Origin: Pelagomonas calceolata
Lineage: Eukaryota; Sar; Pelagophyceae; Pelagomonadales; Pelagomonadaceae
Reading direction: 5' to 3'
Assembly (NCBI GenBank): GCA_918797485.1
Contig: CAKKNE010000006.1
Span: forward strand, 2,604,001 to 2,668,000
DNA length: 64,000 bases
The notes beneath the pieces were generated by a model, which saw nothing but the letters and a program-made list of their open reading frames with translations, had not been told where the DNA came from and did no database searches. The translations under genes were made by a program, and so were the position numbers. Positions 1-64,000 of this stretch are shown piece by piece (position 1 is the stretch's first letter; the number at the start of each line of letters is the position of its first letter).

Positions 1-27
1 AAGCCTTTACCTCCAATAAATGATAAT

Positions 28-678
28 ATGATAAGGAAGCCTCAACAAATATGTGCGTGCGGCTTCTCTTGTGGGCTGGAGGTGGACTTTCTACGGCATT
101 GTCTTGAATGTGAATCGAGGGAAGGCGACACGGTCGACCTGCTGCTGCTGATGCGGACCTTGGATCCTGACGTTCATCGTAAGGAGGCCGCGATCCGCTC
201 TATGTCAACCGCGCCCGCGCCGTCTCCCATAAACGTCTTGACGCTCGAGGCGGCGACGCCGTCGAAGAAGAAGAAACGCAAGAAGCGGCAAGCTGAGGCG
301 CCGGCACCAGCAGCTAGAATGGGCCGCGAGTCCTACGACGCCTACCCGGCCGAGATTTTGACCCTGGAAGATATTCCGGGACGGCCCGAGTCCGCGGGCT
401 TGAGGTTGGACGGGAGCGCGCTGCGGTCGCCCTTCCTCAACGCGCGCCCGGGGTCCTCGCGGCCCGGCACGGCATCGCGGCCCGGCACGGCGAACTCGGA
501 CAAGTCCGTGACCTGGAAGCTGCCGTCCCTGCCGGCCGTGAAGCAGTCGGAGTTGGGGGAGGTCGAGGACCCGACGGCGTTCCCGGCGCCGCTCGTCGCC
601 AAGGACGACGGCGTCAAGCCGAAGAAGAAGGGGTGGTTCGGGCGTCGTTCCCGGACGCCACCACGTACGCCACCCTAG
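28..678 (+). CDS. hypothetical protein, possibly 5'-truncated by the window edge
   Basis: An ORF of 216 codons opens with ATG at 28, but the same frame stays open to base 1, so the true start may lie outside the window. The first 35 residues hold closely spaced cysteines and a histidine (CACGFSC, then HCLEC), which could form a small zinc site. The middle has a Lys/Arg tract that looks like a nuclear signal. The tail is low complexity with RPGS/RPGT repeats and ends in a basic Arg/Pro run. I recognise no family. Codon use resembles the neighbouring genes. It could be the last exon of a longer gene. Confidence 0.45.
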   Translation: MIRKPQQICACGFSCGLEVDFLRHCLECESREGDTVDLLLLMRTLDPDVHRKEAAIRSMSTAPAPSPINVLTLEAATPSKKKKRKKRQAEAPAPAARMGRESYDAYPAEILTLEDIPGRPESAGLRLDGSALRSPFLNARPGSSRPGTASRPGTANSDKSVTWKLPSLPAVKQSELGEVEDPTAFPAPLVAKDDGVKPKKKGWFGRRSRTPPRTPP

Positions 679-792
679 GTCGAGTTCGGGTGAGGGTTGT
701 GACTAAGATATGTCTTTGTGTATTTGCCTAACTTACGAGAGAGAACTTAGGAAAGTGGAAACGGCATCTGCGTGCCACGAGACGCGGGCATA

Positions 793-1386
793 TCACCGGC
801 TGCGAAACATATGCGGACATAAATTATTGCCATAGCAAGCCTCAGTGCCGGTACCTCCGAGCCTACGGCCTTGCGCTGTACCGCAGCCCGGTAGTGGGGT
901 GCCGTCAGCGGCAATCGGTTCACCCGAAGAGTCGTAATTGACGCAGCACGACTGCATAGGCGAAATTGTGCACGCTTCACATATTTGGTCGTAAGCCCTG
1001 GAACCGACGGGGAGGGGTTTGGCGTAGTCTGCGGGCACAGAGACTCCTTCGTCGCTGGCAGATCGCCGCCACATGTTCGAGCAGTTCTGCTGCTCCTCGG
1101 GGCAGGCAGTGCACGTGTCCGAGCAAAAATCCGAAATCTCCGGCACGTCTGGGCTCGCGCACGCGCCAAAGTGGTAGGCATGCTGACACTTTGGGACGTA
1201 AACGCCCCGTTCGCACAGCCCCGGGCCATCCTTCAATTTTGATGGCAATGAAGCGATGGCGTCACTAGAGATTAGAACCAGGACGACGGCCGCGCAGAGA
1301 GCAAATAAGGCGGCCGCCCCTACGATGACGGCGCGCGTCAACGACTTGGGGGCAGGCTCGGCCTCGGGAATTGTTGATTGCTCCAT
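793..1386 (-). CDS. single-pass membrane protein with Cys-rich outer domain
   Basis: The ORF can be read from an upstream codon, but I chose the internal ATG at 1386. It places a short cytosolic tail (MEQSTIPEAEPAPKSLTR) directly before one strong hydrophobic segment (about residues 20-40, AVIVGAAALFALCAAVVLVL). The remaining ~155 residues are rich in cysteine (about 16), consistent with a disulfide-bonded extracellular or luminal domain. No known family is evident. It is divergent from the rhodanese-methyltransferase gene at 1588, and the 201-bp gap between them holds the CTAG palindrome. Confidence 0.6.
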   Translation of the reverse strand: MEQSTIPEAEPAPKSLTRAVIVGAAALFALCAAVVLVLISSDAIASLPSKLKDGPGLCERGVYVPKCQHAYHFGACASPDVPEISDFCSDTCTACPEEQQNCSNMWRRSASDEGVSVPADYAKPLPVGSRAYDQICEACTISPMQSCCVNYDSSGEPIAADGTPLPGCGTAQGRRLGGTGTEACYGNNLCPHMFRSR

Positions 1387-1496
1387 GGCACCGCGTTCCT
1401 TGTGTGGTGGATAATCTGAATGACGATAATGGTAATGGCCTCGCGCTTTCACGAGCGCGCAATGAGCTCGCGCCGGAACTTGCTAAAAAATCCTTC

Positions 1497-1517
1497 CTAG
1501 TGTCTTACAGGGCTAGC
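1497..1517. promoter_or_regulatory. CTAG-palindrome motif in divergent promoter
   Basis: CTAGTGTCTTACA and GGCTAGC frame this site, with the two CTAG cores 16 bp apart. It lies between divergent genes starting at 1386 (-) and 1588 (+), about 70 bp from the latter. Similar sites occur at 7677, 18156, 25273, 46161, 48476, 51087 and 57833. The regulatory role is inferred from this recurrence. Confidence 0.55.
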
Positions 1518-1587
1518 TAACAGCAGCTCGGTTCTCACTTGCCATACGAGCCCATGAATGGAGTTGATGCATGCGTGACAGGCGCGC

Positions 1588-2403
1588 ATGGCTATACCAC
1601 TGGTGCTAGACGTGCGGAGCCAGCCAACTTATGAAGCGGGGCACGCCATCGATGCGTACAACATCCCTTTTGATGAACTACGCGATAGAGGCTTCGAGAT
1701 GCCAAGCCACAAAATGCCATTGGTGGTCGAGTGCGACGCAGCCGACGTCGAGACAGTCCGGGAGTGGTTCGCCACCAGAGACGAGCGGTGCCGCTGGAAC
1801 GTCGTCGACGTGCGCGCCGCCAGCGCGGAGAAATCGGGCCCCGGCGCGCCCGGCCGATTTCTCTTCTCCGGATCACCGCTCCTGGCAGCAATGGAGCAGC
1901 ACGTGCAGGCTGCTGCCGCGGCGCCGGGGTCGCGAGCGCTCGACGTGGGAAGCGGCTCCGGCCGCGACGCGGCGCTGCTGTGCTGTCGGTACGGCTTCGA
2001 TTTGGTGTGTGCCTTGGACCGCGACGCGAAGGCACTGAACCGCTGGACGCGTTTACTCGATCGGCATCAAGTGGCGCGCGAGTCGCGCGTCGCTGTCGAG
2101 GCGACAATTCGCGCGGAGGGAGACCTCACCGCAGCTCTTGCATCGCTCCCGGGGCCGTGGGACCTCATCCACGCGGCGCGGTTCCTGAAACGAGAAATGC
2201 TTGCGGAGCTCGCGTCGCTCCTCGCCCCGGGCGGCCTGCTGCTGTTCCACACCTTCTGCGAGGACCCGCCGCGGGCGCAGCACGCCGTCGCGCCGGGAGA
2301 GCTCCGGCGCGCGTTTTCTTCGCTCGAGATCCTCCGCGACGACGTGGGGGCCATCGACGACGGGCGCGAGCTGTCGTTTTTTGCGGCGCGGAGGCCTGCA
2401 TAG
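1588..2403 (+). CDS. rhodanese-like domain fused to SAM-dependent methyltransferase
   Basis: The protein has 271 residues. Residues 1-80 resemble a rhodanese domain: LVLDVRSQPTYEAGHAIDAYNIP is the usual opening with the DVR motif. The position where the active-site cysteine loop would fall reads VVECDAAD, so a Cys is present but the loop is not classical. Residues ~105-270 are a class I methyltransferase: the SAM-binding motif LDVGSGSGRDAALL (~residue 117), an acidic residue after the second strand (CALDRD), and a LLAPGGLLLFHTF motif typical of post-I strands. TehB-like or thiol/tellurite methyltransferases are the nearest guess. The substrate is unknown. The start is the first ATG after the divergent promoter. 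Confidence 0.75.
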   Translation: MAIPLVLDVRSQPTYEAGHAIDAYNIPFDELRDRGFEMPSHKMPLVVECDAADVETVREWFATRDERCRWNVVDVRAASAEKSGPGAPGRFLFSGSPLLAAMEQHVQAAAAAPGSRALDVGSGSGRDAALLCCRYGFDLVCALDRDAKALNRWTRLLDRHQVARESRVAVEATIRAEGDLTAALASLPGPWDLIHAARFLKREMLAELASLLAPGGLLLFHTFCEDPPRAQHAVAPGELRRAFSSLEILRDDVGAIDDGRELSFFAARRPA

Positions 2404-2809
2404 TGTAATGTTGTGATCTATGTCATCGTTCTGCCGCGGCTAAGGCGTCTTGGCCAGGAAACCCGTTTTGGCTTGACATTTGGTGGCTCCGAGGAAGCAC
2501 CGCATCTTGGTCAGTCTAGCGTCAGGTATCCACCGCGCGAAGCATCGTCCGAAAGTCATATATTGCGCGTCGATCGGATACGCGCCGAAAGGTGTGCAAT
2601 GCAGCTCGAAAACACAAAATCTCCCCGCAGTCTGTGAGAGTTTTGCAGCGTACGCGCGACGCGAGAGCGTAGACGCCCGCGCGTGGGCCGCGCTGGACGT
2701 ACCGCGTGGCTGCCGCACTCTGGCCGCGATCCCGCGCGCCATCTCGCGATAATCGTTACCGCGTGACGGTCCGCGTCCCGCGCGCAGGCGTATTAAACTA
2801 GCAGCAACG
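2404..2809. other. intergenic, no gene seen
   Basis: About 400 bp with no convincing coding frame on either strand. Near its right end (about 2790) there is an AT-richer stretch (TATTAAACTAGC) that could be a core promoter for the small ORF at 2810. Confidence 0.4.
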
Positions 2810-3037
2810 ATGACGTCCGCGCGTCTGCTCGTCGCGATGGCCATCGTCGCCTACACGGCCAGCGCCATCAAACATAAATTGGAGATGCAGCAAGAAAAAC
2901 CCGCAGCGCCAGCGAGGCGCGATTCGCCGCGAGACCTCTGCCTGATCGATCGGGCCGCCATCGCTCAGATAGGGAAGTCCAAGCTCGTCTACTACCTGAT
3001 CTTGGCCGGCTCCGGCGCCCCGGGCCCGCACTGCTAG
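2810..3037 (+). CDS. small secreted or membrane ORF, uncertain
   Basis: A 75-codon ORF starts MTSARLLVAMAIVAYTASAIKHK, which looks like a signal peptide or a single N-terminal membrane segment. The rest is unremarkable. A TATA-like stretch and a CTAGC half-site lie just upstream. Downstream, at about 3128-3150, the intron-associated word GCCATCGACGCGACG appears, so this could be the first exon of a spliced gene whose later exons I cannot place before the SMC2 3' end at 3228. The ORF may also be spurious. Confidence 0.3.
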   Translation: MTSARLLVAMAIVAYTASAIKHKLEMQQEKPAAPARRDSPRDLCLIDRAAIAQIGKSKLVYYLILAGSGAPGPHC

Positions 3038-3227
3038 CCGCGTCGTCCCGCCCAGAATCGACCTCGGCCATCGATTCCCGCGCCGAGGACTGCATAAGTC
3101 CCCTCTCTGGATTTTGTAGTCCCCCGACGCCATCGACGCGACGAGTCTCCACGAGTACTACCCGGGCCCAAGAGAAATTTCGTCGGGACCGACTTAGCTA
3201 CGCCCCGGGAGGGGGGGAAAGACGCAC

Positions 3228-6200
3228 CTACTTCTTCGCGCGCTTCGCCGACGTGTTGTGCTTCGTCGTCGTCCGCGCGACCGTCGACACGCCGTCGACG
3301 AACTTCGTCCGGAAGACGACGTTCGCGTTGTTGAACATGCCCTCCTTGAGCGACACGACGATGAACTGCGACGCCTTGAAGTGGGCCCTTAACATCACGC
3401 CGATGTTCTGCGTGTGGGACAGGTCGAGGGCCGCGTCGACCTCATCCAGAATATACATGGGCGCCGGCTTGAAGAGGAGCATGGCCAGGACGAGCGAGAG
3501 GGCTATTAATGAGCGTTGCCCGCCCGACAGCTCGGACAGCGACCTGCGTGGAAAGCAAATTTACGGCGCGTGCGGCGATGGGTTGATTCCACACAGCCCG
3601 CGACTCCTTCCAGAGGCCGCCGAAGCCGACTTTCACTTCTAACCCATCTAGCACTGAAGTCGCGCCCTCCGGCGGCTCCAATTTAGCATGCGCCCCCGGT
3701 AGCAACGAGCTAAATATCGAGCCAAAGTCGCGGTTCACCTTCTGCCACGTGGCCTGCGCGGGAGCGACGCCGTCGCGGAACCGCGTGGACGCTCTGAAAA
3801 GTACAGACGCGGCGTCCGCGCCTCGAGCGTCTCCTGCTTCTTCACTTCTAGTTCCGAAATGACCGCTTCTATTTTGGATCTGTCTCTGGCAACAGTAGCT
3901 TTCTTCGCCGTGAGATCATCGTAATCCCGTTCCGACTTCTCGATCATGCCCATGACCCTCTTATTAATTTTGCGAGCGAGCTTGTCCTGGGCGCGCTCGA
4001 GCTTGTCGAGGTCCGCTCGAGCTCGAGCGGCCCCGCCCTCGCGCGCCGCGAAATCATAATCCCCGCCCGCACAGCCGAAGAAGCCCTTCTCGTGGGGGAT
4101 CCACGTGTGCTTTTCCGTTAATGACTCGACCCTACGCGCGGCATTGGACGCCTCCGTTTTGAGTCGAGCGGCCGTGTGCGTCGCTTTCTTGGCCTCGACG
4201 TCGCAGGCCGCGGCCCGTTTCCGAGCGGCGGTAGCCTCCTCGCCTAATTGCCTCGCCTCGGACTCGGCCGCGTCGAGCTCCGCCGCGGCTTCGTCGAGGC
4301 CCGCCTGGGCCTCGTCTCGGACAGCGCAAGCTTCACTCAGGGCCTTGTCGGCGCGCTCCAACGCTCTCTTGGACGCATTCAAGGCATTCTCCAGACCTTT
4401 GAGGGACGTGCCCGAGGCGCTTCTCTCATCACCTATGTGGGAACGGCACCGTCGCGACACGACCGCGACTCTCTTACGAGGCGCTCTGGCGGCCGCGTCG
4501 ACGACATCGAGGCGACGCGAGGACGCCATCTTCAATACCAAGTCACGTTCAAGTTCAGTGACGACGCCGCGTCCGCACCGAGCGCCTGGAGCTCGGCGCG
4601 CGCCTTCTTCAGACGCTTCTCGGCCTCGGACAGGGCCTTCTTCGCCTGGTCCGCGCCCTTCTTCGCCGCCTTCGCGGCCTTGTTGAGCTTCTCGAGCTCC
4701 TGGCGTCGAGCCTGTTCTATTTTTTTGCCGTCGCGCTCGAGGGCCTCCAATTTGGCTGAAGACTCCTCATCTGTCTTAAGAGCGTCCTGGCGGTCGTCCT
4801 CGAGTTGCTGCAGCTCCTTGTCTAGCGTTTCTAACTTGACGACGGCGGAACCGGCGTCGGAAGCTTCAAGCTCCTCGCGAGCAGCGGTTAACTCCGCGGT
4901 CGCGACGCCCAACGCCGACGTGAGCGTCCGCAGCTCGTTGGCGTGCTTTGCTGAAGCGTCCGCTAGCGCACAGGCCTCCCGGGCTCGTTGCGACGCTTCC
5001 GAGGCTTCCGATTGCTGCTGGTGTAAGGCCACGACCAATCCGAGGCAAGCTCCCAGGTTGCCCGACCGAGACCCGCCCGACAGCGTCCCGCGAGGGTCAC
5101 ACACATCTCCATCTAATGTCACACATCTAGCTTTGACACCCGAGTCGAACGCGACCGCGCGCGCGACCTGTGTGTGACATGTATCCCGAAATGCGCTCAA
5201 AATCAAAAGTGAGACCACCCACGTCATCGTGAGATGGAGGCGAGTACGGGACGCCGCAATCAGACGTCCATGCTGTCGCACACGAGAGCCCCCCCAAAGG
5301 CATATTCGACGGCGTTCTTCACGTGTTCTTCGTGGCCGACGAACTCCAATGCGATGCGGGCACTCCCGCCGGCCTTCTTCGCGACACTCGACGCGCGCGC
5401 GCACCGCTTGTCGTCCAATCTACCCGCGCGCACTTTGTTCAACGGAATTAATGTCACTCGTCGACGCAACTGGCCCCGCTCCAGCAACGCTTTGCCCGTC
5501 TTCTCGTCATCTACGACCACTTGGTACAGTCTACCGCCAGCCACGACCTCCAGAGCCGCGGCGTATTTCCCGTCGCAAGGCGTGACTAGTGATGCTAACA
5601 CACCCCGCACCTTCTCCGCATCGAAGCCCTTGCCCGGGTGCTCATAATCAAATTTCAGTCTCGCTTTGAGTTGCGCTTCCGTCCGTTGGGCGCGCTGCGA
5701 GCACTCGCGCGCTTTCTGGGAAAGTTCCTTCGCCTGCCTCTGTAGAGCATCCGCATCACCGGGCGACGTGGCTGAATGCTCATCCACCTTCGATTGACAC
5801 TTAGATACTTTCTCTTCACAGGCCGAGAAAGCTTTCTTCAAACCTTTAGCCGAAGACGCGTACTTGGACGCCAGTTCTGCAGCTTGCTCCCTACGCTTCT
5901 CGAGGGCCGACTGCTTGGCGTCGCACTTCTTGAGGGTCGCGCGCGCGGTTCTCTGAGCGTCCTTGTGGGCCGCCAATTGTTCAGAGACGGACTTCGTGTC
6001 AGTCGCGCCTTTCCCGGCGAGCGCCTCCTTGTGGACCGTCTCGGCCTCGTTCCACGCTTGGTCGGCCTCATCCTTCTCCGTAGAACACTCCTCGACAGCT
6101 TGTTCACATAATGCGACTTCTTCTTTTTTGGCCGATTCAATGCGCTCGTTGTCCGCGGCCGCGTCGGCCTCGCCCTTCAGTCTAGAGTCATCAGCGTCAA

Positions 6201-7311
6201 AAGCCGTTTGCGCGCCCTTCTGGGCCGCCTCGAGCCGCGCGACCTCCGTCGACGCGTCGTCGACGGCTTTTTTGAGCTCCTTGCGTCTTTGGGAAGCTAG
6301 ACCAGCAGCACCGTCCTTCGCGCGGCATTTGGCCTCCTGGGCCTTCTTGGCCTCGGCCTCGTCGGCCTTTGACGCGGCTTCCTGCTCGAGGGCCTGGGCT
6401 TCTCGTTCGGCCTTGGCGGCGCCTGCGTGTTGCGATTGTCATCATCGTGTCGCGGCGACGGCGCCATCGACGCGTCGGCGCCGTCCATACGAAGGCGCCA
6501 CCGCCACGCCATCGACGCGTCGTCCAATGAAGGGAACGCAAGGACGCCGCGCCAGACCCTCGCCCGCCACCGCCGCGTTCTTCTCGGCCTCGTCGTACTC
6601 GGCCGCCACACAAAAGCGCTCCAATCTAGAAACTTCAGCGGCGTTCGCCGACCACCGCAAGTAATGACTTTTTTCCTCCCGTAACCGTTCTAAAGTAGGC
6701 GTAATGTCCGCAGCTAAAACCCGGTCGATCTCGTCGACTTTCGCTTGCTTCTTGTCCAAGGTCTTGAGGGCCGCCTGTTTCTTCGATTCGAACATCCGGG
6801 TCCCGGCCGCCTCCTCGACCATGCTTAATATTTCGGGAGGCTTCATATTTAGGACCTTCGTGATGCGGCCCTGCATGATGAGGAAGTGGGGGTTGTTCAC
6901 GTTGAGCTGGACGGACTGGAAGAGGTTGGCCACACTTGACGCTTGCGCCCCTTTGCCGTTGATGAGGTAGCGGTTGCGGCCGCCCACAACAACTTCGCGC
7001 GTGACACATAAGCGTTTCTCGCCCTCGTAGCCGACCGGCGAACTCTTGATCTCCGAGTTGTCGAAGACGATCGTGACGGAAGCTTTGGTGACTCCCGCTT
7101 GGCCCTGCTTGTAGACTAAATCCTGCAAGTTCGCGGCGCGTACTTGGGAGAGGTTCGAGATGCCGAGGACGAAGCAGATCGCGTCGAGGATGTTGCTCTT
7201 GCCGGAGCCATTTAACCCAGTGATGGCGTTGAACGCGGGATCGAAGCCGCTCACGACCGTTCTTGTGGCATAACTCTTGAAGCCGTCGATGATGACCTCG
7301 AGGATGTGCAT
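3228..7311 (-). CDS. SMC2: SMC2, condensin ATPase subunit (six exons)
   Basis: Six exons join in frame: 7311-6558, 6422-5266, 5167-4579, 4432-3822, 3753-3605 and 3543-3228, giving 1,191 residues, close to the usual ~1,197. The start at [15 protein letters not shown] matches the family N-terminus. The Walker A reads GLNGSGKSN (~residue 32). Long coiled coils flank the hinge, which ends at VCDSMDVARAVAF and [13 protein letters not shown]. The C-terminal head has [13 protein letters not shown], signature LSGGQRSL, Walker [12 protein letters not shown] and the late motif GVSTVAR. The protein acts with SMC4 in chromosome condensation. Exon 4/5 is best joined through a GC-AG intron (3754-3821), and the last intron is an introner. 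The exon 3/4 junction (intron 4433-4578) is the least certain, because other donors lie nearby. Confidence 0.93.
3544..3596 (-). mobile_element. introner element forming SMC2 intron 5
   Basis: On the minus strand the element begins CTGTGTGGAATCAACC and ends TTTCCACGCAG, so its ends are inverted repeats. It is flanked by GTCGCGGG on the exon 5 side and GTCGCTGT on the exon 6 side, an imperfect 8-bp duplication. The intron (3544-3604) starts at the GT of the duplicated flank and ends at the element's AG, so splicing rebuilds [15 protein letters not shown], as the SMC2 family requires. Confidence 0.7.
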
Positions 7312-7803
7312 GGTTGGTTTTTGGAGCACGGCGCGCCTCGGTCGGGCGGCTGCCGAGTGCTCTGGTCTAGCGGCGGCTCGGCGCGGCTAGGAATGTGTTG
7401 ACGTCGCTTCGCGGCGGCTCTGTAACGAACGTTACCGTTCGCTACTGAGTCAGGTGCGCCGCGGCGGCGTTTTAGTGTGCGTAGGGCGCGGTAGCGGGCG
7501 CAACGGCGTGTTTGTGCCAGGCAACTGTAACTCCGGTTTCACGAGGAGCTGAGCCGCTCGTCGCGCTGACAGCGGAGCGCAGGGCTGCTACAGTGCTCCT
7601 TTAACGCGGCTTGGCTCAGCGCGGCGTCAACGTCGCGTATAGAGCGCGGCGCGGGTCGAGCGTCCAAAACAGCTTTCTAGTGTCTTACAGGCCGCTAGCA
7701 AACATTTTTTTAATGGCAAAAAAACAGGGCGCTATGCGCTTCACGCAACTGTTAGAGCTGTGAAATTTGGTCTCAGACTGCTCTCTGATAAGCAACAAGC
7801 GCC
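7312..7803. other. divergent promoter region between SMC2 and a + strand gene
   Basis: No coding frame is convincing in these 492 bp. Seen here are a perfect 6-bp inverted repeat (GTAACG-AA-CGTTAC, 7422-7435), GC-rich simple sequence, and the CTAG palindrome at 7677-7699. Confidence 0.5.
7677..7699. promoter_or_regulatory. CTAG-palindrome motif in divergent promoter
   Basis: CTAGTGTCTTACA, then GGC, then CGCTAGC. The cores are 18 bp apart, 105 bp upstream of the ATG at 7804 and 366 bp from SMC2. The inner TGTCTTACAG is identical to that at 1501-1510. Confidence 0.6.
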
Positions 7804-8319
7804 ATGGCTGCCGCAAAGGCCAGCTTCTTCCCGTACGTGGCCGCGGCGCCAGCCGAGCCCCAAGCACCGCTCAAAGACGAAGCCGCAGCGCTGCGCAAGA
7901 GCCTAGCCGACAAGTCTAAGCGTGACGAGGCGACCGCGGAGACGCGCCGAACGCTGGACGCGCGACGCGAGGCGCAGACCGTCGCGCGGCGCGAGGCGCG
8001 CAAGGCCGAGCGCGCCGCCGCGACGCGCCAAGCCGTCCACGCGACGCGCGTGGCGCTGGCGAAACGTGTGGAAACGGCGCGATTCGCCGCCGAGGCCGCG
8101 GCCGAGCGCTGCGCCAGCGCCGACGCTGATGCGGCTTCGAAACAACGAGCGCGCGCCGATGCGGCTCTGGAGAAGCGTCGCCGAGAGTTCAAGAAGGCCG
8201 TAGAGAAGGCCAAGAAGCGCTTTGATGATGTGGCCCAGGTCTGGGCGCGGCGCGACCGGCGGACGGACGATCGGCTTCGGGACATGCGTGTCCTGCCGGC
8301 CAAAGCAGCTGCTGCGTAA
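7804..8319 (+). CDS. Ala/Arg-rich coiled-coil protein
   Basis: The protein has 171 residues. After a short hydrophobic N-terminus (MAAAKASFFPYVAAAPAEP), residues ~25-155 are a continuous charged helix of Ala, Arg, Glu and Lys with heptad-like spacing. The end is short and Ala-rich. No family is recognisable and no catalytic motif is visible. It is a single exon, in the same direction as the next gene, whose ATG lies 175 bp downstream. Confidence 0.55.
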   Translation: MAAAKASFFPYVAAAPAEPQAPLKDEAAALRKSLADKSKRDEATAETRRTLDARREAQTVARREARKAERAAATRQAVHATRVALAKRVETARFAAEAAAERCASADADAASKQRARADAALEKRRREFKKAVEKAKKRFDDVAQVWARRDRRTDDRLRDMRVLPAKAAAA

Positions 8320-8494
8320 GACCGTGTTCTGTGTACTACGTACATGCTTATGCGTGTGGTGGGTTAAACAGCGGCGTGAGACGAACGCGGCTAGTGTGTC
8401 TATACACTATCAACTCATTTTGCAATTGCCCGTTTTGGGCCTGCTTGGCCGCATTGCTGACGTTCCACGGCTATTCGTAGTCACGCGATTTAAC

Positions 8495-9250
8495 ATGGGT
8501 GACAGGCTCCTGGAGCACGCCCTCGACGGCGACGCTACAACAACGGAGTGGCGTGAAGCCGGGTTCAGAGCTGCCAGCGAGGCCGGCGCCTTTTTTGCGG
8601 TCACAGCTGGCTCACGCATGGCGCAAGCCGCGCTCGGCATCTCGACGCGAGCGCCGCCGGTCGCAGCGCTCGCGACACTGGCCACTGTATGTGTTGGCGC
8701 GGTCGCCGCGTCGTGCGCCGGCGGCGGCCAGTTCCAGTTCGAGCAGTCGACCATTGATGACGCTTTACGAGCGGCCGCGTGCGGCGTGACGGCCTACGCT
8801 ATCCTGGGCGGCCGGCCGACGTCGTTGGCACCGTCCCACCTGGCGTCCGTCGGCGCCTTCGGCCGTCGGAGGGCGTCCCTGGCTGCGTCGCGCAACTACG
8901 CCACCGACGCGCAACGCAAGCAACTGGCGTCTTTAGGAAGACGCTTTGGCTGCCACACCTGCGGCGTCAAGTCTTCTGTACAGTGGATCGCGGATCACCA
9001 GCCGCCCCAGAAGATCGCCGCACTAAGGGACGCGCGCTGGTGGAAGCGGCTGCCGTTCCTTGGCGCGCCGACTTCACAAAGATTCTACCCGCAGTGCGCG
9101 CCCTGCTCGCAGAAGCAGAGCGCCGCCGTACGCGTTTTGAGTGGAAGGAGCGTTCTGCACCTCCCGACGGTGCGGCCGTTCCACCTGACGGGCTTCGTGA
9201 GCGCGCCACTCTCCCGAGCGTCGGCACCGAAGAAGCGATGGTATGAATAA
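8495..9250 (+). CDS. membrane protein with HNH-like CxxC/DHxPP/CxxC module
   Basis: I start at the ATG at 8495 (MGDRLLEHALDGD), because the upstream open frame overlaps the previous gene's 3' end and looks non-coding. The protein has 251 residues. Two or three hydrophobic segments lie at ~residues 30-110 (AALATLATVCVGAVAASC, AAACGVTAYAILGG). The C-terminal half carries CHTCG, then IADHQPP, then FYPQCAPCSQKQ. This C-x2-C, D-H, C-x2-C order is the layout of a treble-clef/HNH-type zinc module; nuclease activity is not established. A few uncharacterised eukaryotic proteins share this pattern as I remember it. A CTAGTGTGTC half-site lies at 8391. Confidence 0.6.
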   Translation: MGDRLLEHALDGDATTTEWREAGFRAASEAGAFFAVTAGSRMAQAALGISTRAPPVAALATLATVCVGAVAASCAGGGQFQFEQSTIDDALRAAACGVTAYAILGGRPTSLAPSHLASVGAFGRRRASLAASRNYATDAQRKQLASLGRRFGCHTCGVKSSVQWIADHQPPQKIAALRDARWWKRLPFLGAPTSQRFYPQCAPCSQKQSAAVRVLSGRSVLHLPTVRPFHLTGFVSAPLSRASAPKKRWYE

Positions 9251-9304
9251 CGAAACCGAGTATTAATAGGGGGGAGGCCGTGCCACGACGGCCAGGGGGG
9301 TTGT

Positions 9305-10885
9305 TCAAGAAGCCTCGGGCGACACCCGAGATAAAGGCGTCTTCGCGCCCGGGCGAGGACTCCCTTGCTCGGACGACGTCGCGACGCTCTCCTCATCATC
9401 ACAAGTGACGTAGCAGCCCGAGAAGACGCTATTTTCGAACTCCTTGAGCGCTGGGTTCAGCTCCCGGACGCAGTCCTCGAGATCCTCCAAATCCTGGAAC
9501 AGCACCCAGTCCGCTTTTATAAATGTGGCCACTTCGTCCGCCGAGCGGTTATGGGCCACCAATTCATTATGCGTCGAGATGTTGATCCCATACACGTTGG
9601 GATAACGGACCTCGGGTGAAGCCGACACAAAATAGACGTTCTTCGCGCCGGCCTCCCGCGCCATCAGGACTAGTTCCCTGGAAGTAGTCCCTCTCACTAT
9701 CGAATCATCTATGAGTAGTACCGTACGACCGGCGAACTCGCTCTTGATCGTGTTAAGTTTCATGCGGACGCCCTTCCTCCTCATGTCCTGCCCGGGCATG
9801 ATGAAGGTCCTTCCAATATATCTGTTCTTGATGAAGCCCTCTCGGTAGACGCTATCTAAGCTATACGCACACTGCAGGGCGATGGGTCTAGAGGTATCGG
9901 GTACGGCGATGACGACGTCTGGCTTTGGCCTATCACCTAACTGGCGCTTGATTTTGGCAGCCAACTTCTCGCCCATCTTGAGCTGCGCCGCGTAGACGCA
10001 GACGCCGTCCATCGTGCTATCGGGCCGCGCGAAGTAGACGTACTCGAAGATGCACGGCCGGTGCACCGGCCGCTCGGCACAGCGCTGTGTGAGGACAGGG
10101 AAGCCCGGTCTCAATAGGACAGCTTCACCGGGAGCGACATCTCGACAGAGCTTGTATCCTAGAGTGTCCAAGGCTACGGATTCAGAAGCTACGGCCCTGT
10201 CATACTCGTTTTCTAGGGTGCGAGACTTCCTTTCCCCAAAGACCATCGGTCTAATCCCCCAGGGGTCCCGAAAGGCCAGCACGCCGACGTTGTGCACTAA
10301 GACTACTACGGCATATCCTCCCACACATCTTCTCATCGTGCGCTCGACGGCGTCGAAGAGCGTGTCGGGCGACACCGGCGTACTGAGGGGATCTCCCGCG
10401 TGGCCTACGGAACCTCGTCGCCGCGCTTCGAGGTTGGCTGCTAGGTGCTCCGCGAAGACGTTTAGCAAAGCTTCGGAGTCGGAGGTCGTGTTCAGATGTC
10501 TGTGTCTGCTGACGAGCTCCTTCCGTAACCTCTCGGAGTTCGTCAAGTTGCCATTATGCGCCAGGGCCAGTCCGCAGGGAAAGTTCGCGTAGAAGGGCTG
10601 GACGTCGTCCAACCCGGAACCGCCCGCCGTCGGGTAGCGCACGTGGGCTATCCCAACATTCCCGAGCAGTTCCTGGGCCCGCTTCGGGTCCGCAAACACT
10701 TCCCTAACCATGCCCGTGCCCTTGACCGTCTTGAAGGTGACCTTCTCCCAGTCTTGGGACGTCGAGGCCGTCGTGAAGCCGGCGGCGTCTTGCCCTCGAT
10801 GTTGTAAGACGGTCATGCCATCAACCAAGTCGCCGACGCAGTGGCCGTCGCCGTCGGCGAGTAATGTCGCGAGGATGCCGCACAT
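9305..10885 (-). CDS. PPAT: amidophosphoribosyltransferase (purine synthesis step 1)
   Basis: The 526 residues match the full family length. The enzyme makes phosphoribosylamine from PRPP and glutamine. The N-terminus MCGI exposes the catalytic Cys2 after Met removal. Residues 1-~240 are the class II glutaminase domain (HRGQDAAG, HVRYPTAGG, HNGNLTN, CVGGYAVV, DPWGIRP). The phosphoribosyltransferase domain follows, with the PRPP loop TVLLIDDSIVRGTTS at ~residue 388. No plastid leader precedes MCGI, unlike plant enzymes, so a cytosolic site is likely unless an upstream exon exists. It is convergent with the + strand gene that ends 54 bp away. Confidence 0.95.
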   Translation of the reverse strand: MCGILATLLADGDGHCVGDLVDGMTVLQHRGQDAAGFTTASTSQDWEKVTFKTVKGTGMVREVFADPKRAQELLGNVGIAHVRYPTAGGSGLDDVQPFYANFPCGLALAHNGNLTNSERLRKELVSRHRHLNTTSDSEALLNVFAEHLAANLEARRRGSVGHAGDPLSTPVSPDTLFDAVERTMRRCVGGYAVVVLVHNVGVLAFRDPWGIRPMVFGERKSRTLENEYDRAVASESVALDTLGYKLCRDVAPGEAVLLRPGFPVLTQRCAERPVHRPCIFEYVYFARPDSTMDGVCVYAAQLKMGEKLAAKIKRQLGDRPKPDVVIAVPDTSRPIALQCAYSLDSVYREGFIKNRYIGRTFIMPGQDMRRKGVRMKLNTIKSEFAGRTVLLIDDSIVRGTTSRELVLMAREAGAKNVYFVSASPEVRYPNVYGINISTHNELVAHNRSADEVATFIKADWVLFQDLEDLEDCVRELNPALKEFENSVFSGCYVTCDDEESVATSSEQGSPRPGAKTPLSRVSPEAS

Positions 10886-11352
10886 GGTTTCCTAGCGCTT
10901 TTGCAGTTGTCTCTTGCCGGCGCTCCCGCTTTGTATGCCTTCTGCAGCTGCTGCCTTGCACGGCTCTTGCTCGCGCGCTGCCGGCTCTCACGCCGTGAAA
11001 ATTTTGCTACACAACCAGTGTGGCCTCCGCAGCTGCGCGCGGTGGCCTCACTTGCCGCCCGGGCCCGCGGGGCGCTGAACCCAGAGTTCGCTCTCGATGC
11101 TGGTGTTTTGAACCAGGCCTTCTAAGTGAGACACACTAGGAAGCAATTGAGAGTCGTCACCGAGGAGCAGGAGGAGCCGGATGACTCCACGCAGGCGACG
11201 ACTCCGCCGCCTCGCTCGCGGGGCGGTCGCGGGGCCGACCGCGGCGTAGTCGGCGTCGAGCGCGAAAAGCGAAGAACTAGAACATCACAACGACGGCATC
11301 ACAACGCCGGCCGCGGGGCGCCGCCGCGACGGGTCCAATCAAAGGGAGGAGC
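10886..11352. other. intergenic, no supported gene
   Basis: Short frames exist (for example 11126-11356 on +, Arg/Pro-rich) but show no domain, leader or conservation signal. The first ~200 bp probably hold the promoter of the amidophosphoribosyltransferase gene. Confidence 0.35.
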
Positions 11353-11529
11353 CTAGACATTGATGTCCTCCGCGACGACTGGCAGGACGCGTATGATACG
11401 CGTGTGCCTCCAAACGCTGCAGGCCCCGAGCCCCGCGTAGGCCATCACCGCGACGGCCACTACCAACGCAAAAATGCCGCCGGCGATGCCGATCACACGC
11501 TCCGAGAGCGCCCAGGCCGCCGCACCCAT
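11353..11529 (-). CDS. tiny single-pass membrane ORF (58 aa), overlapping a 40-aa upstream ORF
   Basis: MGAAAWALSERVIGIAG begins a 58-residue ORF with one strong membrane segment (GIFALVVAVAVMAYAGLGA) and a short basic tail. Directly upstream, 11651-11529 (-) encodes MDRATLLRAAAEFLYARD and 22 more residues, and its TGA overlaps this ATG (TGATG). The two might be parts of one spliced or frameshifted gene, or an upstream ORF with its main ORF. I know no homolog. Confidence 0.35.
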   Translation of the reverse strand: MGAAAWALSERVIGIAGGIFALVVAVAVMAYAGLGACSVWRHTRIIRVLPVVAEDINV

Positions 11530-11651
11530 CAGGCCTCACTACGTATAAGGATGGCATGTGATTGGGCAGCCGGCGCCGTGATGCGGAGGGCGCGCACGTC
11601 CCTCGCATACAAAAATTCGGCGGCCGCGCGCAGCAGCGTCGCACGGTCCAT

Positions 11652-12009
11652 GGTTGCCAGGAGGGGCAGGGCTTTGCCAGCTTGGAGGTGGTGAGCTAGC
11701 CGAGTCTACGAGCCAGGAGTCGCGCGCCCGGCGCGCGAGAGGACTAGCGAGGCCTCCGCGACGCGTCTCCGTCGCGTGAGAAAACCCGCAAGTTATGCTG
11801 CAGACGAGCTAAGTTACGAGCTTGGCAAGGATCGCGGCGTGCGAGACGCAGCACTGCGTTCACACACCGCCAACACTCGTATTATTCATCGTCCAAGCCA
11901 CCGCACTGCTTCACGTAGCCGCAACGCCATCCGTGCGACCGCATAGCAGCACAGCCGTAGTGCAATCCAGCCCTAGAGCTGCGCATAGCAGCGCAAGAGC
12001 TGCACACAG
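11652..12009. other. intergenic, likely ispE promoter
   Basis: No coding frame stands out. The stretch at 11910-12000 is relatively rich in CA and contains the short repeated word GCACAGC/GCAGCAC, as expected of a 5' leader just before the ispE ATG. Confidence 0.35.
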
Positions 12010-13050
12010 ATGGCGCGACGAATCACGCTCGCGCTCTGCGCACTAACAACGGCATTCCAAACGCCGCCGCGGCAACCCTCAAAGACGAGACTCCGCGCCA
12101 CCACAACAACCGAGTGGGACCTCAGCCTCTTCTCCCCGGCCAAGATCAACCTCTTCCTCCGCATCATAAAGAAGCGCGACGACGGCTTCCACGAGCTCGC
12201 GTCGCTCTTCCAGGCCATCGACCTTGGCGACGTCCTCTCGTTCCAAAAACTATCAACAAATGATGAGGACATTCTCGAGTGCGAGACGGAGGGCATGCCC
12301 CTCGACGCCACGAATTTGGTGCTGAGGGCCGTCTCATTATTGAGAGAGAAGTGCCCCTCGGGCACAATTCCAGGCTTCCGGATCCTACTAGAGAAACGAA
12401 CTCCCATGCAAGCGGGCCTGGGCGGTGGCTCGTCGAACGCCGCCGCCGCTTTATATGGTGTGAATGAATTGTGCGGCCGACCGGCGACGCAACAACAGCT
12501 CATTGATTGGAGCGGAGCTCTGGGAAGCGACATCACGTTTTTCTTGGGACCGACCGGGAGCGCGTATTGCACGGGACGAGGGGAAATCTTGGAGCCCGTC
12601 GACGCGCTGCCGACGACCTACAAGCACCTCTTCGTCATCAAGCCCTACAGGGGTCTGTCGACGCCGCTCGTGTTCAAGACGTTGGCTGCGTCGGAGTACT
12701 CAACTTTAAGGAGAGATGCGGACCCACGCACACTATTAGAATCTTTTGGAGACGGCTCGCGCGCGGCGCCTCTGAGCGACTACGTGAACGACCTCGAGCC
12801 TCCCGCTTTTGAGTGCGAGCCGGTGCTAGCACAAATCAAAGATAGGTTATTGGACAAGTACGGCTTCCACGCGGCGATGATGAGCGGGAGCGGCACATCT
12901 TTATTCGCCGTGGCGACGGGGAATGAAGTGGATGCCGATGCGTTTCCCGCGGCGTTCGTGGAGGAGTGCAAAAATGAATTGGACGTCGACGTGGACGTCT
13001 GGCCGACGCGGTTTCTAGGAAGAGACGCGGGGGAGTGGTACGCGAAGTAA
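12010..13050 (+). CDS. ispE: 4-diphosphocytidyl-2-C-methyl-D-erythritol kinase, plastid-targeted
   Basis: The protein has 346 residues and is a GHMP kinase of the plastid MEP isoprenoid pathway; it phosphorylates the 2-position of CDP-methylerythritol with ATP. The N-terminus MARRITLALCALTTAFQTPP is a signal peptide followed at once by Ala-Phe, the hallmark of bipartite plastid targeting in secondary-plastid algae. The mature part starts near WDLSLFSPAKINLFLRI (substrate motif, ~residue 37). The ATP loop PMQAGLGGGSSNAAAAL lies at ~133, DITFFLGPTGSAYCTGRGE at ~177, and the third GHMP motif MMSGSGTSLFAV at ~290. Single exon. Confidence 0.95.
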   Translation: MARRITLALCALTTAFQTPPRQPSKTRLRATTTTEWDLSLFSPAKINLFLRIIKKRDDGFHELASLFQAIDLGDVLSFQKLSTNDEDILECETEGMPLDATNLVLRAVSLLREKCPSGTIPGFRILLEKRTPMQAGLGGGSSNAAAALYGVNELCGRPATQQQLIDWSGALGSDITFFLGPTGSAYCTGRGEILEPVDALPTTYKHLFVIKPYRGLSTPLVFKTLAASEYSTLRRDADPRTLLESFGDGSRAAPLSDYVNDLEPPAFECEPVLAQIKDRLLDKYGFHAAMMSGSGTSLFAVATGNEVDADAFPAAFVEECKNELDVDVDVWPTRFLGRDAGEWYAK

Positions 13051-13697
13051 GGAGGGTTAGTCATTTTGCGCGGTGAACGAGAGGGGTCGCGGCGGCGGCG
13101 TCAAGGGGGCTTGCTGCGGGGTCCAGACACGTCCGACGCGACCCGGGCACGCCTCCGGACACGCTCAGCGTCCGGCTCGGCGCGATCTTCGGCGAGCCAC
13201 AGAGGGCCTGGGCTCCACGGGCTCGAAGAGTCGTCTAGGGGCTCCCACGCGCTCGGGGCAGGCGGCCGCTCGCTGCGAGGGGCGCGTATCAACGAGCGTC
13301 AAATTGAAATGGAAGGCCACGCAAGCCATACGTTTTCGTCGATACAGCCCCGACTGGCAATTAAACCGTGCGCACGCCGCGTCGCAACTTGCACCAAAAC
13401 CGGCGCGCGCGCGTCAAAAGGCTCAGCACCCCACGGCAACGCCGCCGCGCGCGAAAGGGCTGCGTTTCCGCGCCGCGCGGGCGGCGCAGCGGTGGCCTTC
13501 CAAAAAATCGCGCCTATCGCCGCCCCACGGCGCGCGGCGCACGGCGGGCGGCGCGCGGGGCGCGCAGCGCGTCACACGCGCCGCGCCGGCGCCGCGCGGC
13601 CACAAAAACGCCGATGCGCACACTTGCACCTGACGCGCGCCCGACATCGCACCGACACGCATCTCACCACAAACCACCGCAGGCAAAAACTAACACG
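13051..13697. other. intergenic and 5' leader of the eEF3-like gene
   Basis: The region is very GC-rich. Open frames on + cross it, but they lack domains and I treat them as composition artefacts. CACCGCAG|GC just before the ATG (about 13675-13683) resembles this genome's intron 3' ends, so a 5'-UTR intron is possible but unproven. Confidence 0.35.
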
Positions 13698-16600
13698 ATG
13701 GCCACTACCATGAACGCCATCGCCGACGCGATCCAGCCATCCGCCCTCGAGGCGCTGCTCACGCAGACCCTGGCCGACGAGGCCGGTTTGAACGACGTGG
13801 CGGAGGGCTTCAAGCCCATCCTCGCCTACGTCGCGTCCCTCGCGTCGAACCAGTGCGTCGCCGAGACCTTCCACATGTTCGAGTGGGAGAAGACCTGCAA
13901 GGCCTACCTCGCGCCCATCCTCGCCGACGAGGAGAAGTGCGCCGCGGTCACGAAGAAGTTCATGGACGAGTCCGAGAAGCGCGTGCCCAAGCGCGAGGTC
14001 GAGCTCGACATCCCCGAGGGCGAGGGCGAGATCTTGTGTAATGTCGAGTTCAAGCTCGCCTACGGCGGCAAGATCCTGCTCAACACGACGCACTTCCACG
14101 TGCGCCGCGGCCGCATCTACGGCCTCCTCGGCCACAACGGCTGCGGCAAGTCCACGCTCATGCGCGCCATCTCGTCGGGTGCCCTCGCGGGCTTCCCCGG
14201 CGCCGAGGAGCTCATGAAGCTCCGCGCCTGCTTCGTCGACCACGACATCGACGGCTCGGACGCGAACACGCCGACGATCGACTTCTGCCTCCAGGAGCCG
14301 GTCCTCGCGCCGCTCGGCCGCGAGAAGATCCGCGAGAAGCTCCTCGAGATGGAGTTCACGGAGGAGCTCATCAACAAGCCCATCTGCAACCTGTCGGGCG
14401 GCTGGAAGATGAAGCTCGCGCTCGCGCGCGCCGTCCTCCTGAACGCCGATCTCCTGCTCCTCGACGAGCCGACGAACCACCTGGACGTCCAGAAGCAGCA
14501 GTGGCTCTGCGACTTCCTCACGGGCCCGCAGTGCGAGCACGTCACGACGCTCGTCGTGTCGCACGACTCCAAGTTCCTCAACAAGGTGCTCTCGGACGTG
14601 ATCCACTACGAGAACATGCGCCTCAAGCGCTACACGGGCAACCTCGACCAGTTCGTCGAGCAGTGCCCCATGGCCAAGGCCTACTTCTCGATCCACGACA
14701 CGGAGATGAAGTTCACGTTCCCCGTGCCGGGCCCGCTCGAGGGCGTCAAGTCGCGCACCAAGGCCATCCTCCAGGCCAAGAACATCACGTTCACCTACCC
14801 GACGTACCGCGACCGCGTCCTTTACCTTCTTCGAAGACCGATTGGCGCAACGGTAGCGCGTCAGATTCCAGTCCTGAAGGTTACGTGTTCGAATCACGTA
14901 TCGGTCACTTGTTCGACGTCGCGTCGATGGCGTGGCGGAGGCGTAGCATTCCGCTTCCCTCGAGAGTACGAACGCGCGTCGACGGTACGTTCCCCCGCAG
15001 GCCCGAGGAGAAGGCCCTGGGCCCGTCGTGCAAGACGCGCTCCGGCAAGCCGACGCTCGAGGACGTCTCCGTTCAGGTGTCGCAGGCGTCGCGCATCGCG
15101 TGCATCGGCCCGAACGGCGCGGGCAAGTCGACGCTCATCAAGGTGCTCGTCGGCGAGACGAAGCCCGACGAGGGCTGCCCCGAGGTCTACCGCCACCAGA
15201 ACTGCCGCATCGCCTACGTGGCGCAGCACGCGTTCCACCACATCGAGCAGCACCTCGAGATGTCGCCCGTCGAGTACATCCAGTGGCGCTTCTCCGGCGG
15301 CCTCGACAAGGAGCAGCAGGCCATGGAGGCGGCCCAGATGTCCGAGGAGGAAAAGGCCCAGCTCAAGCAGCCCTTCATCGTCTACCTCAAGGAGCTCGCC
15401 GCCGAGCTCGACGAGGCCGGCAACGCGACGGGCGAGCGCGAGATCATCTTCGAGAAGATGGAGCCGCTCAAGAAGGGCCAGAAGCCGCCGCCGGTCGACC
15501 CGGTCAACGGCATCTTCCCGAACTGCGTGCGCACGATCAAGCAGCTCATCGGCCGCCGCACGCGCCACGGCGACTACGAGTACGAGGTCAAGTGGGGCGA
15601 CAAGGAGATGGTCTCCATGGACCCGAAGAACAACCTCTACGTGCCCAAGGTCGTGCTCGAGACGCACGGCTTCCACAAGCTCATGAAGGCGATCGACGAC
15701 AAGATCGCCGCCGAGGCCGGCAACGTCAAGCCGCTCACGACGACGGCGATCCAGAGGCATTTGGACGACTTCGGCCTGCACGAGGAGTTCGGCACCTACG
15801 GCAAGATGAAGAACCTGTCGGGCGGCCAGAAGGTGAAGTGCGTCATCGGCGCGTCCATGTGGTTCTGCCCGCACATCGTCGTGCTCGACGAGCCGACGAA
15901 CTACCTCGACCGCGACTCGCTCGGCGCCCTCTCGCGCGCCATCAAGGAGTTCCAGGGCGGCGTGCTCATGATCTCGCACAATGCCGAGTTCTTCGGCGAC
16001 ATCGCGCCCGAGGTCTGGGAGGTGCCCGGCGACCAGAAGGTTCATGTGTCCGGCGCCGAGTGGATGGAGGCCGTTAAGGCGAAGGAATTAGCCGAGGCCA
16101 AGGCCAAGAAGAAGTCGATCCCGAAGCAGGACGACGACAAGTTTGACGCGCTCGGCAACAAGATCGAGACGGCCGTGGCGGCCGCGGACATCGACCGCGA
16201 CTACGTACCGCGACCGCGTCCTTTATATTTTCAACTCCGTGGCGCAATGGATAGCGTATCAGACTTCGAATCTGGGGGTTGCGGGTTCGAGTCCCGTCGG
16301 AGTTGACCGCGGAGGAGTCCGCCGACGGATGTTGTGGCCGAGTGGTCTAAACCCTGCGTGGGTGACCAGAGGCGCTGGTTTTAGGCACCAGTCTTCGGGC
16401 GTGGGTTCGAACCCCACCAACATCATGGCGGCTCCTCCTTCGACCGATTGGCGCAACGGTAGCGCGTCAGATTCCAGTCCTGAAGGTTACGTGTTCGAAT
16501 CACGTATCGGTCATTCATGAACGCGTGTCGACGGTACGACCCCTCCGCAGGTCAAGAAATTGACGAAGCAGCTCAAGGCGCTCAAGGAGCGCGTCAAGAA

Positions 16601-16763
16601 GGGCGACGCTTCTGCTGAGGATGAAATGTATGAAGTAGAGGAGGCCTTGGACAAGGCCAACGCGATCCTCAAGAAAGAGAAGGAGGCCGCGAAAAAAGAA
16701 AAGGAGGCCGCGAAGGCCCTGGCCAAGGCCGCCAAGGCCAAGGAGAAGAAGTCGAAGAAGTAG
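13698..16763 (+). CDS. eEF3-like ABC-F translation factor; introns carry tRNA genes
   Basis: Exons 13698-14803, 15001-16204 and 16551-16763 join in frame to 840 residues. After a short helical N-terminus, ABC1 has Walker A GLLGHNGCGKST (~144), signature NLSGGWKMKLALARA (~231) and Walker B LLLLDEPTNHLD. ABC2 has CIGPNGAGKST, signature NLSGGQKVK and IVVLDEPTNYLD. A chromodomain-like insert (RRTRHGDYEYEVKWGDKEM) sits inside ABC2, which is diagnostic of elongation factor 3. The tail is Lys-rich. The long N-terminal HEAT array of fungal eEF3 is absent, so eEF3-like is the safer name. The family uses ATP at the ribosomal E site to help release deacylated tRNA. The ATG at 13698 was chosen because upstream sequence in this frame looks non-coding. 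Codon bias is the strongest in the window, suggesting high expression. Confidence 0.93.
14804..15000 (+). other. tRNA-bearing intron 1 of the eEF3-like gene
   Basis: This GT-AG intron (197 nt, phase 2) starts GTACCGCGACCGCGTCC and ends GACGGTACG...CCGCAG. Removing it gives FTYP-T-PEEKALG in frame. The same ~21-nt 5' end and ~33-nt 3' end recur in intron 2 (16205-16550). The ends are imperfect inverted repeats of each other (GTACCG near the start, CGGTAC near the end). Inside are tRNA-Trp and the intron word CGCGTCGATGGCGTGG. Confidence 0.85.
14836..14907 (+). tRNA. tRNA-Trp (CCA), copy 1, intronic
   Basis: A full cloverleaf is visible: acceptor GACCGAT/ATCGGTC, D arm GCGC/GCGC, anticodon loop TTCCAGT (CCA), T arm ACGTG-TTCGAAT-CACGT, discriminator A. 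Position 31-39 is A-C rather than a Watson-Crick pair. No run of four T follows before the intron ends, so a normal Pol III terminator is missing. It is identical to 16442-16513. Confidence 0.93.
16233..16305 (+). tRNA. tRNA-Arg (TCG), intronic
   Basis: Acceptor AACTCCG/CGGAGTT with discriminator G, D arm GCG/GCG-type, anticodon stem TCAGA/TCTGG with loop CTTCGAA (anticodon TCG), T arm GCGGG-TTCGAGT-CCCGT. No T-run terminator follows. It lies in eEF3-like intron 2, in the same orientation as the host. Confidence 0.93.
16328..16425 (+). tRNA. tRNA-Leu (TAG) with 20-nt insert in the D loop
   Basis: Acceptor GATGTTG/CAACATC plus discriminator A, anticodon stem CTGGT/ACCAG, loop TTTAGGC (anticodon TAG), a shortened variable arm (TCTTCGGGC), and T arm GTGGG-TTCGAAC-CCCAC. 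The D region begins normally (TGGCCGAGTGGTCTA), then has about 20 extra bases (16350-16369), then resumes AGGCGC. The extra bases form a hairpin: ACCC (16351-16354) pairs with GGGT (16360-16363), and GGTC (16344-16347) pairs with GACC (16364-16367). Removing 16350-16369 leaves the standard eukaryotic GGTCTAAGGCGC. An internal TTTT at 16379-16382 could stop Pol III. Identity is certain; the intron reading is an inference. Confidence 0.85.
16442..16513 (+). tRNA. tRNA-Trp (CCA), copy 2, intronic
   Basis: Identical over all 72 nt to the tRNA-Trp at 14836-14907, including the A-C mismatch at 31-39. It is the last of three tRNAs in intron 2 and lies 37 nt before the 3' splice site. No T-run follows. 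Confidence 0.93.
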
Positions 16764-16927
16764 ACGCCTTCGGCGGCGAAGTCGGGGGAGTAGACGCCTC
16801 CGGCGGCGGTTGTCGCGCCCCGACCACACGGGTCGTCGCGTCGGTCGCCTATTCAAGTTTTAGTCCCCCCGCACGTATCCCCTGTGATAAACCTTGAACT
16901 AAACTGCCTTACCCGGGATTTGATTGA

Positions 16928-17903
16928 CTACATCCCCAGCAGAAATCCAGTAGCGTCGGCCATGGAGTCGCTCGACACGATAGACGCCAGGACCTCCTTG
17001 CCACAGCTCTTCGCCTGGTCCCACGCGTAGTCCTTCGCCACCTCCGTCGCAAACTTCTTCGCGAGACCTGTGCCGGACGCAGCCGCCGACGTGCCGGACG
17101 CCGCCGCCGAGAGGTCCAGCGAGGCCGACGACGACAGCGAGACGCTCGGCGGGGGCAGCACCGCGCACTGCGTCGCGGCGGGCGCCGCCGGCGCGACGAC
17201 CGTGAACGACCGGCCGGGTCCTAGGCGTTGGGGCACCGTCGCTCGAATCGTCTGGCCCGACGGGACTTTGACGAGTAATTGTGATCCAGGCGGTTTGTCC
17301 GGCGGGCACGTGACGCTGACGCGGTGGACGGGAGGCGCCGCCAGCGCGGGCACGAGTATCGTAAACGTCTCGCCCGGCGCGCAGCCTTCCGGGATCGACG
17401 CGCGGGCCTTGCGGCCGTCGGGAATTTGCACGGTGATCGGCTTGCCCGCGTGACCGTCGGCCGGACACGTCACCCGCACGCGCAGCGGCGCCGGCGCCTT
17501 CGCCTTGGGGCTCGCGGGCGGCGTCGGGGCTTCGGGCGGCGGAGAGATGGGCCGCGGCGGCAGCGGCGGCGGCGCTACGGGCGCCCGCGTCGCTTTCCTG
17601 AGCTTCTGCTTCAGGAGCGATTGCTGCAGTTTGTTCGTAAGACCGCACTGCTCGAAGACCAAGGCGAGGTCGTCGTCCGACGCGTTTGCCTGTGCGGAAA
17701 TCAACCAGTGAGTTAGGTTCTAAATGCGCCCGACATTTGATTTCCACACAGGCATTTGCGAGGTAGTCGCCGTCGATGCCCGCTTCTCGCATCTTGTCGG
17801 CGGCGCCGGCGAACTGCGTCCCGAAGCCGGCGACGACGGCGCGGACCTGGTCCGCGTCGAGCGTCTCGAGCGGGCCGTCGACCTTGGACGCGGTGGCGCC
17901 CAT
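16928..17903 (-). CDS. predicted myristoylated SAM-like protein with duplicated beta domain (two exons)
   Basis: Exon 1 is 17903-17760 and exon 2 is 17689-16928, giving 301 residues. MGATASK is a good N-myristoylation site (Gly2, Ser6). Residues ~15-75 (LDADQVRAVVAGFGTQF to LLKQKLRKA) look like a SAM-type helical bundle and are split by the intron. After a Pro-rich linker come two ~45-residue copies of a beta unit: VTCPADGHAGKPITVQIPDG and VTCPPDKPPGSQLLVKVPSG, each ending PG-x-x-F/T-V. I have seen this unit repeated in stramenopile proteins but know no function. The intron may use a GC donor at 17759 or a GT donor 12 nt downstream; both keep frame. Confidence 0.7.
17690..17751 (-). mobile_element. 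introner element with TIRs and 8-bp TSD
   Basis: On the minus strand the ends are CTGTGTGGAAATCAA and TTGATTTCCGCACAG, inverted repeats with one mismatch in 15. Flanks are GCAAATGC (17759-17752) and GCAAACGC (17689-17682), 7 of 8 matching. The element is only 62 bp. An inner TAACTCACTGG precedes the 3' TIR, as in the elements at 52359 and 58301. Confidence 0.85.
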
Positions 17904-18376
17904 GGTGTCGCTTGAGCTGGGTGGCGTTCTTAGGGGTTTCCCTTAGAGCGATTCTCCTGCACGGACCACTTCGCCGTCGCAAGGGTTCGTCTAGCGTTCG
18001 TGACTGCTTCCTATCTCACTTGACTCAAGTGAGGGTCCCGAGATCGACTCAGCGTTCGTTTTTCGGCACCAGAAGGTCGTAAGAGTAACCTCAGACACTT
18101 TCAATGTGAAATTTCGACGGATGGGCTGATCTGCACACGAAATTCCTATCTCGATGCTAGCGGCATGTAGACACTAGCCAGCTCCTAAGATGAAGGCTGA
18201 GCGTGCAAAGCGATGCAATAACGCATTGCTTTGCATAACTTTTGATAGGAAACATTAGCATTTGCACACCTGACAGTCGTGGGACACTCCTTGCTGCTGC
18301 AGACAGCCAGTAGCAGCCTCGCCGGAGAGCCCATCATCAAGCGGCGACAGGCGCGCGTGACAATAACCAGCCGCAA
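17904..18376. other. divergent promoter region, no gene seen
   Basis: 473 bp between the SAM-like gene (-) and TRMO (+). A short inverted GTGAG/CTCAC-like stretch occurs near 18017-18033 (CTCACTTGACTCAAGTGAG, a 9-bp perfect inverted repeat around a central base). The CTAG palindrome lies at 18156-18178. Confidence 0.45.
18156..18178. promoter_or_regulatory. CTAG-palindrome motif in divergent promoter
   Basis: GCTAGCGGCATGTAGACACTAGC, split as GCTAGCG and GACACTAGC around ~7 bp. The cores are 17 bp apart, 198 bp upstream of TRMO. The orientation is opposite to that at 1497 and 7677. Confidence 0.55.
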
Positions 18377-19384
18377 ATGACGCTGTCCAGCAACAGCAAA
18401 TCAGCCGCACTTGCAGGAGCAGCCGCCCTCGCCGCCTGCGCCTACGCCTGGCACCTCCGCAAGCGACTAGAAAGAGAGCAGCGGCTCCGCAAGGAGGAGC
18501 GCAAAGGAAGAACAAGAGCTGAGGCCGCCTTACGCAACCTGAGCAAGCAGCGCGACCGCATCCCGACGCAGTCGCTGCGGACAAGGCAAGTGGCCGCGAT
18601 CGGGCACGTCGAGACGCCCTTCGTCAAGCGGAGCGGCACGCCGCGGCAGGGCATGGTCTGCCCGTCGTCGCGCGGCGTCGTCAAACTCGATCAAGCAGCA
18701 CATGCCTGCCTCAGCAGAGCGGCCCTGGACGGCCTCGAGGACTACTCGCACATCTGGGTGCTGTTCGAGTTCCACGCGAATACCGATATGCATTTTAAGG
18801 CCGCGAAAGTCGCGCCGCCTCGAGGCTATGGCGCGAAGGTCGGCTGGCTGGCCACGCGGGCGCCGCATCGAGCGGTCCCCGTCGGCCTGTCCCTTGTGAA
18901 GGTCGATTCTGTGGATGCCAAGAATTTGCATATACACATCTCGGCTTTAGATTTGTGTCACGGGACGCCCGTCTGGGACATAAAACCCTACGTGCCTTGG
19001 GATGCCCCACAAAGTGAAATAAGGTACCCGGCCTGGGTCTCGCGGAACGACGTCCTGAAGGGTGTTCGCTGGGAATCTCAAGCTTTAGATGCCCTACGCA
19101 AGCTCGCGCCGTCTCTACTCGAGACGTACGGCTTCCCGACGGACGCCCTGGACGACGCCCAGAAGACGCTCGAGGAGGTCCTCGTGCAGGACCCGCGCAA
19201 CAAGCGGCGGCGCAAAACGCGGGGCCCGGACGGCGCCGGCGCGGGGACGGGGGCGTCGTACCGCATCCCCTTCGCTGGCTTGGACGTCGACTTCCGCGTC
19301 GACGAGTCGCGCACGGTGGTGGTCGAGGCGGTCGCTCTGGGGGCGGAGGACGGGGACCTGCTGCGGACGGAGGTCGTGGAGTAA
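18377..19384 (+). CDS. TRMO: tRNA (adenine-N6) methyltransferase TRMO/TsaA family
   Basis: The protein has 335 residues. In this family the enzyme methylates the N6 of t6A37 in threonine tRNAs using SAM. Residues 1-~25 are hydrophobic (AALAGAAALAACAYAW), followed by a charged helix to ~60, an arrangement also seen in animal TRMO. The beta-barrel TsaA domain spans ~70-220: AIGHVETPF, RQGMVCPSSRG, GLEDYSHIWVLFEFH, GWLATRAPHRAVPVGLSLVK and LDLCHGTPVWDIKPYVPWD. A C-terminal FRVDESRTVVVEAV segment follows, as in longer eukaryotic forms. The gene is convergent with the EHD gene, with only 34 bp between stops. Confidence 0.9.
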   Translation: MTLSSNSKSAALAGAAALAACAYAWHLRKRLEREQRLRKEERKGRTRAEAALRNLSKQRDRIPTQSLRTRQVAAIGHVETPFVKRSGTPRQGMVCPSSRGVVKLDQAAHACLSRAALDGLEDYSHIWVLFEFHANTDMHFKAAKVAPPRGYGAKVGWLATRAPHRAVPVGLSLVKVDSVDAKNLHIHISALDLCHGTPVWDIKPYVPWDAPQSEIRYPAWVSRNDVLKGVRWESQALDALRKLAPSLLETYGFPTDALDDAQKTLEEVLVQDPRNKRRRKTRGPDGAGAGTGASYRIPFAGLDVDFRVDESRTVVVEAVALGAEDGDLLRTEVVE

Positions 19385-19418
19385 GTTGTTGTGTGTTCGA
19401 TAATACCAAACTTACGCG

Positions 19419-21236
19419 CTACCGCCGCGCCGCCATGGCCTTCTCGAGCAGCTGTGGTATGTCGGTCGCGAACATGCGGTCCATTTCCGCGACTTTTGAT
19501 TTGTCCAATTTCGGAAACTTCGACAGGTCGTCGATTTCTAACAGAGCTTCTCGGAAGTCGTCGACGTCCGGAAAGTCGCCCCGCGTGAGACCGTAGCGAT
19601 TCGCGCACTTCGCGAATTGGCGCGGTAGGTCCGCCAACAACTTCTGCTGCTTCTCTTCTTTGCCGAAGAACTGGGGCATCTGCTTCCGCAGGTAGTGGAT
19701 GAGGTAGCAATGCACTTTCAGCTTCCGAGCTCGTCTTGATAACTCGTTGATCCTTCGCAGGACGGCATTTTTTGGCAAATTTCTCAATTCGTCCAGTAAA
19801 TCATCGCGTTCCCTCGATAGTAGTGCCGTATCCGAACCTCGTCTATGGTCCAAAGGCCGGTCCCAGAAGGAGCCAAGATGGACCCTAACTACCTCTGGAG
19901 TGGAGACGACGCGGCCGAGCTGCCACATCAACGCGCCATAAACCCGCAACAACTGCTGCGGCGTGACCTGGTCCGCCTTGTTCAGCACGACCCTCAACTT
20001 CTGGGCGTGGGGCCGCAGCGCGTCGACCTGCGTGGAACGACACTCTCGCGCGGCCGCGTCGACGGCGTCGCGGCGGCGTGACGTCGCGCTGACGCCATCG
20101 CCGCGACCCAGGCAAGACGCGTGGACGCTCCGATGATCACGACGACGGCATCGCCGCCACCGGATCGAGTTCAAGTTCATTCACAACACTGAGTCACGGA
20201 CGGTAGCCTTCAGTTCATCACTTATATCAAGCTTATGCGCGTCGAACATGACCACGATCATGTCTGACCGCTCCGCGAACCACCGGACGACCTGGGGAAA
20301 GTCGTAGTCCCTGCCTAATCGCTGCTTCGCTCCGCTCAGCACGCCCGGCGTGTCCACGAGCGTCACGTTGTCGAGGATCGGGCAGCCATAGACCTCGGCG
20401 CCCTGGAGCTTCTCGAGGAACGCGTTGCCGAAGCCTTGCAGGCCCGCGAAGGGCTTGTCGTGGCGCATGGCCAGCGCGTTGCCCGGCACGATCCTATCTT
20501 GGTCGTCGGCGCGCATCACGGCCAAGAATCGGTCTGTGGTGGGTTCTGGCCCGATCCGGATGCCCGGGAAGTCTCTCCCCAACAGAGAGCGGATGAAGGA
20601 CGTCTTGCCAACCGAGTACTGCCCCAGCAACAACACCATGGGCTTGGCGTCGAAGTCCGCCGGCCCCATCGGGACACTTGCAAAATGCCCAAACCGCGAC
20701 GCTAATTCCAAAGGGAGCATGCGTCTTTTGTAGAGCTTTTTCAGCTCCCCGAAAAAGTACTCCTTGTCGAAGTGCTCGAACATCTCGGCGTGCGTCTCCT
20801 CCGAGAGGTAGTCCTGCTCTTCGTCCTCTTCTTTGGGTCGTGGTGGCGCGTCCGGGGCGACGGCCTCGGCACCCATCTGCTCCGGCGGCGCCGGCGGCGC
20901 GGCGGGTGGCGGCGGCGGGCGCTGTTGCTGTTGTTGCTGTTGCGGCGGCGGTTGTTGTTGCGGCGCGTAGCCCGGCGGCGCACCGTAGCCCGGCGGCGGA
21001 CCGTAGCTCTGCGGTGGTCGTCGCGGCGCGTCCGGCGGGTACGCGTCCGGCGGGTAGCGCTGCGGCGGCGGCGGCGGTTGCCGATCAGGTGGCGTGCCAT
21101 ACCGCGGCGGTGCGTCGTTCGGCGGGTAGCGCTGCGGCGCTGCGCCCGGCGCGCCGCCGTGCTTAGACGGAGACCACTGCTGCTGGCCTGCAGCCAGGCC
21201 CAGCAGCAGCAAAGCGATGCAAGCGCGTTGCCGCAT
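19419..21236 (-). CDS. EHD-type dynamin-like ATPase with signal peptide (two exons)
   Basis: Exons 21236-20190 and 20027-19419 give 551 residues. The G domain is clear: [16 protein letters not shown] (P-loop, ~203), EPTTDRF (switch I), [13 protein letters not shown] and [24 protein letters not shown]. The intron joins [12 protein letters not shown] to [11 protein letters not shown], as the family needs. The helical part continues to [19 protein letters not shown] and stops after [17 protein letters not shown], so the C-terminal EH domain of animal EHDs is absent. Oddly, the N-terminus has a signal peptide ([14 protein letters not shown]) and a ~95-residue Pro/Gln/Tyr-rich region with RYPP repeats, so the protein may act inside the secretory route or plastid envelope instead of at the plasma membrane. 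EHDs tubulate membranes using ATP. Confidence 0.88.
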
Positions 21237-21633
21237 GGCGTCTACTGTTCAGCGGCAATATGAATCAGCATGCAAACCCAGCATTAAACGCGATCGTCGC
21301 GCTCTACGCCGTGCAGCAACAGGAGAGATGGCTGCTGCTCCAAGTGGCGGCTATTTGTTGGGCCTCAAGAGACGTCGTTTGCGGTTCAGGAGGTCTCCTG
21401 GCTGCTGCGGACGGGTGTCTTTCGCGACGCGGCTCCAGTCGCGCAGCACAGGCTGCCTTGCCCACCATGCTCCATGCTGCCAAACGCAGGGCCGGCACTG
21501 GCCGCGGGGCAGCGTGAAAAATGATTCCCCAGAGCAACTGATGCGCCACGCGCTGCCGCAGCTTGATACCATAGCTTGGTATGGAGTAGCCATTGGTCTG
21601 GAGTAGCTCACAGATAGCCCACACCTAACAAAC
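21237..21633. other. divergent promoter region, no CTAG palindrome found
   Basis: 397 bp between the EHD gene and the TPR gene. No gene is supported. An inverted repeat ATACCA-TAGCT-TGGTAT is at 21566-21582. Confidence 0.4.
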
Positions 21634-23742
21634 ATGGGCGCTGGCGGCTCGACGGAAGGCGCACACCTCACCAGAGGCACCAGCAAAAACAACCTCGGCG
21701 TGCTGTTTGACCGCGAGGCCGAGGAGGCCTTCCATGCCGCCGCGACTGGTCCGGAAGACGAACTCGCCGTGCCCTGGTCCGTGGCCGACGCGTACGTGAA
21801 GACGCGCGACGAGCGCTGGCGCGACCCGAAGCACGTCTTGTTTCAGAATCTGAAACAATTCCGCGTCGCGCGGGTCGAGATCGAGAAGATCGCGAACGAG
21901 AAGATCAAGGGCACAATCCGTGAGATCCCGTGGCGCGACGGCGACGCGTGCCAACAGCGCGGCCTCGCCGGCAAGCCGGCCGCGTCGCTCGACGCGCTGT
22001 ACGCGATCGCCAACCTGGCGTGCAAAGTCTACCAGGTGATCCTGACGGACATCTGTAAGGGCGGCCCACCCCTGAACCTGGCACCGCTCAAGGGCCGCGC
22101 GCGAGCCGAAGAAAAGGCGCGCAACGAATACGCGGACAAGCAGGCGCCGTGCTACTCGTGGCTCTTCGACATCGTGAGAGGCTCCGTGTACTGCGACCAC
22201 GAGGACGACCTGGTCGCGCTCTGGAAAAAGATCGAGGCGGACCCGCGCATCGAAATTGTCCGAACGAAAAATCGTTTCAATCCCCCAGAATTCAACGGCT
22301 ACCGCGACATCATGATGAACGTGGCCGTTGACGTGGATACGCCTGCCGGGAAGATATCGCACCTCTGCGAGCTCCAGATTCACCTCACTGCAATTAAGAA
22401 GTCGGAGCCGATGCACAAGAGTCACGCCGTCTACGAGTTCTTTCGATCGTTCTTTTTGGGGAACGCAGAGGCGGTCGAGAAGCGGCTGGACATGTTCTGC
22501 GCGCTGCCCGTCGACGACGCTAAAGATGCGGACGAGCTTGTGGACCACGTGCTCGGGTCCGACGCGGACGCGAGTTTGCTCGAGGGGCTCTGTGAATTGC
22601 TCACGTCGATCCAGGAGAACGCGGGCGTCGTGAAAGTCCGGGAAGCCATCTTAGCGGAGCATGAGCGCGAGTTTGGCGCGGAGAGCAAGGAGGTGGGCGG
22701 GGCGCTGTATGATCTTGGGCTCGCGTACTATGATCTCGGCAACCAAGCCAAGAATCGCGACGTGCTGGAGCGCGCGCTCCCGATCTACGAGCGCGAGTAC
22801 GGTAGTGACAGCACGGAGATGTCCGGTTTGTTGAATAATCTCGGGAACGCGTACGGCTTTTTAGGCGACCACGCGAAGTCGCGAGACATTTATGAGCGCG
22901 CGCTCGCGATCGACGAGCGGGCGTACGGCCGTGACCACCCGGAAGTGGCCCCCACGCTGACGAGCCTCGGGGACGCGCACAACCAATTGGGCGACTACGC
23001 CAAGGCGCGAGACATGCTAGAGCGCGCGCTCGCGATCAAGGAGCGGGCGTACGGCCGCGATCACGTGAATGTGGCCAGCACGCTGACGAACCTCGGGACC
23101 GCGTACGGCGCCTTAGGCGACCCCGCGAAGGCGCGAGACATGCTGGAACGCGCGCTCGCGATCGACGAGCGGACGTACGGCCGCGACCACCCGGAAGTGG
23201 CCAAGACGCTGGAGAACCTTGGGTGTGCGTACGGCGACTTAGGCGACAACGCGAAGCTGCGAGACATGCTGGAGCGCGTGCTCGCGATCAAGGAGCGGGC
23301 GTACGGCAGCGAGCACCCGAGTGTGGCCATCACGCTGAATAACCTCGGGACCGCGTACTGCGACTTAGGCGACCCCGCGAAGGCGCGAGATGTCCTGGAG
23401 CGCGCGCTCGCGATCGACGAGCGGGCGTACGGCCGCGACCACGCGGACGTGGCCGGCACGCTGATGAACCTTGGGTGTGCGTACGGCGACTTGGGCGACC
23501 CGGCGAAGAAGCGAGACATGCTGGAGCGCGCGCTCGCGATCGAGGAGCGGGCGTACGGCCCCGATCACATTGATATAGCCCCCTCGCTGTTCAACCTCGG
23601 AAGCTTGCACGAGGATCTAGGCGAGAAGGCTAAGGCGCGCGAGTTCATCGCGCGCGCTCTCGCGATTGCCGAGCGCACATACGGAAGCGACCATCCTCGT
23701 ACCGATATGTGCCGAAGGCACCTCGCCAAATTATCATCGTGA
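21634..23742 (+). CDS. RelA/SpoT-like domain fused to kinesin-light-chain-type TPR array
   Basis: The protein has 702 residues in one exon. MGAGGSTE at the N-terminus could be myristoylated. Residues ~110-270 resemble a RelA/SpoT-like nucleotidyltransferase fold: KGRARAEEKARNEY, WLFDIVRGSVYCDHEDD, RTKNRFNPPEFNGYRDIMMNVAV and CELQIHL. This arrangement is found in algal and oomycete proteins; whether it makes (p)ppGpp is unknown. Residues ~335-700 are eight full 42-residue TPR units of the pattern NLG-x-AY-x-x-LGD-x-AK with RALAIxERxYGxDHPxVA, plus a partial last one. This is the kinesin-light-chain/NPHP3 TPR type, used for protein binding. The near-identical repeats imply recent unit duplication. 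Confidence 0.8.
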   Translation: MGAGGSTEGAHLTRGTSKNNLGVLFDREAEEAFHAAATGPEDELAVPWSVADAYVKTRDERWRDPKHVLFQNLKQFRVARVEIEKIANEKIKGTIREIPWRDGDACQQRGLAGKPAASLDALYAIANLACKVYQVILTDICKGGPPLNLAPLKGRARAEEKARNEYADKQAPCYSWLFDIVRGSVYCDHEDDLVALWKKIEADPRIEIVRTKNRFNPPEFNGYRDIMMNVAVDVDTPAGKISHLCELQIHLTAIKKSEPMHKSHAVYEFFRSFFLGNAEAVEKRLDMFCALPVDDAKDADELVDHVLGSDADASLLEGLCELLTSIQENAGVVKVREAILAEHEREFGAESKEVGGALYDLGLAYYDLGNQAKNRDVLERALPIYEREYGSDSTEMSGLLNNLGNAYGFLGDHAKSRDIYERALAIDERAYGRDHPEVAPTLTSLGDAHNQLGDYAKARDMLERALAIKERAYGRDHVNVASTLTNLGTAYGALGDPAKARDMLERALAIDERTYGRDHPEVAKTLENLGCAYGDLGDNAKLRDMLERVLAIKERAYGSEHPSVAITLNNLGTAYCDLGDPAKARDVLERALAIDERAYGRDHADVAGTLMNLGCAYGDLGDPAKKRDMLERALAIEERAYGPDHIDIAPSLFNLGSLHEDLGEKAKAREFIARALAIAERTYGSDHPRTDMCRRHLAKLSS
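22638..23700 (+). repeat. tandem 126-bp TPR-coding repeats
   Basis: About eight units of 126 bp (42 codons) run head to tail. The most alike units (22880-23560) share words such as CGCGCGCTCGCGATCGACGAG and GCGTACGGC at the same offset. Divergence is mainly at the solvent-facing codons. Confidence 0.85.
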
Positions 23743-23869
23743 GCTAGAGCCGCTTTCACCTCCTCTACAGATATCGAGTCCTCTCCGTCCCAGGCGCGAA
23801 ACGCCTCCGTATATGCGGTTCCCCCCACGCGCTGCCGACGCGACATGACTAAAGAAAGAACACTTAATC

Positions 23870-25036
23870 TCAGAGCAGCTCCGCCGTCTGCTCCGCGATG
23901 AGGCCGTGCGCCTTCAGCGACTTCGACGAGAGCGTGTCGATCTGCTCGATGAGGTGGGAGATCTGGCCCGCGTCGAGGACCCGCGGCTGCACCCAGGACA
24001 CCTCGACGACCTGCGCCACCTCGTCGATGACGCCCTTCACTAAGCCGAGAGCCATCGCCCGCATCGCGAGCCACTCCACATGATCCAGGTCCAGCCTCGC
24101 GCGCGACGCGATCGCCTGAAACGAAATCGCCCGTTGATGCGCCGGCGTCTCGAACACCAAGTTCATAAAAGCCAAGAGAGCGATCTTCTCCTTGACGAAG
24201 GGCGCCTTCGCTCTGAGAGCGGGCTGTTTCAAATACTCGTCCTTGTTCTTGCCGAGGCAGTCGTTAAAGGCATCGACGTCGCCCGCCGCAAAAATACGTA
24301 AAAGGTCGCCGAGCCAGGCGTTCGGCGTGTGGTTCAGGGCGTCGAGGATGGGCGTCGCGAGGACCTCGCCGAAGTTGTAGACGCCTTCACCAGACAAAGC
24401 GGCTAGGGCCACATCCGTCGCGAGAATACGTCTTTTGTTCAGGGGCATGTCGTCGGCCGACGCGTAGCTCAACAACGAGAGTGCTGCTCGGTAGAAGGCT
24501 TCCGGCGGTCCCACCAACTTGCGGTAGTCGGAGGCCGCGGCGTAGTACTTCCGAAACACGGCCGTGTCCGTCGTGCCCGTGAGGCCGTCCATTGTCGGCT
24601 TGGCCTCCTCCAGGGCCTTCTTTACTTGTTCTAAGGCATTCGCGTCGGCGCCGCGCAGTGCCAACAACGCCGCCTCCATCTCGAGGTACAACGAGGGCTC
24701 CGCACCTAACCTACCGCGCTTGTCCTCGACGGCCTTCTTGAGCCTCTCGATGCCCTCCTGGGCGCTGATGACGGTGGAGTCGACCGCACCGACCACCAGG
24801 TCCCCCAGAATCATGGCGTACTGGAGCTGGTTGAGCTTGGCCTCGACCTTCGACAGGAACTTCTCCTCCAGATCGAGCAAGAGCTGGCCCCGTTGCCTCG
24901 CGGCGTCGGACTGCACAAAAGTTCGCAATGCCGTCGTGAGCTCGTGGTAGAGCTTTTTGCTGAAGAGCTCGCCGAGCGCGGCGAGGTCCTCGGCGACCTC
25001 GGGCGTGGCCTGGGCTTGGGTCTCGACGAAGTCCAT
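23870..25036 (-). CDS. PSMD13: 26S proteasome lid subunit Rpn9 (PSMD13)
   Basis: The protein has 388 residues, the usual length. The N-terminal helical repeats include LGELFSKKLYHELTTALRTFV and LEEKFLSKVEAKLNQLQYA. The C-terminal PCI region contains KEKIALLAFMNLVFETPAHQRAISFQAIA and LDHVEWLAMRAMALGLVKGVIDEV, then VSWVQPRVLD. These match the family well. It is part of the lid that docks deubiquitinase Rpn11. Single exon. The promoter is shared with the methyltransferase gene at 25375. Confidence 0.93.
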   Translation of the reverse strand: MDFVETQAQATPEVAEDLAALGELFSKKLYHELTTALRTFVQSDAARQRGQLLLDLEEKFLSKVEAKLNQLQYAMILGDLVVGAVDSTVISAQEGIERLKKAVEDKRGRLGAEPSLYLEMEAALLALRGADANALEQVKKALEEAKPTMDGLTGTTDTAVFRKYYAAASDYRKLVGPPEAFYRAALSLLSYASADDMPLNKRRILATDVALAALSGEGVYNFGEVLATPILDALNHTPNAWLGDLLRIFAAGDVDAFNDCLGKNKDEYLKQPALRAKAPFVKEKIALLAFMNLVFETPAHQRAISFQAIASRARLDLDHVEWLAMRAMALGLVKGVIDEVAQVVEVSWVQPRVLDAGQISHLIEQIDTLSSKSLKAHGLIAEQTAELL

Positions 25037-25272
25037 CGTCGGTCGCGTCCACGCGCGGCGGCTGGCGTCTACGAGGGTGTGCAGCGCTCCTCACGCTCCG
25101 CGCGGCTGGCGTCTTCGACGAGGTCGGTGGTCTGGGGCTCTTGCGCGCGGGGCCAAAATGTAGCGAGCGGCGCCGCGTCGATCAATGGGAGTGACAGCAA
25201 AGCGCAGCGTGCAAAAACAGCTCTGTGCGTGCAACACGCCCGCGATTTCGAGCCGCCGCGGCCCTGGGAGAA

Positions 25273-25294
25273 GCTAGTATGTGTGTACGCTAGC
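25273..25294. promoter_or_regulatory. CTAG-palindrome motif in divergent promoter
   Basis: GCTAGTATGTGTGTACGCTAGC, read as GCTAGTATGTG and TACGCTAGC, with cores 16 bp apart. It is about 80 bp upstream of 25375 (+) and 237 bp from Rpn9 (-). The rest of this 338-bp gap shows nothing else that I can name. Confidence 0.5.
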
Positions 25295-25374
25295 TCTTGC
25301 AGGCTCCCGGCCAAAGCGCACGAGATGCGCATTGATGCCTGCGACCTCACCATTCGGTTATATTTGCAGCATTG

Positions 25375-26244
25375 ATGCGTGCAGCACTCATGCTCCTAGT
25401 CCTGCGGAGGAGCAGCACCTTTGCACCACGCGGCACGCGTTTACTCGTCACGAGACGTGCGGCCAAGGAGCCCGCGGACGACGCAGTGGTCGCGGCCGGC
25501 GCGGCGCAACGACGAGAACGGCTGGACCGCGAACTCGCGGCGCTCGGCTTCGACGCTGAACGGCTGGAGGGCGACGCGGCGCTGCGAGGGAGTGCAGCAC
25601 TCGCGACGTACCGCCGGTTCGTCATCCCGAAGACGGCCAAGGGCCTCAGGGATGCGCTGGCGCCGGCGCGCGCCGCGTCGGTGGCCGTCGACGTTGTTGG
25701 GTTGGCCCGGCAGCACCTTGCGGAGCAGGCGGCCTGGTTGCGGAACCGGGACCGGTCGCTGGAGGAGCGGCCGGAGCCGCCGCACGCGGACCTGGTTGTT
25801 GTTTTAGATGGTCTGCGGAGCGGCGAGAACGTGGGTTCGGTGCTGCGGACGGTCGAGACGGCCGGCGCGGGGCGCGTGATCTGCTGCGGGACGACGCCGG
25901 CGCCGCCTTCACCATCTGTGCTGCGGGCGGCCATGGGCTGCGCGGATCTGGTGACCGTCGAGCGGGCGCCGTCGACGCTCGAGACCGTGTTGGAGTTGCG
26001 GCGGGAGGGCTTTTCGGTCTGGGCGTGCGAGACGACGGAACGCTCAGTTGTCCTGTTCGACACGCCGCCGCCGCGGCCCCTCGCCCTGATCTTCGGCCAC
26101 GAGGAGTTCGGAGTCTCGGTGGACGTCTTAGAGGCATGCGACGCGGTCGTCGAGATTCCCGTGTACGGCCTGAAGAATAGTCTGAACGTCGCCAACGCCG
26201 TGGCGGTGGCTCTGTTTGATGTTGTGCGGCGGTGGCGTAAGTAA
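25375..26244 (+). CDS. SpoU/TrmH-family RNA 2'-O-methyltransferase, organelle-targeted
   Basis: The protein has about 289 residues from the ATG at 25375. The leader MRAALMLLVLRRSSTFAPRG combines a hydrophobic stretch and S-T-F-A-P, close to the ASAFAP plastid signal. The C-terminal SPOUT domain (~residues 140-288) has the three family motifs: VLDGLRSGENVGSVLRTVETAGA (motif 1), ALIFGHEEFGVS (motif 2) and VEIPVYGLKNSLNVANAVAVALFDV (motif 3, which forms the SAM-binding knot). The target could be rRNA or tRNA ribose; I cannot tell which. Confidence 0.88.
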   Translation: MRAALMLLVLRRSSTFAPRGTRLLVTRRAAKEPADDAVVAAGAAQRRERLDRELAALGFDAERLEGDAALRGSAALATYRRFVIPKTAKGLRDALAPARAASVAVDVVGLARQHLAEQAAWLRNRDRSLEERPEPPHADLVVVLDGLRSGENVGSVLRTVETAGAGRVICCGTTPAPPSPSVLRAAMGCADLVTVERAPSTLETVLELRREGFSVWACETTERSVVLFDTPPPRPLALIFGHEEFGVSVDVLEACDAVVEIPVYGLKNSLNVANAVAVALFDVVRRWRK

Positions 26245-26335
26245 TTAACTATGTCGTTAAGCGTAGGGGGAGGGGCGCGTCAAGGGGGACGGAATGTTCT
26301 TGCCCTGGCGGGCACACACAATGTCATGGGGTAGG

Positions 26336-27424
26336 TCAGGCCTGAGGCGGCGGCGGCGGAGGTGCAGCCATCTGTGCGGCCGTGGCGTACGGCACGAGCG
26401 GCTGGAAGGGGTTGAACTGCTGCTGCGACGGAGGCGGCGACGCCGACTCGCGCGCGGGGCTCAGGCCGAAGGCCGGCGTCGCGTGCGGCGTCGACGCGGG
26501 CGTCTGGCCGGGCGTCACGGCGCCGCCGGCGGCCAATAACTGCTGGATGTGGTGCGTGAGGAACTTGACGTGCGTCTCGAGGTCGGACACGCGGTCGAGG
26601 ATGCGCATCGTGTTCGCCAGGAGCTCCGTCGGCTGCTCGTCCGGCGGCAGGTTCGAGAGCACCGCGAGGCGCTGGGCCGCCGCGGCGTTGCGGTGGGCCT
26701 GGCCGCCCGGGTGCGGGCGCGCGACCGTGTGTTCGTGAGAACTCTGCGCCGCCGCCGCCGCGAGGAGGGAGGTCGGCGACTCGAAGCCCGGTTGATAATT
26801 CAAAGGCGCGACGCCACCACCACCCGCGGCGCGCGCGCGCTTTCTTAAGGGATCTCCGGACTGCGGAGCGGGCTCGGCGATGCGCTTCTTCGAGAGTACC
26901 AATAAGCCCGGCGTGATCGCTGGCAATACACCCGCGACGTGCGAGGCATCTGGCGACACTTTCACGCAGAACTTGCGGTCGTCCGCTCTCAATGAACCGA
27001 CTTCAATCCGGTAATCAAAATAGACCACCGCGCCGGGGTTCGGCAGGGTCAGGCGCTTGGCCCCGTCGCCGAGCACCTTCAGCGACTCGGCTTCCCGCCC
27101 GGGACGGGTCTCGAACTTCGACTGGACGACTCTTCCGTCCGGAAAACACAACTCGATCTTGACGGGCACGGCGACGCCGTGGTTCACGCCCTCGACGCGC
27201 ACGCCGCATCTCACATAGTGCTCGGCGCGCGGCGTCGCGTCCTTGTAGAAGATGGGCGCCCGCGGGTTCTCGGGGTGTCTGAGCGCCACGTAGTTCGCTT
27301 GCGCCGCCGAGAACTCGTGGCTCGCAATAATTAAACGGGGGCCGGCGTCCTCGTCGTCGTCCTCGGCCTTCGGCGGCGGCGGAGGTGCCGCGTGGCTCTG
27401 GTTGCGGAGGTCCTCGCGGTTGGC
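26336..27424 (-). CDS. unknown nuclear-type protein, 3' exon(s) only
   Basis: The open frame begins after a good acceptor (CGACGCAG at 27432-27425), and its first residues ANREDLRNQSHAAPPPPP run into the rest. No ATG fits at the start, so at least one upstream exon is missing from my model. It codes 362 residues. Residues ~30-190 (LIIASHEFSAAQANYVALRH to GLLVLSKKR) look like a beta-rich, possibly Ig-like domain that I cannot name. LRKRARA is a possible nuclear signal. A helix (TMRILDRVSDLETHVKFLTHHIQQLL) may dimerise. The tail is Pro/Gln/Ala-rich. A transcription regulator is a guess only. Confidence 0.6.
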   Translation of the reverse strand, partial: ANREDLRNQSHAAPPPPPKAEDDDEDAGPRLIIASHEFSAAQANYVALRHPENPRAPIFYKDATPRAEHYVRCGVRVEGVNHGVAVPVKIELCFPDGRVVQSKFETRPGREAESLKVLGDGAKRLTLPNPGAVVYFDYRIEVGSLRADDRKFCVKVSPDASHVAGVLPAITPGLLVLSKKRIAEPAPQSGDPLRKRARAAGGGGVAPLNYQPGFESPTSLLAAAAAQSSHEHTVARPHPGGQAHRNAAAAQRLAVLSNLPPDEQPTELLANTMRILDRVSDLETHVKFLTHHIQQLLAAGGAVTPGQTPASTPHATPAFGLSPARESASPPPSQQQFNPFQPLVPYATAAQMAAPPPPPPQA

Positions 27425-28112
27425 CTGCGTCGGTTTAGCGTGTTATCGCCCGAAACTTTTTGTGGGTTCAACGAGGCCGGGCATCGAAAAATTCCACAGC
27501 CGGGCGGTTTCCCGACGTGGAGGCCCAGGGCGTCGTTGCCAGTCGAGGCGTGTCTCTCACGAGGCTCGTGTGGGCGGAGAGGACCGCTTACTTCGTTTCG
27601 CGGCGGTAGCGCGAATTTCGCCGCAAACGCCCGCGTGGCCCTTTGGCGCCAGGGCGCGGCCGAGGCCGTTCGCTTTTCGCGTGTAGAGTTCTGTGGACGC
27701 TGTAACGCGCGGAGGGGACACGCGGCATGCTCGTCGTCCGAAACCAGGTGCGTTGTGAGTGTGTTTTCCAATCACAGCGCCAAACGCCTCAATTGGAGCC
27801 GGGTCTTCGCAGGAGGGCCGGCGTAGCTCGCGAGCTCGGCGAAACCAGTCTCAGAGTCACGGATAAGTCACTCCTCCGCTCAAACGCGCAGGGTAAAGAG
27901 AGGCCAGGCTATCCCTGCGCATCCCATGAAAGCTAGTAGCTCGGCGTGGGCGATGATGATGCCTACAAACCTCACGAAACACACCCCAATCGCACGAGCA
28001 GCACGTATCTGGACCCCCCTGGCCGCACGCGGACTTCAAGTTTAGTTCTGACCGAACGCAACGCACGTTCCTCAGAATAAACCAATAATCATCTTAAAAG
28101 AGAGACAAGTAA
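27425..28112. other. unassigned region, expected to hold 5' exon(s) of the preceding gene
   Basis: The first exon of the gene at 26336 should lie here on the minus strand, but I could not choose one: open frames exist and none carries a recognisable motif. The right part (27930-28110) is less GC-rich and probably holds the 3' end of the giant gene's transcript. Confidence 0.3.
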
Positions 28113-31100
28113 CTAGGCCGGCGCCGCGGCGGCCCGCTTCGCCAGCGCTTCAGAAAAAGCCTGTTCGCGCAGGGCAGCCGTCAAATCCGCGGGCGGGAGC
28201 GGCTCCTCGAGCGCAATCGATTCCGTGATCGCGTGGCAGACCCTATCTTTTTCCTCCGTCGAGAGCTCCTTCAGCGCCTTTAAACCATGTTTCATCCATA
28301 CTTTTTCCCGCACTTCGAGCGTGCAAGCCAGGCCGGACTCCGCGTGAAAGCATTGACACTCGATGACACGACGTTTCTCGTACAAGGACGCCATGACGAG
28401 CTGGCCGTCCAACTCCACACCCAACGTCAATAAAGCGCGGGACGTCCGCTGCGGAGAGCCCGGTCGTAAGTTATCAGGAGGCGCCGTGAGGTGGACCTCC
28501 AGAGGTTTTTCTTCGTCCGCAGGCGCCAAGACACTCTTCAGTAAAGCCTCTCCTAATATGTCCTTGTCTGCATCGGTCAGATGCGACGTCACGGGCACGT
28601 ACTTCGCCTGCTCGAGAACGTGAAGTGAAAACACGCGCTCGACCGCCCTCCAGGGACGAAGGGGGTCCATGGCCCTTACTCTAAAGCCCTCGGCCTCCTC
28701 CATCAACGTGACGGCGTAGCCCTCGTCGGTAGTGCCGTCGAAGGTCGGGGCCTCCCTCGGCTGTTTGTTGACGGCCAGTAGCAAACTCTCGAGGTCGTCG
28801 CCCTCGGAATTGTCGTCGATGACCAGTACATCCGCGGTCCGGTTCGGCGCGAAGATTAATCGATCGCCGGCGCCGTGGGCTTGCGGTACTAGAGTAAGTC
28901 CTTCACAAACTCTCTCAGCAATCAGATACGCGGCCGCGTCATCGTTGAGTGCGGAAGGCTCGCAGCCCGCCTCATCACAAGACACGATCAGCGAGTAGTC
29001 CATGAGCGCGTCGGGCTCGAAGGCCTCCACGCTCAACGCACCGTCGTCGTTGTAGATCGAACAGAGTAAATGCCGTCCGTCTTGGACCTCGACGCCCTCG
29101 GTATACAAGGCCCTTCTTTTAGTAGCCTGGCCGGGCGTGCCCGTCTTCTTGAGGGTCGTGAGTTCTGCAAAATCAGACAGGAACGGCGCCTCGAGCGCTT
29201 CGTCCTCCGCCGTCCAGGGCCGTCGGTCGGTCGTCGTGACGGGCGCCGGCTCGTCCGCCGCCGCGCCGATGTTCGCGATACCAGGTACGGAGTCCGGGAC
29301 CTTGGCCTCTTCGGCCGGCGACGCCACGCGCACCGCCGGGAAGGGGTCGTATTTCAGGGAGCCGTCAATGACCAAGTCCTTCAGTATACTTCGAGCGAGC
29401 GACGCCTGCTGTCTTCCGCTGAGCTCCGTGAGCGCGCCACCCAAATGACTCCACTGCTCTTGTAGAACAGTGCACTCCCAGAGCTTCTGGGTCCGCGTGT
29501 CGTAGGCGTGGATGCCCAGGTTGCCGTCCTGGTCGACAACCGACGCGAGGAGAAAAGCCTCGCCGACTTTCACGCCCTCCGTGAGGATCGCTCGCGCCGA
29601 CGCGACGGCGGTCTTGGGGCGCTGGGGGCTCGGCGGCGCCTCGGGCTCCGCGGCGGCGGCGGGCGCCTCGGTGGCTGGCTCCGCGGCCGGCTCCGGCGCC
29701 GGGGCCACTTGGGGCTCGGGCGCCGACTCCTCGACGGCGGCCACGTCGGGCTTGGGAGGGCTCGGCGCCTCCTCGACGGCGGCCGGCTCCTCGGCGGCGG
29801 CCGGCTCCGGGCTGCTCGGCTCGGCCTCGGCCTCGGTCGGCTCAGGCGCCGCGGCGGCCGGCGGCTCCGATGGAGCTGCTTCGTCGGCAGCCGGCGTCTC
29901 GTCAGCCGGCTCGGGCGCCGGATCCGCCGCGGGCTCGGCCGGAGGCTCGTCCGCCGGAGGCTCGGCATCCGCCGCAGGCTCGGCGGCCGGAGGCTCAGCG
30001 TCGACTGCCGGCTCGGCGGCCGGCTCGTCGGCCGGAGGCTCGGCGCTCGGCTCGTCGGCCGGCGGCTCAGGCGTCGGATCCGCCGCGGGCTCGGCCGGAG
30101 GCTCGTCTGCGGCTGCCGGCTCGGCGGCCGGCTCGTCCGCCGGAGGCTCGGCATCGGCTGCCGGCTCGGCGGCCGGCTCGTCCGCTGGAGGCTCGGCATC
30201 CGCCGCAGGCTCGGCGGCCGGCTCGGCGGCCGGCTCGTCCACCGGAGGTTCGGCATCGGCCGGAGGCTCGGCGCTCGGCTCGGCAGCCGGTTCAGGAGTA
30301 GCAGCCTTGGGCGTCGGCGGAGCGCTCGGCTCCGGAGTAGCAGCCTTGGGCGTCGGCGGAGCGCTGGGCTCCGGTGTGGCGGCCTTGGGCGTCGGCGGAG
30401 CGCTCGGCTCCGGAGTCGCGGCCTTGGGCGTCGGCGGAGCGCTCGGCTCCGGAGTCGCGGCCTTGGGCGTCGGAGGAGCGCTCGGCTCCGGAGTCGCGGC
30501 CTTGGGCGTCGGCGGTGCGCTGGGCTCCGGATTGGGCTCAGCGGGCGGCTCGGCGACGTCTTCGTCCGCGGGCGGCGCTTCCGCCGGGTCCGCGAGGGGC
30601 GCGCCGCCGTCGCCGCCGTCATCCTTTGTCGCGACCGTGCCGTCGTCGACCGTCGAGTCGTCCTGCGCCGCGACGACGGCAGCCGAGATCTCGGCCGCGG
30701 CCTCCTGCGCCGCCTCGCTCGGCTCGGCGTCCACGGCCGGCGCCGCGTCGTCCACGGCCTCGCTCGGCGGCGTGGGCGTGGGCTCGGGCGTCGGCGGTGA
30801 TGGCGTCGGCTCAGCCGAAGGCTCAGGCGTCGGATCTGCCTGTGGATCTGGCGTCGGCTCGGCCGGCGGCTCAGCCGCGGGCTCGGCGTCTGGCTCCGGC
30901 GTGGCAGCCTTGGGCGACGGTGGCGCGCTGGGCTCCGGCGTAGGGTCAGCGGCAGGCTCCGGGTCGGCAGCAGGCTCAGGGTCGGCCGCAGGCTCCGGCG
31001 TAGGGTCCGCGGCAGGCTCAGGGTCGGCGGCGGGCTCCGGCACAGGGTCGGCGGCTGGCTCAGGATCGGCGGCGGGCTCCGGCGCAGGGTCCGCAGCAGG

Positions 31101-34100
31101 CTCCGGGTCGGCAGCAGGCTCCGGCGCAGGGTCCGCGGCAGGCTCAGGGTCGGCGGCGGGCTCCGGCGCAGGGTCGGCGGCAGGCGCAGGGTCCGCGGCA
31201 GGCTCAGGGTCAGCTGCAGGCTCCGGCGCAGGGTCCGCGGCAGGCTCAGGGTCGGCGGCGGGCTCCGGCGCAGGGTCGGCGGCAGGCGCAGGGTCCGCGG
31301 CAGGCTCAGGGTCAGCTGCAGGCTCCGGCGCAGGGTCCGCGGCAGGCTCAGGGTCGGCGGCGGGCTCCGGCGCAGGGTCGGCGGCAGGCGCAGGGTCCGC
31401 GGCAGGCTCAGGATCAGCTGCAGGCTCCGGCGCAGGGTCCGCGGCAGGCTCAGGATCAGCTGCAGGCTCCGGCGCAGGGTCCGCGGCAGGCTCAGGGTCA
31501 GCAGCAGGCTCCGGCGCAGGGTCCGCGGCAGGCTCAGGGTCCGCAGCGGGCTCCGGTGCAGGGTCCGCGGCAGGCTCAGGGTCCGCAGCGGGCTCCGGCG
31601 CAGGATCGGCGGCGGGCTCCGGCGCAGGGTCCGCAGCGGGCTCGCTAGGAGCTTCGGCTGCGACGCTGTCGTCCGCGGCTTCAGACGGCTCTGGCGTCGG
31701 TTCCGGCGTCGGCTCCGCGGGCGCGGCCGCGGGCTCCGACGGCGGCGTCGCTGGAGCGGCCGGCTCGGCCGCCTCGGGCGTCGGCGGAGCGCTCGGCTCC
31801 GGCGTGGCAGCCTTGGGCGTCGGCGGCGCGCTGGGCTCGGGCGTGGCGCTCGCGGCCGCCGCCGGCGCGGCGGCCTTGGGCGGCGTCGCGGCGGCCGGCG
31901 CGTCGAGCGCGTCGGCGACGGCCGTGCCACCCGGAGGAGACGCCTCGGGCGGCGGCGTCGCGGCCGGCGAGGCCTGGGCCGCCTTGGGCGGCGTGCGCTC
32001 CGCATCTTCGGCCGGGGCCGGCGGCTCGACGGGCCGCGGCGACGCCTCGACGGCGGCCGCGAGGCGCGCCTCCTCGTCGGCGAGGGCCTGAGCCGCCGCC
32101 GCGGCCTTCTCGCGCTCCGCCTCCTCGAGGGCCGCCGCTTTAGCAGCCGCGGCCTCCTCCTCCTTGGCCTTCGCCTCCGCAGCAGCAGCCTTCTCCGCCT
32201 CGAGGCGCTCGGCCTCCTCGGCCGCGGCGAGCTTCTCCTGCTCCGCTTTCAGCGCTTCCTCCTCGGCGGCGAGTTCGGCCTCGAGGGCGGCCCGCTCGTC
32301 GTCGTTCGCTGACTGCAGCGCGGCCTTCTTCTCCTCCAGCGCTTGAGCTTTGGCGCGCTCCGCTTCCACAGCATCGGCCTTGGCCTGAGCGGCAGCGTCG
32401 GCCTTGGCCCGGGCCTCGGCCTGGGCTTGTGCCGCTTCGGCAGCCTGCGCCTCGGCCGCGCGCTTGGCCTCCTCCGCCTGTTGAGCCTTCTCCGCAGCTA
32501 AAGCTTGCTCCTCGTTCGCCTCGGCGGCTTTGGCCTGAGCCTCGACCAGCTCCTGTTCCGCCGCATCTTCCAACTTGATGGACGACTTCAAGACCTCCTG
32601 CTTCTCCTTCTGCTCCTCGACCAAGGTTTCGACCTCCTGGCGGCGGACCGACGCCTCGGCGCGCGCGCTCTCGACTGCCTCGGTGTGCGCCTGGACCTTC
32701 TCCAGATCTAGGTTGAGAGCCGCGGCCTGGGCCTCGGCTTCATTGGCGCGCCTTTCAGCTTCTTCCCGCTTGGCCTGGGCCTCGGCCTGGACCCTGGCTT
32801 CGTCGTCGGCGCGCCGTTGCGCCGCCTCGGCGGCTTCTCGCTCCTCCGCTTCTTTCTGGGCCGCCTGTGCGGCGGCCTCCTGCTCCTGCGCCGCTTTACG
32901 ATCGGCCTCGGCGGCCTTGGCAGCTTCTTCCTGTTCCAGAGCTTCGGCTTCGGCCAGCTTGGCCTGCTCCGCAAGTAAAGCCTCCTCCTCGGCGCGCATC
33001 TCCTCCTCCAGAGCCGCGCGCGCGGCGGCGTCGTCCTCCAGGGCGGCGAGCTTCGCTTTCTGTTCCGCGATCTTCGCTTCGCGTGCCTCTTGGGCCTCCT
33101 GGGCTTCACGCTTCGCTTGCGCGGCCGCGTCGGCCTTGGCCTGGGCCTCGGCCTGGAGGCGTGAAGCCTCCTCGGCCTGCTGGGCGGCTTTAGCTTTGGC
33201 CTCGGCCGCTTCGGCCCGCTTGGCCTCCTGGGCCTCGTTCGCGAGGCGCGCCTCTTCGGCCTTCTCGCGGGCGGCGACGAGCGCGCGCTCGGCCTCCTCC
33301 TCCTTCTTCAACTCGGCCTTGAGCTGCTCGGCCTTCTGGCGGGCGCTGTCCAACTGGGCCTCCGTGGCCTGGCGCCGCGCGGACGTCTCCTCGCGCGCGG
33401 ACTCGACCTCTTGGACCTGCTGCTCGACTTTTTCAAGGTCTAAACTCATCTGCGCGGCCTTGGCCTCGGCCTCCTCGGCGCGCCTCGCCGCTTCCTCGCG
33501 CTTGAGCTGGGCCGCTTCTTCTATTCGTTTGGCCTCGGCGGCGTCCTCGTCCGTTTGTTCGGGAGTTGGGTCGGCGGGCTCGGGCGTCGGATCTGCCTGG
33601 GGTTCCGGCGTCGGCTCGGCCGGCGGCTCGGCGACAGGCTCCGGCGTGGCGGCCTCGGGCGACGGCGGCGCGCTGGGCTCCGGCGTGGCGGCCTTGGGCT
33701 CCGGCGCAGGTTCGGCAGCAGGCTCAGGGTCGGCGGCAGGTTCAGGGTCCGCGGCAGGCTCAGGGTCCGCAGCGGGCTCCGGTGTAGGATCGGCAGCTGG
33801 CTCAGGGTCGGCAGCTGGCTCAGCCGGTGGCTCCGGGGCCGGCTCATCAGCGACCGGCTCATCAGCCGGGGGCTCCGCGGTCGGTTCCGAAGGAGGCTCG
33901 ACGGGCGGCTCAGCCGGAGGCGTGGGCTCCGCAGCGGGCTCCGGAGTGGGCTCCGCGGCCGGCTCATCAGCGGTGGGCTCAGCGGCCGGCTCGGCCGTAG
34001 GCTCCTCAGCGGGCTCCGCGGCCGGCTCATCAGCTGTGGGCTCATCAGCGGTGGGCTCATCAGTGGTGGGCCCGTCAGCGGCCGGCTCATCAGCGGCCGG

Positions 34101-37100
34101 CTCAGCTGGGGGCTCGGCCATAGGCTCAGCCGGTGGCTCCGCGGTTGGCTCATCAGCGGTCGGCTCAGCCGGAGGCTCCGCTGTGGGCTCATCAGCGGCT
34201 GGCTCATCAGCGGGCTCATCAGCAACCGGCTCAGCCGGAGGCTCCGCTGTGGGCTCATCAGCGGCCGGCTCCGCAGTCGGCTCGTCAGCGGCCGGCTCAG
34301 CCGCAGGCTCGGCCGTGGGCTCCTCAGCGGGCTCCGCGGTCGGCTCGTCAGCGGCCGGCTCAGCCGTCGGCTCGGCCGTAGGCTCATCAGCTGCGGGCTC
34401 CGCGGCTGGCTCATCAGCGCTCGGCTCATCAGCGGCCGGCTCAGCCGTAGGCTCAGCCGGTGGCTCCGCGGTTGGCTCATCAGCGGTCGGCTCATCAGCC
34501 GCCGGCTCAGCTGGTGGCTCAGCCGCAGGCTCGGCCGTGGGCTCCTCAGCAGGCTCCGCGGTCGGCTCCTCGGGCTCCGCGGACGGCTCCTCAGCGGTCG
34601 GCTCAGCGGTCGGCTCATCAGCGGCCGGTTCCGCGGTCGGCTCATCAGCCGCCGGCTCAGCTGGTGGCTCAACGGTGGGCTCCTCAGCGACCGGCTGAGC
34701 GGTGGGCTCCTCAGCGGGCTCCGCGGCCGGCTCATCGGCGGCTGGCTCAGCCGCAGGCTCATCAGCCGGGGGCTCCGCAGGAGGCTCCTCCGTCGGCTCA
34801 GTCGTAGGCTCGGCCGTGGGCTCCGCAGCGGGCTCCGCGTCTGGCTCCGAAGCAGGCTCGGCCGTAGGCTCCGGCGCAGGCGGCTCGGCCGTGGGCTCCT
34901 CCGACGCGGCTTCGGCGATAGGCTCGGCCGGCGCGGGCGCAGCAGCGGCCACGGCGGGCGTCGGCGCGGCCGCCGGGACGGGCTCCGGCGCCTCGTCGTC
35001 GCTCGCCTTGGGGCTCTCGGCAGCGGTGACCGGGTCGATGACCGTCACGGGCGACGACTCGCGCGGTGAGACGGCCTCGGGCACGGGTTCGCGCGGCGAC
35101 GCGGTGGAGAGCCGGGCCTGGCGCGCGGTCGCGGGCGTCGTCGGCGCCTCGGGCTCGGCCTCGGTCGGCGCGGGCTCCTCCTCGACGTCGATGGGCTCGG
35201 GCACCGGGACGGGCGCCGCCGCCGGTTCGACGGCTTCGACCGGCTCCTCGGGCGCGGAAGGCTCGTCGTCGGCCGCGACGTCGACGGCCGGGGGGCTCTC
35301 GGCGGCGGCGGGGGCGGCGACCGGCGAGGCCGCGGCGACCGGCGTGATGGGCGACGGCGGGGCGCTCGGCTCCGGGCTCGGCTCCGGCGTGGCCGCCTCG
35401 GGACGGGCGAACGGGACGGGCGTGGCCGTCGCGAGCGACCGCTCGTCGTCGTCGGCGACGGCGACCGGCGCGCGCGACGGCGCCGTCGCCGCCGTCGCGA
35501 GCGACTTCTCGGACACGGCGAGCGACCGCTCGTCCTCCTCGGGCTCCGGCGCCGCGAGCGGCTCGCCGAGCGCGACGCCGCTCGCCTTGCGCGCCTCGTA
35601 GGTCGTCTGGACCGTGGCGACGAAGGACGCGAGCTCCTGCGCCGACAGGGAAGCGAGCCGCGCCTCGAGGTGAGCCGCCAACCGCACCTCCACTAGAATG
35701 GAGCCGCGCTTGACCGACACGATCTCGATCTCTTCACTAGAAACGTCGAGCAGCTCCGAGAGCGACGACAGGAAGGCCTCCCGCTCGAACGTCTCGGGCG
35801 TGCCCTCGAGCCGCAGGACGCGCGTCGGCAGATTCACCTTCAGCGCGCCGTCCTCGACGGTCAGCCGCGACGTCAGGTCGATGCAGTCCTGCCGGTCGAA
35901 GTCGCCTGATAATTCCAGGGTATAAACCTGCCCCCGCGCGACCGACAGCGCCTCGACCACGAAACCTTCCGAGGATTTGAGGAAGGAGCACGACAGGCAC
36001 CCAGCGCCGGGCACATCAACCAAAGCCGTGTGCACGCAGTCGGCCGACTGCACCGGCGTATCATCATAGATCGTCGCGTCGCACGCATCTAAATCGTACG
36101 CGTCCGCATCCACGTCATCGGGCAGGCCCCACAACGCGATGGGGTCCTCGTAGGACCCCAGGCCCTTGGGCGCGGCGTCGCGCGCCCAGGGCGGCAGCGT
36201 CTCGACGACGCTGATGCGCTTCGTCTGCTCCTCGGGCGTCGTCATCGGCCGCGCCATCGTCGCCGGCGCGCTCGCGGGTTCGATCAGGGTCTCGTAGTCG
36301 TCGACCTTCGGTGAAGGAGCCGGCGCCGCAACGGGGGCGCCGACCGGGGCGAACGGCACGGGCGCGCCGACCGGCGCCGGCGCGAAGGCCGGCGCCGCGA
36401 CCGGCGTGGACGCCGCGCCGGGCGCCGGGGCCGGCGCGAACGCCGGCGCGCGGGCCGAAGCCATCGGCGACACCATCGGCGAGGCCGCGGCCGTGCCGGG
36501 CGCGGGCGCCGGCGCGCGGGCAGAAATCAAAGGCGAGGCCGCGACGCCCGGCGCGGGAGCGAGGGCCGGCGAGAGCGATGCCGGCGCCGGCGCGCGGGCC
36601 GAGACCATCGGAGAGGCTGCGGTGGCCGGCGCGGGCGCGCGGGCTGAAATCAGCGGCGACGCAGCGCCCGGCGCCGGCGCGGGCGCCAGCGGCGCGGGCG
36701 CCGGCGGGGCGAGCGCGACGGGCGCCAGCACGAGGTCCCGGGCCGCGGCCGCGACGGCGGCGTCGTCGGCGGCGTCGGCGGCCTGGGCGACGTCCGCCGT
36801 CTCCGCGAGGGCCTCGGCGAAGGCCTCGTCGGCCGCGGCCGCGACGTGGGCCGGCGGCGCCGGCGCCGGCGCCGCGGGCAGGGGCGCCGCTGCAGCCGGT
36901 GCCGGCGCGCTGACGGGTGCGGCGCTCGGCGCCGGGGCCGGGCCCTTCTTCTTCGGCCGCCGGCTGGGCGGCCGCGTCTCGGCCGTCTCGGCGTCCTGGA
37001 GGGCGACGTCCGTGCGGTCCGCGGCCGCGGCGTCGACCTGCTTCGACGGCGTGGCCGGCCCGACGACGATCGTCCCCGAGTCCTCGAGCGACACGTCGAG

Positions 37101-40100
37101 CTTGAGCGGGTCGCCGAGCGCCGTGCCGGGCGCCGGCGCGGCCTCCTCGAGGGGCTCGTCCTCCTTGAGGGGCGTCAGCTCGGGCCGCGGCGACCTCTCG
37201 AGGGGCGTCAGCGCGGCGGCCGGTGCCGGCGCGGTCGTGGGCGCCGCCGCGGCCGGTGCCGGTGCGCGGGCCGAGATCGGCGTCGACGCGGCCGGCGCGG
37301 GCGCGCGGGCTGAGACAATGGGCGAGGCAGCCACGCCCGGCGCGGGGGCCGGCGCGCTCACCGGCGCGATATGTAATGCAACAGCGACCTCCTCGGCCGC
37401 GCGCGCGGCCTCGGCCTCGGCAAACTCCACATCGTCGGGCTTGGCCTCGAGTGCCTCGACGCGCGCGGCCTCCGCCGCCACGGCGACGGCTTCCGGAGAG
37501 GCGCCGGGCGCCGGTGCTGGTGCGCTGATGTGCGCGAGCACGGCCGCGGCGACCGGCGCCTCGACCTCGGCCTCGTCGAGCGTCTTCTGGACGACGGCCT
37601 CGGCGGCGGCCTGGGCGACCTCCGCCGCGGCCGCGGGGCTGCCCGTGGCTTCCAGCGCCGCGGCGTAGGCCTCTTGATGGACCTCGTCGGAGACGCCCTC
37701 GACGACCTCCTCGGCCGCGGCGACGGCCTCCGCGTCCGCCGGCGCAGGTGCGGGCGCCGCGGCCGGGCCGTCGGCGGCGTCGGGGCCTGGTCCCGCCTCT
37801 TCGGCGGGGCCCGGCGCGCTCGCGGGCGCCGGCGACGGCGGCGCCGCGGCCACCGGCGCCGGCCCGGCGCTCTCCTCGAACTCGGAAAAGGCCTCGTCGT
37901 CGTAGGCGTCGGCGGACTCCTCGAGGGCCGCCGCCGCCGCGGGCGCGGCGACCGGCGCGGGCTCGTCGAAGTCCTCGGCGCCGTAGCTCTCGTCGACGTC
38001 CGTCGGCGCGGCGGACGGCGCGGCGGCGGTGGCGGGCTCGGGCGCCGCGACGGGTTCCGAAACTCCGGCGCTCTCCTCGAACTCCGAGGCCCCGTAGCTC
38101 TCGTCGACGTCCGTGGCGGCCACCGAGGGGGCGACCGAGGGCACCGCCGAGGGCACGACGACCTGCTCGGACGAGGCCTCCTCGGGCGCCGCGACGGGCT
38201 CGGGCGCCGCCTCGACGGCCGACGACGACAGCTCCGTCGGGCCCTTGCTCTCCTCGAGCTCCGAGAACTCGTCGGCGCCGTAGCTGTCCTCGACGTCCGT
38301 GGCGGCGGGCGTTGGTGTTGACGGTTCCGCGGCGGGCGCGGGCTCCGCGGCGTCCGCATCGGCGGCGGGCGCCGGCGCCGCCGGTCCGGCCGCGCCGGTG
38401 CTCTCCTCGAAGTCCGACGCGCCGTAGCTCTCGTCCGCGTCCGTGGCTGCGGCGGAGGGCGCGGCGGCTGGCTCCGACGCCTCGGAGGCGGGCGCGGGCC
38501 CGGCGACCGGCGAGGCGGGCTCAAAGTCCGAGGCGCCGTAGCTCTCGTCGACGTCTGTCGGAGCGGCGGAGGGCGCGGCGACCGGTGCGGGCTCGTCGAA
38601 CTCCTCGGCGCCGTAGCTCTCGTCGACGTCTGTCGGAGCGGCGGAGGGCGCGGCGGCGGGCGCGGCGACCGGTGCGGGCTCGTCGAACTCCTCGGCGCCG
38701 TAGCTTTCGTCGACGTCCGTTGGCGCGGCCGAGGGCGCGGCGGCAGGCGCGGCGACCGGTGCTGGCTCATCGAACTCCTCGGCGCCGTAGCTCTCGTCAA
38801 CGTCCGTCGGCGCGGCCGCCGGCTCGGCAGCCTCGGAGGCAGGCGCAGGTCCCGGCGCATCAGCGCTCTCCTCGAAGTCCTCGGCGCCGTAGCTCTCGTC
38901 GACGTCGGCGGCGTCGGCGGCGGGCGCCGGCGCGGGCTCGGCCGCCTCTTCGACGGCCGGCTCCTCGGCCGCTTCGGCCGCCGGCGCCGGCGCGGCGGCC
39001 TCCTCGCCTTCGGGCTCGGCGGCCTCCTCGGCCTCGGCTGCCGGCGCGGGCGCGGCGGCCTGAGCGTCGGCCTCGACGAGCACCGCGCGTTTCTCCGTCG
39101 CCGCGACGACGGCCGCGTGGTCCTCGGCCACGCCGGCCTCCGTGCACGCGAGCAGCGCGGCGTCGATGGCCTCGACGTCGGCCGCGGCCTCGAGCGCCGC
39201 GACGGCCGCGACGCGCTTCTCCTCCGCGAGCTTGAGGACGACCTCCTCGCGCCGCGCCGCCGCGGTCTTCGTGCCGTCGGCGTCGTCGGGCAGGCCGACC
39301 TCCGCGCAGTGTAGCAACGCGGCGTCGATCGCGGCGAGGTCCTCGGTCGCGCACGCGGCCTCGAGCGCCTTCAAGGCGTCGACGCGCGCCTGCTCGGCGA
39401 CGAGCTCCGCGCGTTTCGCGGAAGCCGTCACCCGTGCGTCGTCGTCGGCGGCGACGCCCACAGTATCAGCCTTGGCGAGGGCCGCGTCGATTAATTCGAC
39501 GGTGTCGGCCGCGGTTAATGAAGCGAGGGCCTCCTGCTTCGCCTCTTCCGCGGATAGGGCGGCTAATCGCTCCGCCTCGAGGCGGTCGGCCTCGGCCTGC
39601 TCCGCAGCTAACCTTTCCGCCTCGACGCGCTCGGCCTCGGCGGCCCGTTCGGCCTCCAAAGCAGCAAGCTCGTCGCGCCGCGCTTCGGCGGTGGCGAGGT
39701 CCTCGACGCCCTTCTCCTTCGCGTCAGCGAGCGCCGCCTCCAAAACGGCGAGGTCGTCGCCCTCCGCCGCCGCATTCAAAGCCTCCGCGGCAGCAGCCTT
39801 GTCCTCCTCGGCCTTCAGAGCAGCTAATCTCTCAGCCTCCAATCTCTCAGCCTCGGCCTTCTCCGCGGCTAATCTCTCGGCCTCGGCCTGTTCCGCAGCC
39901 AATCGCTCATTTTCAATACGCTCGGCCTCGAGCCGCTCAGCTTCGATTCTCTCAGCCTCTAACCGTTCGAGCTCGGCCTTTTCCGCGGCGAGTCGCTCGG
40001 CTTCCACTCGTTCCGCCTCCAGCCTCTCAGCCTCGATACGCTCAGCCTCCAGCCTCTCGGCCTCCAAACGCTGTCGCTCCGCTTCCTCAGCAGCCAATCT

Positions 40101-43100
40101 CTCGGCCTCGGCCCGCTCCGCAGCGATCCTCTCCTGCTCGAGCCTTTCAGCCTCGGCCTTCTCGGCCAGAATGCGTTCCTTCTCGGCCTTTTCTTTAGCT
40201 TTCCGTTCCTTCTCGAGGCGTTTCTCTTCTTTCTTTTCCGCTTTCCGACGTTTCGCCTCGGCCTTCTCGGCGGCTTTCCGTTCGAGCATCTCCTGCTTCT
40301 CGCGCTCCTTCCGTTCCGCCTCTTCCTTTGCAAGTTTTTCGGCTTCGACGCGTTCCGCTTCGAGGCGCTCGGCCTCGGCGTGCTCCGCCTCTCGGCGCGC
40401 GTCTTCTTCCGCCTGCCGCGCTTCTTCTTCCGCCTTCTTTCTAGCGGCTCTGGCAGGCACGACAACAGCGGCCACGCGCTCGTCCTCTTGTTGTCTTTCT
40501 TCCATAGAACCGAAGAGAGGCTCGACGACTGGCGCTTCCGCATGATCACCGAACATCGACGACTGTTGCGGTAGTGCGCGCGTGTCGTCGTAGCCGCGCT
40601 GCTCCTCCACCATTTGATGAACTCGAGCATCTAAGCGTAGTACCAATACACCTCTGGTGGTATTCGCGTCGACCTGACCTCGCATGTCGATCTCGCAGGC
40701 ATCGGCCAGAGCTGCTGCTAGCGACCGTTTCTCGGCCGGTGTGAGTTCGTACAAGGCACCGTAGCCGATCTGGTACCACTCTTGTTCCGACGCCTGGACC
40801 TGGTCCCCGGTTTTCGGCATATACAGAGTGAGCTTGTCACCCTCTTCATACACCTCGATCTTCTCCCCAGATTGGGTCTTGGCCTTGAGGAGGACCGGAC
40901 CACTGGGAGGCTCCTTCTTGACCTTCTGGAGAGGCAGCTCCGTGACCACCGGTTGAGGGTCGGGCGTGAAATGCGACCTTTCTTCTACCACCGACAGATC
41001 ATCAGACTGCTTCAGGACGGGGGGCGACCGATCAGTAGCCGGCCCTTCATGCGCGCCGGGCGTGATGGGCCGTCTGATTTCTTCCATCGTCATCGTTTCC
41101 GCTTTGCCTTGTCTGCGGGGTTTCCGAGTAGTGGCGGCAGAAGTCGGCCTGGACGCCCCCGTGCCTCTATCAACCTTGCCGTCCTTGGAACGGGGCGGCG
41201 TGAGCGAAGCCGCTCGCGAGACGGACTTGGACTTCGGTCTCTCTTCGTCGGGAGTTTGTAATAGAGCATGCGCTCTGGGATCATTCTGAGCTTTGGTTCT
41301 AGGCGTATCCTCCTCATTCACGTGGGGGGGCTTGTAGGCGTGGTCGCCGCCGGGCGCGAAGTCCAACGATGGCCTTAATTTAAGTCCCATATCTGCTGCT
41401 GCTGTTTTCGGAGCTACTAAAGCCGATAGATCAGGCCTAGGCGACGCGCGCACCTTGAGAGCGAGCTGGCCGTTCTTCAACTCGAGATCAGAAGACAACA
41501 CGGCAGCCAGGGCCTCCTTCTCCGGCCTTAGTAAAAAGGATAGGGGCCCATAACCGGTAGCCGCCCACATACTACTTTCAACTGTTAATTCTTTTTTGGC
41601 CTGCGTCACGAATTTCAGAGCATCGCCCTTCTCATACGCATTTACTTCCCCTAAACCAGGTTGGGTAGAGGTACACAGTAACAGAGGGTCCAATTGAGCC
41701 TTGGCAGTTTGCGTTTCCCGGAAAAGATCCTCGGGCGACTTGCCACTTTCTTCAAACTGCACGGAAGTTTGCGTAGAAATGGGTATCTCGAGGTCGTACC
41801 ACTCCTGCTTGGAGAAGGGCATCTTGTCAAGGTCGGCCGTTAGTTTTGGCGCCTCCGTGCCCACGACCCTCGTACAAGCACTGAGGGAGGTACAGACCTT
41901 CTGCTTCTGGTCCAACGACATGGTCTTCCAGCCCTCGATGACTGCTTCTAATTGTGACTGTAACACTGAGCCTTCCACTCGGTCATCAGTTAAAGCTGTG
42001 TAAGCTTCTAACACCAAGCCTTCCGGATGGACGATGATATTCAAGAGAAGATGAGTCCCATGCGCATCTTGGACCGCGCCCCGATACAGCGCGGGTCCAT
42101 CTCTATCGCGGTTGAGCAATTTGACCTTGGCAGCTTCCGCGTCACCCTCAGCATTTTTACGAGATTTCCTTAAACGAGCCCGTTCCGCTTCCGCTTGTTT
42201 GCGCGCTTCGGCCTCGAGCCGCTCCTTCGACTGCTGGTCGGCGATCATCCTCCGCCGCTTGTCGGCCTCTTCCTGTCTACGTCTAGCTTCGGCACTTCTC
42301 TTGTCATCAAGCTCTTTTTGTTTTTTGGCCCTTAACCTAGCGCGTTCCGCCGCTAACACAGGATCGTGCAACATGAGATCTACTTGGATCTTCGCGAGCA
42401 TGATGCGGACCCTCTTTTGTAATTGAATAGCAGCATTGCCGGCAATTTCCCGGATTTTGGCCAGTAAGGGGCCTAGTCGCGCCTTGTCCGCGGCCTCCGC
42501 ATACGACACGACAGGTAAATAGTCGTACTCCGGCGAGATCTTCGGCGTCGGCTTCACGCCGTACTCATTTGCGGCCACACCTCGGTTGCGACTACGCATC
42601 AACTGGAGTTGCTGCTCCTCGCCGAGCGGCGACACGTTGTGGTCCCGCTTCGTCTGCAGCACATGGATGTAGACATGCGCCCCGAAGCCCTTGACCCGCT
42701 CCAGGTGCTCTTGTTTAAAAGGCACGGGACTCCCGTCCGGCAGGACAAAGGCGAAGCGCGGCGGTACGTCGCGCGACGGCACCATCTGCGCGTCGATCAG
42801 CGTCTTTCGTAAGTCGCGAAGAGTGTCCTCCTTGTCGTACTCCACAAATCCGAGCGGCCCCGTCGCGCCTCGGACTCTTATGGCAATTTGCGGCGGTTGG
42901 TTATTAATCTTCGATTGTATTGATTGTGTTCCTTGGGATTCATACATCGAACCGAGCGCGGGGTCGGCCCAGTTGTTGTTCGGCTCGTCGACGTATTTGA
43001 TGGGGGGTGGGTTCATGAGTGGATCGGGGCCCATCTGAGCTGTTTTAGGTCTTTGTACTGTGGCAAATGATTCTTCGCCCCAGGCCTTGAACAATGGTGT

Positions 43101-43559
43101 CGGGTCGTCCGTGTCCATCGTCGCGTCATCAACAACGGCCTCAAAGGGCCTCGAGGACCTCTTAGCAGTTAATAAAGATGGAACCATGTCCGCGATCGGC
43201 ACCTCGAAGGCCGGCAAGGCACTCACGTCGGGCGTCCTTACGAGACGAGACAAAGGCTTGTCCATGCGCGGCTTGGACTGCTGCAACAACTCCAACGAAT
43301 TCGTCCCGACCATTTCCGTGAAGTGCCTCCGGAAGGACTCGCCTCTGGCAAACACGCAGTAGTCGTCGGTCAACGCGTCGTACTTGCCGAGGATCTGCTC
43401 CTGCTTCACATTCCTAGAGTCCCAGCCTCCTTCGAGCTTCTTGAGTCGTTTGCGGCTTGGCCGCTTCCTCAAAGGCCGCATGGCGCCGCCGCGCAACGCG
43501 CTGCGGTCGACCTGGAGCGGCTGGCGCGTGCGCTTTTGCGGGCCTAGGTCGACCCCCAT
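28113..43559 (-). CDS. giant 5,148-residue repeat protein with novel repeated module
   Basis: One uninterrupted 15.4-kb frame from ATG 43559. The N-terminal ~250 residues are basic then mixed. Residues ~220-300 ([23 protein letters not shown] onward) look ubiquitin-like or doublecortin-like. An IQ-like helix ([16 protein letters not shown]) follows at ~375. A ~75-90-residue module recurs about eight times: three near residues 490-970, one near 2510, and four at the C-terminus (~4660-5130). It is typified by LLxSxY, G-x-L-x-V-x-A and a late LT-x-x-D/E-K. Between are long charged coiled coils (~1040-1350 and ~3340-3840), YGAEEFDE repeats (~1550-1920), and Glu/Pro/Ala arrays. Absence of introns over 15 kb is unusual here. 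A cytoskeletal scaffold is possible; function is unknown. Confidence 0.8.
30303..30536 (-). repeat. 39-bp coding minisatellite ([13 protein letters not shown]), six copies
   Basis: Six near-identical 39-bp units in the giant ORF encode the 13-mer [13 protein letters not shown]. Differences are mostly silent. The TP sites could be proline-directed kinase targets, which is an inference. Confidence 0.85.
30950..31640 (-). repeat. 42-bp minisatellite with 102-bp higher-order unit
   Basis: The base unit encodes [14 protein letters not shown] (42 bp). In about 31165-31470 two base units plus a short DPAPAA form a 102-bp block repeated about three times in a row with almost no change, a sign of recent block-wise expansion. 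Confidence 0.85.
33840..34800 (-). repeat. irregular Ala-Asp-Glu-Pro repeat tract
   Basis: Units such as AADEPTAEP and PAEPPAEP recur with variable length over about 960 bp. The DNA words GGCTCATCAGC and GGCTCCGC alternate. It is less regular than the tract at 30950, so probably older. Confidence 0.8.
37960..38910 (-). repeat. [13 protein letters not shown] repeat tract
   Basis: About ten copies of an acidic motif around D-E-S-Y-G-A-x-x-F-E/D-E, separated by Ala/Pro linkers; the best three units are ~87 bp and nearly identical (38540-38800). The aromatic-acidic core resembles short linear binding motifs. Confidence 0.8.
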
Positions 43560-44078
43560 GGTTTAGGTCTGCCGCAGCGGCGGCGGCTGCCTGTGGCGCT
43601 ATCGGCCTTGGCTGCTTCCGGCGCGCGGCAGCGCTTGCTTTGCAGCCCCGGCGCTATAGGTGGCCAGGTAGTGCAACCGCGGCAGCGCGGGCAGCCCTTC
43701 CTCGTCGGGACAGGGCCTGCTGCCTCGCGTTAATGCCGCCTCGTTAAGCTGGGCCGGGGGCTGTGTAGCTGTAGTCCTAGCTAGCCTGCCATGGGGAATG
43801 GACGTGTCCTGGGCCCCGCGGGCTCGCGGCGCAGCCTTCGAGTGCTCCCGGGCACGCATGGGCTGCGATCGCCCGGCGGCTTGGTTTGGGGTCTCGGAAA
43901 TTGCCCACGGCGCCTCGTATTGGTCCGAGGGTGCTTGTGGAGGCTCTGGGAGGCGCGCTGAGGCCTGTGGAGCCGCGTCGGGCGGTCGCGAACAAAAAAA
44001 ACGCTGCTCCTTGTCATCGTCTTCGCGTGCGTTGTGCGCGCACCAATCGCCATTGTTTTGAATTCTGACCGCGGCATT
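43560..44078. other. divergent region upstream of the giant gene
   Basis: 519 bp with no supported gene. TCCTAGCTAGCC at about 43777-43788 contains CTAGCTAG, which may be a degenerate form of the CTAG palindrome, but the spacing is wrong. Confidence 0.35.
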
Positions 44079-45179
44079 ATGAACCCGGTTATACTACTTT
44101 TGCTGCACAGCCAACGCGAGGTTCTGGCGTTTAGCGCAAGGCTGCAAAAACCGACGACCAGCACGAAAAATGGCTGCTCGCGCGGCGCCTCGGCGGTGCA
44201 ACGTCGCAAAAATGGCGTCTCCTGCAGCGCCGCGGCCCACTTACCCTGCGACGCGACAACTGGCGCGTTATACGAGTGCGCCGAGGCCGCAGCGTTTCAG
44301 GCGCAGGCCGCAGCACTCCGCCAAGAAGCCGCGGCGCTCGAAGACGCGCTGCTCGCGGAGCGCCGCGCCCTCGAGCCCACGAAGGTCGTCGTGCCAGCAG
44401 CGACGACGACGGCACCGACTTTACGTACCCGCTCGACGCTCGCGGGCCAGCTCCTTTCGACGAGCTGGGAGCTCAAGGACGACGGCGCGGCCTTTGCATG
44501 TTTCGAGGACAACGGCGGCCACGTCGTCGCCCAAGCTGAGGGCACGTGGTCCGTCCGCGACTCGCGCCGGGGCGGCATCGGCGTCAAAATTCGGCTCTAC
44601 GCGCGCGGCCGCGTCGACGGCCGCATCGTGTCCACGGTCGCGACCTTCGACGCGCTCCATCCTGACGACGCCCGCGACGCGCGAGAATTACAACGGACGC
44701 TCGCCGACGCCGTCCGCGATGCAGAAAAAGCAGCGGCGCGGCTGGTGCCCCTCGAGGCGCTGAACTTCGTCGAGCCGCCGCAAGCGTTCTGGCCGAAATT
44801 AAATACCGAGAGCCTCGCGAGCCGCTTCGTCCAGAAGCTCCGCACGACGTCCCGGCGGCGACGCGCGCGGCGGATCCGCAAACTGTCGCTTCAGAGCATT
44901 ACCGCGGCCCGGCGCGCGTACGATAAGAATGCGCGAGCGGCCGCGGTGGCGGAAAGGGGCGAACCGGCCGTCGTGGGCGGCGTCGCGCTCGTGGTCGCCG
45001 CTTCTGGCAACGTTCGCGTCGACGGCCTCGCGCCGGTCCTCGCGACGACCTGGGCGCCGTCGCCGGGCGCCTTACTGCGCGGCGAGGCCTACGTCGTCGA
45101 CGGGGCGCCCGCGGCGGCGAAGAAGTCGCGCCGCCGGGCCGGCGGCCGCGCGGGCGGCGTCTCTACACGACTCGCCTGA
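44079..45179 (+). CDS. plastid-type hypothetical protein
   Basis: The protein has 366 residues from the ATG at 44079. MNPVILLLLHSQREVLAFSARLQKP gives a hydrophobic leader followed by L-A-F-S-A, close to the plastid cleavage motif of secondary-plastid algae. A helix rich in Ala/Glu follows (AEAAAFQAQAAALRQEAAALEDALLAERR), then a domain starting TLAGQLLSTSWELKDDGAAFACFEDNG with TWSVRDSRRGGIGVKIRLYARGRVDG, which suggests an eight-strand barrel such as lipocalin/fibrillin-like folds. A basic cluster (SRRRRARRIRK) comes later. Assignment beyond plastid-type is not possible. Confidence 0.6.
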   Translation: MNPVILLLLHSQREVLAFSARLQKPTTSTKNGCSRGASAVQRRKNGVSCSAAAHLPCDATTGALYECAEAAAFQAQAAALRQEAAALEDALLAERRALEPTKVVVPAATTTAPTLRTRSTLAGQLLSTSWELKDDGAAFACFEDNGGHVVAQAEGTWSVRDSRRGGIGVKIRLYARGRVDGRIVSTVATFDALHPDDARDARELQRTLADAVRDAEKAAARLVPLEALNFVEPPQAFWPKLNTESLASRFVQKLRTTSRRRRARRIRKLSLQSITAARRAYDKNARAAAVAERGEPAVVGGVALVVAASGNVRVDGLAPVLATTWAPSPGALLRGEAYVVDGAPAAAKKSRRRAGGRAGGVSTRLA

Positions 45180-45275
45180 TGTCCATACTGCCCGCCACGC
45201 ACGACCTTCGAAGAATTCCTCTCAATCGCCGCTCCTCTGTATATATACCCCTGTTGTCCATAAGCACATGTATAC

Positions 45276-46004
45276 TTAGTAGTCGCCCACGTGGAACGCG
45301 TATTCGACGACGCGGCGGATCATCTCCGGCGGGAGCAGCGGCAGCTTCGGGATAAACGTCGCGGCGATGGCGTTGAGGTGGGCGCGCTCGTATTTTTTGA
45401 TGCCGCCCGCGGCGTGGACTTTTCGGAGGTAACTTGAGGGCCTTCCGGCGAGAGTACTTCCGGAGGGCCCGGGCCTCAGTGCCGTTTCTTCGGAAAGGGT
45501 GGCGCCGGCGCGGAGTAGCGTTGGGTAGATTCGTTCTTGGTTCCCTTTAATTATTGCCAAATCCAACGATGTCCACCCGTGAGTCCTGAGCCCCGCGTTC
45601 ACCGCGGCGCCTGCATTGAGGAGCAGTTCCACGCACTCGACACTAGAATCATCGCGCCAACATGCCCAGTGAAGGGGCGTCCAGCCTGTTGATGATGGGC
45701 AGTTCACGTTGGCCCCGGCGTTGACGAGGGCCACCACAAGCTTCGGATGCCCGAAGCTGGCCGCGAGAGAAAGTGGAGTCGACGACCGCGTCGTCTCTGC
45801 ATTTATATCCGCTCCCGCATCGACGAGGATGTTTAAGCAGGTGATCCGATTATCCGCGTCTGACTCCCTTTTTTCGCACAAATGGTGGAGAGGCCTTAAG
45901 CCGTTGGACTCTGCTAGATTTGGCGAAACGCCTTCCCCGAGCAATTTTCGCAACGCGTCGACGTCGGCGTTGCGGGCGGCAGAGTGTATTGGCTCATATG
46001 CCAT
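45276..46004 (-). CDS. ankyrin-repeat protein with shared C-terminal motif
   Basis: The protein has 242 residues. Four to five ankyrin repeats span ~3-170 (EPIHSAARNADVDALRKLLGEGV, RPLHHLCEKR, TPLSLAASFGHPKLVVALVNAGANVN, TPLHWACWRDDSSVECVELLLNAGAAVN, TSLDLAIIKGN). The C-terminus SSYLRKVHAAGGIKKYERAH, then LPPEMIRRVVEYAFHVGDY, recurs in altered form in the ankyrin ORF at 59916-60510, so the two are paralogs of an expanded family. It probably mediates protein binding. The start ATG is preceded by a CTAG palindrome 157 bp upstream. Confidence 0.85.
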   Translation of the reverse strand: MAYEPIHSAARNADVDALRKLLGEGVSPNLAESNGLRPLHHLCEKRESDADNRITCLNILVDAGADINAETTRSSTPLSLAASFGHPKLVVALVNAGANVNCPSSTGWTPLHWACWRDDSSVECVELLLNAGAAVNAGLRTHGWTSLDLAIIKGNQERIYPTLLRAGATLSEETALRPGPSGSTLAGRPSSYLRKVHAAGGIKKYERAHLNAIAATFIPKLPLLPPEMIRRVVEYAFHVGDY

Positions 46005-46160
46005 AATATGCCAAATTGTTATTTACCATCTGAGAGTCGGCTCTGGTACACTGGTCCAACTCCCACCAATTCCGGTGCTCGACGGCTACTGGACGGCGCC
46101 GATTAGGCACCGTTCTCGCTCCAAAATGCGGGCCAAAATATGTCCTGGAGCCTACACTCA

Positions 46161-46185
46161 GCCTAGCGGCCTGTAAGACACTAGC
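46161..46185. promoter_or_regulatory. CTAG-palindrome motif upstream of ankyrin gene
   Basis: GCCTAGCGGCC and TGTAAGACACTAGC flank this site. It is the reverse-strand match of 7677-7699, with identical inner TGTAAGACACTAG and 18-bp core spacing. The 325-bp gap 46005-46329 holds nothing else I can support. Confidence 0.55.
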
Positions 46186-46329
46186 AAGCAAGCCGTAGCC
46201 TGGCCCCGGGGAGCGGGAGGGGTCCGGGGGACCCCGCGACGTAATAGCCCGAGCCTTATCAGAAGAAGCCGCCGCGAGACGATGGTCACGTTCCCGGACG
46301 AATGTAGACAGGAAGTACTACTACTAAAC

Positions 46330-48330
46330 TTAAGTCGTGCTCGGCACGTACGGAAACGGCACGACCTCCTCTTGGGTGGTCTGCGCCTCCCAGAGATCGG
46401 CGTACCGACCATTTGCTGCCAGCAACTGCGCGTGCGTCCCTCTTTCCGCGACCTTGCCCTCCTCCAGCACCACGATCTCGTCGGCATCGGCGACCGTCGA
46501 CAGGCGATGGGCGATGACCAGCGTCGTCCGGTTCCGGCCATGCGTCTTGAGGTGCGCCATGATCTCGGCTTCGGTTTCGGTATCTAGGGCAGAAGTCGCC
46601 TCGTCGAAGCAGCAGACCGGTGCGTCCTTGAGGATGGCCCTTGCTAAGGCTACTCGTTGTTTTTCTCCACCAGATAGTTTTAAACCTCTATCACCGACGA
46701 GCGTCTCGTAGCCGTCCGGCAACGTTAACAGTAGTGGACCAAGATTCGCCGCTTCTGCTGCTCTTTGTACAGCACTGAAATCACTGTCTAGATTGCCATA
46801 GTGGATGTTGTGCTTGATGGACGAGTTAAATAAAGGAGTCTCTTGCGGCACCACCGCTATACTACGTCTTAGGTCGCCGACATCTAGATCCTTGACATCG
46901 ACGCCGTCGACCGTGATCTTGCCCTTGTCCGCGTCGTAGAATCTGAAGAGTAATCGCAGTAACGTCGACTTGCCGCACCCGCTTGGACCGACGAACGCGA
47001 CCGTTTTCCCCGCTTGAATATCTATATCCACTCCTCTCAATACCGAATCTCGTCCTTCGTACCCAAAGTGGACGTCCTCAAAGCGAATACAAGGAGGATC
47101 GACGGGCGGGTCGTGGCCCGGGCCGCGCGCGATCGATGTCGTTGCGTAGGACGCGGGCACGGGGCCGGGCTTTTTATCTAGTAGATCGAACATGTTCTCC
47201 ATGTCCACCAAAGCCTGGTTGATCTCCCGGTAGACCATGCCGATGAAATGTAAGGGCATGGCCAATTGAAATAGTAAACCGTTCACCAGGACGAGGTCGC
47301 CGACCGTCGCCGTACCAGAGGCAATATCTCCAGCGGTTAACAGCATGATCGAACTGAGACCGACGGCGAAGATGGCCTGCTGCCCGAAATTCAGGATAGA
47401 TAGGGTCTTCTGGACGTCCACCGCCTGCGCCTGGTACTCGCCTAAGAGCTTATCATACTGTCTAGCTTCGTGCTCCTCGTTGCCAAAGTACTTGACGGAC
47501 TCATAGTTTACTAGTGTATCAATCGCATGACCACCAACAGCGGCGTCGGCGGCGTTCATGCGCTTTCGGATGGGTATCCTCGACGCTGAGTATTTTACGG
47601 TAAAGAGCACGTAAGCGCCTACCGTAGCCAAGCAAGCCAGCGCGTGGTAGCTCCCGAACTTCGTCGCCACGATACCTGTGACTAAGCTTATTTCCAGTGT
47701 GGTCGGAAACACGTTGAACAGCGTCATGCTCACCAAATAGTTCACACTCCGCGCTCCTCGATCCACAGTTCTGGAAAGTTGCCCCACATTTCTGTCTAAG
47801 TGAAACGCATGGTCCAAGGCGTGCAAGTGGCGATACACTCCAAGAGCGACATTGCGGATCGCCTGCTGACTAACGGTCGCAAAAATGGCATTGCGCGCCT
47901 CTTGGAATCCGGACGCACCCAGTCGCGCGACACCGTAGCCCGCCAACACCGCGACGGGCGCCGCCACGACCGCATCATTCGTCGACAACACATCAATGGC
48001 CTCCTTGAAGAGGAACGGCGTGCCGATCGTTAAGGCCTTGGCGCCGACCAGTAAGGATGCGGATAAGGCCACTCTCTGCCTTATGGACTGCGCCGTCTCC
48101 TTTGGTATGGCCTTGCCCGTCGTTATCGACGCATCTTGCTTCGTCTCGTCGACGGGCGGCCACAGTTGTGAGGCTAAGAGGCGGACGATGCGCTGGGCTC
48201 GTTGCGGAGCTGGTTTCGCTTCTCGTAAACCAGCCTCTTCCACGCCGCCGCCGGACCAGATGGATCGCTTCGGTCGCCAGGTATTTGTGATGACGACGCG
48301 CGGCGCGCGCCGCAGTGTGAGTGTCAGCAT
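46330..48330 (-). CDS. ABCB7: mitochondrial ABC exporter, ATM1/ABCB7 type
   Basis: The protein has 666 residues, a half transporter with one membrane domain and one ATPase domain. The basic, Arg/Ser-rich leader ([23 protein letters not shown]) fits a mitochondrial presequence. The membrane part (~90-390) matches ATM1: [33 protein letters not shown] and [19 protein letters not shown]. The ATPase part has Walker [12 protein letters not shown]-loop VPQETPLFN, signature [16 protein letters not shown], Walker [12 protein letters not shown] and switch His (VIAHRLSTV). ATM1 proteins export a glutathione-linked sulfur/iron-sulfur precursor for cytosolic Fe-S assembly. The gene is divergent from 48606. 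Confidence 0.95.
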
Positions 48331-48475
48331 CGGTCAAATTATGGGAGAGCAGAGCTGCGAAATCTATCCGATCGTATCCATGCCTCGCAGCGTCGTCTGT
48401 GCTTATAACCAGCAAAGCTTATTATGCTTTTGCGCCGCAACACGACGCCTACTCAGCTTCAGCGCGAGCAGTCGA

Positions 48476-48499
48476 GCTAGCGTGATGTTAGACACTAGC
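48476..48499. promoter_or_regulatory. CTAG-palindrome motif in divergent promoter
   Basis: GCTAGCGTGATGTTA then GACACTAGC, cores 18 bp apart, in the 275-bp gap between the ABC exporter (-) and the phosphatase relative (+), 107 bp from the latter's ATG. Confidence 0.55.
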
Positions 48500-48605
48500 A
48501 ATCTCGGCAGCCGAGCTCGGGCAGCCCCTTTCACGGCCGCCGACAGTAAATCACTCGGCGCGAGTTGGAGCAGCCGCTATTTTGACGCCACCGCAGCGAC
48601 GCACG

Positions 48606-49514
48606 ATGGTCAACGGCACGGTCATCACCCTCTACTTGATGCGTTCGGGCCCCTCCTGCGCCGACGCGCTGGACGGCTGCACCGCTAACATAGCGAAAGC
48701 GGCCGCGGCCTTCGGGGCGCAGCGCGACGGCATCAACGACGCCCTCGCGGGCACGCCCTACAATGCCGTAGATATAAAACCGGGCTGCCGCCTCACACTC
48801 GACGACGGCCAATCAGTAAGGCTGAGGGACGCCTACAGCGACCCGGGCCTGACGACTTATGGTAGAGATAGGTCTCGAGCCGCTGGCAGAGAGCTGAGAC
48901 GGCGCGTCGAGCCGGACCTCGTCGTTTGTTCCGTGCTGCGAAGGGCTCGGTTAACGGCCGAGGCCGCGTTTCCTTCTCATGATATCTTCACGGCGCCCTA
49001 CTTAGCTGAAGCGGAGGACGACCGCTTGCTCGCGTTGGACGACGCGCCCATGTCGCCCTCGGCCGGAGGGCTGTCCTACGTCGATCCTACCAGACGAGAC
49101 TGGGCCTCGTCAAATTATCATGCGTTTTTGACGTTTCTGGGCGGGCGCCTCGCTCGAAAGCCGCGCGCCTCCAAATCAAGTTCCTTGTCGGAGAAGATAA
49201 CCGCCGAGTCGGATCATACGGCGGTTGCCGTGACGCACGGCGCTTTACTCAAAAAGGCCTGCGGGTTGGACGCGGAGCCGCCCCACAATACCGTTTGGAG
49301 AAGGAGGCTCTTGGTCACCCAAGAGCACGTGCGCGAGGAGCCGGGGCCCTGCGACCTGTTTATGGATGCGACGCCACCGGTTCATTTGAGCGTCGGTTGT
49401 GATGATGCTCCTCACAAGCCCTGGGACGTGAGTCCCTTCCTCGACGATGAGGCGGTGCTCACGGGACCTGGGACGTTCTCGTTCCCCGACGAGGTGGTGC
49501 ACGACGAGCTTTGA
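48606..49514 (+). CDS. histidine-phosphatase superfamily relative lacking the first catalytic His
   Basis: The protein has 302 residues from the ATG at 48606. The fold is suggested by LYLMRSGPSCAD at the N-terminus, DPGLTTYGRDRSRAAGREL (~90), DLVVCSVLRRARLTAEAAF (~110) and AVAVTHGALLKKAC (~215). These line up with motifs 1, 2, 3 and the second catalytic His of phosphoglycerate-mutase-like phosphatases. Motif 1 should read R-H-G; here it is R-S-G, so the His that forms the phospho-intermediate is Ser. The protein is probably a pseudoenzyme or has a changed chemistry. The ATG used matches the strand before the motif. Confidence 0.75.
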   Translation: MVNGTVITLYLMRSGPSCADALDGCTANIAKAAAAFGAQRDGINDALAGTPYNAVDIKPGCRLTLDDGQSVRLRDAYSDPGLTTYGRDRSRAAGRELRRRVEPDLVVCSVLRRARLTAEAAFPSHDIFTAPYLAEAEDDRLLALDDAPMSPSAGGLSYVDPTRRDWASSNYHAFLTFLGGRLARKPRASKSSSLSEKITAESDHTAVAVTHGALLKKACGLDAEPPHNTVWRRRLLVTQEHVREEPGPCDLFMDATPPVHLSVGCDDAPHKPWDVSPFLDDEAVLTGPGTFSFPDEVVHDEL

Positions 49515-49715
49515 GTCTTTTTGACACGCGACGACGACCACAACGCCGTCGACTCGAGGACCAGCGGCGCGGGGGATGCCACAGAACAGCCAGGAGCACA
49601 CGACCAACATCCGGGAGAAGTGCGACCACGCTCCACTCCGGTGGTGTACATCGAGTCGTCGAGGCGCCCCACGCCATCGACGCGACGATTCCACGCATGT
49701 TTAAACAGTTATAAT

Positions 49716-50699
49716 TTACTCCTTCGCATCGGGCAGCTCGTCGAGGAACCGCTCCTCGTCCTTCGCCTCGGCGTCCTCATCCGTATCGTCCTCGTCCTCC
49801 ACAGACTCCTCGTCATCCTCCTCATCCACATCACCGCCGCTCTCCCGCAGCGACGCGCGCACGGCCAGCCGGAAGGCCGCGTCGTCGTCGTCGTCCTCCT
49901 CCTCCTCCTGAGAGACCATGGGTGGTGGCGGCGCCTCGTCCCCTTCGGAAGCGGCTCTCGCCCTTCTCGCAGCCTCGTCCTGCATCGACGCCTGCATCGC
50001 CTCCAGCAGCATCAAATCTTCGACGTGTTGGAGATCGCCCAGCGACGCCAATAGACGATGCACGTCGTCCAGAGGTAGAGCTTGCGTGCCCTCTCCTGGA
50101 TTACTCCCCCGCCTCCTGAGAATGAACTGGGGCCGCCGCCACCCTCGTCGCTGCGGCGCCGCGCCGGGCACGGGCTCCGGGACGTCGCCGCGCCGTCGCG
50201 CCTCGAGCTGCTGTCCCCTAATTTCGTCCTCCATCTTGCGGCGATCATCAATGGACACCGTGGCCACGGTCTCATCGATAGAAACCTTGTGGGCGACGGG
50301 CGTGTCGATCTTGCACTCCTCTTTGCATTCACAGGCCTCGGCCTCGAAATCTTCCACGCTACAGAAGGGGCACTCTGTTTGACCTTCTTGAGGCCGCACT
50401 TGCAAATAACAACTTGTACAGATGGTTTGATTGCAGCATTTTGAAGAGTTCATAGTAGGGAAGTAGAGGAAGCAGATCGGGCACTCCTCCGTTGCTTTTG
50501 TAGTGGGATCGTCCTCTCCTTGTGTAGGCGGTGCGAGTTTCCCGCTCTTCACTAACGCAGCGACGGCGTCGGCGTCCCATGCATTGGATTTGCGCGGGTG
50601 GTCCGCTTTGATGACGGCCGGCCGGGCCTGCTCTTGGAGCGTTCGGACGGCGACGGCGCGGCGCCGCGTCTGCTGCGCGCGGGACGTGTTGGCGCCCAT
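49716..50699 (-). CDS. SIP5-like RING protein, predicted myristoylated
   Basis: The protein has 327 residues. MGANTS fits N-myristoylation. The RING core at ~73-117 reads CPICFLYFP, CCNQTICTSC, CPFC, with Asn-containing C-C-N spacing as in yeast Sip5 and plant DA2-type proteins. A second Cys group (EACECKEECK) follows. The middle has basic patches. Near the C-terminus, hydrophobic-acidic helices (EDLMLLEAMQASMQDE; DAAFRLAVRASLRES) resemble ubiquitin-interacting motifs, and the end is strongly acidic. A ubiquitin ligase is likely. Convergent with the phosphatase relative; the 200-bp gap holds one intron-type word (CCACGCCATCGACGCGACG, ~49669). Confidence 0.82.
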   Translation of the reverse strand: MGANTSRAQQTRRRAVAVRTLQEQARPAVIKADHPRKSNAWDADAVAALVKSGKLAPPTQGEDDPTTKATEECPICFLYFPTMNSSKCCNQTICTSCYLQVRPQEGQTECPFCSVEDFEAEACECKEECKIDTPVAHKVSIDETVATVSIDDRRKMEDEIRGQQLEARRRGDVPEPVPGAAPQRRGWRRPQFILRRRGSNPGEGTQALPLDDVHRLLASLGDLQHVEDLMLLEAMQASMQDEAARRARAASEGDEAPPPPMVSQEEEEDDDDDAAFRLAVRASLRESGGDVDEEDDEESVEDEDDTDEDAEAKDEERFLDELPDAKE

Positions 50700-51369
50700 T
50701 TTTTCTGGGCTGTTTTTGAGCTAGCTGCGGTCTCCGCGCTCGTGCCGGCGGACGCGTGGGGCGGCGCCGCGGGTGCGCGGGGCGGCTGCGACGCGCCGAG
50801 GGTGGGCTAAAGCCCTTGTGCACTCAGCTTCCTAAGACGCTTTTTTGAGTGCCTAGGCCCTTGTTTCGGGCCCAGCAAAGGCTCACGTGGCTGGAAGGCT
50901 TGCTGGCCGCTTCTGTAGGGTGGCGAGAATTCAAACGCCGATCTCTCGCGGCCGTTCAGCGCCCAATGCGAAGCTCTGCCTCTGCTGGCAGGCGTTCGGC
51001 TTGGGTCGTGCGGAAGCGTCGAGGTCCGGCCCGCTCGTCGCGAGACGTCTGGTGTATCGACCTGTCCGAGTTTCGGGTGGGACCCGGCTAGCGCACTGTG
51101 AGGCACTAGCAAAAAGCAAGGAGGGTGATGAGCATCGTGAGCGACGCATACTGGTGCACCGTGGGAGCCGCAGGGCTCGTCGGCGACTCGTGTTGTGGCT
51201 GCGCGCGATTGCCGCACCAGACTGCACCACTGCACTGCACAGAGATAGCACTGCGAGCTGCAATTTGTGAGAGCCAGCTGAGCGCTCTCGCTGACGCCAT
51301 TCGCAGCAACGCATACAAAGTTCAGCCGCATCCACAGCACTGCACAGCCATAGCACCGCAAAAAAAGCC
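50700..51369. other. divergent promoter region, no gene seen
   Basis: 670 bp, the longest divergent gap. The open frames crossing it show no domain. From 51200 to 51369 the sequence is CA-rich with repeated GCACAG/CACTGCAC words, as upstream of other + genes. The CTAG palindrome is at 51087-51110. Confidence 0.4.
51087..51110. promoter_or_regulatory. CTAG-palindrome motif in divergent promoter
   Basis: GCTAGCGCACTGTGAG then GCACTAGC. Cores are 18 bp apart, 260 bp upstream of TTLL12 and 388 bp from the RING gene. Confidence 0.5.
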
Positions 51370-53232
51370 ATGAGCGCCCAAGTACAGCAACCACAGCTCA
51401 CCGACGACCAGTGGCTGCAGCTGCACCGCGACCAGCTCGTAAAACAAAACGTGCCGGCCGCCGTGCATTCAATAATAGCGAGGAAGATGAACCACGAGAT
51501 ATTCGACTGTTCGACAACGTTTGCGCTGCAGGACGGGACAACGCGCGTCGTCAAAGCGACGCCAAAACACGGTGATGCGTGGATTTCGGACCACGCCTTG
51601 GTCTTCCGCGCGCCGACGGACGCCAAAGCAGCTCTTGCACAGTACCCGGGCCTCGCGGAGCGCTTCGCGACGATGGCGCGCTGTGAGCCCGAGGACGCAC
51701 TCGACAAAGCCATCTGGAGGTACGCGCAGGCCCTGCCCGGCGCGCGGCCGCCCGTGTGGTGCGTCGAAGATGAAATTGGCAATGGCTTCATGCGAGGGTC
51801 GCCCGTCGCTATCGGCACGGCTCATATTACAGACCGGAGGACGGGCGACACGTTCGCCGTTTATTGGCCTGAGGGCGACTTGGACGTGGGCAGCGCCCCG
51901 AGGCGCGACCCGTATCCGCACATCAAACCAGGATTACGTAGAGACGCTTTACTAAGTGCGAGCGCGGACTCGTCGGAGCGCTGGCGAGCGGCCTACGCCG
52001 CGTTCTCGAAGCCTGAAAGCGCTTCTGCTGAGGTTCCGGCCTCGTCCAACACAAAACCACCGGCAACGACTCCTCTCAAAGTCTGGACCGACGTCGCCTG
52101 GACCTCCGAGGTCACGGACCCACGAATAGAATTTGTGGAGGACGCGTCAACTGCCGACGCCGTTTTCGCCCATTCCGGCGGTGGGAAGTATCAAGTTCTC
52201 AAACACCAGCTGGTGTCGTGGTTCGCCTACGAGGCGGCGCTGATCAAGAAGGACCACCTCGCGGCGACGTTACGAAGAGCCGGCCTGGCGCACCTGGCAC
52301 CCGTCACGTTTGATCTGGAGACGGAGCTCGACGCGCTGCTGGGCTTCCTTGTTGCCAGCCGTGTGGAAATCAAATTTCGGGCGCCCCACGCCATCGACGC
52401 GATGGTGTCACCGTAACTGCGTCTGCTCGATGGCGTGGCGATTCCACGCCATCGACGCGACGTCCCCGTGACCACGTCGGCTCGATGGCGTGGAGGCTCA
52501 CGAAGTCCACGCAACATTTCTCAGGATAGCCTAGCTCACTGGTTGATGTCCACGCAGGCCGCCACCGACGCCCACGTCATCCTGAAGCCCTACGATCTTG
52601 GGCGGTCGATAGGCCACAGCGTGACCAAGTCGATCCCCCAGGTCCTCGCGTATGCCGCGGCGGGCGGCTACGTGGCCCAGCGCTACGTCGAAAGGCCGCA
52701 CGCGCTGCCGACCGATTCGAGGGGGCGCAAGTACGATATAAGGGTGGTGGCCCTCCTGCGGTCGGCATCACCTTTGGAACTCTACGCGCACGACCACGTG
52801 TATGTCAGGTGCGCGAACAAGGCGCACTCACTCTCAAACTTGGACGACGTCGAGGTCGCGCTCACGGCCATGCACCTCGTGGAGCGGGAGGCGGACTACC
52901 CAACAACTAGCGCCTTTATCGAAGCGTTCGACAAGGAGAACCCGTCGAGGCCCTGGGATTCGGTCATGGCCGACGTCCGCGCGACGCTAAGGAAAGCCTT
53001 CGCCGCGTGCGCTTCTCTGCACGCGGGCTTCGCTTCTTCATCCAACAGTCGTAGCGCCTACGGCTGCGACTTCATGCTCGACGCGGATCTGAAGCCGTTG
53101 TTGCTAGAGGTGACCTTCGCTCCGGCTCCGCTCTGGTCGTCGGAGAGCATGCCGGCGCGCGTCGACGGCGTCGCCGACGATATCTTCCGGACGCTGTTTT
53201 TTGGGGAGACGGCGCGGGTGACTCGGTGTTAA
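51370..53232 (+). CDS. TTLL12: tubulin-tyrosine-ligase-like protein 12 (two exons)
   Basis: Exons 51370-52350 and 52558-53232 give 551 residues. The N-terminal third (WLQLHRDQLVKQNVPAAVHSIIARKMNHEIFDCSTTFAL) matches the SET-like region of TTLL12. The ATP-grasp part has LVSWFAYEAALIKKDHLA, then after the intron HVILKPYDLGRSIGHSVT, YVAQRYVERP, RKYDIRVVALLRS and CDFMLDADLKPLLLEVTFAP. In active TTLs the last motif carries E-V-N; here Asn is Thr, so ligase activity is doubtful. TTLL12 is known as a divergent member linked to tubulin and histone modification. An alternative donor 12 nt later would add four residues. The stop is 29 bp from the convergent gene's stop. Confidence 0.9.
52359..52557 (+). 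mobile_element. introner element forming the TTLL12 intron
   Basis: The ends are CCGTGTGGAAATCAA and TTGATGTCCACGCAG, diverged inverted repeats of the same family as at 17690. Flanks GTTGCCAG (52351-52358) and GCCGCCAC (52558-52565) match at 5 of 8 positions, so this is an older copy. It is longer (199 bp) because of three internal copies of GCCATCGACGCGA or its complement. CTAGCTCACTGG precedes the 3' TIR. Confidence 0.7.
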
Positions 53233-53261
53233 GTGTATTGTACTTTATAAACAGGCACATC

Positions 53262-56200
53262 CTACTCACCGACCTCCGCCCGCGTAGTTTTCCGACAGAG
53301 CGGGCACGACACTCCGAGCGAGCGCCGCGTCGGCGCCGCGAGCCGTACATGGTCCGCTAGGTCGCCGAGGCATGCCGCGTGGAATGCATGCCCACACTCA
53401 AGAACACAGGCATCCTCAGTAATAGTCGACATGCAGATGGCGCAGGGGTCCGTCGGCAGCGGCGGCGGCGGTGGCGGTGGCGGCGCCTCTACCGGCAGGG
53501 CTTCCGGGATCTTTTTCTTCGGCGGCGGTGGTGTCTTGTAGCGAAACACGTGGCCCTCTGCCGTACTCGTCTTTCCCGATAGATTCTTTGAGATTTTCGA
53601 AATGCATATGTCTAATTTGTCTGCTGCAGCCCCGACGGAACAGAATTCCTCCAGGACAGCTCCCGTCTGCGAGTCGTACCTGACAATAGCTGTCGACCGG
53701 GGACCCTTGCAGTAGCAGTCTGGGCGGCCCGACGTGCATCTAATACCACCGGTCGCGAATCGCTGTTTCGCGTCTCCGGTTACAAACTCGGGGTAGTGTG
53801 CCCGAGCGACCCCTAATAAAGAGCGGTACTGCTTCGATTCGCCGGGCTTGTGGTAGTACTTATCGGGCTTTGCTCTGCCACCGTCCTTGCCGGGCGGCCT
53901 AGGTACCACGCTGATCGTCCAGTTGTCCTCCCTCATCTTGGCCTCTAGAGCTGTATTGTCCGTCACCCGCTCCGTGCGCGAGCCCGTGCGCGAGCTTTTA
54001 GGTTGCTGCGACGTCGGATGGACGGGCGTGGGTGTGCTGAGCGGCTCTAACTCCTCGAGCGGCACCGTCTTCAGGGCGCCGTCCTCGAACGCGACGCGCG
54101 CAGACGTAGGCCCACTTGAGACGACGGTCGCAGCATACTTGCGCCCGTCGCTCCAGGGCACAATACACTTGGAGCCCTTGGCGAATTGCGGCGACGACGG
54201 CGAGGGCGGCGGCGGCGACTGCGGCAACAGAATAACTGGGGGCGGTGTTCGCTTGCCAGTAAGTTCTTGGTAACCTGTGCATAAATCAACCAGTGAGTCG
54301 GGTGCGGAATAGACTACAACGCCACGCCATCGAGAGAAGCGCCGCGACAATTTGATTTATGCACTGTTGGTAACGTTGTAACAAGCGGCGATTCGCCGGT
54401 CGCACCAGTTCCACAGGGACATCATCCTCTTCGTCGCTATCATCAACGTACTTTAGATCAACCGTCGCACCGGAAGTGGCCAGGACAAGCGCTGGATAGA
54501 ACTTGGAGCCTCCGCGCCACCTTGCCTCGACCAGCGCGTCGACGGGGTAGGACACCGAGCTCGTAGGCGCCCGTGCGATGGCGTCTTCCGTCGGGGCGAC
54601 CGGGGATGGCGGCGGCGCTGGGTTCCCGGCCTTGTGAGCCCGCAACTTCCGCCGGAAGTCGTCTTGCCCGTCGTAGGGGTCGCGGCCTATGCCTCTGGTT
54701 CGCATCAACTCCGTCAGCTGCCTCCAACCCATCCCAGAAAACTCGTCTGTGATCGCGCCCTCGACCGCCTTGGGCGCCGGCGGCGCCGCCATTATTGTTC
54801 CTCCCATCATGCTATACTTCCAGTGCCATTCACAGGCAGGCCCCGACCGCTGGGAGCCGAGCCGCGCAGCGATGGCAGACCAGCTCTCGCGGTCCCCCAA
54901 CTCATTCACAAGCTTCCGTAATTGTTTTTCCTCTTCGGCCGTCCAGCGCGGCGCCGCCGCCTCGGGCTTGCTTGTGGGCGCCGCCGGCGGCGCTTCCGGG
55001 ACGGCCGCGGCCGGAGCCGAGCGCTGGCGGGCAGCGAGCGGCCGCACGAGGTCCAAGGGCACCCTCTCCTCGGAATCGCCATCCGTATACTTGAGGTCTA
55101 GAGTCCTACCGCCGTCTCTCACGGCGACGACTAAAGCAGGATAGAAAACGTCACCGCCGCGGAACCGCGCCTCGACTAGAGATTCAACCGAGTACTGAGC
55201 AGTCGCCCGCGGGTCTGGTCGTGGCCCTGTGGACGGCTTGACGCTTGGGCGAGAAGGATGCGCGGGCGGCCGTTGTTGCGTCGACGGCTCCGCGGCCATG
55301 GCTAGGACGCGCTCGATGTGTTGCCGTGTTGTCTTAAATGCCATTTGGCTCGCATAATGACCGCTGTGCTGCTTGATGGAGGCAACCCATTTCGTCCATT
55401 CCGCCAAAGGGCCACTCTGTAGCGCGCGTGACGCGCCCGACGGTGCGGTCCAGTCGCAGAGCGCGCACCGCACGTCACCGTTTGACTCTACTGTGAACGT
55501 CCGCTGCGTTCGGCCGTCCTTGGTCGCGAAGCAGTTCCCGAACTCCCGACCCTTATAAGTGGCGCAGATGGCACCGTCTAGTTGTGCCTGGACCCACTCG
55601 TTGGGGGTCAGCCGGCTTCGGTCGCAGAGCGCCGCTTCCTCGGCCGACAGCGTGGTCGTGGTCAGATCGCAGCAATAAACCGTCACTGCGTAGCCGGTCT
55701 TCGTCGTCACCTCGGTTTGACCGTTATATCCGAGCTTCGTCACGACGCCTCGCAACCCGTCGCCGCGCTGGACGTGGGACCCGACGACGGGCCAGGCGTC
55801 GCCAGAGCCGCCTGGCGCGTCCCGCCGATTCTCCGACTGCGGATCGTCGACAGGCTCCTCCGCGGGCGAGTAGTGGTGGCGGCCCCGTTTCGCTGGCCGC
55901 GCAGGTGTCGCTTCGCGCTGGGCCGCCATTTGCCGATCGAGCTTCTGGCGCAGCGCCGCTAACGCCCGCTCTGAAGTAGCGGCGTCCTTGCGCGCCTCGT
56001 CGCGTTCCCGACGGAGGCGTTTGGCATCACCCCGTGCCTCGTCGCGTTCGCTGCGCAGGCGTTTGACGTCCCCGCGCAGCTGGTCGGCGTCGCCTCGCGC
56101 CTCGTCGCGCTGCGCCTCGGCGGCGCGCAGGTCCTGCTCGAGCGATTGCGTCGCGGCTCGCAGGGAGTCCAGCTCTCGCCGCAGGCGCTCGTTCTCCGCG

Positions 56201-57699
56201 GCCGCGTCGTCTTCGGACCGCGGGCGCTTCCGCGATGGTGTCTCGGCAGGCGCGGCGGCCGAAACTTTGGGCGTTCTTGCTTTGCTCGGCGCGGACGGGC
56301 GCGCGGCTCTCGGCTTCGGGCGCGCGGCGGCCGCCGGCCGGCTCTCGCGCCGCGAGGCCGGCGCGCGCCGCGTCGCAATAATGTCGGGGAATGCCGCGCG
56401 CGTCGCCTCCTCGTCGCCGGGAAAATTCACCGCCTTCTTCCGGTGGGCTAGGAGCATCGCGTCGACGGCGCGCGCGGCCGCCTCCTGCGTCGCGTGGCTC
56501 CCGGCGCTGACCGAGCCCCCGCCCATATGGACGCACGTCGTCCAGCTCACGCGCGTCTTGTTGGGGGGATATACATGCTTGAACCGGGGCACCGACACCG
56601 GTGCCGGCGTGTCCTCGTCGACGGGCTCCGTCGCGGGCGCGGGCGCGGGCGCCTCCTCCGCGTCGTTCCGCGTGCGCGATGCCGAAGGCCGCGCCGCGTA
56701 GGTCTTTCCCGCGTCGACTAGATCCGTCAGCCGCTCGGGCTTCGTCCGCGCGCGCCCCACTCGTTGCCCGACGGCGGTCTCGGGCCGCGCGGCGGTGGCG
56801 TCGGGCGCCACAGGCTCGACGGCCGCAGTGGTGACCGGGGGCTTCGGTCGTAATTTTTTCGTCGCGGCGCGGCGTGCGTCCTCGCCCTCGTCGGCCTCGC
56901 GGTCGGCCTCCGTGCGGTAAGCACCACCGGTTCGCGCGAGGTCCAAGCAGCCTTCGAAGTACTTGACGAGCTGGGGCTTCGTCCGTGGCATGTCCTGAGA
57001 CGCCGAGTAGTCCTTGCCGGCGACGTCGTAATAGCACGGGTATGTGGCCGGTACTGAGATGTGATATTCCGACGGTTTTGGGCCGACCTTAACGCACCGG
57101 AAGCCGTCGCTCACGAGCCGGTCGCGGATGCCCACGATGCCACTCTGGTCCTCGAGGGCGGCGAGTAGATCGGTGCAGACGCCGGCCCACGCTGACGCAG
57201 CGGACGCGACGTGCGGCTTTCGCGCCGGTGCCGGCAGTGCCGGCGGTGGTGCGGCCTCGGAGCGTTCCGGCGCGGGCGGGACCGCGACCGACTGATGAGC
57301 CTGCTCCCTTTCATCTTCAGCCGCAGTGGTGACCGGCGGCACCGCCTCAGCATCCTCGGCCGGCGCCGGCGCCTCAGTAGTTGGAGCTGGCGCCTGGCCC
57401 GGGAGCGGGAAGTTTACGGGCGGGAGGCCTCGCTCCTCGCGGGCCGCGTCGTAAGCCCACGCGGCGGCGCCAGCATTTTCGTACGTGCCGAGCCGCTTAA
57501 TCTCTTCCCCGTCGAATTTGATGTCAACTACCCACATACCCTCCTCCCGCGAGACGCCTTCGTAGGTGCGCTCTTCGGGCGGCAGCGGCGCCTCGACGGC
57601 TACCGGTGCGGGCGCGGCTTCAATAGCAGTTTCCGCCGGGAACCAGCTCGGCGCTGCTGCTGCAGAGGGAGAGCCGACGGTGCCTTGTAAGTCCTCCAT
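53262..57699 (-). CDS. multidomain chromatin-type protein: AP2, Tudor, SANT, NUMOD1, RING (two exons)
   Basis: Exons 57699-54375 and 54274-53262 give 1,445 residues. In order: AP2/ERF-like domain (~43-95, YEGVSREEGMWVVDIKF...AAWAYD); a second AP2-like unit (~370-430); coiled coil (~490-590); a KOW/Tudor-like unit (RGDGLRGVVTKLGYNG); a CxxC...HxxxH finger (~743-783); Tudor-like (YSVESLVEARFRGGDVFYPALVV); SANT/Myb (PRWTAEEEKQLRKLVNELGDRESWSAIAARLG); a SAP-like helix pair; Tudor-like 2 (VDALVEARWRGGSKFYPALV); Tudor-like 3 (KGSKCIVPWSDGRKYAATVV); a KPDKYYHKPGES region; NUMOD1-like (ILVRYDSQTG-type, SVGAAADKLDI...ISKNLSGK); C3H2C3 RING at the end (CAICMSTITEDACVLECGHAFHAACL). DNA and histone reading with ubiquitin ligase output is inferred. 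Confidence 0.82.
54275..54366 (-). mobile_element. introner element with perfect 8-bp TSD
   Basis: On the + strand the element runs CTGTGCATAAATCAACC ... TTGATTTATGCACTG, 14 of 15 TIR positions matching. Both flanks are TTGGTAAC (54267-54274 and 54367-54374), a perfect 8-bp duplication, so this is the youngest copy here. On the gene's strand the intron begins at the GT of the duplication (GTTACCAA) and ends at the TIR's CAG; splicing restores the uninterrupted codons CAA CGT TAC CAA GAA. Confidence 0.92.
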
Positions 57700-57832
57700 G
57701 CTCCGAGCACTGCAGCGCGCGCGCGAGACTGTAAATCGCTGCGCGCTGAAAATGCGCTACAGGAATGCCGATACGCCTTTGTCTGAACAGCCTGCGCAGT
57801 GGCCTTCAGAGCCCGAGTCGGAGAGCCGGCTT

Positions 57833-57856
57833 GCTAGTGTGTTACAACCGCTAGCG
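57833..57856. promoter_or_regulatory. CTAG-palindrome motif in divergent promoter
   Basis: GCTAGTGTGTTACAAC then CGCTAGCG, cores 17 bp apart, 49 bp before the ATG at 57905 and 134 bp from the ATG at 57699, in a gap of only 205 bp. Confidence 0.6.
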
Positions 57857-57904
57857 CCTCGTTTTGCGCTTATTTTTGCTGCGGCACTTAGGCAGCCCAA
57901 AACG

Positions 57905-59327
57905 ATGAAACGCCTCGTCCTCGCAGCCGTTCTCCATGTGGCAGCCACAAATAACTGCGAACGGGCCACCGATTTGAAGCCAGAGCACATTTGCAGAGCC
58001 CCCACCAATCCGGATGCGCTGCGGAGCGCCATACCAGACGATGCTGACGCGCTCCCGCTAAAAAGTAGCGCACCACCGTCCTTGAACGTAATCCAAGGCA
58101 ACGTCGCGAAACAGAAGGCGCGGCTCCTGCGCAAGGCCAATACTGAAGGCGCGCCGCTGGTCTGGGTGCTCGACGACTACGTGGGCATTGGCAACGCGCT
58201 GGATGCTTACGTGAGGGCGGTGATCGAGGCGCGGCATCGCCGACGATCGCTCATCATCAAGTCGCCGATCCTGCGCAATCTGTGTCGCATTGTTGGCGTG
58301 CGGTGCATAAATCAAATTGTCGCGGTGCGTCTACGCCATCGCACCCGACTCACTGGTTGATTTGCGCACAGGTGGCGTGCGATGGCCTTGTTGGTGCAAA
58401 GCGCGACGACCTCTCGCGAAACGAGCGCATGTGCCTCGCAAGCAGCCACCAGGCGGAATCAGAGCATTGCGTCTACTACACGACCTTCGGCTGGCGCAAC
58501 GGCAAGTATCCTCCCGATTATGACCTATCCTTATATGACGGGCGCCTGACAGCAGCGCGGCGGGCGATCCTGCGCGAGTTCCTGCCGAGGCGGGAACACG
58601 GCGAGCTATTGAAGCGCTTCTTGCCTATTCTGGAAAGGGCGTTCGTGGGGGCGAGCGTCGAAGAGGCTATAGCGCCTACTCAACGTTATGCGGTGGCGCT
58701 TCACTTAAGGACGTTGGATTTTATCGAAGGCATTGACCTGCGTGGCCATCAGCCAGTGGCCTTCTTATTGCGAGAGACTCCGCCAGCCTCCACGCCATCG
58801 ATCGCGTCGATGGGCGTCATTGATTCCACACAGGCAAGAATGCGACCGACGCCGCCGCATTCGATTGGCTCCAGACGAGGAAAGCCCGATTCAAGTGGAC
58901 CTGTTTAGTCAGGCGGCTGCGCGCTCTGGGGTTGGGCTGTTCACCTAATCAAAAGGTTTTCCTGGCGGCCGACTCCGCACCCGTAAAGCGGGCCTTTGCA
59001 CGCGCGATCGAGGAGGCTTTTGGCTCCACGGTGAAATGTGAGTACTTCGACGGCATCGAACCACCCAAGTACAACGTCTGGTTCGCCAAGACGCCGACGT
59101 TTAACGACTGGCTCTCGCTGACGACGACGGTCTGCGACTGGCTCGCCCTCGCGAATTCGCGATTGGTCATCGGCGTCAAGGGCACGACGTCGGTGCAGCA
59201 CCTGCCCTCGTCGTTCGCGCGGACGGCGTCGATCATCAGTGGCGCTAATTTTGATGACCTCGCGGGGCTCGAGCGGGACCAGCGGAGCGTGACGTGCTGC
59301 GCGTGGTACGACCATCGGGACTGGTAG
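57905..59327 (+). CDS. fucosyltransferase-like glycosyltransferase, secretory (three exons, two introners)
   Basis: Exons 57905-58291, 58372-58741 and 58834-59327 join in frame to 416 residues. MKRLVLAAVLHVAATN is a signal peptide. VWVLDDYVGIGNALDAYVRAVIEA is a GT-B-like early motif. RYAVALHLRTLDF (H-x-R-x-x-D) and KVFLAADSAPVKRAF resemble GDP-sugar binding motifs of NodZ/FUT8/POFUT-like enzymes, and LALANSRLVIGVKGTTSVQHLPSSFARTAS matches their C-terminal loop. Golgi or ER fucosylation is the best guess; donor and acceptor are not known. The second intron can also splice with a GC donor at 58730, which would drop IDLR and keep frame. Confidence 0.68.
58301..58371 (+). mobile_element. introner element (intron 1 of the glycosyltransferase gene)
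   Basis: Ends CGGTGCATAAATCAA and TTGATTTGCGCACAG are inverted repeats with few changes; the 5' end resembles the element at 54275. Flanks TTGGCGTG and GTGGCGTG match at 7 of 8. The intron 58292-58371 starts at a GT at the edge of the duplication and restores CRI-VACDGL. Confidence 0.82.
58738..58833 (+). mobile_element. diverged introner element (intron 2 of the glycosyltransferase gene)
   Basis: The 5' end CTGCGTGGCCATCAGCCAG is a decayed form of the CTGTGTGGAAATCAACCAG end, and the 3' end is TTGATTCCACACAG. The flanks GCATTGAC and GCAAGAAT agree at about half the positions, so the insertion is old. It contains GCCATCGATCGCGTCGATGG, a near-perfect palindrome. Confidence 0.6.
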
Positions 59328-59391
59328 TAGTTTTGTATAAGCTTGTTTGTGTGTGTCAAACAGATCTTACTTTGGTGTCCCCGGCCTACTA

Positions 59392-59916
59392 CTACACCGT
59401 GAAGAGGGCGGCGACGGCTGCGGTAAGGACAGAGAGCACTCGCCCGGCGTCGCCGTCCGACTCGTCCTCATCTCTGTCCGCCTTGCCCCCTTTGGCGAGC
59501 GTCGTCGTCGGCTTGGGCGTCGGCGGCGGCGGCGAATCGCTGTCGCCGTCAGCCGCCGGCACGGAATCGAACGTATGATCGGTTCCCGGCGCCGCGGCGC
59601 CCGTGATAGCGACGACCTGCCCGCGCCGGCAATGTAGTCCCACCCGACACGCGTAGTACTTCGTAGTATCAGCGGGGGGTGCATCAATCGTGCAGGAGCC
59701 GCCCACGGCAGCTGGACAGACTTCGGTCGCGGCGCTGAAGTCGCAGGCGTCATAGGCAGCTTTGCTGGACATTTCGTACACGTTGTGTCCGTTGGACCAC
59801 TCGAAGGTGATCTCACTATCGGCGGGAACCGTGATCGACTGCTCGGCGACGGGGATGATCCATGGCACGATAATGGGGGCAGGCGGTGCGGTCGTCGGCG
59901 GCGGGGTCGGCTTAGG
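59392..59916 (-). CDS. phytocyanin-like cupredoxin with GPI-type tail, 5' exon missing
   Basis: The open frame starts after an acceptor-like TAG (59918-59917) and has no signal peptide or ATG of its own. It codes 174 residues. A Pro-rich start leads into VPADSEITFEWSNGHNVYEM (first Cu ligand His), then YYACRVGLHCRRGQVVAI, with Cys, His and Gln spaced as in stellacyanin/phytocyanin (C-x4-H-x4-Q) and the HC cysteine for the usual disulfide. The end has a Ser/Pro/Asp linker and a hydrophobic tail (SVLTAAVAALFTV), as in GPI-anchored phytocyanins. It binds one type 1 copper for electron transfer at the cell surface. The upstream exon was not found, because ankyrin coding sequence lies there on the other strand. 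Confidence 0.7.
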   Translation of the reverse strand, partial: PKPTPPPTTAPPAPIIVPWIIPVAEQSITVPADSEITFEWSNGHNVYEMSSKAAYDACDFSAATEVCPAAVGGSCTIDAPPADTTKYYACRVGLHCRRGQVVAITGAAAPGTDHTFDSVPAADGDSDSPPPPTPKPTTTLAKGGKADRDEDESDGDAGRVLSVLTAAVAALFTV

Positions 59917-60510
59917 CTACTCATAGAAAAAGGGGCGTCGGTGCATGTGCGGGACTCCCGTAATAACACGCTGCTTCACCGTGCGAGCTCATATAACCAC
60001 GTGGAGGTAGTCAAATTGTTAATCGAAGCGGGAAGCGACGTTAATGCGCGTGGCCGCGATCAGAATACTCCCCTACACCTGGCGGCTCGCCTCGGCAATG
60101 GTGGCGTCGCAAGCGCCCGGGTGCTGCTGAGAGCTGGCGCCGAGGTGAACGCTGAAAACAATATTGGCGACACGCCGCTTTTTGGCTCACTCAGCGCTTG
60201 GGAATGTAACTCGCGTTGCTTCCGCGTCTGGCCGATTCTCTTGCGTGCCGGTGCCAATCTCCCCGCCGACCCGGACCAGTTCCAGACGTTTCTTGCCAGC
60301 GGTTATATCCGGGGAGTGATCGACGCGGGCGGCTGGGCAAACTACGAACGCCACCACCTCGACAAGCTCACCGCGATGCTCACGCCGAAGGATGATGGCC
60401 GCCGCCGCTCGCCCCGCCGCCTGTCGCCGCTCCGTCGCGTCCCGCCCGAGGTCCTCCACAAGATCGCCGCGTTCGCTTTCCAGTTGGCGTTTTCACCGTA
60501 CAGATACTGA
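59916..60510 (+). CDS. ankyrin-repeat protein, 5' part missing or unplaced
   Basis: The convincing coding begins at an acceptor-like GGCTTAG (to 59915) with LLIEKGASVHVRDSRNNTLLHRA, i.e. inside an ankyrin repeat. Two further repeats (HVEVVKLLIEAGSDVNARG; TPLHLAARLGNGG...LLRAGAEVNAEN) and a C-terminal region follow: GGWANYERHHLDKLTAML and VPPEVLHKIAAFAFQLAFSPYRY. The C-terminus is paralogous to that of 45276-46004. The frame is open further left, but there it is antisense to the phytocyanin and has no ankyrin sense. It is either a gene with a distant first exon or a 5'-truncated copy. Confidence 0.65.
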
Positions 60511-60605
60511 GCGCGAACACCAGCCGGGCCCACCGCGACCCCCGAATAATGGACTCGATTGTATAGTTCTTTAGTAGGGGATGGGGAGGGGAGAGGACCG
60601 CGCGT

Positions 60606-63600
60606 CTACGCCATCGCTGCGGCGACGAGCGCGCCCGCGTCCGCGCGCCCGGCGAAGATGCCCTTCAGCTTCTGCACTAATGCTTCCTTCTCGGCCTCGT
60701 CGACCATCGCGGCCGCCTCCCGCGCGTGCGCGTCGAAGTACGACAACACCGCATCATCATCCGACCAGTCGCAGTCGCAGAACGCCTCGACCTTAGAAGT
60801 GGCGTCCGCGAGCGAGCCACCCTGCCTCGAGATGCCCTTCGCCAGAGCATCGACCGCGAGCCGCCTAGCAGCTCTTTTGTAGAAGTAGCCGCGGGCGCCC
60901 TCCCACGAGACCACGTCCCTAATAACGCCCTTGGCCTTCATGCGGCCCGCCCTATCATGGAGATCGGCAAACTCGATGGCCACCTGCTGGTACAGGGGCG
61001 CCAGCTTCGCCTCCCGCGCCGCCACCGCCGCGTCGCGCTCCGCCGACGCCGGCTGCGCCAATAACTTCGCGAGCTCGGCGTCCGTCCGCGCCATGACCTT
61101 CTTCTGGTCCGGCGACCGGAACTTGACCTCGCAAATCCCCGGCGGCTCCAAGATCCCACCACGACTTTCCGGGTCGGCGTACATCTCCATAAAATCACTA
61201 TTGATCGTCGGGTCCACGACGACCCAGGCCCCACCTCGCAACTCGGCCTTGGGCGGGATGTACACAAAAACGGGCATGTCGTACTTCGTCAATTCATCCA
61301 CGATCTTCGCGCCGAACTTGAGGACCTCGTCGTACATGTCCCTGGTCCCGCCACTGAAGCCGCGCCAGTTCGCGAGGATCATGAGCGGCAGTTTCTCGCC
61401 CCGTCCGAAGTCGGCGATCGCCTGAGCGGTCTTGTGCGCGGAATCCGGGTACCAGACCTGGCCGGCTTGCGGCTTGATCGATTCCCTGGAGTCGGGGTTC
61501 GCCGGGTCCGCCGGGACTACTGCCTCGACCGTTCTAGTTTCGACGGAGATGACGCCGAACGGGATGCCACCCAACTTCGCCCGGCCCGCGACGACGGTCT
61601 TGCCCCAGCCCGCCAGCGTCTCCGTAAACGAACCCTTGTCGAACAAGCCCGTGCCGTCGGCGTTGTCGAGGAGTTCTCTGACGTCGTACGGCGAGCCGTC
61701 GGCCGGCGGCCGGGCCGTCACCGGCCGATCCACGGGGTCCGCCGGTGCTAATAAACCAGGCTTGAGGTCGTTGGCCGTCGCGGGGACGTAGGAGAGCCAT
61801 CTCACAATGGCCTCGCAGCCTGCGCGTGACGACGTGTCTCTCTCTAGGTGTCGCGTCGATGGCGTGTCGCGGCGTCTATGGCGTCAAGGCCGCGGCGACG
61901 GCGTGTCGCGACGACCGCGTCGATGGCGTCGCGGCGACGTAGCACCGCGTCGACGCCATCGACGCGACCACGCCACGGTTGAGACGTGTACTCTCATACG
62001 GCCGCGTCGACGCCGTCGCGGCAACGTGGGCTCACGAAGACGACATAAAATACATAGGACGCCGCCCCGAACCCTCGTAGTCGTCATCAACCCCGAGATG
62101 AGTAACACCATTGGGAACCATGATCTGCTGCCCGCCGAGTTGATCTTGCGACGTGTACACGGCCTTGCCCAACAGCTTGTTCAGGGCCTGGAAGCCTGTT
62201 AAGATCATAGGCCCGGTCTTCATCTGGATGACCCGCTGGCCTAAACGATTCAGGTACGCGCCGATGCCCACAGAGCGTCCAGACACGTAGGACAACGTGA
62301 AGGTCTCCTCATAAGCTCGCGACGTCTCGCCGGCGATCGTGCCCGACCCGCGAAGGTTCTCGACCCCGATGCCGTCCGGCACCTGATCATCAGAACCAAT
62401 GATGGCCTCGATCTCGTGGTGGCCGTTGCGATTCTTCGGCTTCACGTCAACACTTCCGGAAGGGAGCTTCTCGAGGTCCTCAGGAGTGACATACAAGTAC
62501 TCCAAACCCTTGGAGGGGTCGTTGCTGACCCACTTGACGCCGACGAGCGGTTTCAACGCTTCCACGAGCCCGATGCGGGCGCCGGAGTTCGACGACAGGT
62601 ACACTCTGGGGACACCGCGAGCAGCGGCAAACCGCGTGACCTTGGCGAAGAAGTCGTCCTCCGCAACACCGAAGGAGCCGGACTGGTACGTCACATCATT
62701 CGCGACGATGACGACCTCGCGGCCCTCCGGGTACTCCGGGGTTCTAAAAGTGCACGAGAAGCCGACCATGCCCACGTCGTTGGTACCTACCGGTCTGCTA
62801 CCTTTGGTGGAGACGCCGTACTCCGCGTCGTCGTCGAACAAAAGTTCTTCGGCTACTACTACGGAGTCAGACGAGGGAATGTCAATCGGTTCACCTCCGA
62901 ACGCCACGACTTGATCATTTCTATCCCTCCAGGCTTGTAATTGAGCAGTAGCCAACAAACCGACGAAATCATAGGCATACGTCGTGCCAATACGTCTGGC
63001 GGTAGCTCGCTTCTTGGAGACGGCGTCGGCAGCCGGGTAGGGCTCGACGACGCAGTTGTTGCCTTCGACGTCGCAGTACGACAGCGTGACACCCGTGACC
63101 GGGTCGACGCGCTCGATATACGTCCTCAGACTAAGCCAGGGCCCCTCCGCACTGGTAGCGACGCCGCGCACGGGGATGACGCCCCCAGCCGTCTTGAACG
63201 CGAACTTGACCTCTATTTCATCCACCCTAGCCGCTAGTAAGCGCGTCGCTCGCGCGGCTAAATACCCCCCAAGGGTCTTCTGGAACTCCTGATCTAGTTC
63301 TTTGGCACTTTCAAATTCAACCGGCGGGATGACGTTCACGTAGACGCGGCCGGACGCCGTCGGTTTGACGCGAGCGTCGAGGAGAGCCATATCTAGCGCG
63401 TCCAAGGCCTTGTCGAGTAAGCGAGCGCAGCCCCCTTCGAAGAAATCCCTCGAGTGCGTCAAGCGACGCACGAAGACCGACTGGGCCGCGAACTTCGGGT
63501 TCTTGGCTCTCCCAGCTCTATCGTCGCCCACGTACACTCTCAGGTCCCTATTCACGGTAGGCAGGGGCATGGTCAAAAAGTTCCGCTCCACGGCGCCCAA

Positions 63601-64000
63601 CTCCAGTAAGTGGTAAAACGTCGGCCGCATGCCACGTCTGAGCGGGTCCTCGCGGTACGGCCCCGGCTGCGCGCCAAATTCAATGCACGTCGGATTCACG
63701 AAGGTAAAGTAGCGCGGGTAGTACGGCGCGTCCGTGGCCACGAAATTTACCGAACGCAGGCGCGCGGCCTCGACGGCGTTCTGGACGCCGGCCAAGGCCT
63801 GTTCTAGCGTAGCTACGAGTGCCTTATCATCGGTCGTCGCTTCGTTCGACTTTAAGAGGAGATGGATCGTGTTCACGGGCGTCTCGTCGGAAGGATCAGC
63901 CACCCACGAACTATGCGTCTGCAGGCCACTGCGTAACTCATCCCCAAACCCTTCGACCGTGGCGCTCAACCCAGCCACGGCACTCGCAGCATCATCAAAT
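60606..64000 (-). CDS. ACC: multidomain acetyl-CoA carboxylase, C-terminal part (runs off the window)
   Basis: Two exons are visible: from the right edge (frame open at 64000) to 62072, and 61819-60606. Together they code about 1,047 residues. The first part is the end of the ACC central domain. The carboxyltransferase domain follows: VVIVANDVTYQSGSFGVAEDDFF, YLSSNSGARIGL, GPMILTGFQALNKLLGKAVYTS, DQLGGQQIMVPNGVTH. After the intron come IVRWLSYVP, LPLMILANWRGFSGGTRDMYDEVLKFGA, MPVFVYIPPKAELRGGAWVVVDPTIN and RGGILEPPG. These are near-universal ACC motifs. The enzyme makes malonyl-CoA for fatty acid synthesis; biotin carboxylase and carrier domains should lie to the right. The intron 61820-62071 (252 nt) joins DDDYEG and CEAIVRWL. 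Confidence 0.95.

What the first reader, a model, noticed from the sequence alone, without database searches (positions are those of the whole stretch)
16328..16425. tRNA-Leu(UAG) with a probable D-loop intron in a bulge-helix-bulge-like fold
The 4-bp helix GGTC/GACC is bordered by three-base unpaired stretches TAA (16348-16350) and AGA (16368-16370), above an ACCC/GGGT hairpin. Cutting after the second base of each stretch, as tRNA endonuclease does at BHB sites, would remove exactly 20 nt and leave GGTCTAAGGCGC, the usual eukaryotic Leu D loop. Eukaryotic nuclear tRNA introns normally sit at 37/38; D-loop introns are known mainly from archaea, red algae such as Cyanidioschyzon, and nucleomorphs. 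The opposite strand has GAGT facing AGA, so the motif is relaxed.
Basis: partly seen in the sequence, partly recalled or inferred. Interest (0 to 1): 0.85.

Follow-up and report, generated by a model that had tools for sequence, protein, structure and literature searches.

The report
Leucine tRNA with hidden D-loop intron
A transfer-RNA gene of a tiny ocean alga is interrupted at an unusual place by an apparently removable 20-letter insert; several of its other tRNA genes look broken up in the same way, and this one sits inside an intron of a protein gene.

Summary
The window fits the nuclear genome of the pelagophyte alga Pelagomonas calceolata (contig make-up). The tRNA-Leu(UAG) at 16328-16425 carries a 20-nt insert (16350-16369) at 21/22 in a relaxed bulge-helix-bulge. 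All six Leu(UAG) genes found carry an insert at that site (19, 20 or 23 nt). Hairpin stems differ but stay paired, and all splice to the same D arm. Other isoacceptors show ectopic introns too: Leu(UAA), Leu(AAG), Leu(CAA), Ser(UGA), Val, Pro, Ala, Lys. Intronless Leu(UAA) copies have exactly the predicted D arm. Sen2-like and Sen34-like endonucleases and RtcB are encoded. New context: the gene lies, with Arg and Trp tRNAs, inside a spliceosomal intron (16205-16550) of an eEF3-like gene, whose ends match an introner-like family; 12 of 21 sampled hits of its 5' motif carry tRNA-Trp. None of the six Leu(UAG) genes has a T-run terminator. No RNA evidence was available, so excision is inferred. 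I read it as a new variant of a known kind: disrupted tRNA genes as in Cyanidioschyzon, here in a stramenopile and carried by mobile-looking introns.

The parts
16328..16425 (+). tRNA-Leu(UAG) gene with D-loop intron
   Evidence: Rfam tRNA 52.6 bits; splice-and-score call, raw 26.0
16328..16349 (+). 5' exon, ends at A21 (numbering assigned by hand)
   Evidence: sequence; spliced D arm matches intronless Leu(UAA) paralogs
16350..16369 (+). predicted 20-nt tRNA intron at 21/22
   Evidence: relaxed BHB geometry; 17 of 20,000 shuffles as good; six of six copies found
16370..16425 (+). 3' exon
16344..16347 (+). BHB central helix, exon strand GGTC
16364..16367 (+). BHB central helix, intron strand GACC
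16348..16350 (+). 5' bulge TAA; predicted cut after 16349
16368..16370 (+). 3' stretch AGA; predicted cut after 16369
16351..16363 (+). intron hairpin ACCC-TGCGT-GGGT; GCTC/GAGC in four copies and TAACC/GGTTA in one copy elsewhere
16404..16414 (+). B box GGTTCGAACCC, intact; the A box TGGCCGAGTGG (16335-16345) is also uninterrupted
   Evidence: pattern hit; sequence
16233..16305 (+). tRNA-Arg(UCG) in the same host intron
16442..16513 (+). tRNA-Trp(CCA) in the same host intron
16205..16550 (+). host spliceosomal intron B (346 nt) of the eEF3-like gene; ends GTACCGCGACCGCGTCC ... GTCGACGGTACG...CCGCAG
   Evidence: removal with intron A leaves an open frame of 951 codons matching elongation factor 3A across the junction
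14804..15000 (+). host intron A (197 nt) with the same ends, holds tRNA-Trp 14836-14907
15001..16204 (+). exon of the eEF3-like gene between the two introns
16551..16763 (+). last exon of the eEF3-like gene, ends KKSKK-stop (TAG)

Best explanation
16328-16425 is a working tRNA-Leu(UAG) gene whose D loop is interrupted at 21/22 by a 20-nt intron. In the precursor the intron folds back on the exon as a relaxed bulge-helix-bulge (GGTC/GACC with an ACCC/GGGT hairpin above it). The tRNA splicing endonuclease (Sen2-like and Sen34-like catalytic subunits) would cut after the second base of each unpaired stretch, and RtcB would join the exons into a 78-nt tRNA with a normal Leu D loop. The gene is one of six Leu(UAG) copies found, all interrupted at the same site, in a nuclear genome where several other tRNAs have ectopic introns. 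It lies with Arg and Trp tRNAs inside a spliceosomal intron of an eEF3-like gene. Shown: the anatomy, the conservation in six copies, the compensating stems, the paralogs with and without introns, the presence of endonuclease and ligase genes, and the host intron (by frame and homology). Inferred: that the precursor is made, cut and joined, and that this enzyme does it.
For: Six of six Leu(UAG) genes found carry the insert at the same site with lengths 19, 19, 19, 19, 20 and 23; stems are ACCC/GGGT (one), GCTC/GAGC (four) and TAACC/GGTTA (one). Mature sequences differ by 0 or 2 bases (one compensated acceptor pair), while intron identities range from 0.40 to 0.95. Shuffles as good for the six introns: 4 to 17 of 20,000. 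Leu(UAA): 4 genes with a D-loop intron (TCATC/GATGA, TCGTC/GACGA twice, TCTTC/GAAGA) and 6 without, same mature D arm. Val(UAC) and Pro(CGG) also occur with and without introns. Ser(UGA): 6 of 6 found with a T-arm intron at 53/54. Endonuclease domain in two ORFs; the eukaryotic chains matched are mostly Sen2 for one and Sen34 (weakly) for the other; full-length RtcB. Such introns are reported from Cyanidioschyzon merolae and the Guillardia theta nucleomorph, and excision of the nucleomorph ones was confirmed by RT-PCR (PMC4090602, PMC9602550, passages).
Against: No RNA data were available. The 3' side is not a clean 3-nt bulge. The yeast endonuclease is reported to cut only at 37/38 (PMC4033280, passage), so a more permissive enzyme must be assumed; both candidate subunits match archaeal endonucleases better than Sen chains, and Sen54 and Sen15 were not searched. 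The six copies are paralogs in related arrays, so the covariation rests on few independent events (three stem types). None of the six has a T-run terminator nearby, so expression is not self-evident.
Confidence: 0.87

Rival explanations
1. The tRNA is dead cargo. The Leu(UAG) copies came along with intron-borne arrays, are not expressed as tRNAs, and CUA codons are read by an inosine-modified Leu(AAG).
For: Two of the six copies lie in modelled host introns and the other four have intron-like flanks, one of them with an unclear 5' end; none has a T-run terminator. A Leu(AAG) gene with a T-run exists (C1:4684922). PMC4090602 says that insertions in D or T arms are mostly found in one of many synonymous eukaryotic tRNA genes and are taken for pseudogenes (passage).
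Against: Here six of six copies found have it, not one of many. The mature sequence is almost invariant while introns diverge; the window copy's acceptor change is compensated on both sides; hairpins compensate. Dead copies would not be expected to do that.
Confidence: 0.08
2. The insert is never removed; the tRNA works with an enlarged, hairpin-bearing D loop.
For: The insert folds as a hairpin in every copy; no RNA data exclude it.
Against: Length and sequence vary between copies while the splice-site geometry is kept. Leu(UAA) has intronless copies with exactly the predicted D arm. Ser(UGA), Leu(AAG), Leu(CAA) and Val have inserts inside stems or at 53/54 that a mature tRNA could hardly keep.
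Confidence: 0.03
3. The hairpin is a chance or assembly artefact (duplication, long-read error) with no splicing meaning.
For: The published assembly is long-read based, polished with short reads (PMC9481584, passage).
Against: Six loci on three contigs, different insert sequences, same geometry; 4 to 17 of 20,000 shuffles as good; 0 calls in two shuffled sets.
Confidence: 0.01

Closest known systems
[quoted passage not shown]
   Same: Introns in D, anticodon and T arms, with 12/13 and 53/54 among the reported sites (PMC9602550 passages); BHB motifs at junctions and Sen homologs (PMC4090602 passages). Leu(AAG) here is at 12/13 and Ser(UGA) at 53/54.
   Different: A stramenopile, not a red alga; some isoacceptors occur with and without introns in one genome; some of the genes lie inside spliceosomal introns.
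Non-canonical tRNA introns of cryptophyte and chlorarachniophyte nucleomorphs (Guillardia theta, Bigelowiella)
   Same: Short introns (3 to 24 nt in G. theta) in the D and T arms; excision was confirmed there by RT-PCR (PMC4090602 passage).
   Different: Those are endosymbiont remnant nuclei; here it is the main nucleus, and the inserts form clear hairpins.
Archaeal non-canonical BHB introns (20/21, 22/23, 25/26 and others)
   Same: Same type of motif; neighbouring D-arm sites (PMC4090602 passage).
   Different: A eukaryotic genome; 21/22 is not in the list quoted in that passage, which ends with 'etc.'
Introner elements (transposon-like spliceosomal introns, Aureococcus and others)
   Same: Repeated introns with near-identical ends and, in part, a 6-nt inverted repeat GTACCG/CGGTAC. 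Guerin et al. noted a 210-bp intron peak in P. calceolata that fits introners (PMC9481584 passage).
   Different: These copies carry tRNA genes. The word tRNA occurs 0 times in the main texts of PMC9481584 and PMC9860276.

Membership tests
BHB-type (protein-spliced) tRNA intron | 4-bp central helix between exon and intron, flanked by two 3-nt bulges with the cuts after the second base | tested here: inconclusive
   The 4-bp helix can form in all six copies; in the predicted folds the 5' bulge is there but the 3' side is relaxed and partly paired, and the 23-nt copy folds somewhat differently
BHB-type (protein-spliced) tRNA intron | Excision leaves a normal tRNA | tested here: met
   Raw score 26.0 after excision; D arm as in intronless Leu(UAA)
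BHB-type (protein-spliced) tRNA intron | Structure kept while intron sequence changes | tested here: met
   Three stem types in six copies, all paired
BHB-type (protein-spliced) tRNA intron | Splicing endonuclease and ligase encoded | tested here: met
   PF01974 in two ORFs, Sen2-like and Sen34-like; RtcB. Sen54 and Sen15 not searched
BHB-type (protein-spliced) tRNA intron | Excision shown on RNA | not testable with these tools
   No RNA reads held
Ectopic nuclear tRNA introns as in Cyanidioschyzon | Intron away from 37/38 | tested here: met
   21/22 here; 20b/21, 12/13, 13/14 and 53/54 elsewhere in the genome (numbering by hand)
Ectopic nuclear tRNA introns as in Cyanidioschyzon | Permuted tRNA genes in the same genome | tested here: inconclusive
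   Six stand-alone tRNA 3'-half-like elements seen, not resolved; no dedicated search for permuted genes was made
Introner element (host intron of this gene) | Many introns with near-identical ends | tested here: met
   5' motif: 37 hits at up to 1 mismatch against 16 for the reversed control; of 21 hits in 20 newly fetched stretches, 12 hold tRNA-Trp elements
Introner element (host intron of this gene) | Terminal inverted repeats | tested here: met
   GTACCG/CGGTAC in both window introns; found in 1 of the 3 cyclophilin introns
Introner element (host intron of this gene) | Target-site duplication and mobility | not tested
   No empty-site comparison was made; no relative genome held
Group I or II self-splicing intron | Conserved catalytic core, far longer than this insert (group I about 100 nt or more) | tested here: not met
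   Insert is 20 nt; at gathering scores Rfam finds only tRNA in the window

The most novel reading that the evidence does not exclude
In P. calceolata several tRNA isoacceptors, among them Leu(UAG), Ser(UGA), Trp, Arg(UCG) and Ala(UGC), are supplied mainly by tRNA genes carried inside introner-like spliceosomal introns of housekeeping genes. They lack Pol III terminators and would be released from host pre-mRNA introns, much as intron-encoded snoRNAs are, and some then need a second, BHB-type splicing step. This would be a Russian-doll arrangement in which selfish-looking introns spread working tRNA genes.
Probability: 0.4. Interest if true: 0.92.

Novelty: new variant of a known kind. Interest (0 to 1): 0.82.

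Why it matters
In the passages that I read, ectopic tRNA introns in eukaryotes are described from one red alga's nucleus and from nucleomorphs. A third, unrelated host would show that the eukaryotic splicing endonuclease can be permissive elsewhere, and would give intron-plus and intron-minus paralogs in one genome for studying gain and loss. The alga is widespread and culturable. Nesting in introner-like introns would link tRNA gene spread, intron gain and two different splicing systems in one testable organism, and a standard tRNA finder misses or misreads the gene.

Tried and rejected
Considered and rejected: a self-splicing intron (20 nt is too short); a pseudogene among intact copies (no intact Leu(UAG) copy found); virus-carried relatives (one pattern scan of viral contigs found 0; the tool says records near this genome may be left out). 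Reassignment of UAA/UAG, suggested by tRNAs with UUA and CUA anticodons, got no support from HSP70 (18 matches, none with an in-frame TAA/TAG, one with one TGA); the flanks of the two intact UUA genes look intron-like. MAFFT misaligned the longest intron, so I did not use the count of structure pairs; compensation is stated from the per-copy stems. A CCGCGGCCGCGTCC element upstream of tRNAs was first taken for a promoter. Within 130 nt upstream of tRNAs it was present (up to 2 mismatches) at 11 of 93 against 26 of 500 random places, and those random places were drawn from the same tRNA-rich loci; it turned out to be the 5' end of host introns. Weak calls that I do not count as evidence: both introns of a Gln-like gene at C4:3843211, the acceptor-stem introns of Ile(AAU) and Lys(UUU). 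Introns in Glu, Tyr and Gln genes were seen by eye only.

Limits: the tRNA census is partial. It rests on T-arm patterns of one type (333 matches, palindromes counted twice) and on the stretches that I fetched: 120 small ones, besides loci; not all pattern hits were fetched. The scan used 141 merged nuclear pieces. T-run counts are lower bounds where the fetched flank was short. Of the 37 hits of the host-intron motif, 21 were newly fetched, 8 lay in loci already held and 8 were not looked at. Papers were read in passages only (PMC3978253, PMC4090602, PMC9602550, PMC4033280, PMC9481584, PMC10366177, PMC9860276); Soma et al. 2013 on Cyanidioschyzon is not held. No report of tRNA introns or tRNA-bearing introners in Pelagomonas or other pelagophytes showed in the listings of searches, which cover open-licence PMC papers only and listed at most 20 papers each; most listed papers were not opened.

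Full report
Origin. The window is G000:C6:2604001-2668000 of a 32,445,274-base genome in 8 contigs; the two small contigs are 90,574 and 39,373 bases and carry organelle-type tRNAs. Guerin et al. 2022 describe Pelagomonas calceolata RCC100 as six nuclear contigs of 32.4 Mb, a 90-kb plastid and a 39-kb mitochondrial contig, with duplicated ends of contigs 1/5 and 3/6 (PMC9481584, passages). I take the window to be from that nuclear genome. The word tRNA occurs 0 times in that paper's main text.

Observation. The gene, the GGTC/GACC helix, the TAA and AGA stretches and the ACCC/GGGT hairpin are at the stated coordinates. Rfam scores the gene 52.6 bits with a long D-loop insertion. Excision of 16350-16369 leaves GGTCTAAGGCGC. 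Of 20,000 shuffles of the insert, 17 give as good a motif at that exact place.

Copies. A search of the whole genome gave six Leu(UAG) genes (6 candidates, all scored). A search with the spliced form gave no intronless Leu(UAG) gene (15 matches: the six UAG loci, two of them in two pieces each, six intronless Leu(UAA) genes and one Leu(AAG), assigned by position). All six carry an insert at the same site: 20 nt in the window, 19 in four, 23 in one. Stems are ACCC/GGGT, GCTC/GAGC and TAACC/GGTTA, so three base pairs have changed on both sides. The central helix is unchanged. The 3' stretch is AGA in four and CTA in two. The first base of the 23-nt intron excludes a sliding splice site, so the site is 21/22 (numbering by hand). 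Mature sequences are identical in five copies; the window copy differs at two positions that form a compensated acceptor pair (TTG...CAA against ATG...CAT), while intron identities range from 0.40 to 0.95.

Other tRNAs. I collected T-arm patterns genome-wide, fetched 120 small stretches and scored 141 merged nuclear pieces (99,321 bases) with a script that removes up to two BHB introns and scores the spliced cloverleaf. It made 93 calls, 26 of them with introns (28 introns), and none in two shuffled sets. Leu(UAA) occurs four times with a D-loop intron one base upstream (after T20b) and six times without. The four stems TCATC/GATGA, TCGTC/GACGA (two) and TCTTC/GAAGA again compensate. Ser(UGA) has a 25-29-nt T-arm intron at 53/54 in six of six genes found. 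Leu(AAG) has one at 12/13, Leu(CAA) at 13/14, Val(UAC) at 12/13 (with an intronless relative at C5:5025040), Pro(CGG) at the border of D and anticodon arms in three genes (with an intronless relative at C4:4052152), Ala(CGC) in the D loop (exact site uncertain), and Lys(UUU) near the variable loop (positions by hand). The weak calls are named in Tried and rejected. Ten of the 26 intron-bearing genes, weak calls included, have a run of five T within 45 nt downstream; the other 16 (six Leu(UAG), six Ser(UGA), four Leu(UAA)) do not. So both stand-alone, Pol III-like genes and array genes carry ectopic introns.

Machinery. Two ORFs carry the catalytic endonuclease domain. One also has the EndA N-terminal domain, and its eukaryotic matches in solved structures are mostly Sen2; the other has a SAP domain and its eukaryotic endonuclease matches are Sen34, weakly (E 0.0008 to 0.0015). 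Both match archaeal endonucleases better. Tyr, His and Lys candidates for the catalytic triad can be read in both (sequences; triad from recall). A full-length RtcB ligase is encoded at C5:639988-641304. Sen54 and Sen15 were not searched.

Where the gene sits. The tRNA cluster is inside a protein gene. Two stretches with the same ends, 14804-15000 and 16205-16550, interrupt an eEF3-like gene; with both removed an open frame of 951 codons remains, which matches elongation factor 3A (561 bits in two aligned stretches), one stretch running across each junction. The first intron holds Trp, the second Arg, Leu(UAG) and Trp. At C1:4451081-4452868 three tRNA-packed introns of 761, 251 and 556 nt interrupt a cyclophilin gene that is complete when they are removed (PF00160, E 1.3e-47). 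The first of these holds another of the six Leu(UAG) genes. The arrays of the other four have intron-like flanks next to coding-looking sequence: three with a GT start and a CAG end, one (C2:5199062) with a CAG end and a 5' end that I could not place. I did not model their host genes.

The host introns look like introners. Their ends share GTACCGCGNCCGCGTCC and CGACGGTAC or close variants, with a 6-nt inverted repeat in both window introns and in one of the three cyclophilin introns. The 5' motif has 37 hits genome-wide at up to one mismatch, against 16 for the reversed control, so a good part may be chance. Of 20 further stretches fetched (21 of the 37 hits), 11 hold tRNA-Trp (12 elements) and 9 hold no tRNA by either method, one of these with a tRNA-like remnant seen by eye. 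Across 13 Trp elements (the 12 and window intron A) the tRNA bodies are 98.3% identical on average and the spacer behind them 35%, over 78 pairs; for two elements the script did not find the 3' end and a fixed stretch was used. So the tRNA part is held constant while the rest drifts. This fits selection on the tRNA, a role of the tRNA in the element itself, or gene conversion.

How it probably works. Shown: anatomy, conservation, compensation, host gene frame, enzymes. Inferred: the array is transcribed, either from its intact A and B boxes by Pol III or as part of the eEF3-like pre-mRNA. End processing and BHB excision then yield a normal Leu(UAG). The 21/22 site leaves the A box whole. The lack of a T-run behind the six Leu(UAG) genes favours, but does not prove, release from a longer transcript.

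What is known. Reviews and one research paper read in passages describe ectopic tRNA introns in nuclear genes of Cyanidioschyzon merolae and in nucleomorphs, and one states that D- or T-arm insertions elsewhere in eukaryotes are mostly found in one of many synonymous genes and taken for pseudogenes. Searches named in Tried and rejected showed no report for pelagophytes or for tRNA-bearing introners. The introner survey PMC9860276 mentions tRNA 0 times and Pelagomonas 0 times in its main text. I therefore file the intron as a new variant of a known kind.

Noticed in passing
11 of the 20 loci L200-L219 (stretches at hits of the host-intron 5' motif) and window 14804-15000: A family of about 140-200-nt introner-like introns that each carry a tRNA-Trp gene; bodies 98.3% identical, spacers 35% over 13 elements.
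   Followed up: partly
G000 C4:3250088-3250018, C6:2576350-2576420, C2:979908-979831 (7-nt insertion), C4:2222134-2222064: tRNA genes with stop-reading anticodons UUA (three, one disrupted) and CUA (one), with T at the discriminator position as in eukaryotic tRNA-Gln (recalled); HSP70 genes show no in-frame TAA or TAG.
   Followed up: partly
G000 C1:4451370, C1:4452478, C1:5549817, C2:1777138, C2:5199228, C2:6056284: Six stand-alone tRNA 3'-half-like elements with fully paired T stems of four kinds; five have the leader GGACTGGAA after a G or C context and all have GGACTGGAA, complementary to the Trp anticodon loop. A Trp 5' half without a 3' half lies near C1:4452765. Split, permuted or decayed Trp genes.
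   Followed up: partly
G000 C1:4451081-4452868: A cyclophilin gene with three consecutive introns packed with tRNA genes.
   Followed up: yes
window 28113-43559, minus strand: One open reading frame of 5148 codons that includes the most GC-rich part of the window.
   Followed up: no
window 39043-39137, minus strand: ARAGORN reports an unassignable tRNA-like hit inside that long frame; Rfam at gathering scores does not confirm it.
   Followed up: no
L048 1324-2229 minus; L049 1075-2010 plus: The Sen2-like protein scores higher against archaeal endonucleases than against Sen2 chains, and the Sen34-like protein carries a SAP domain.
   Followed up: partly
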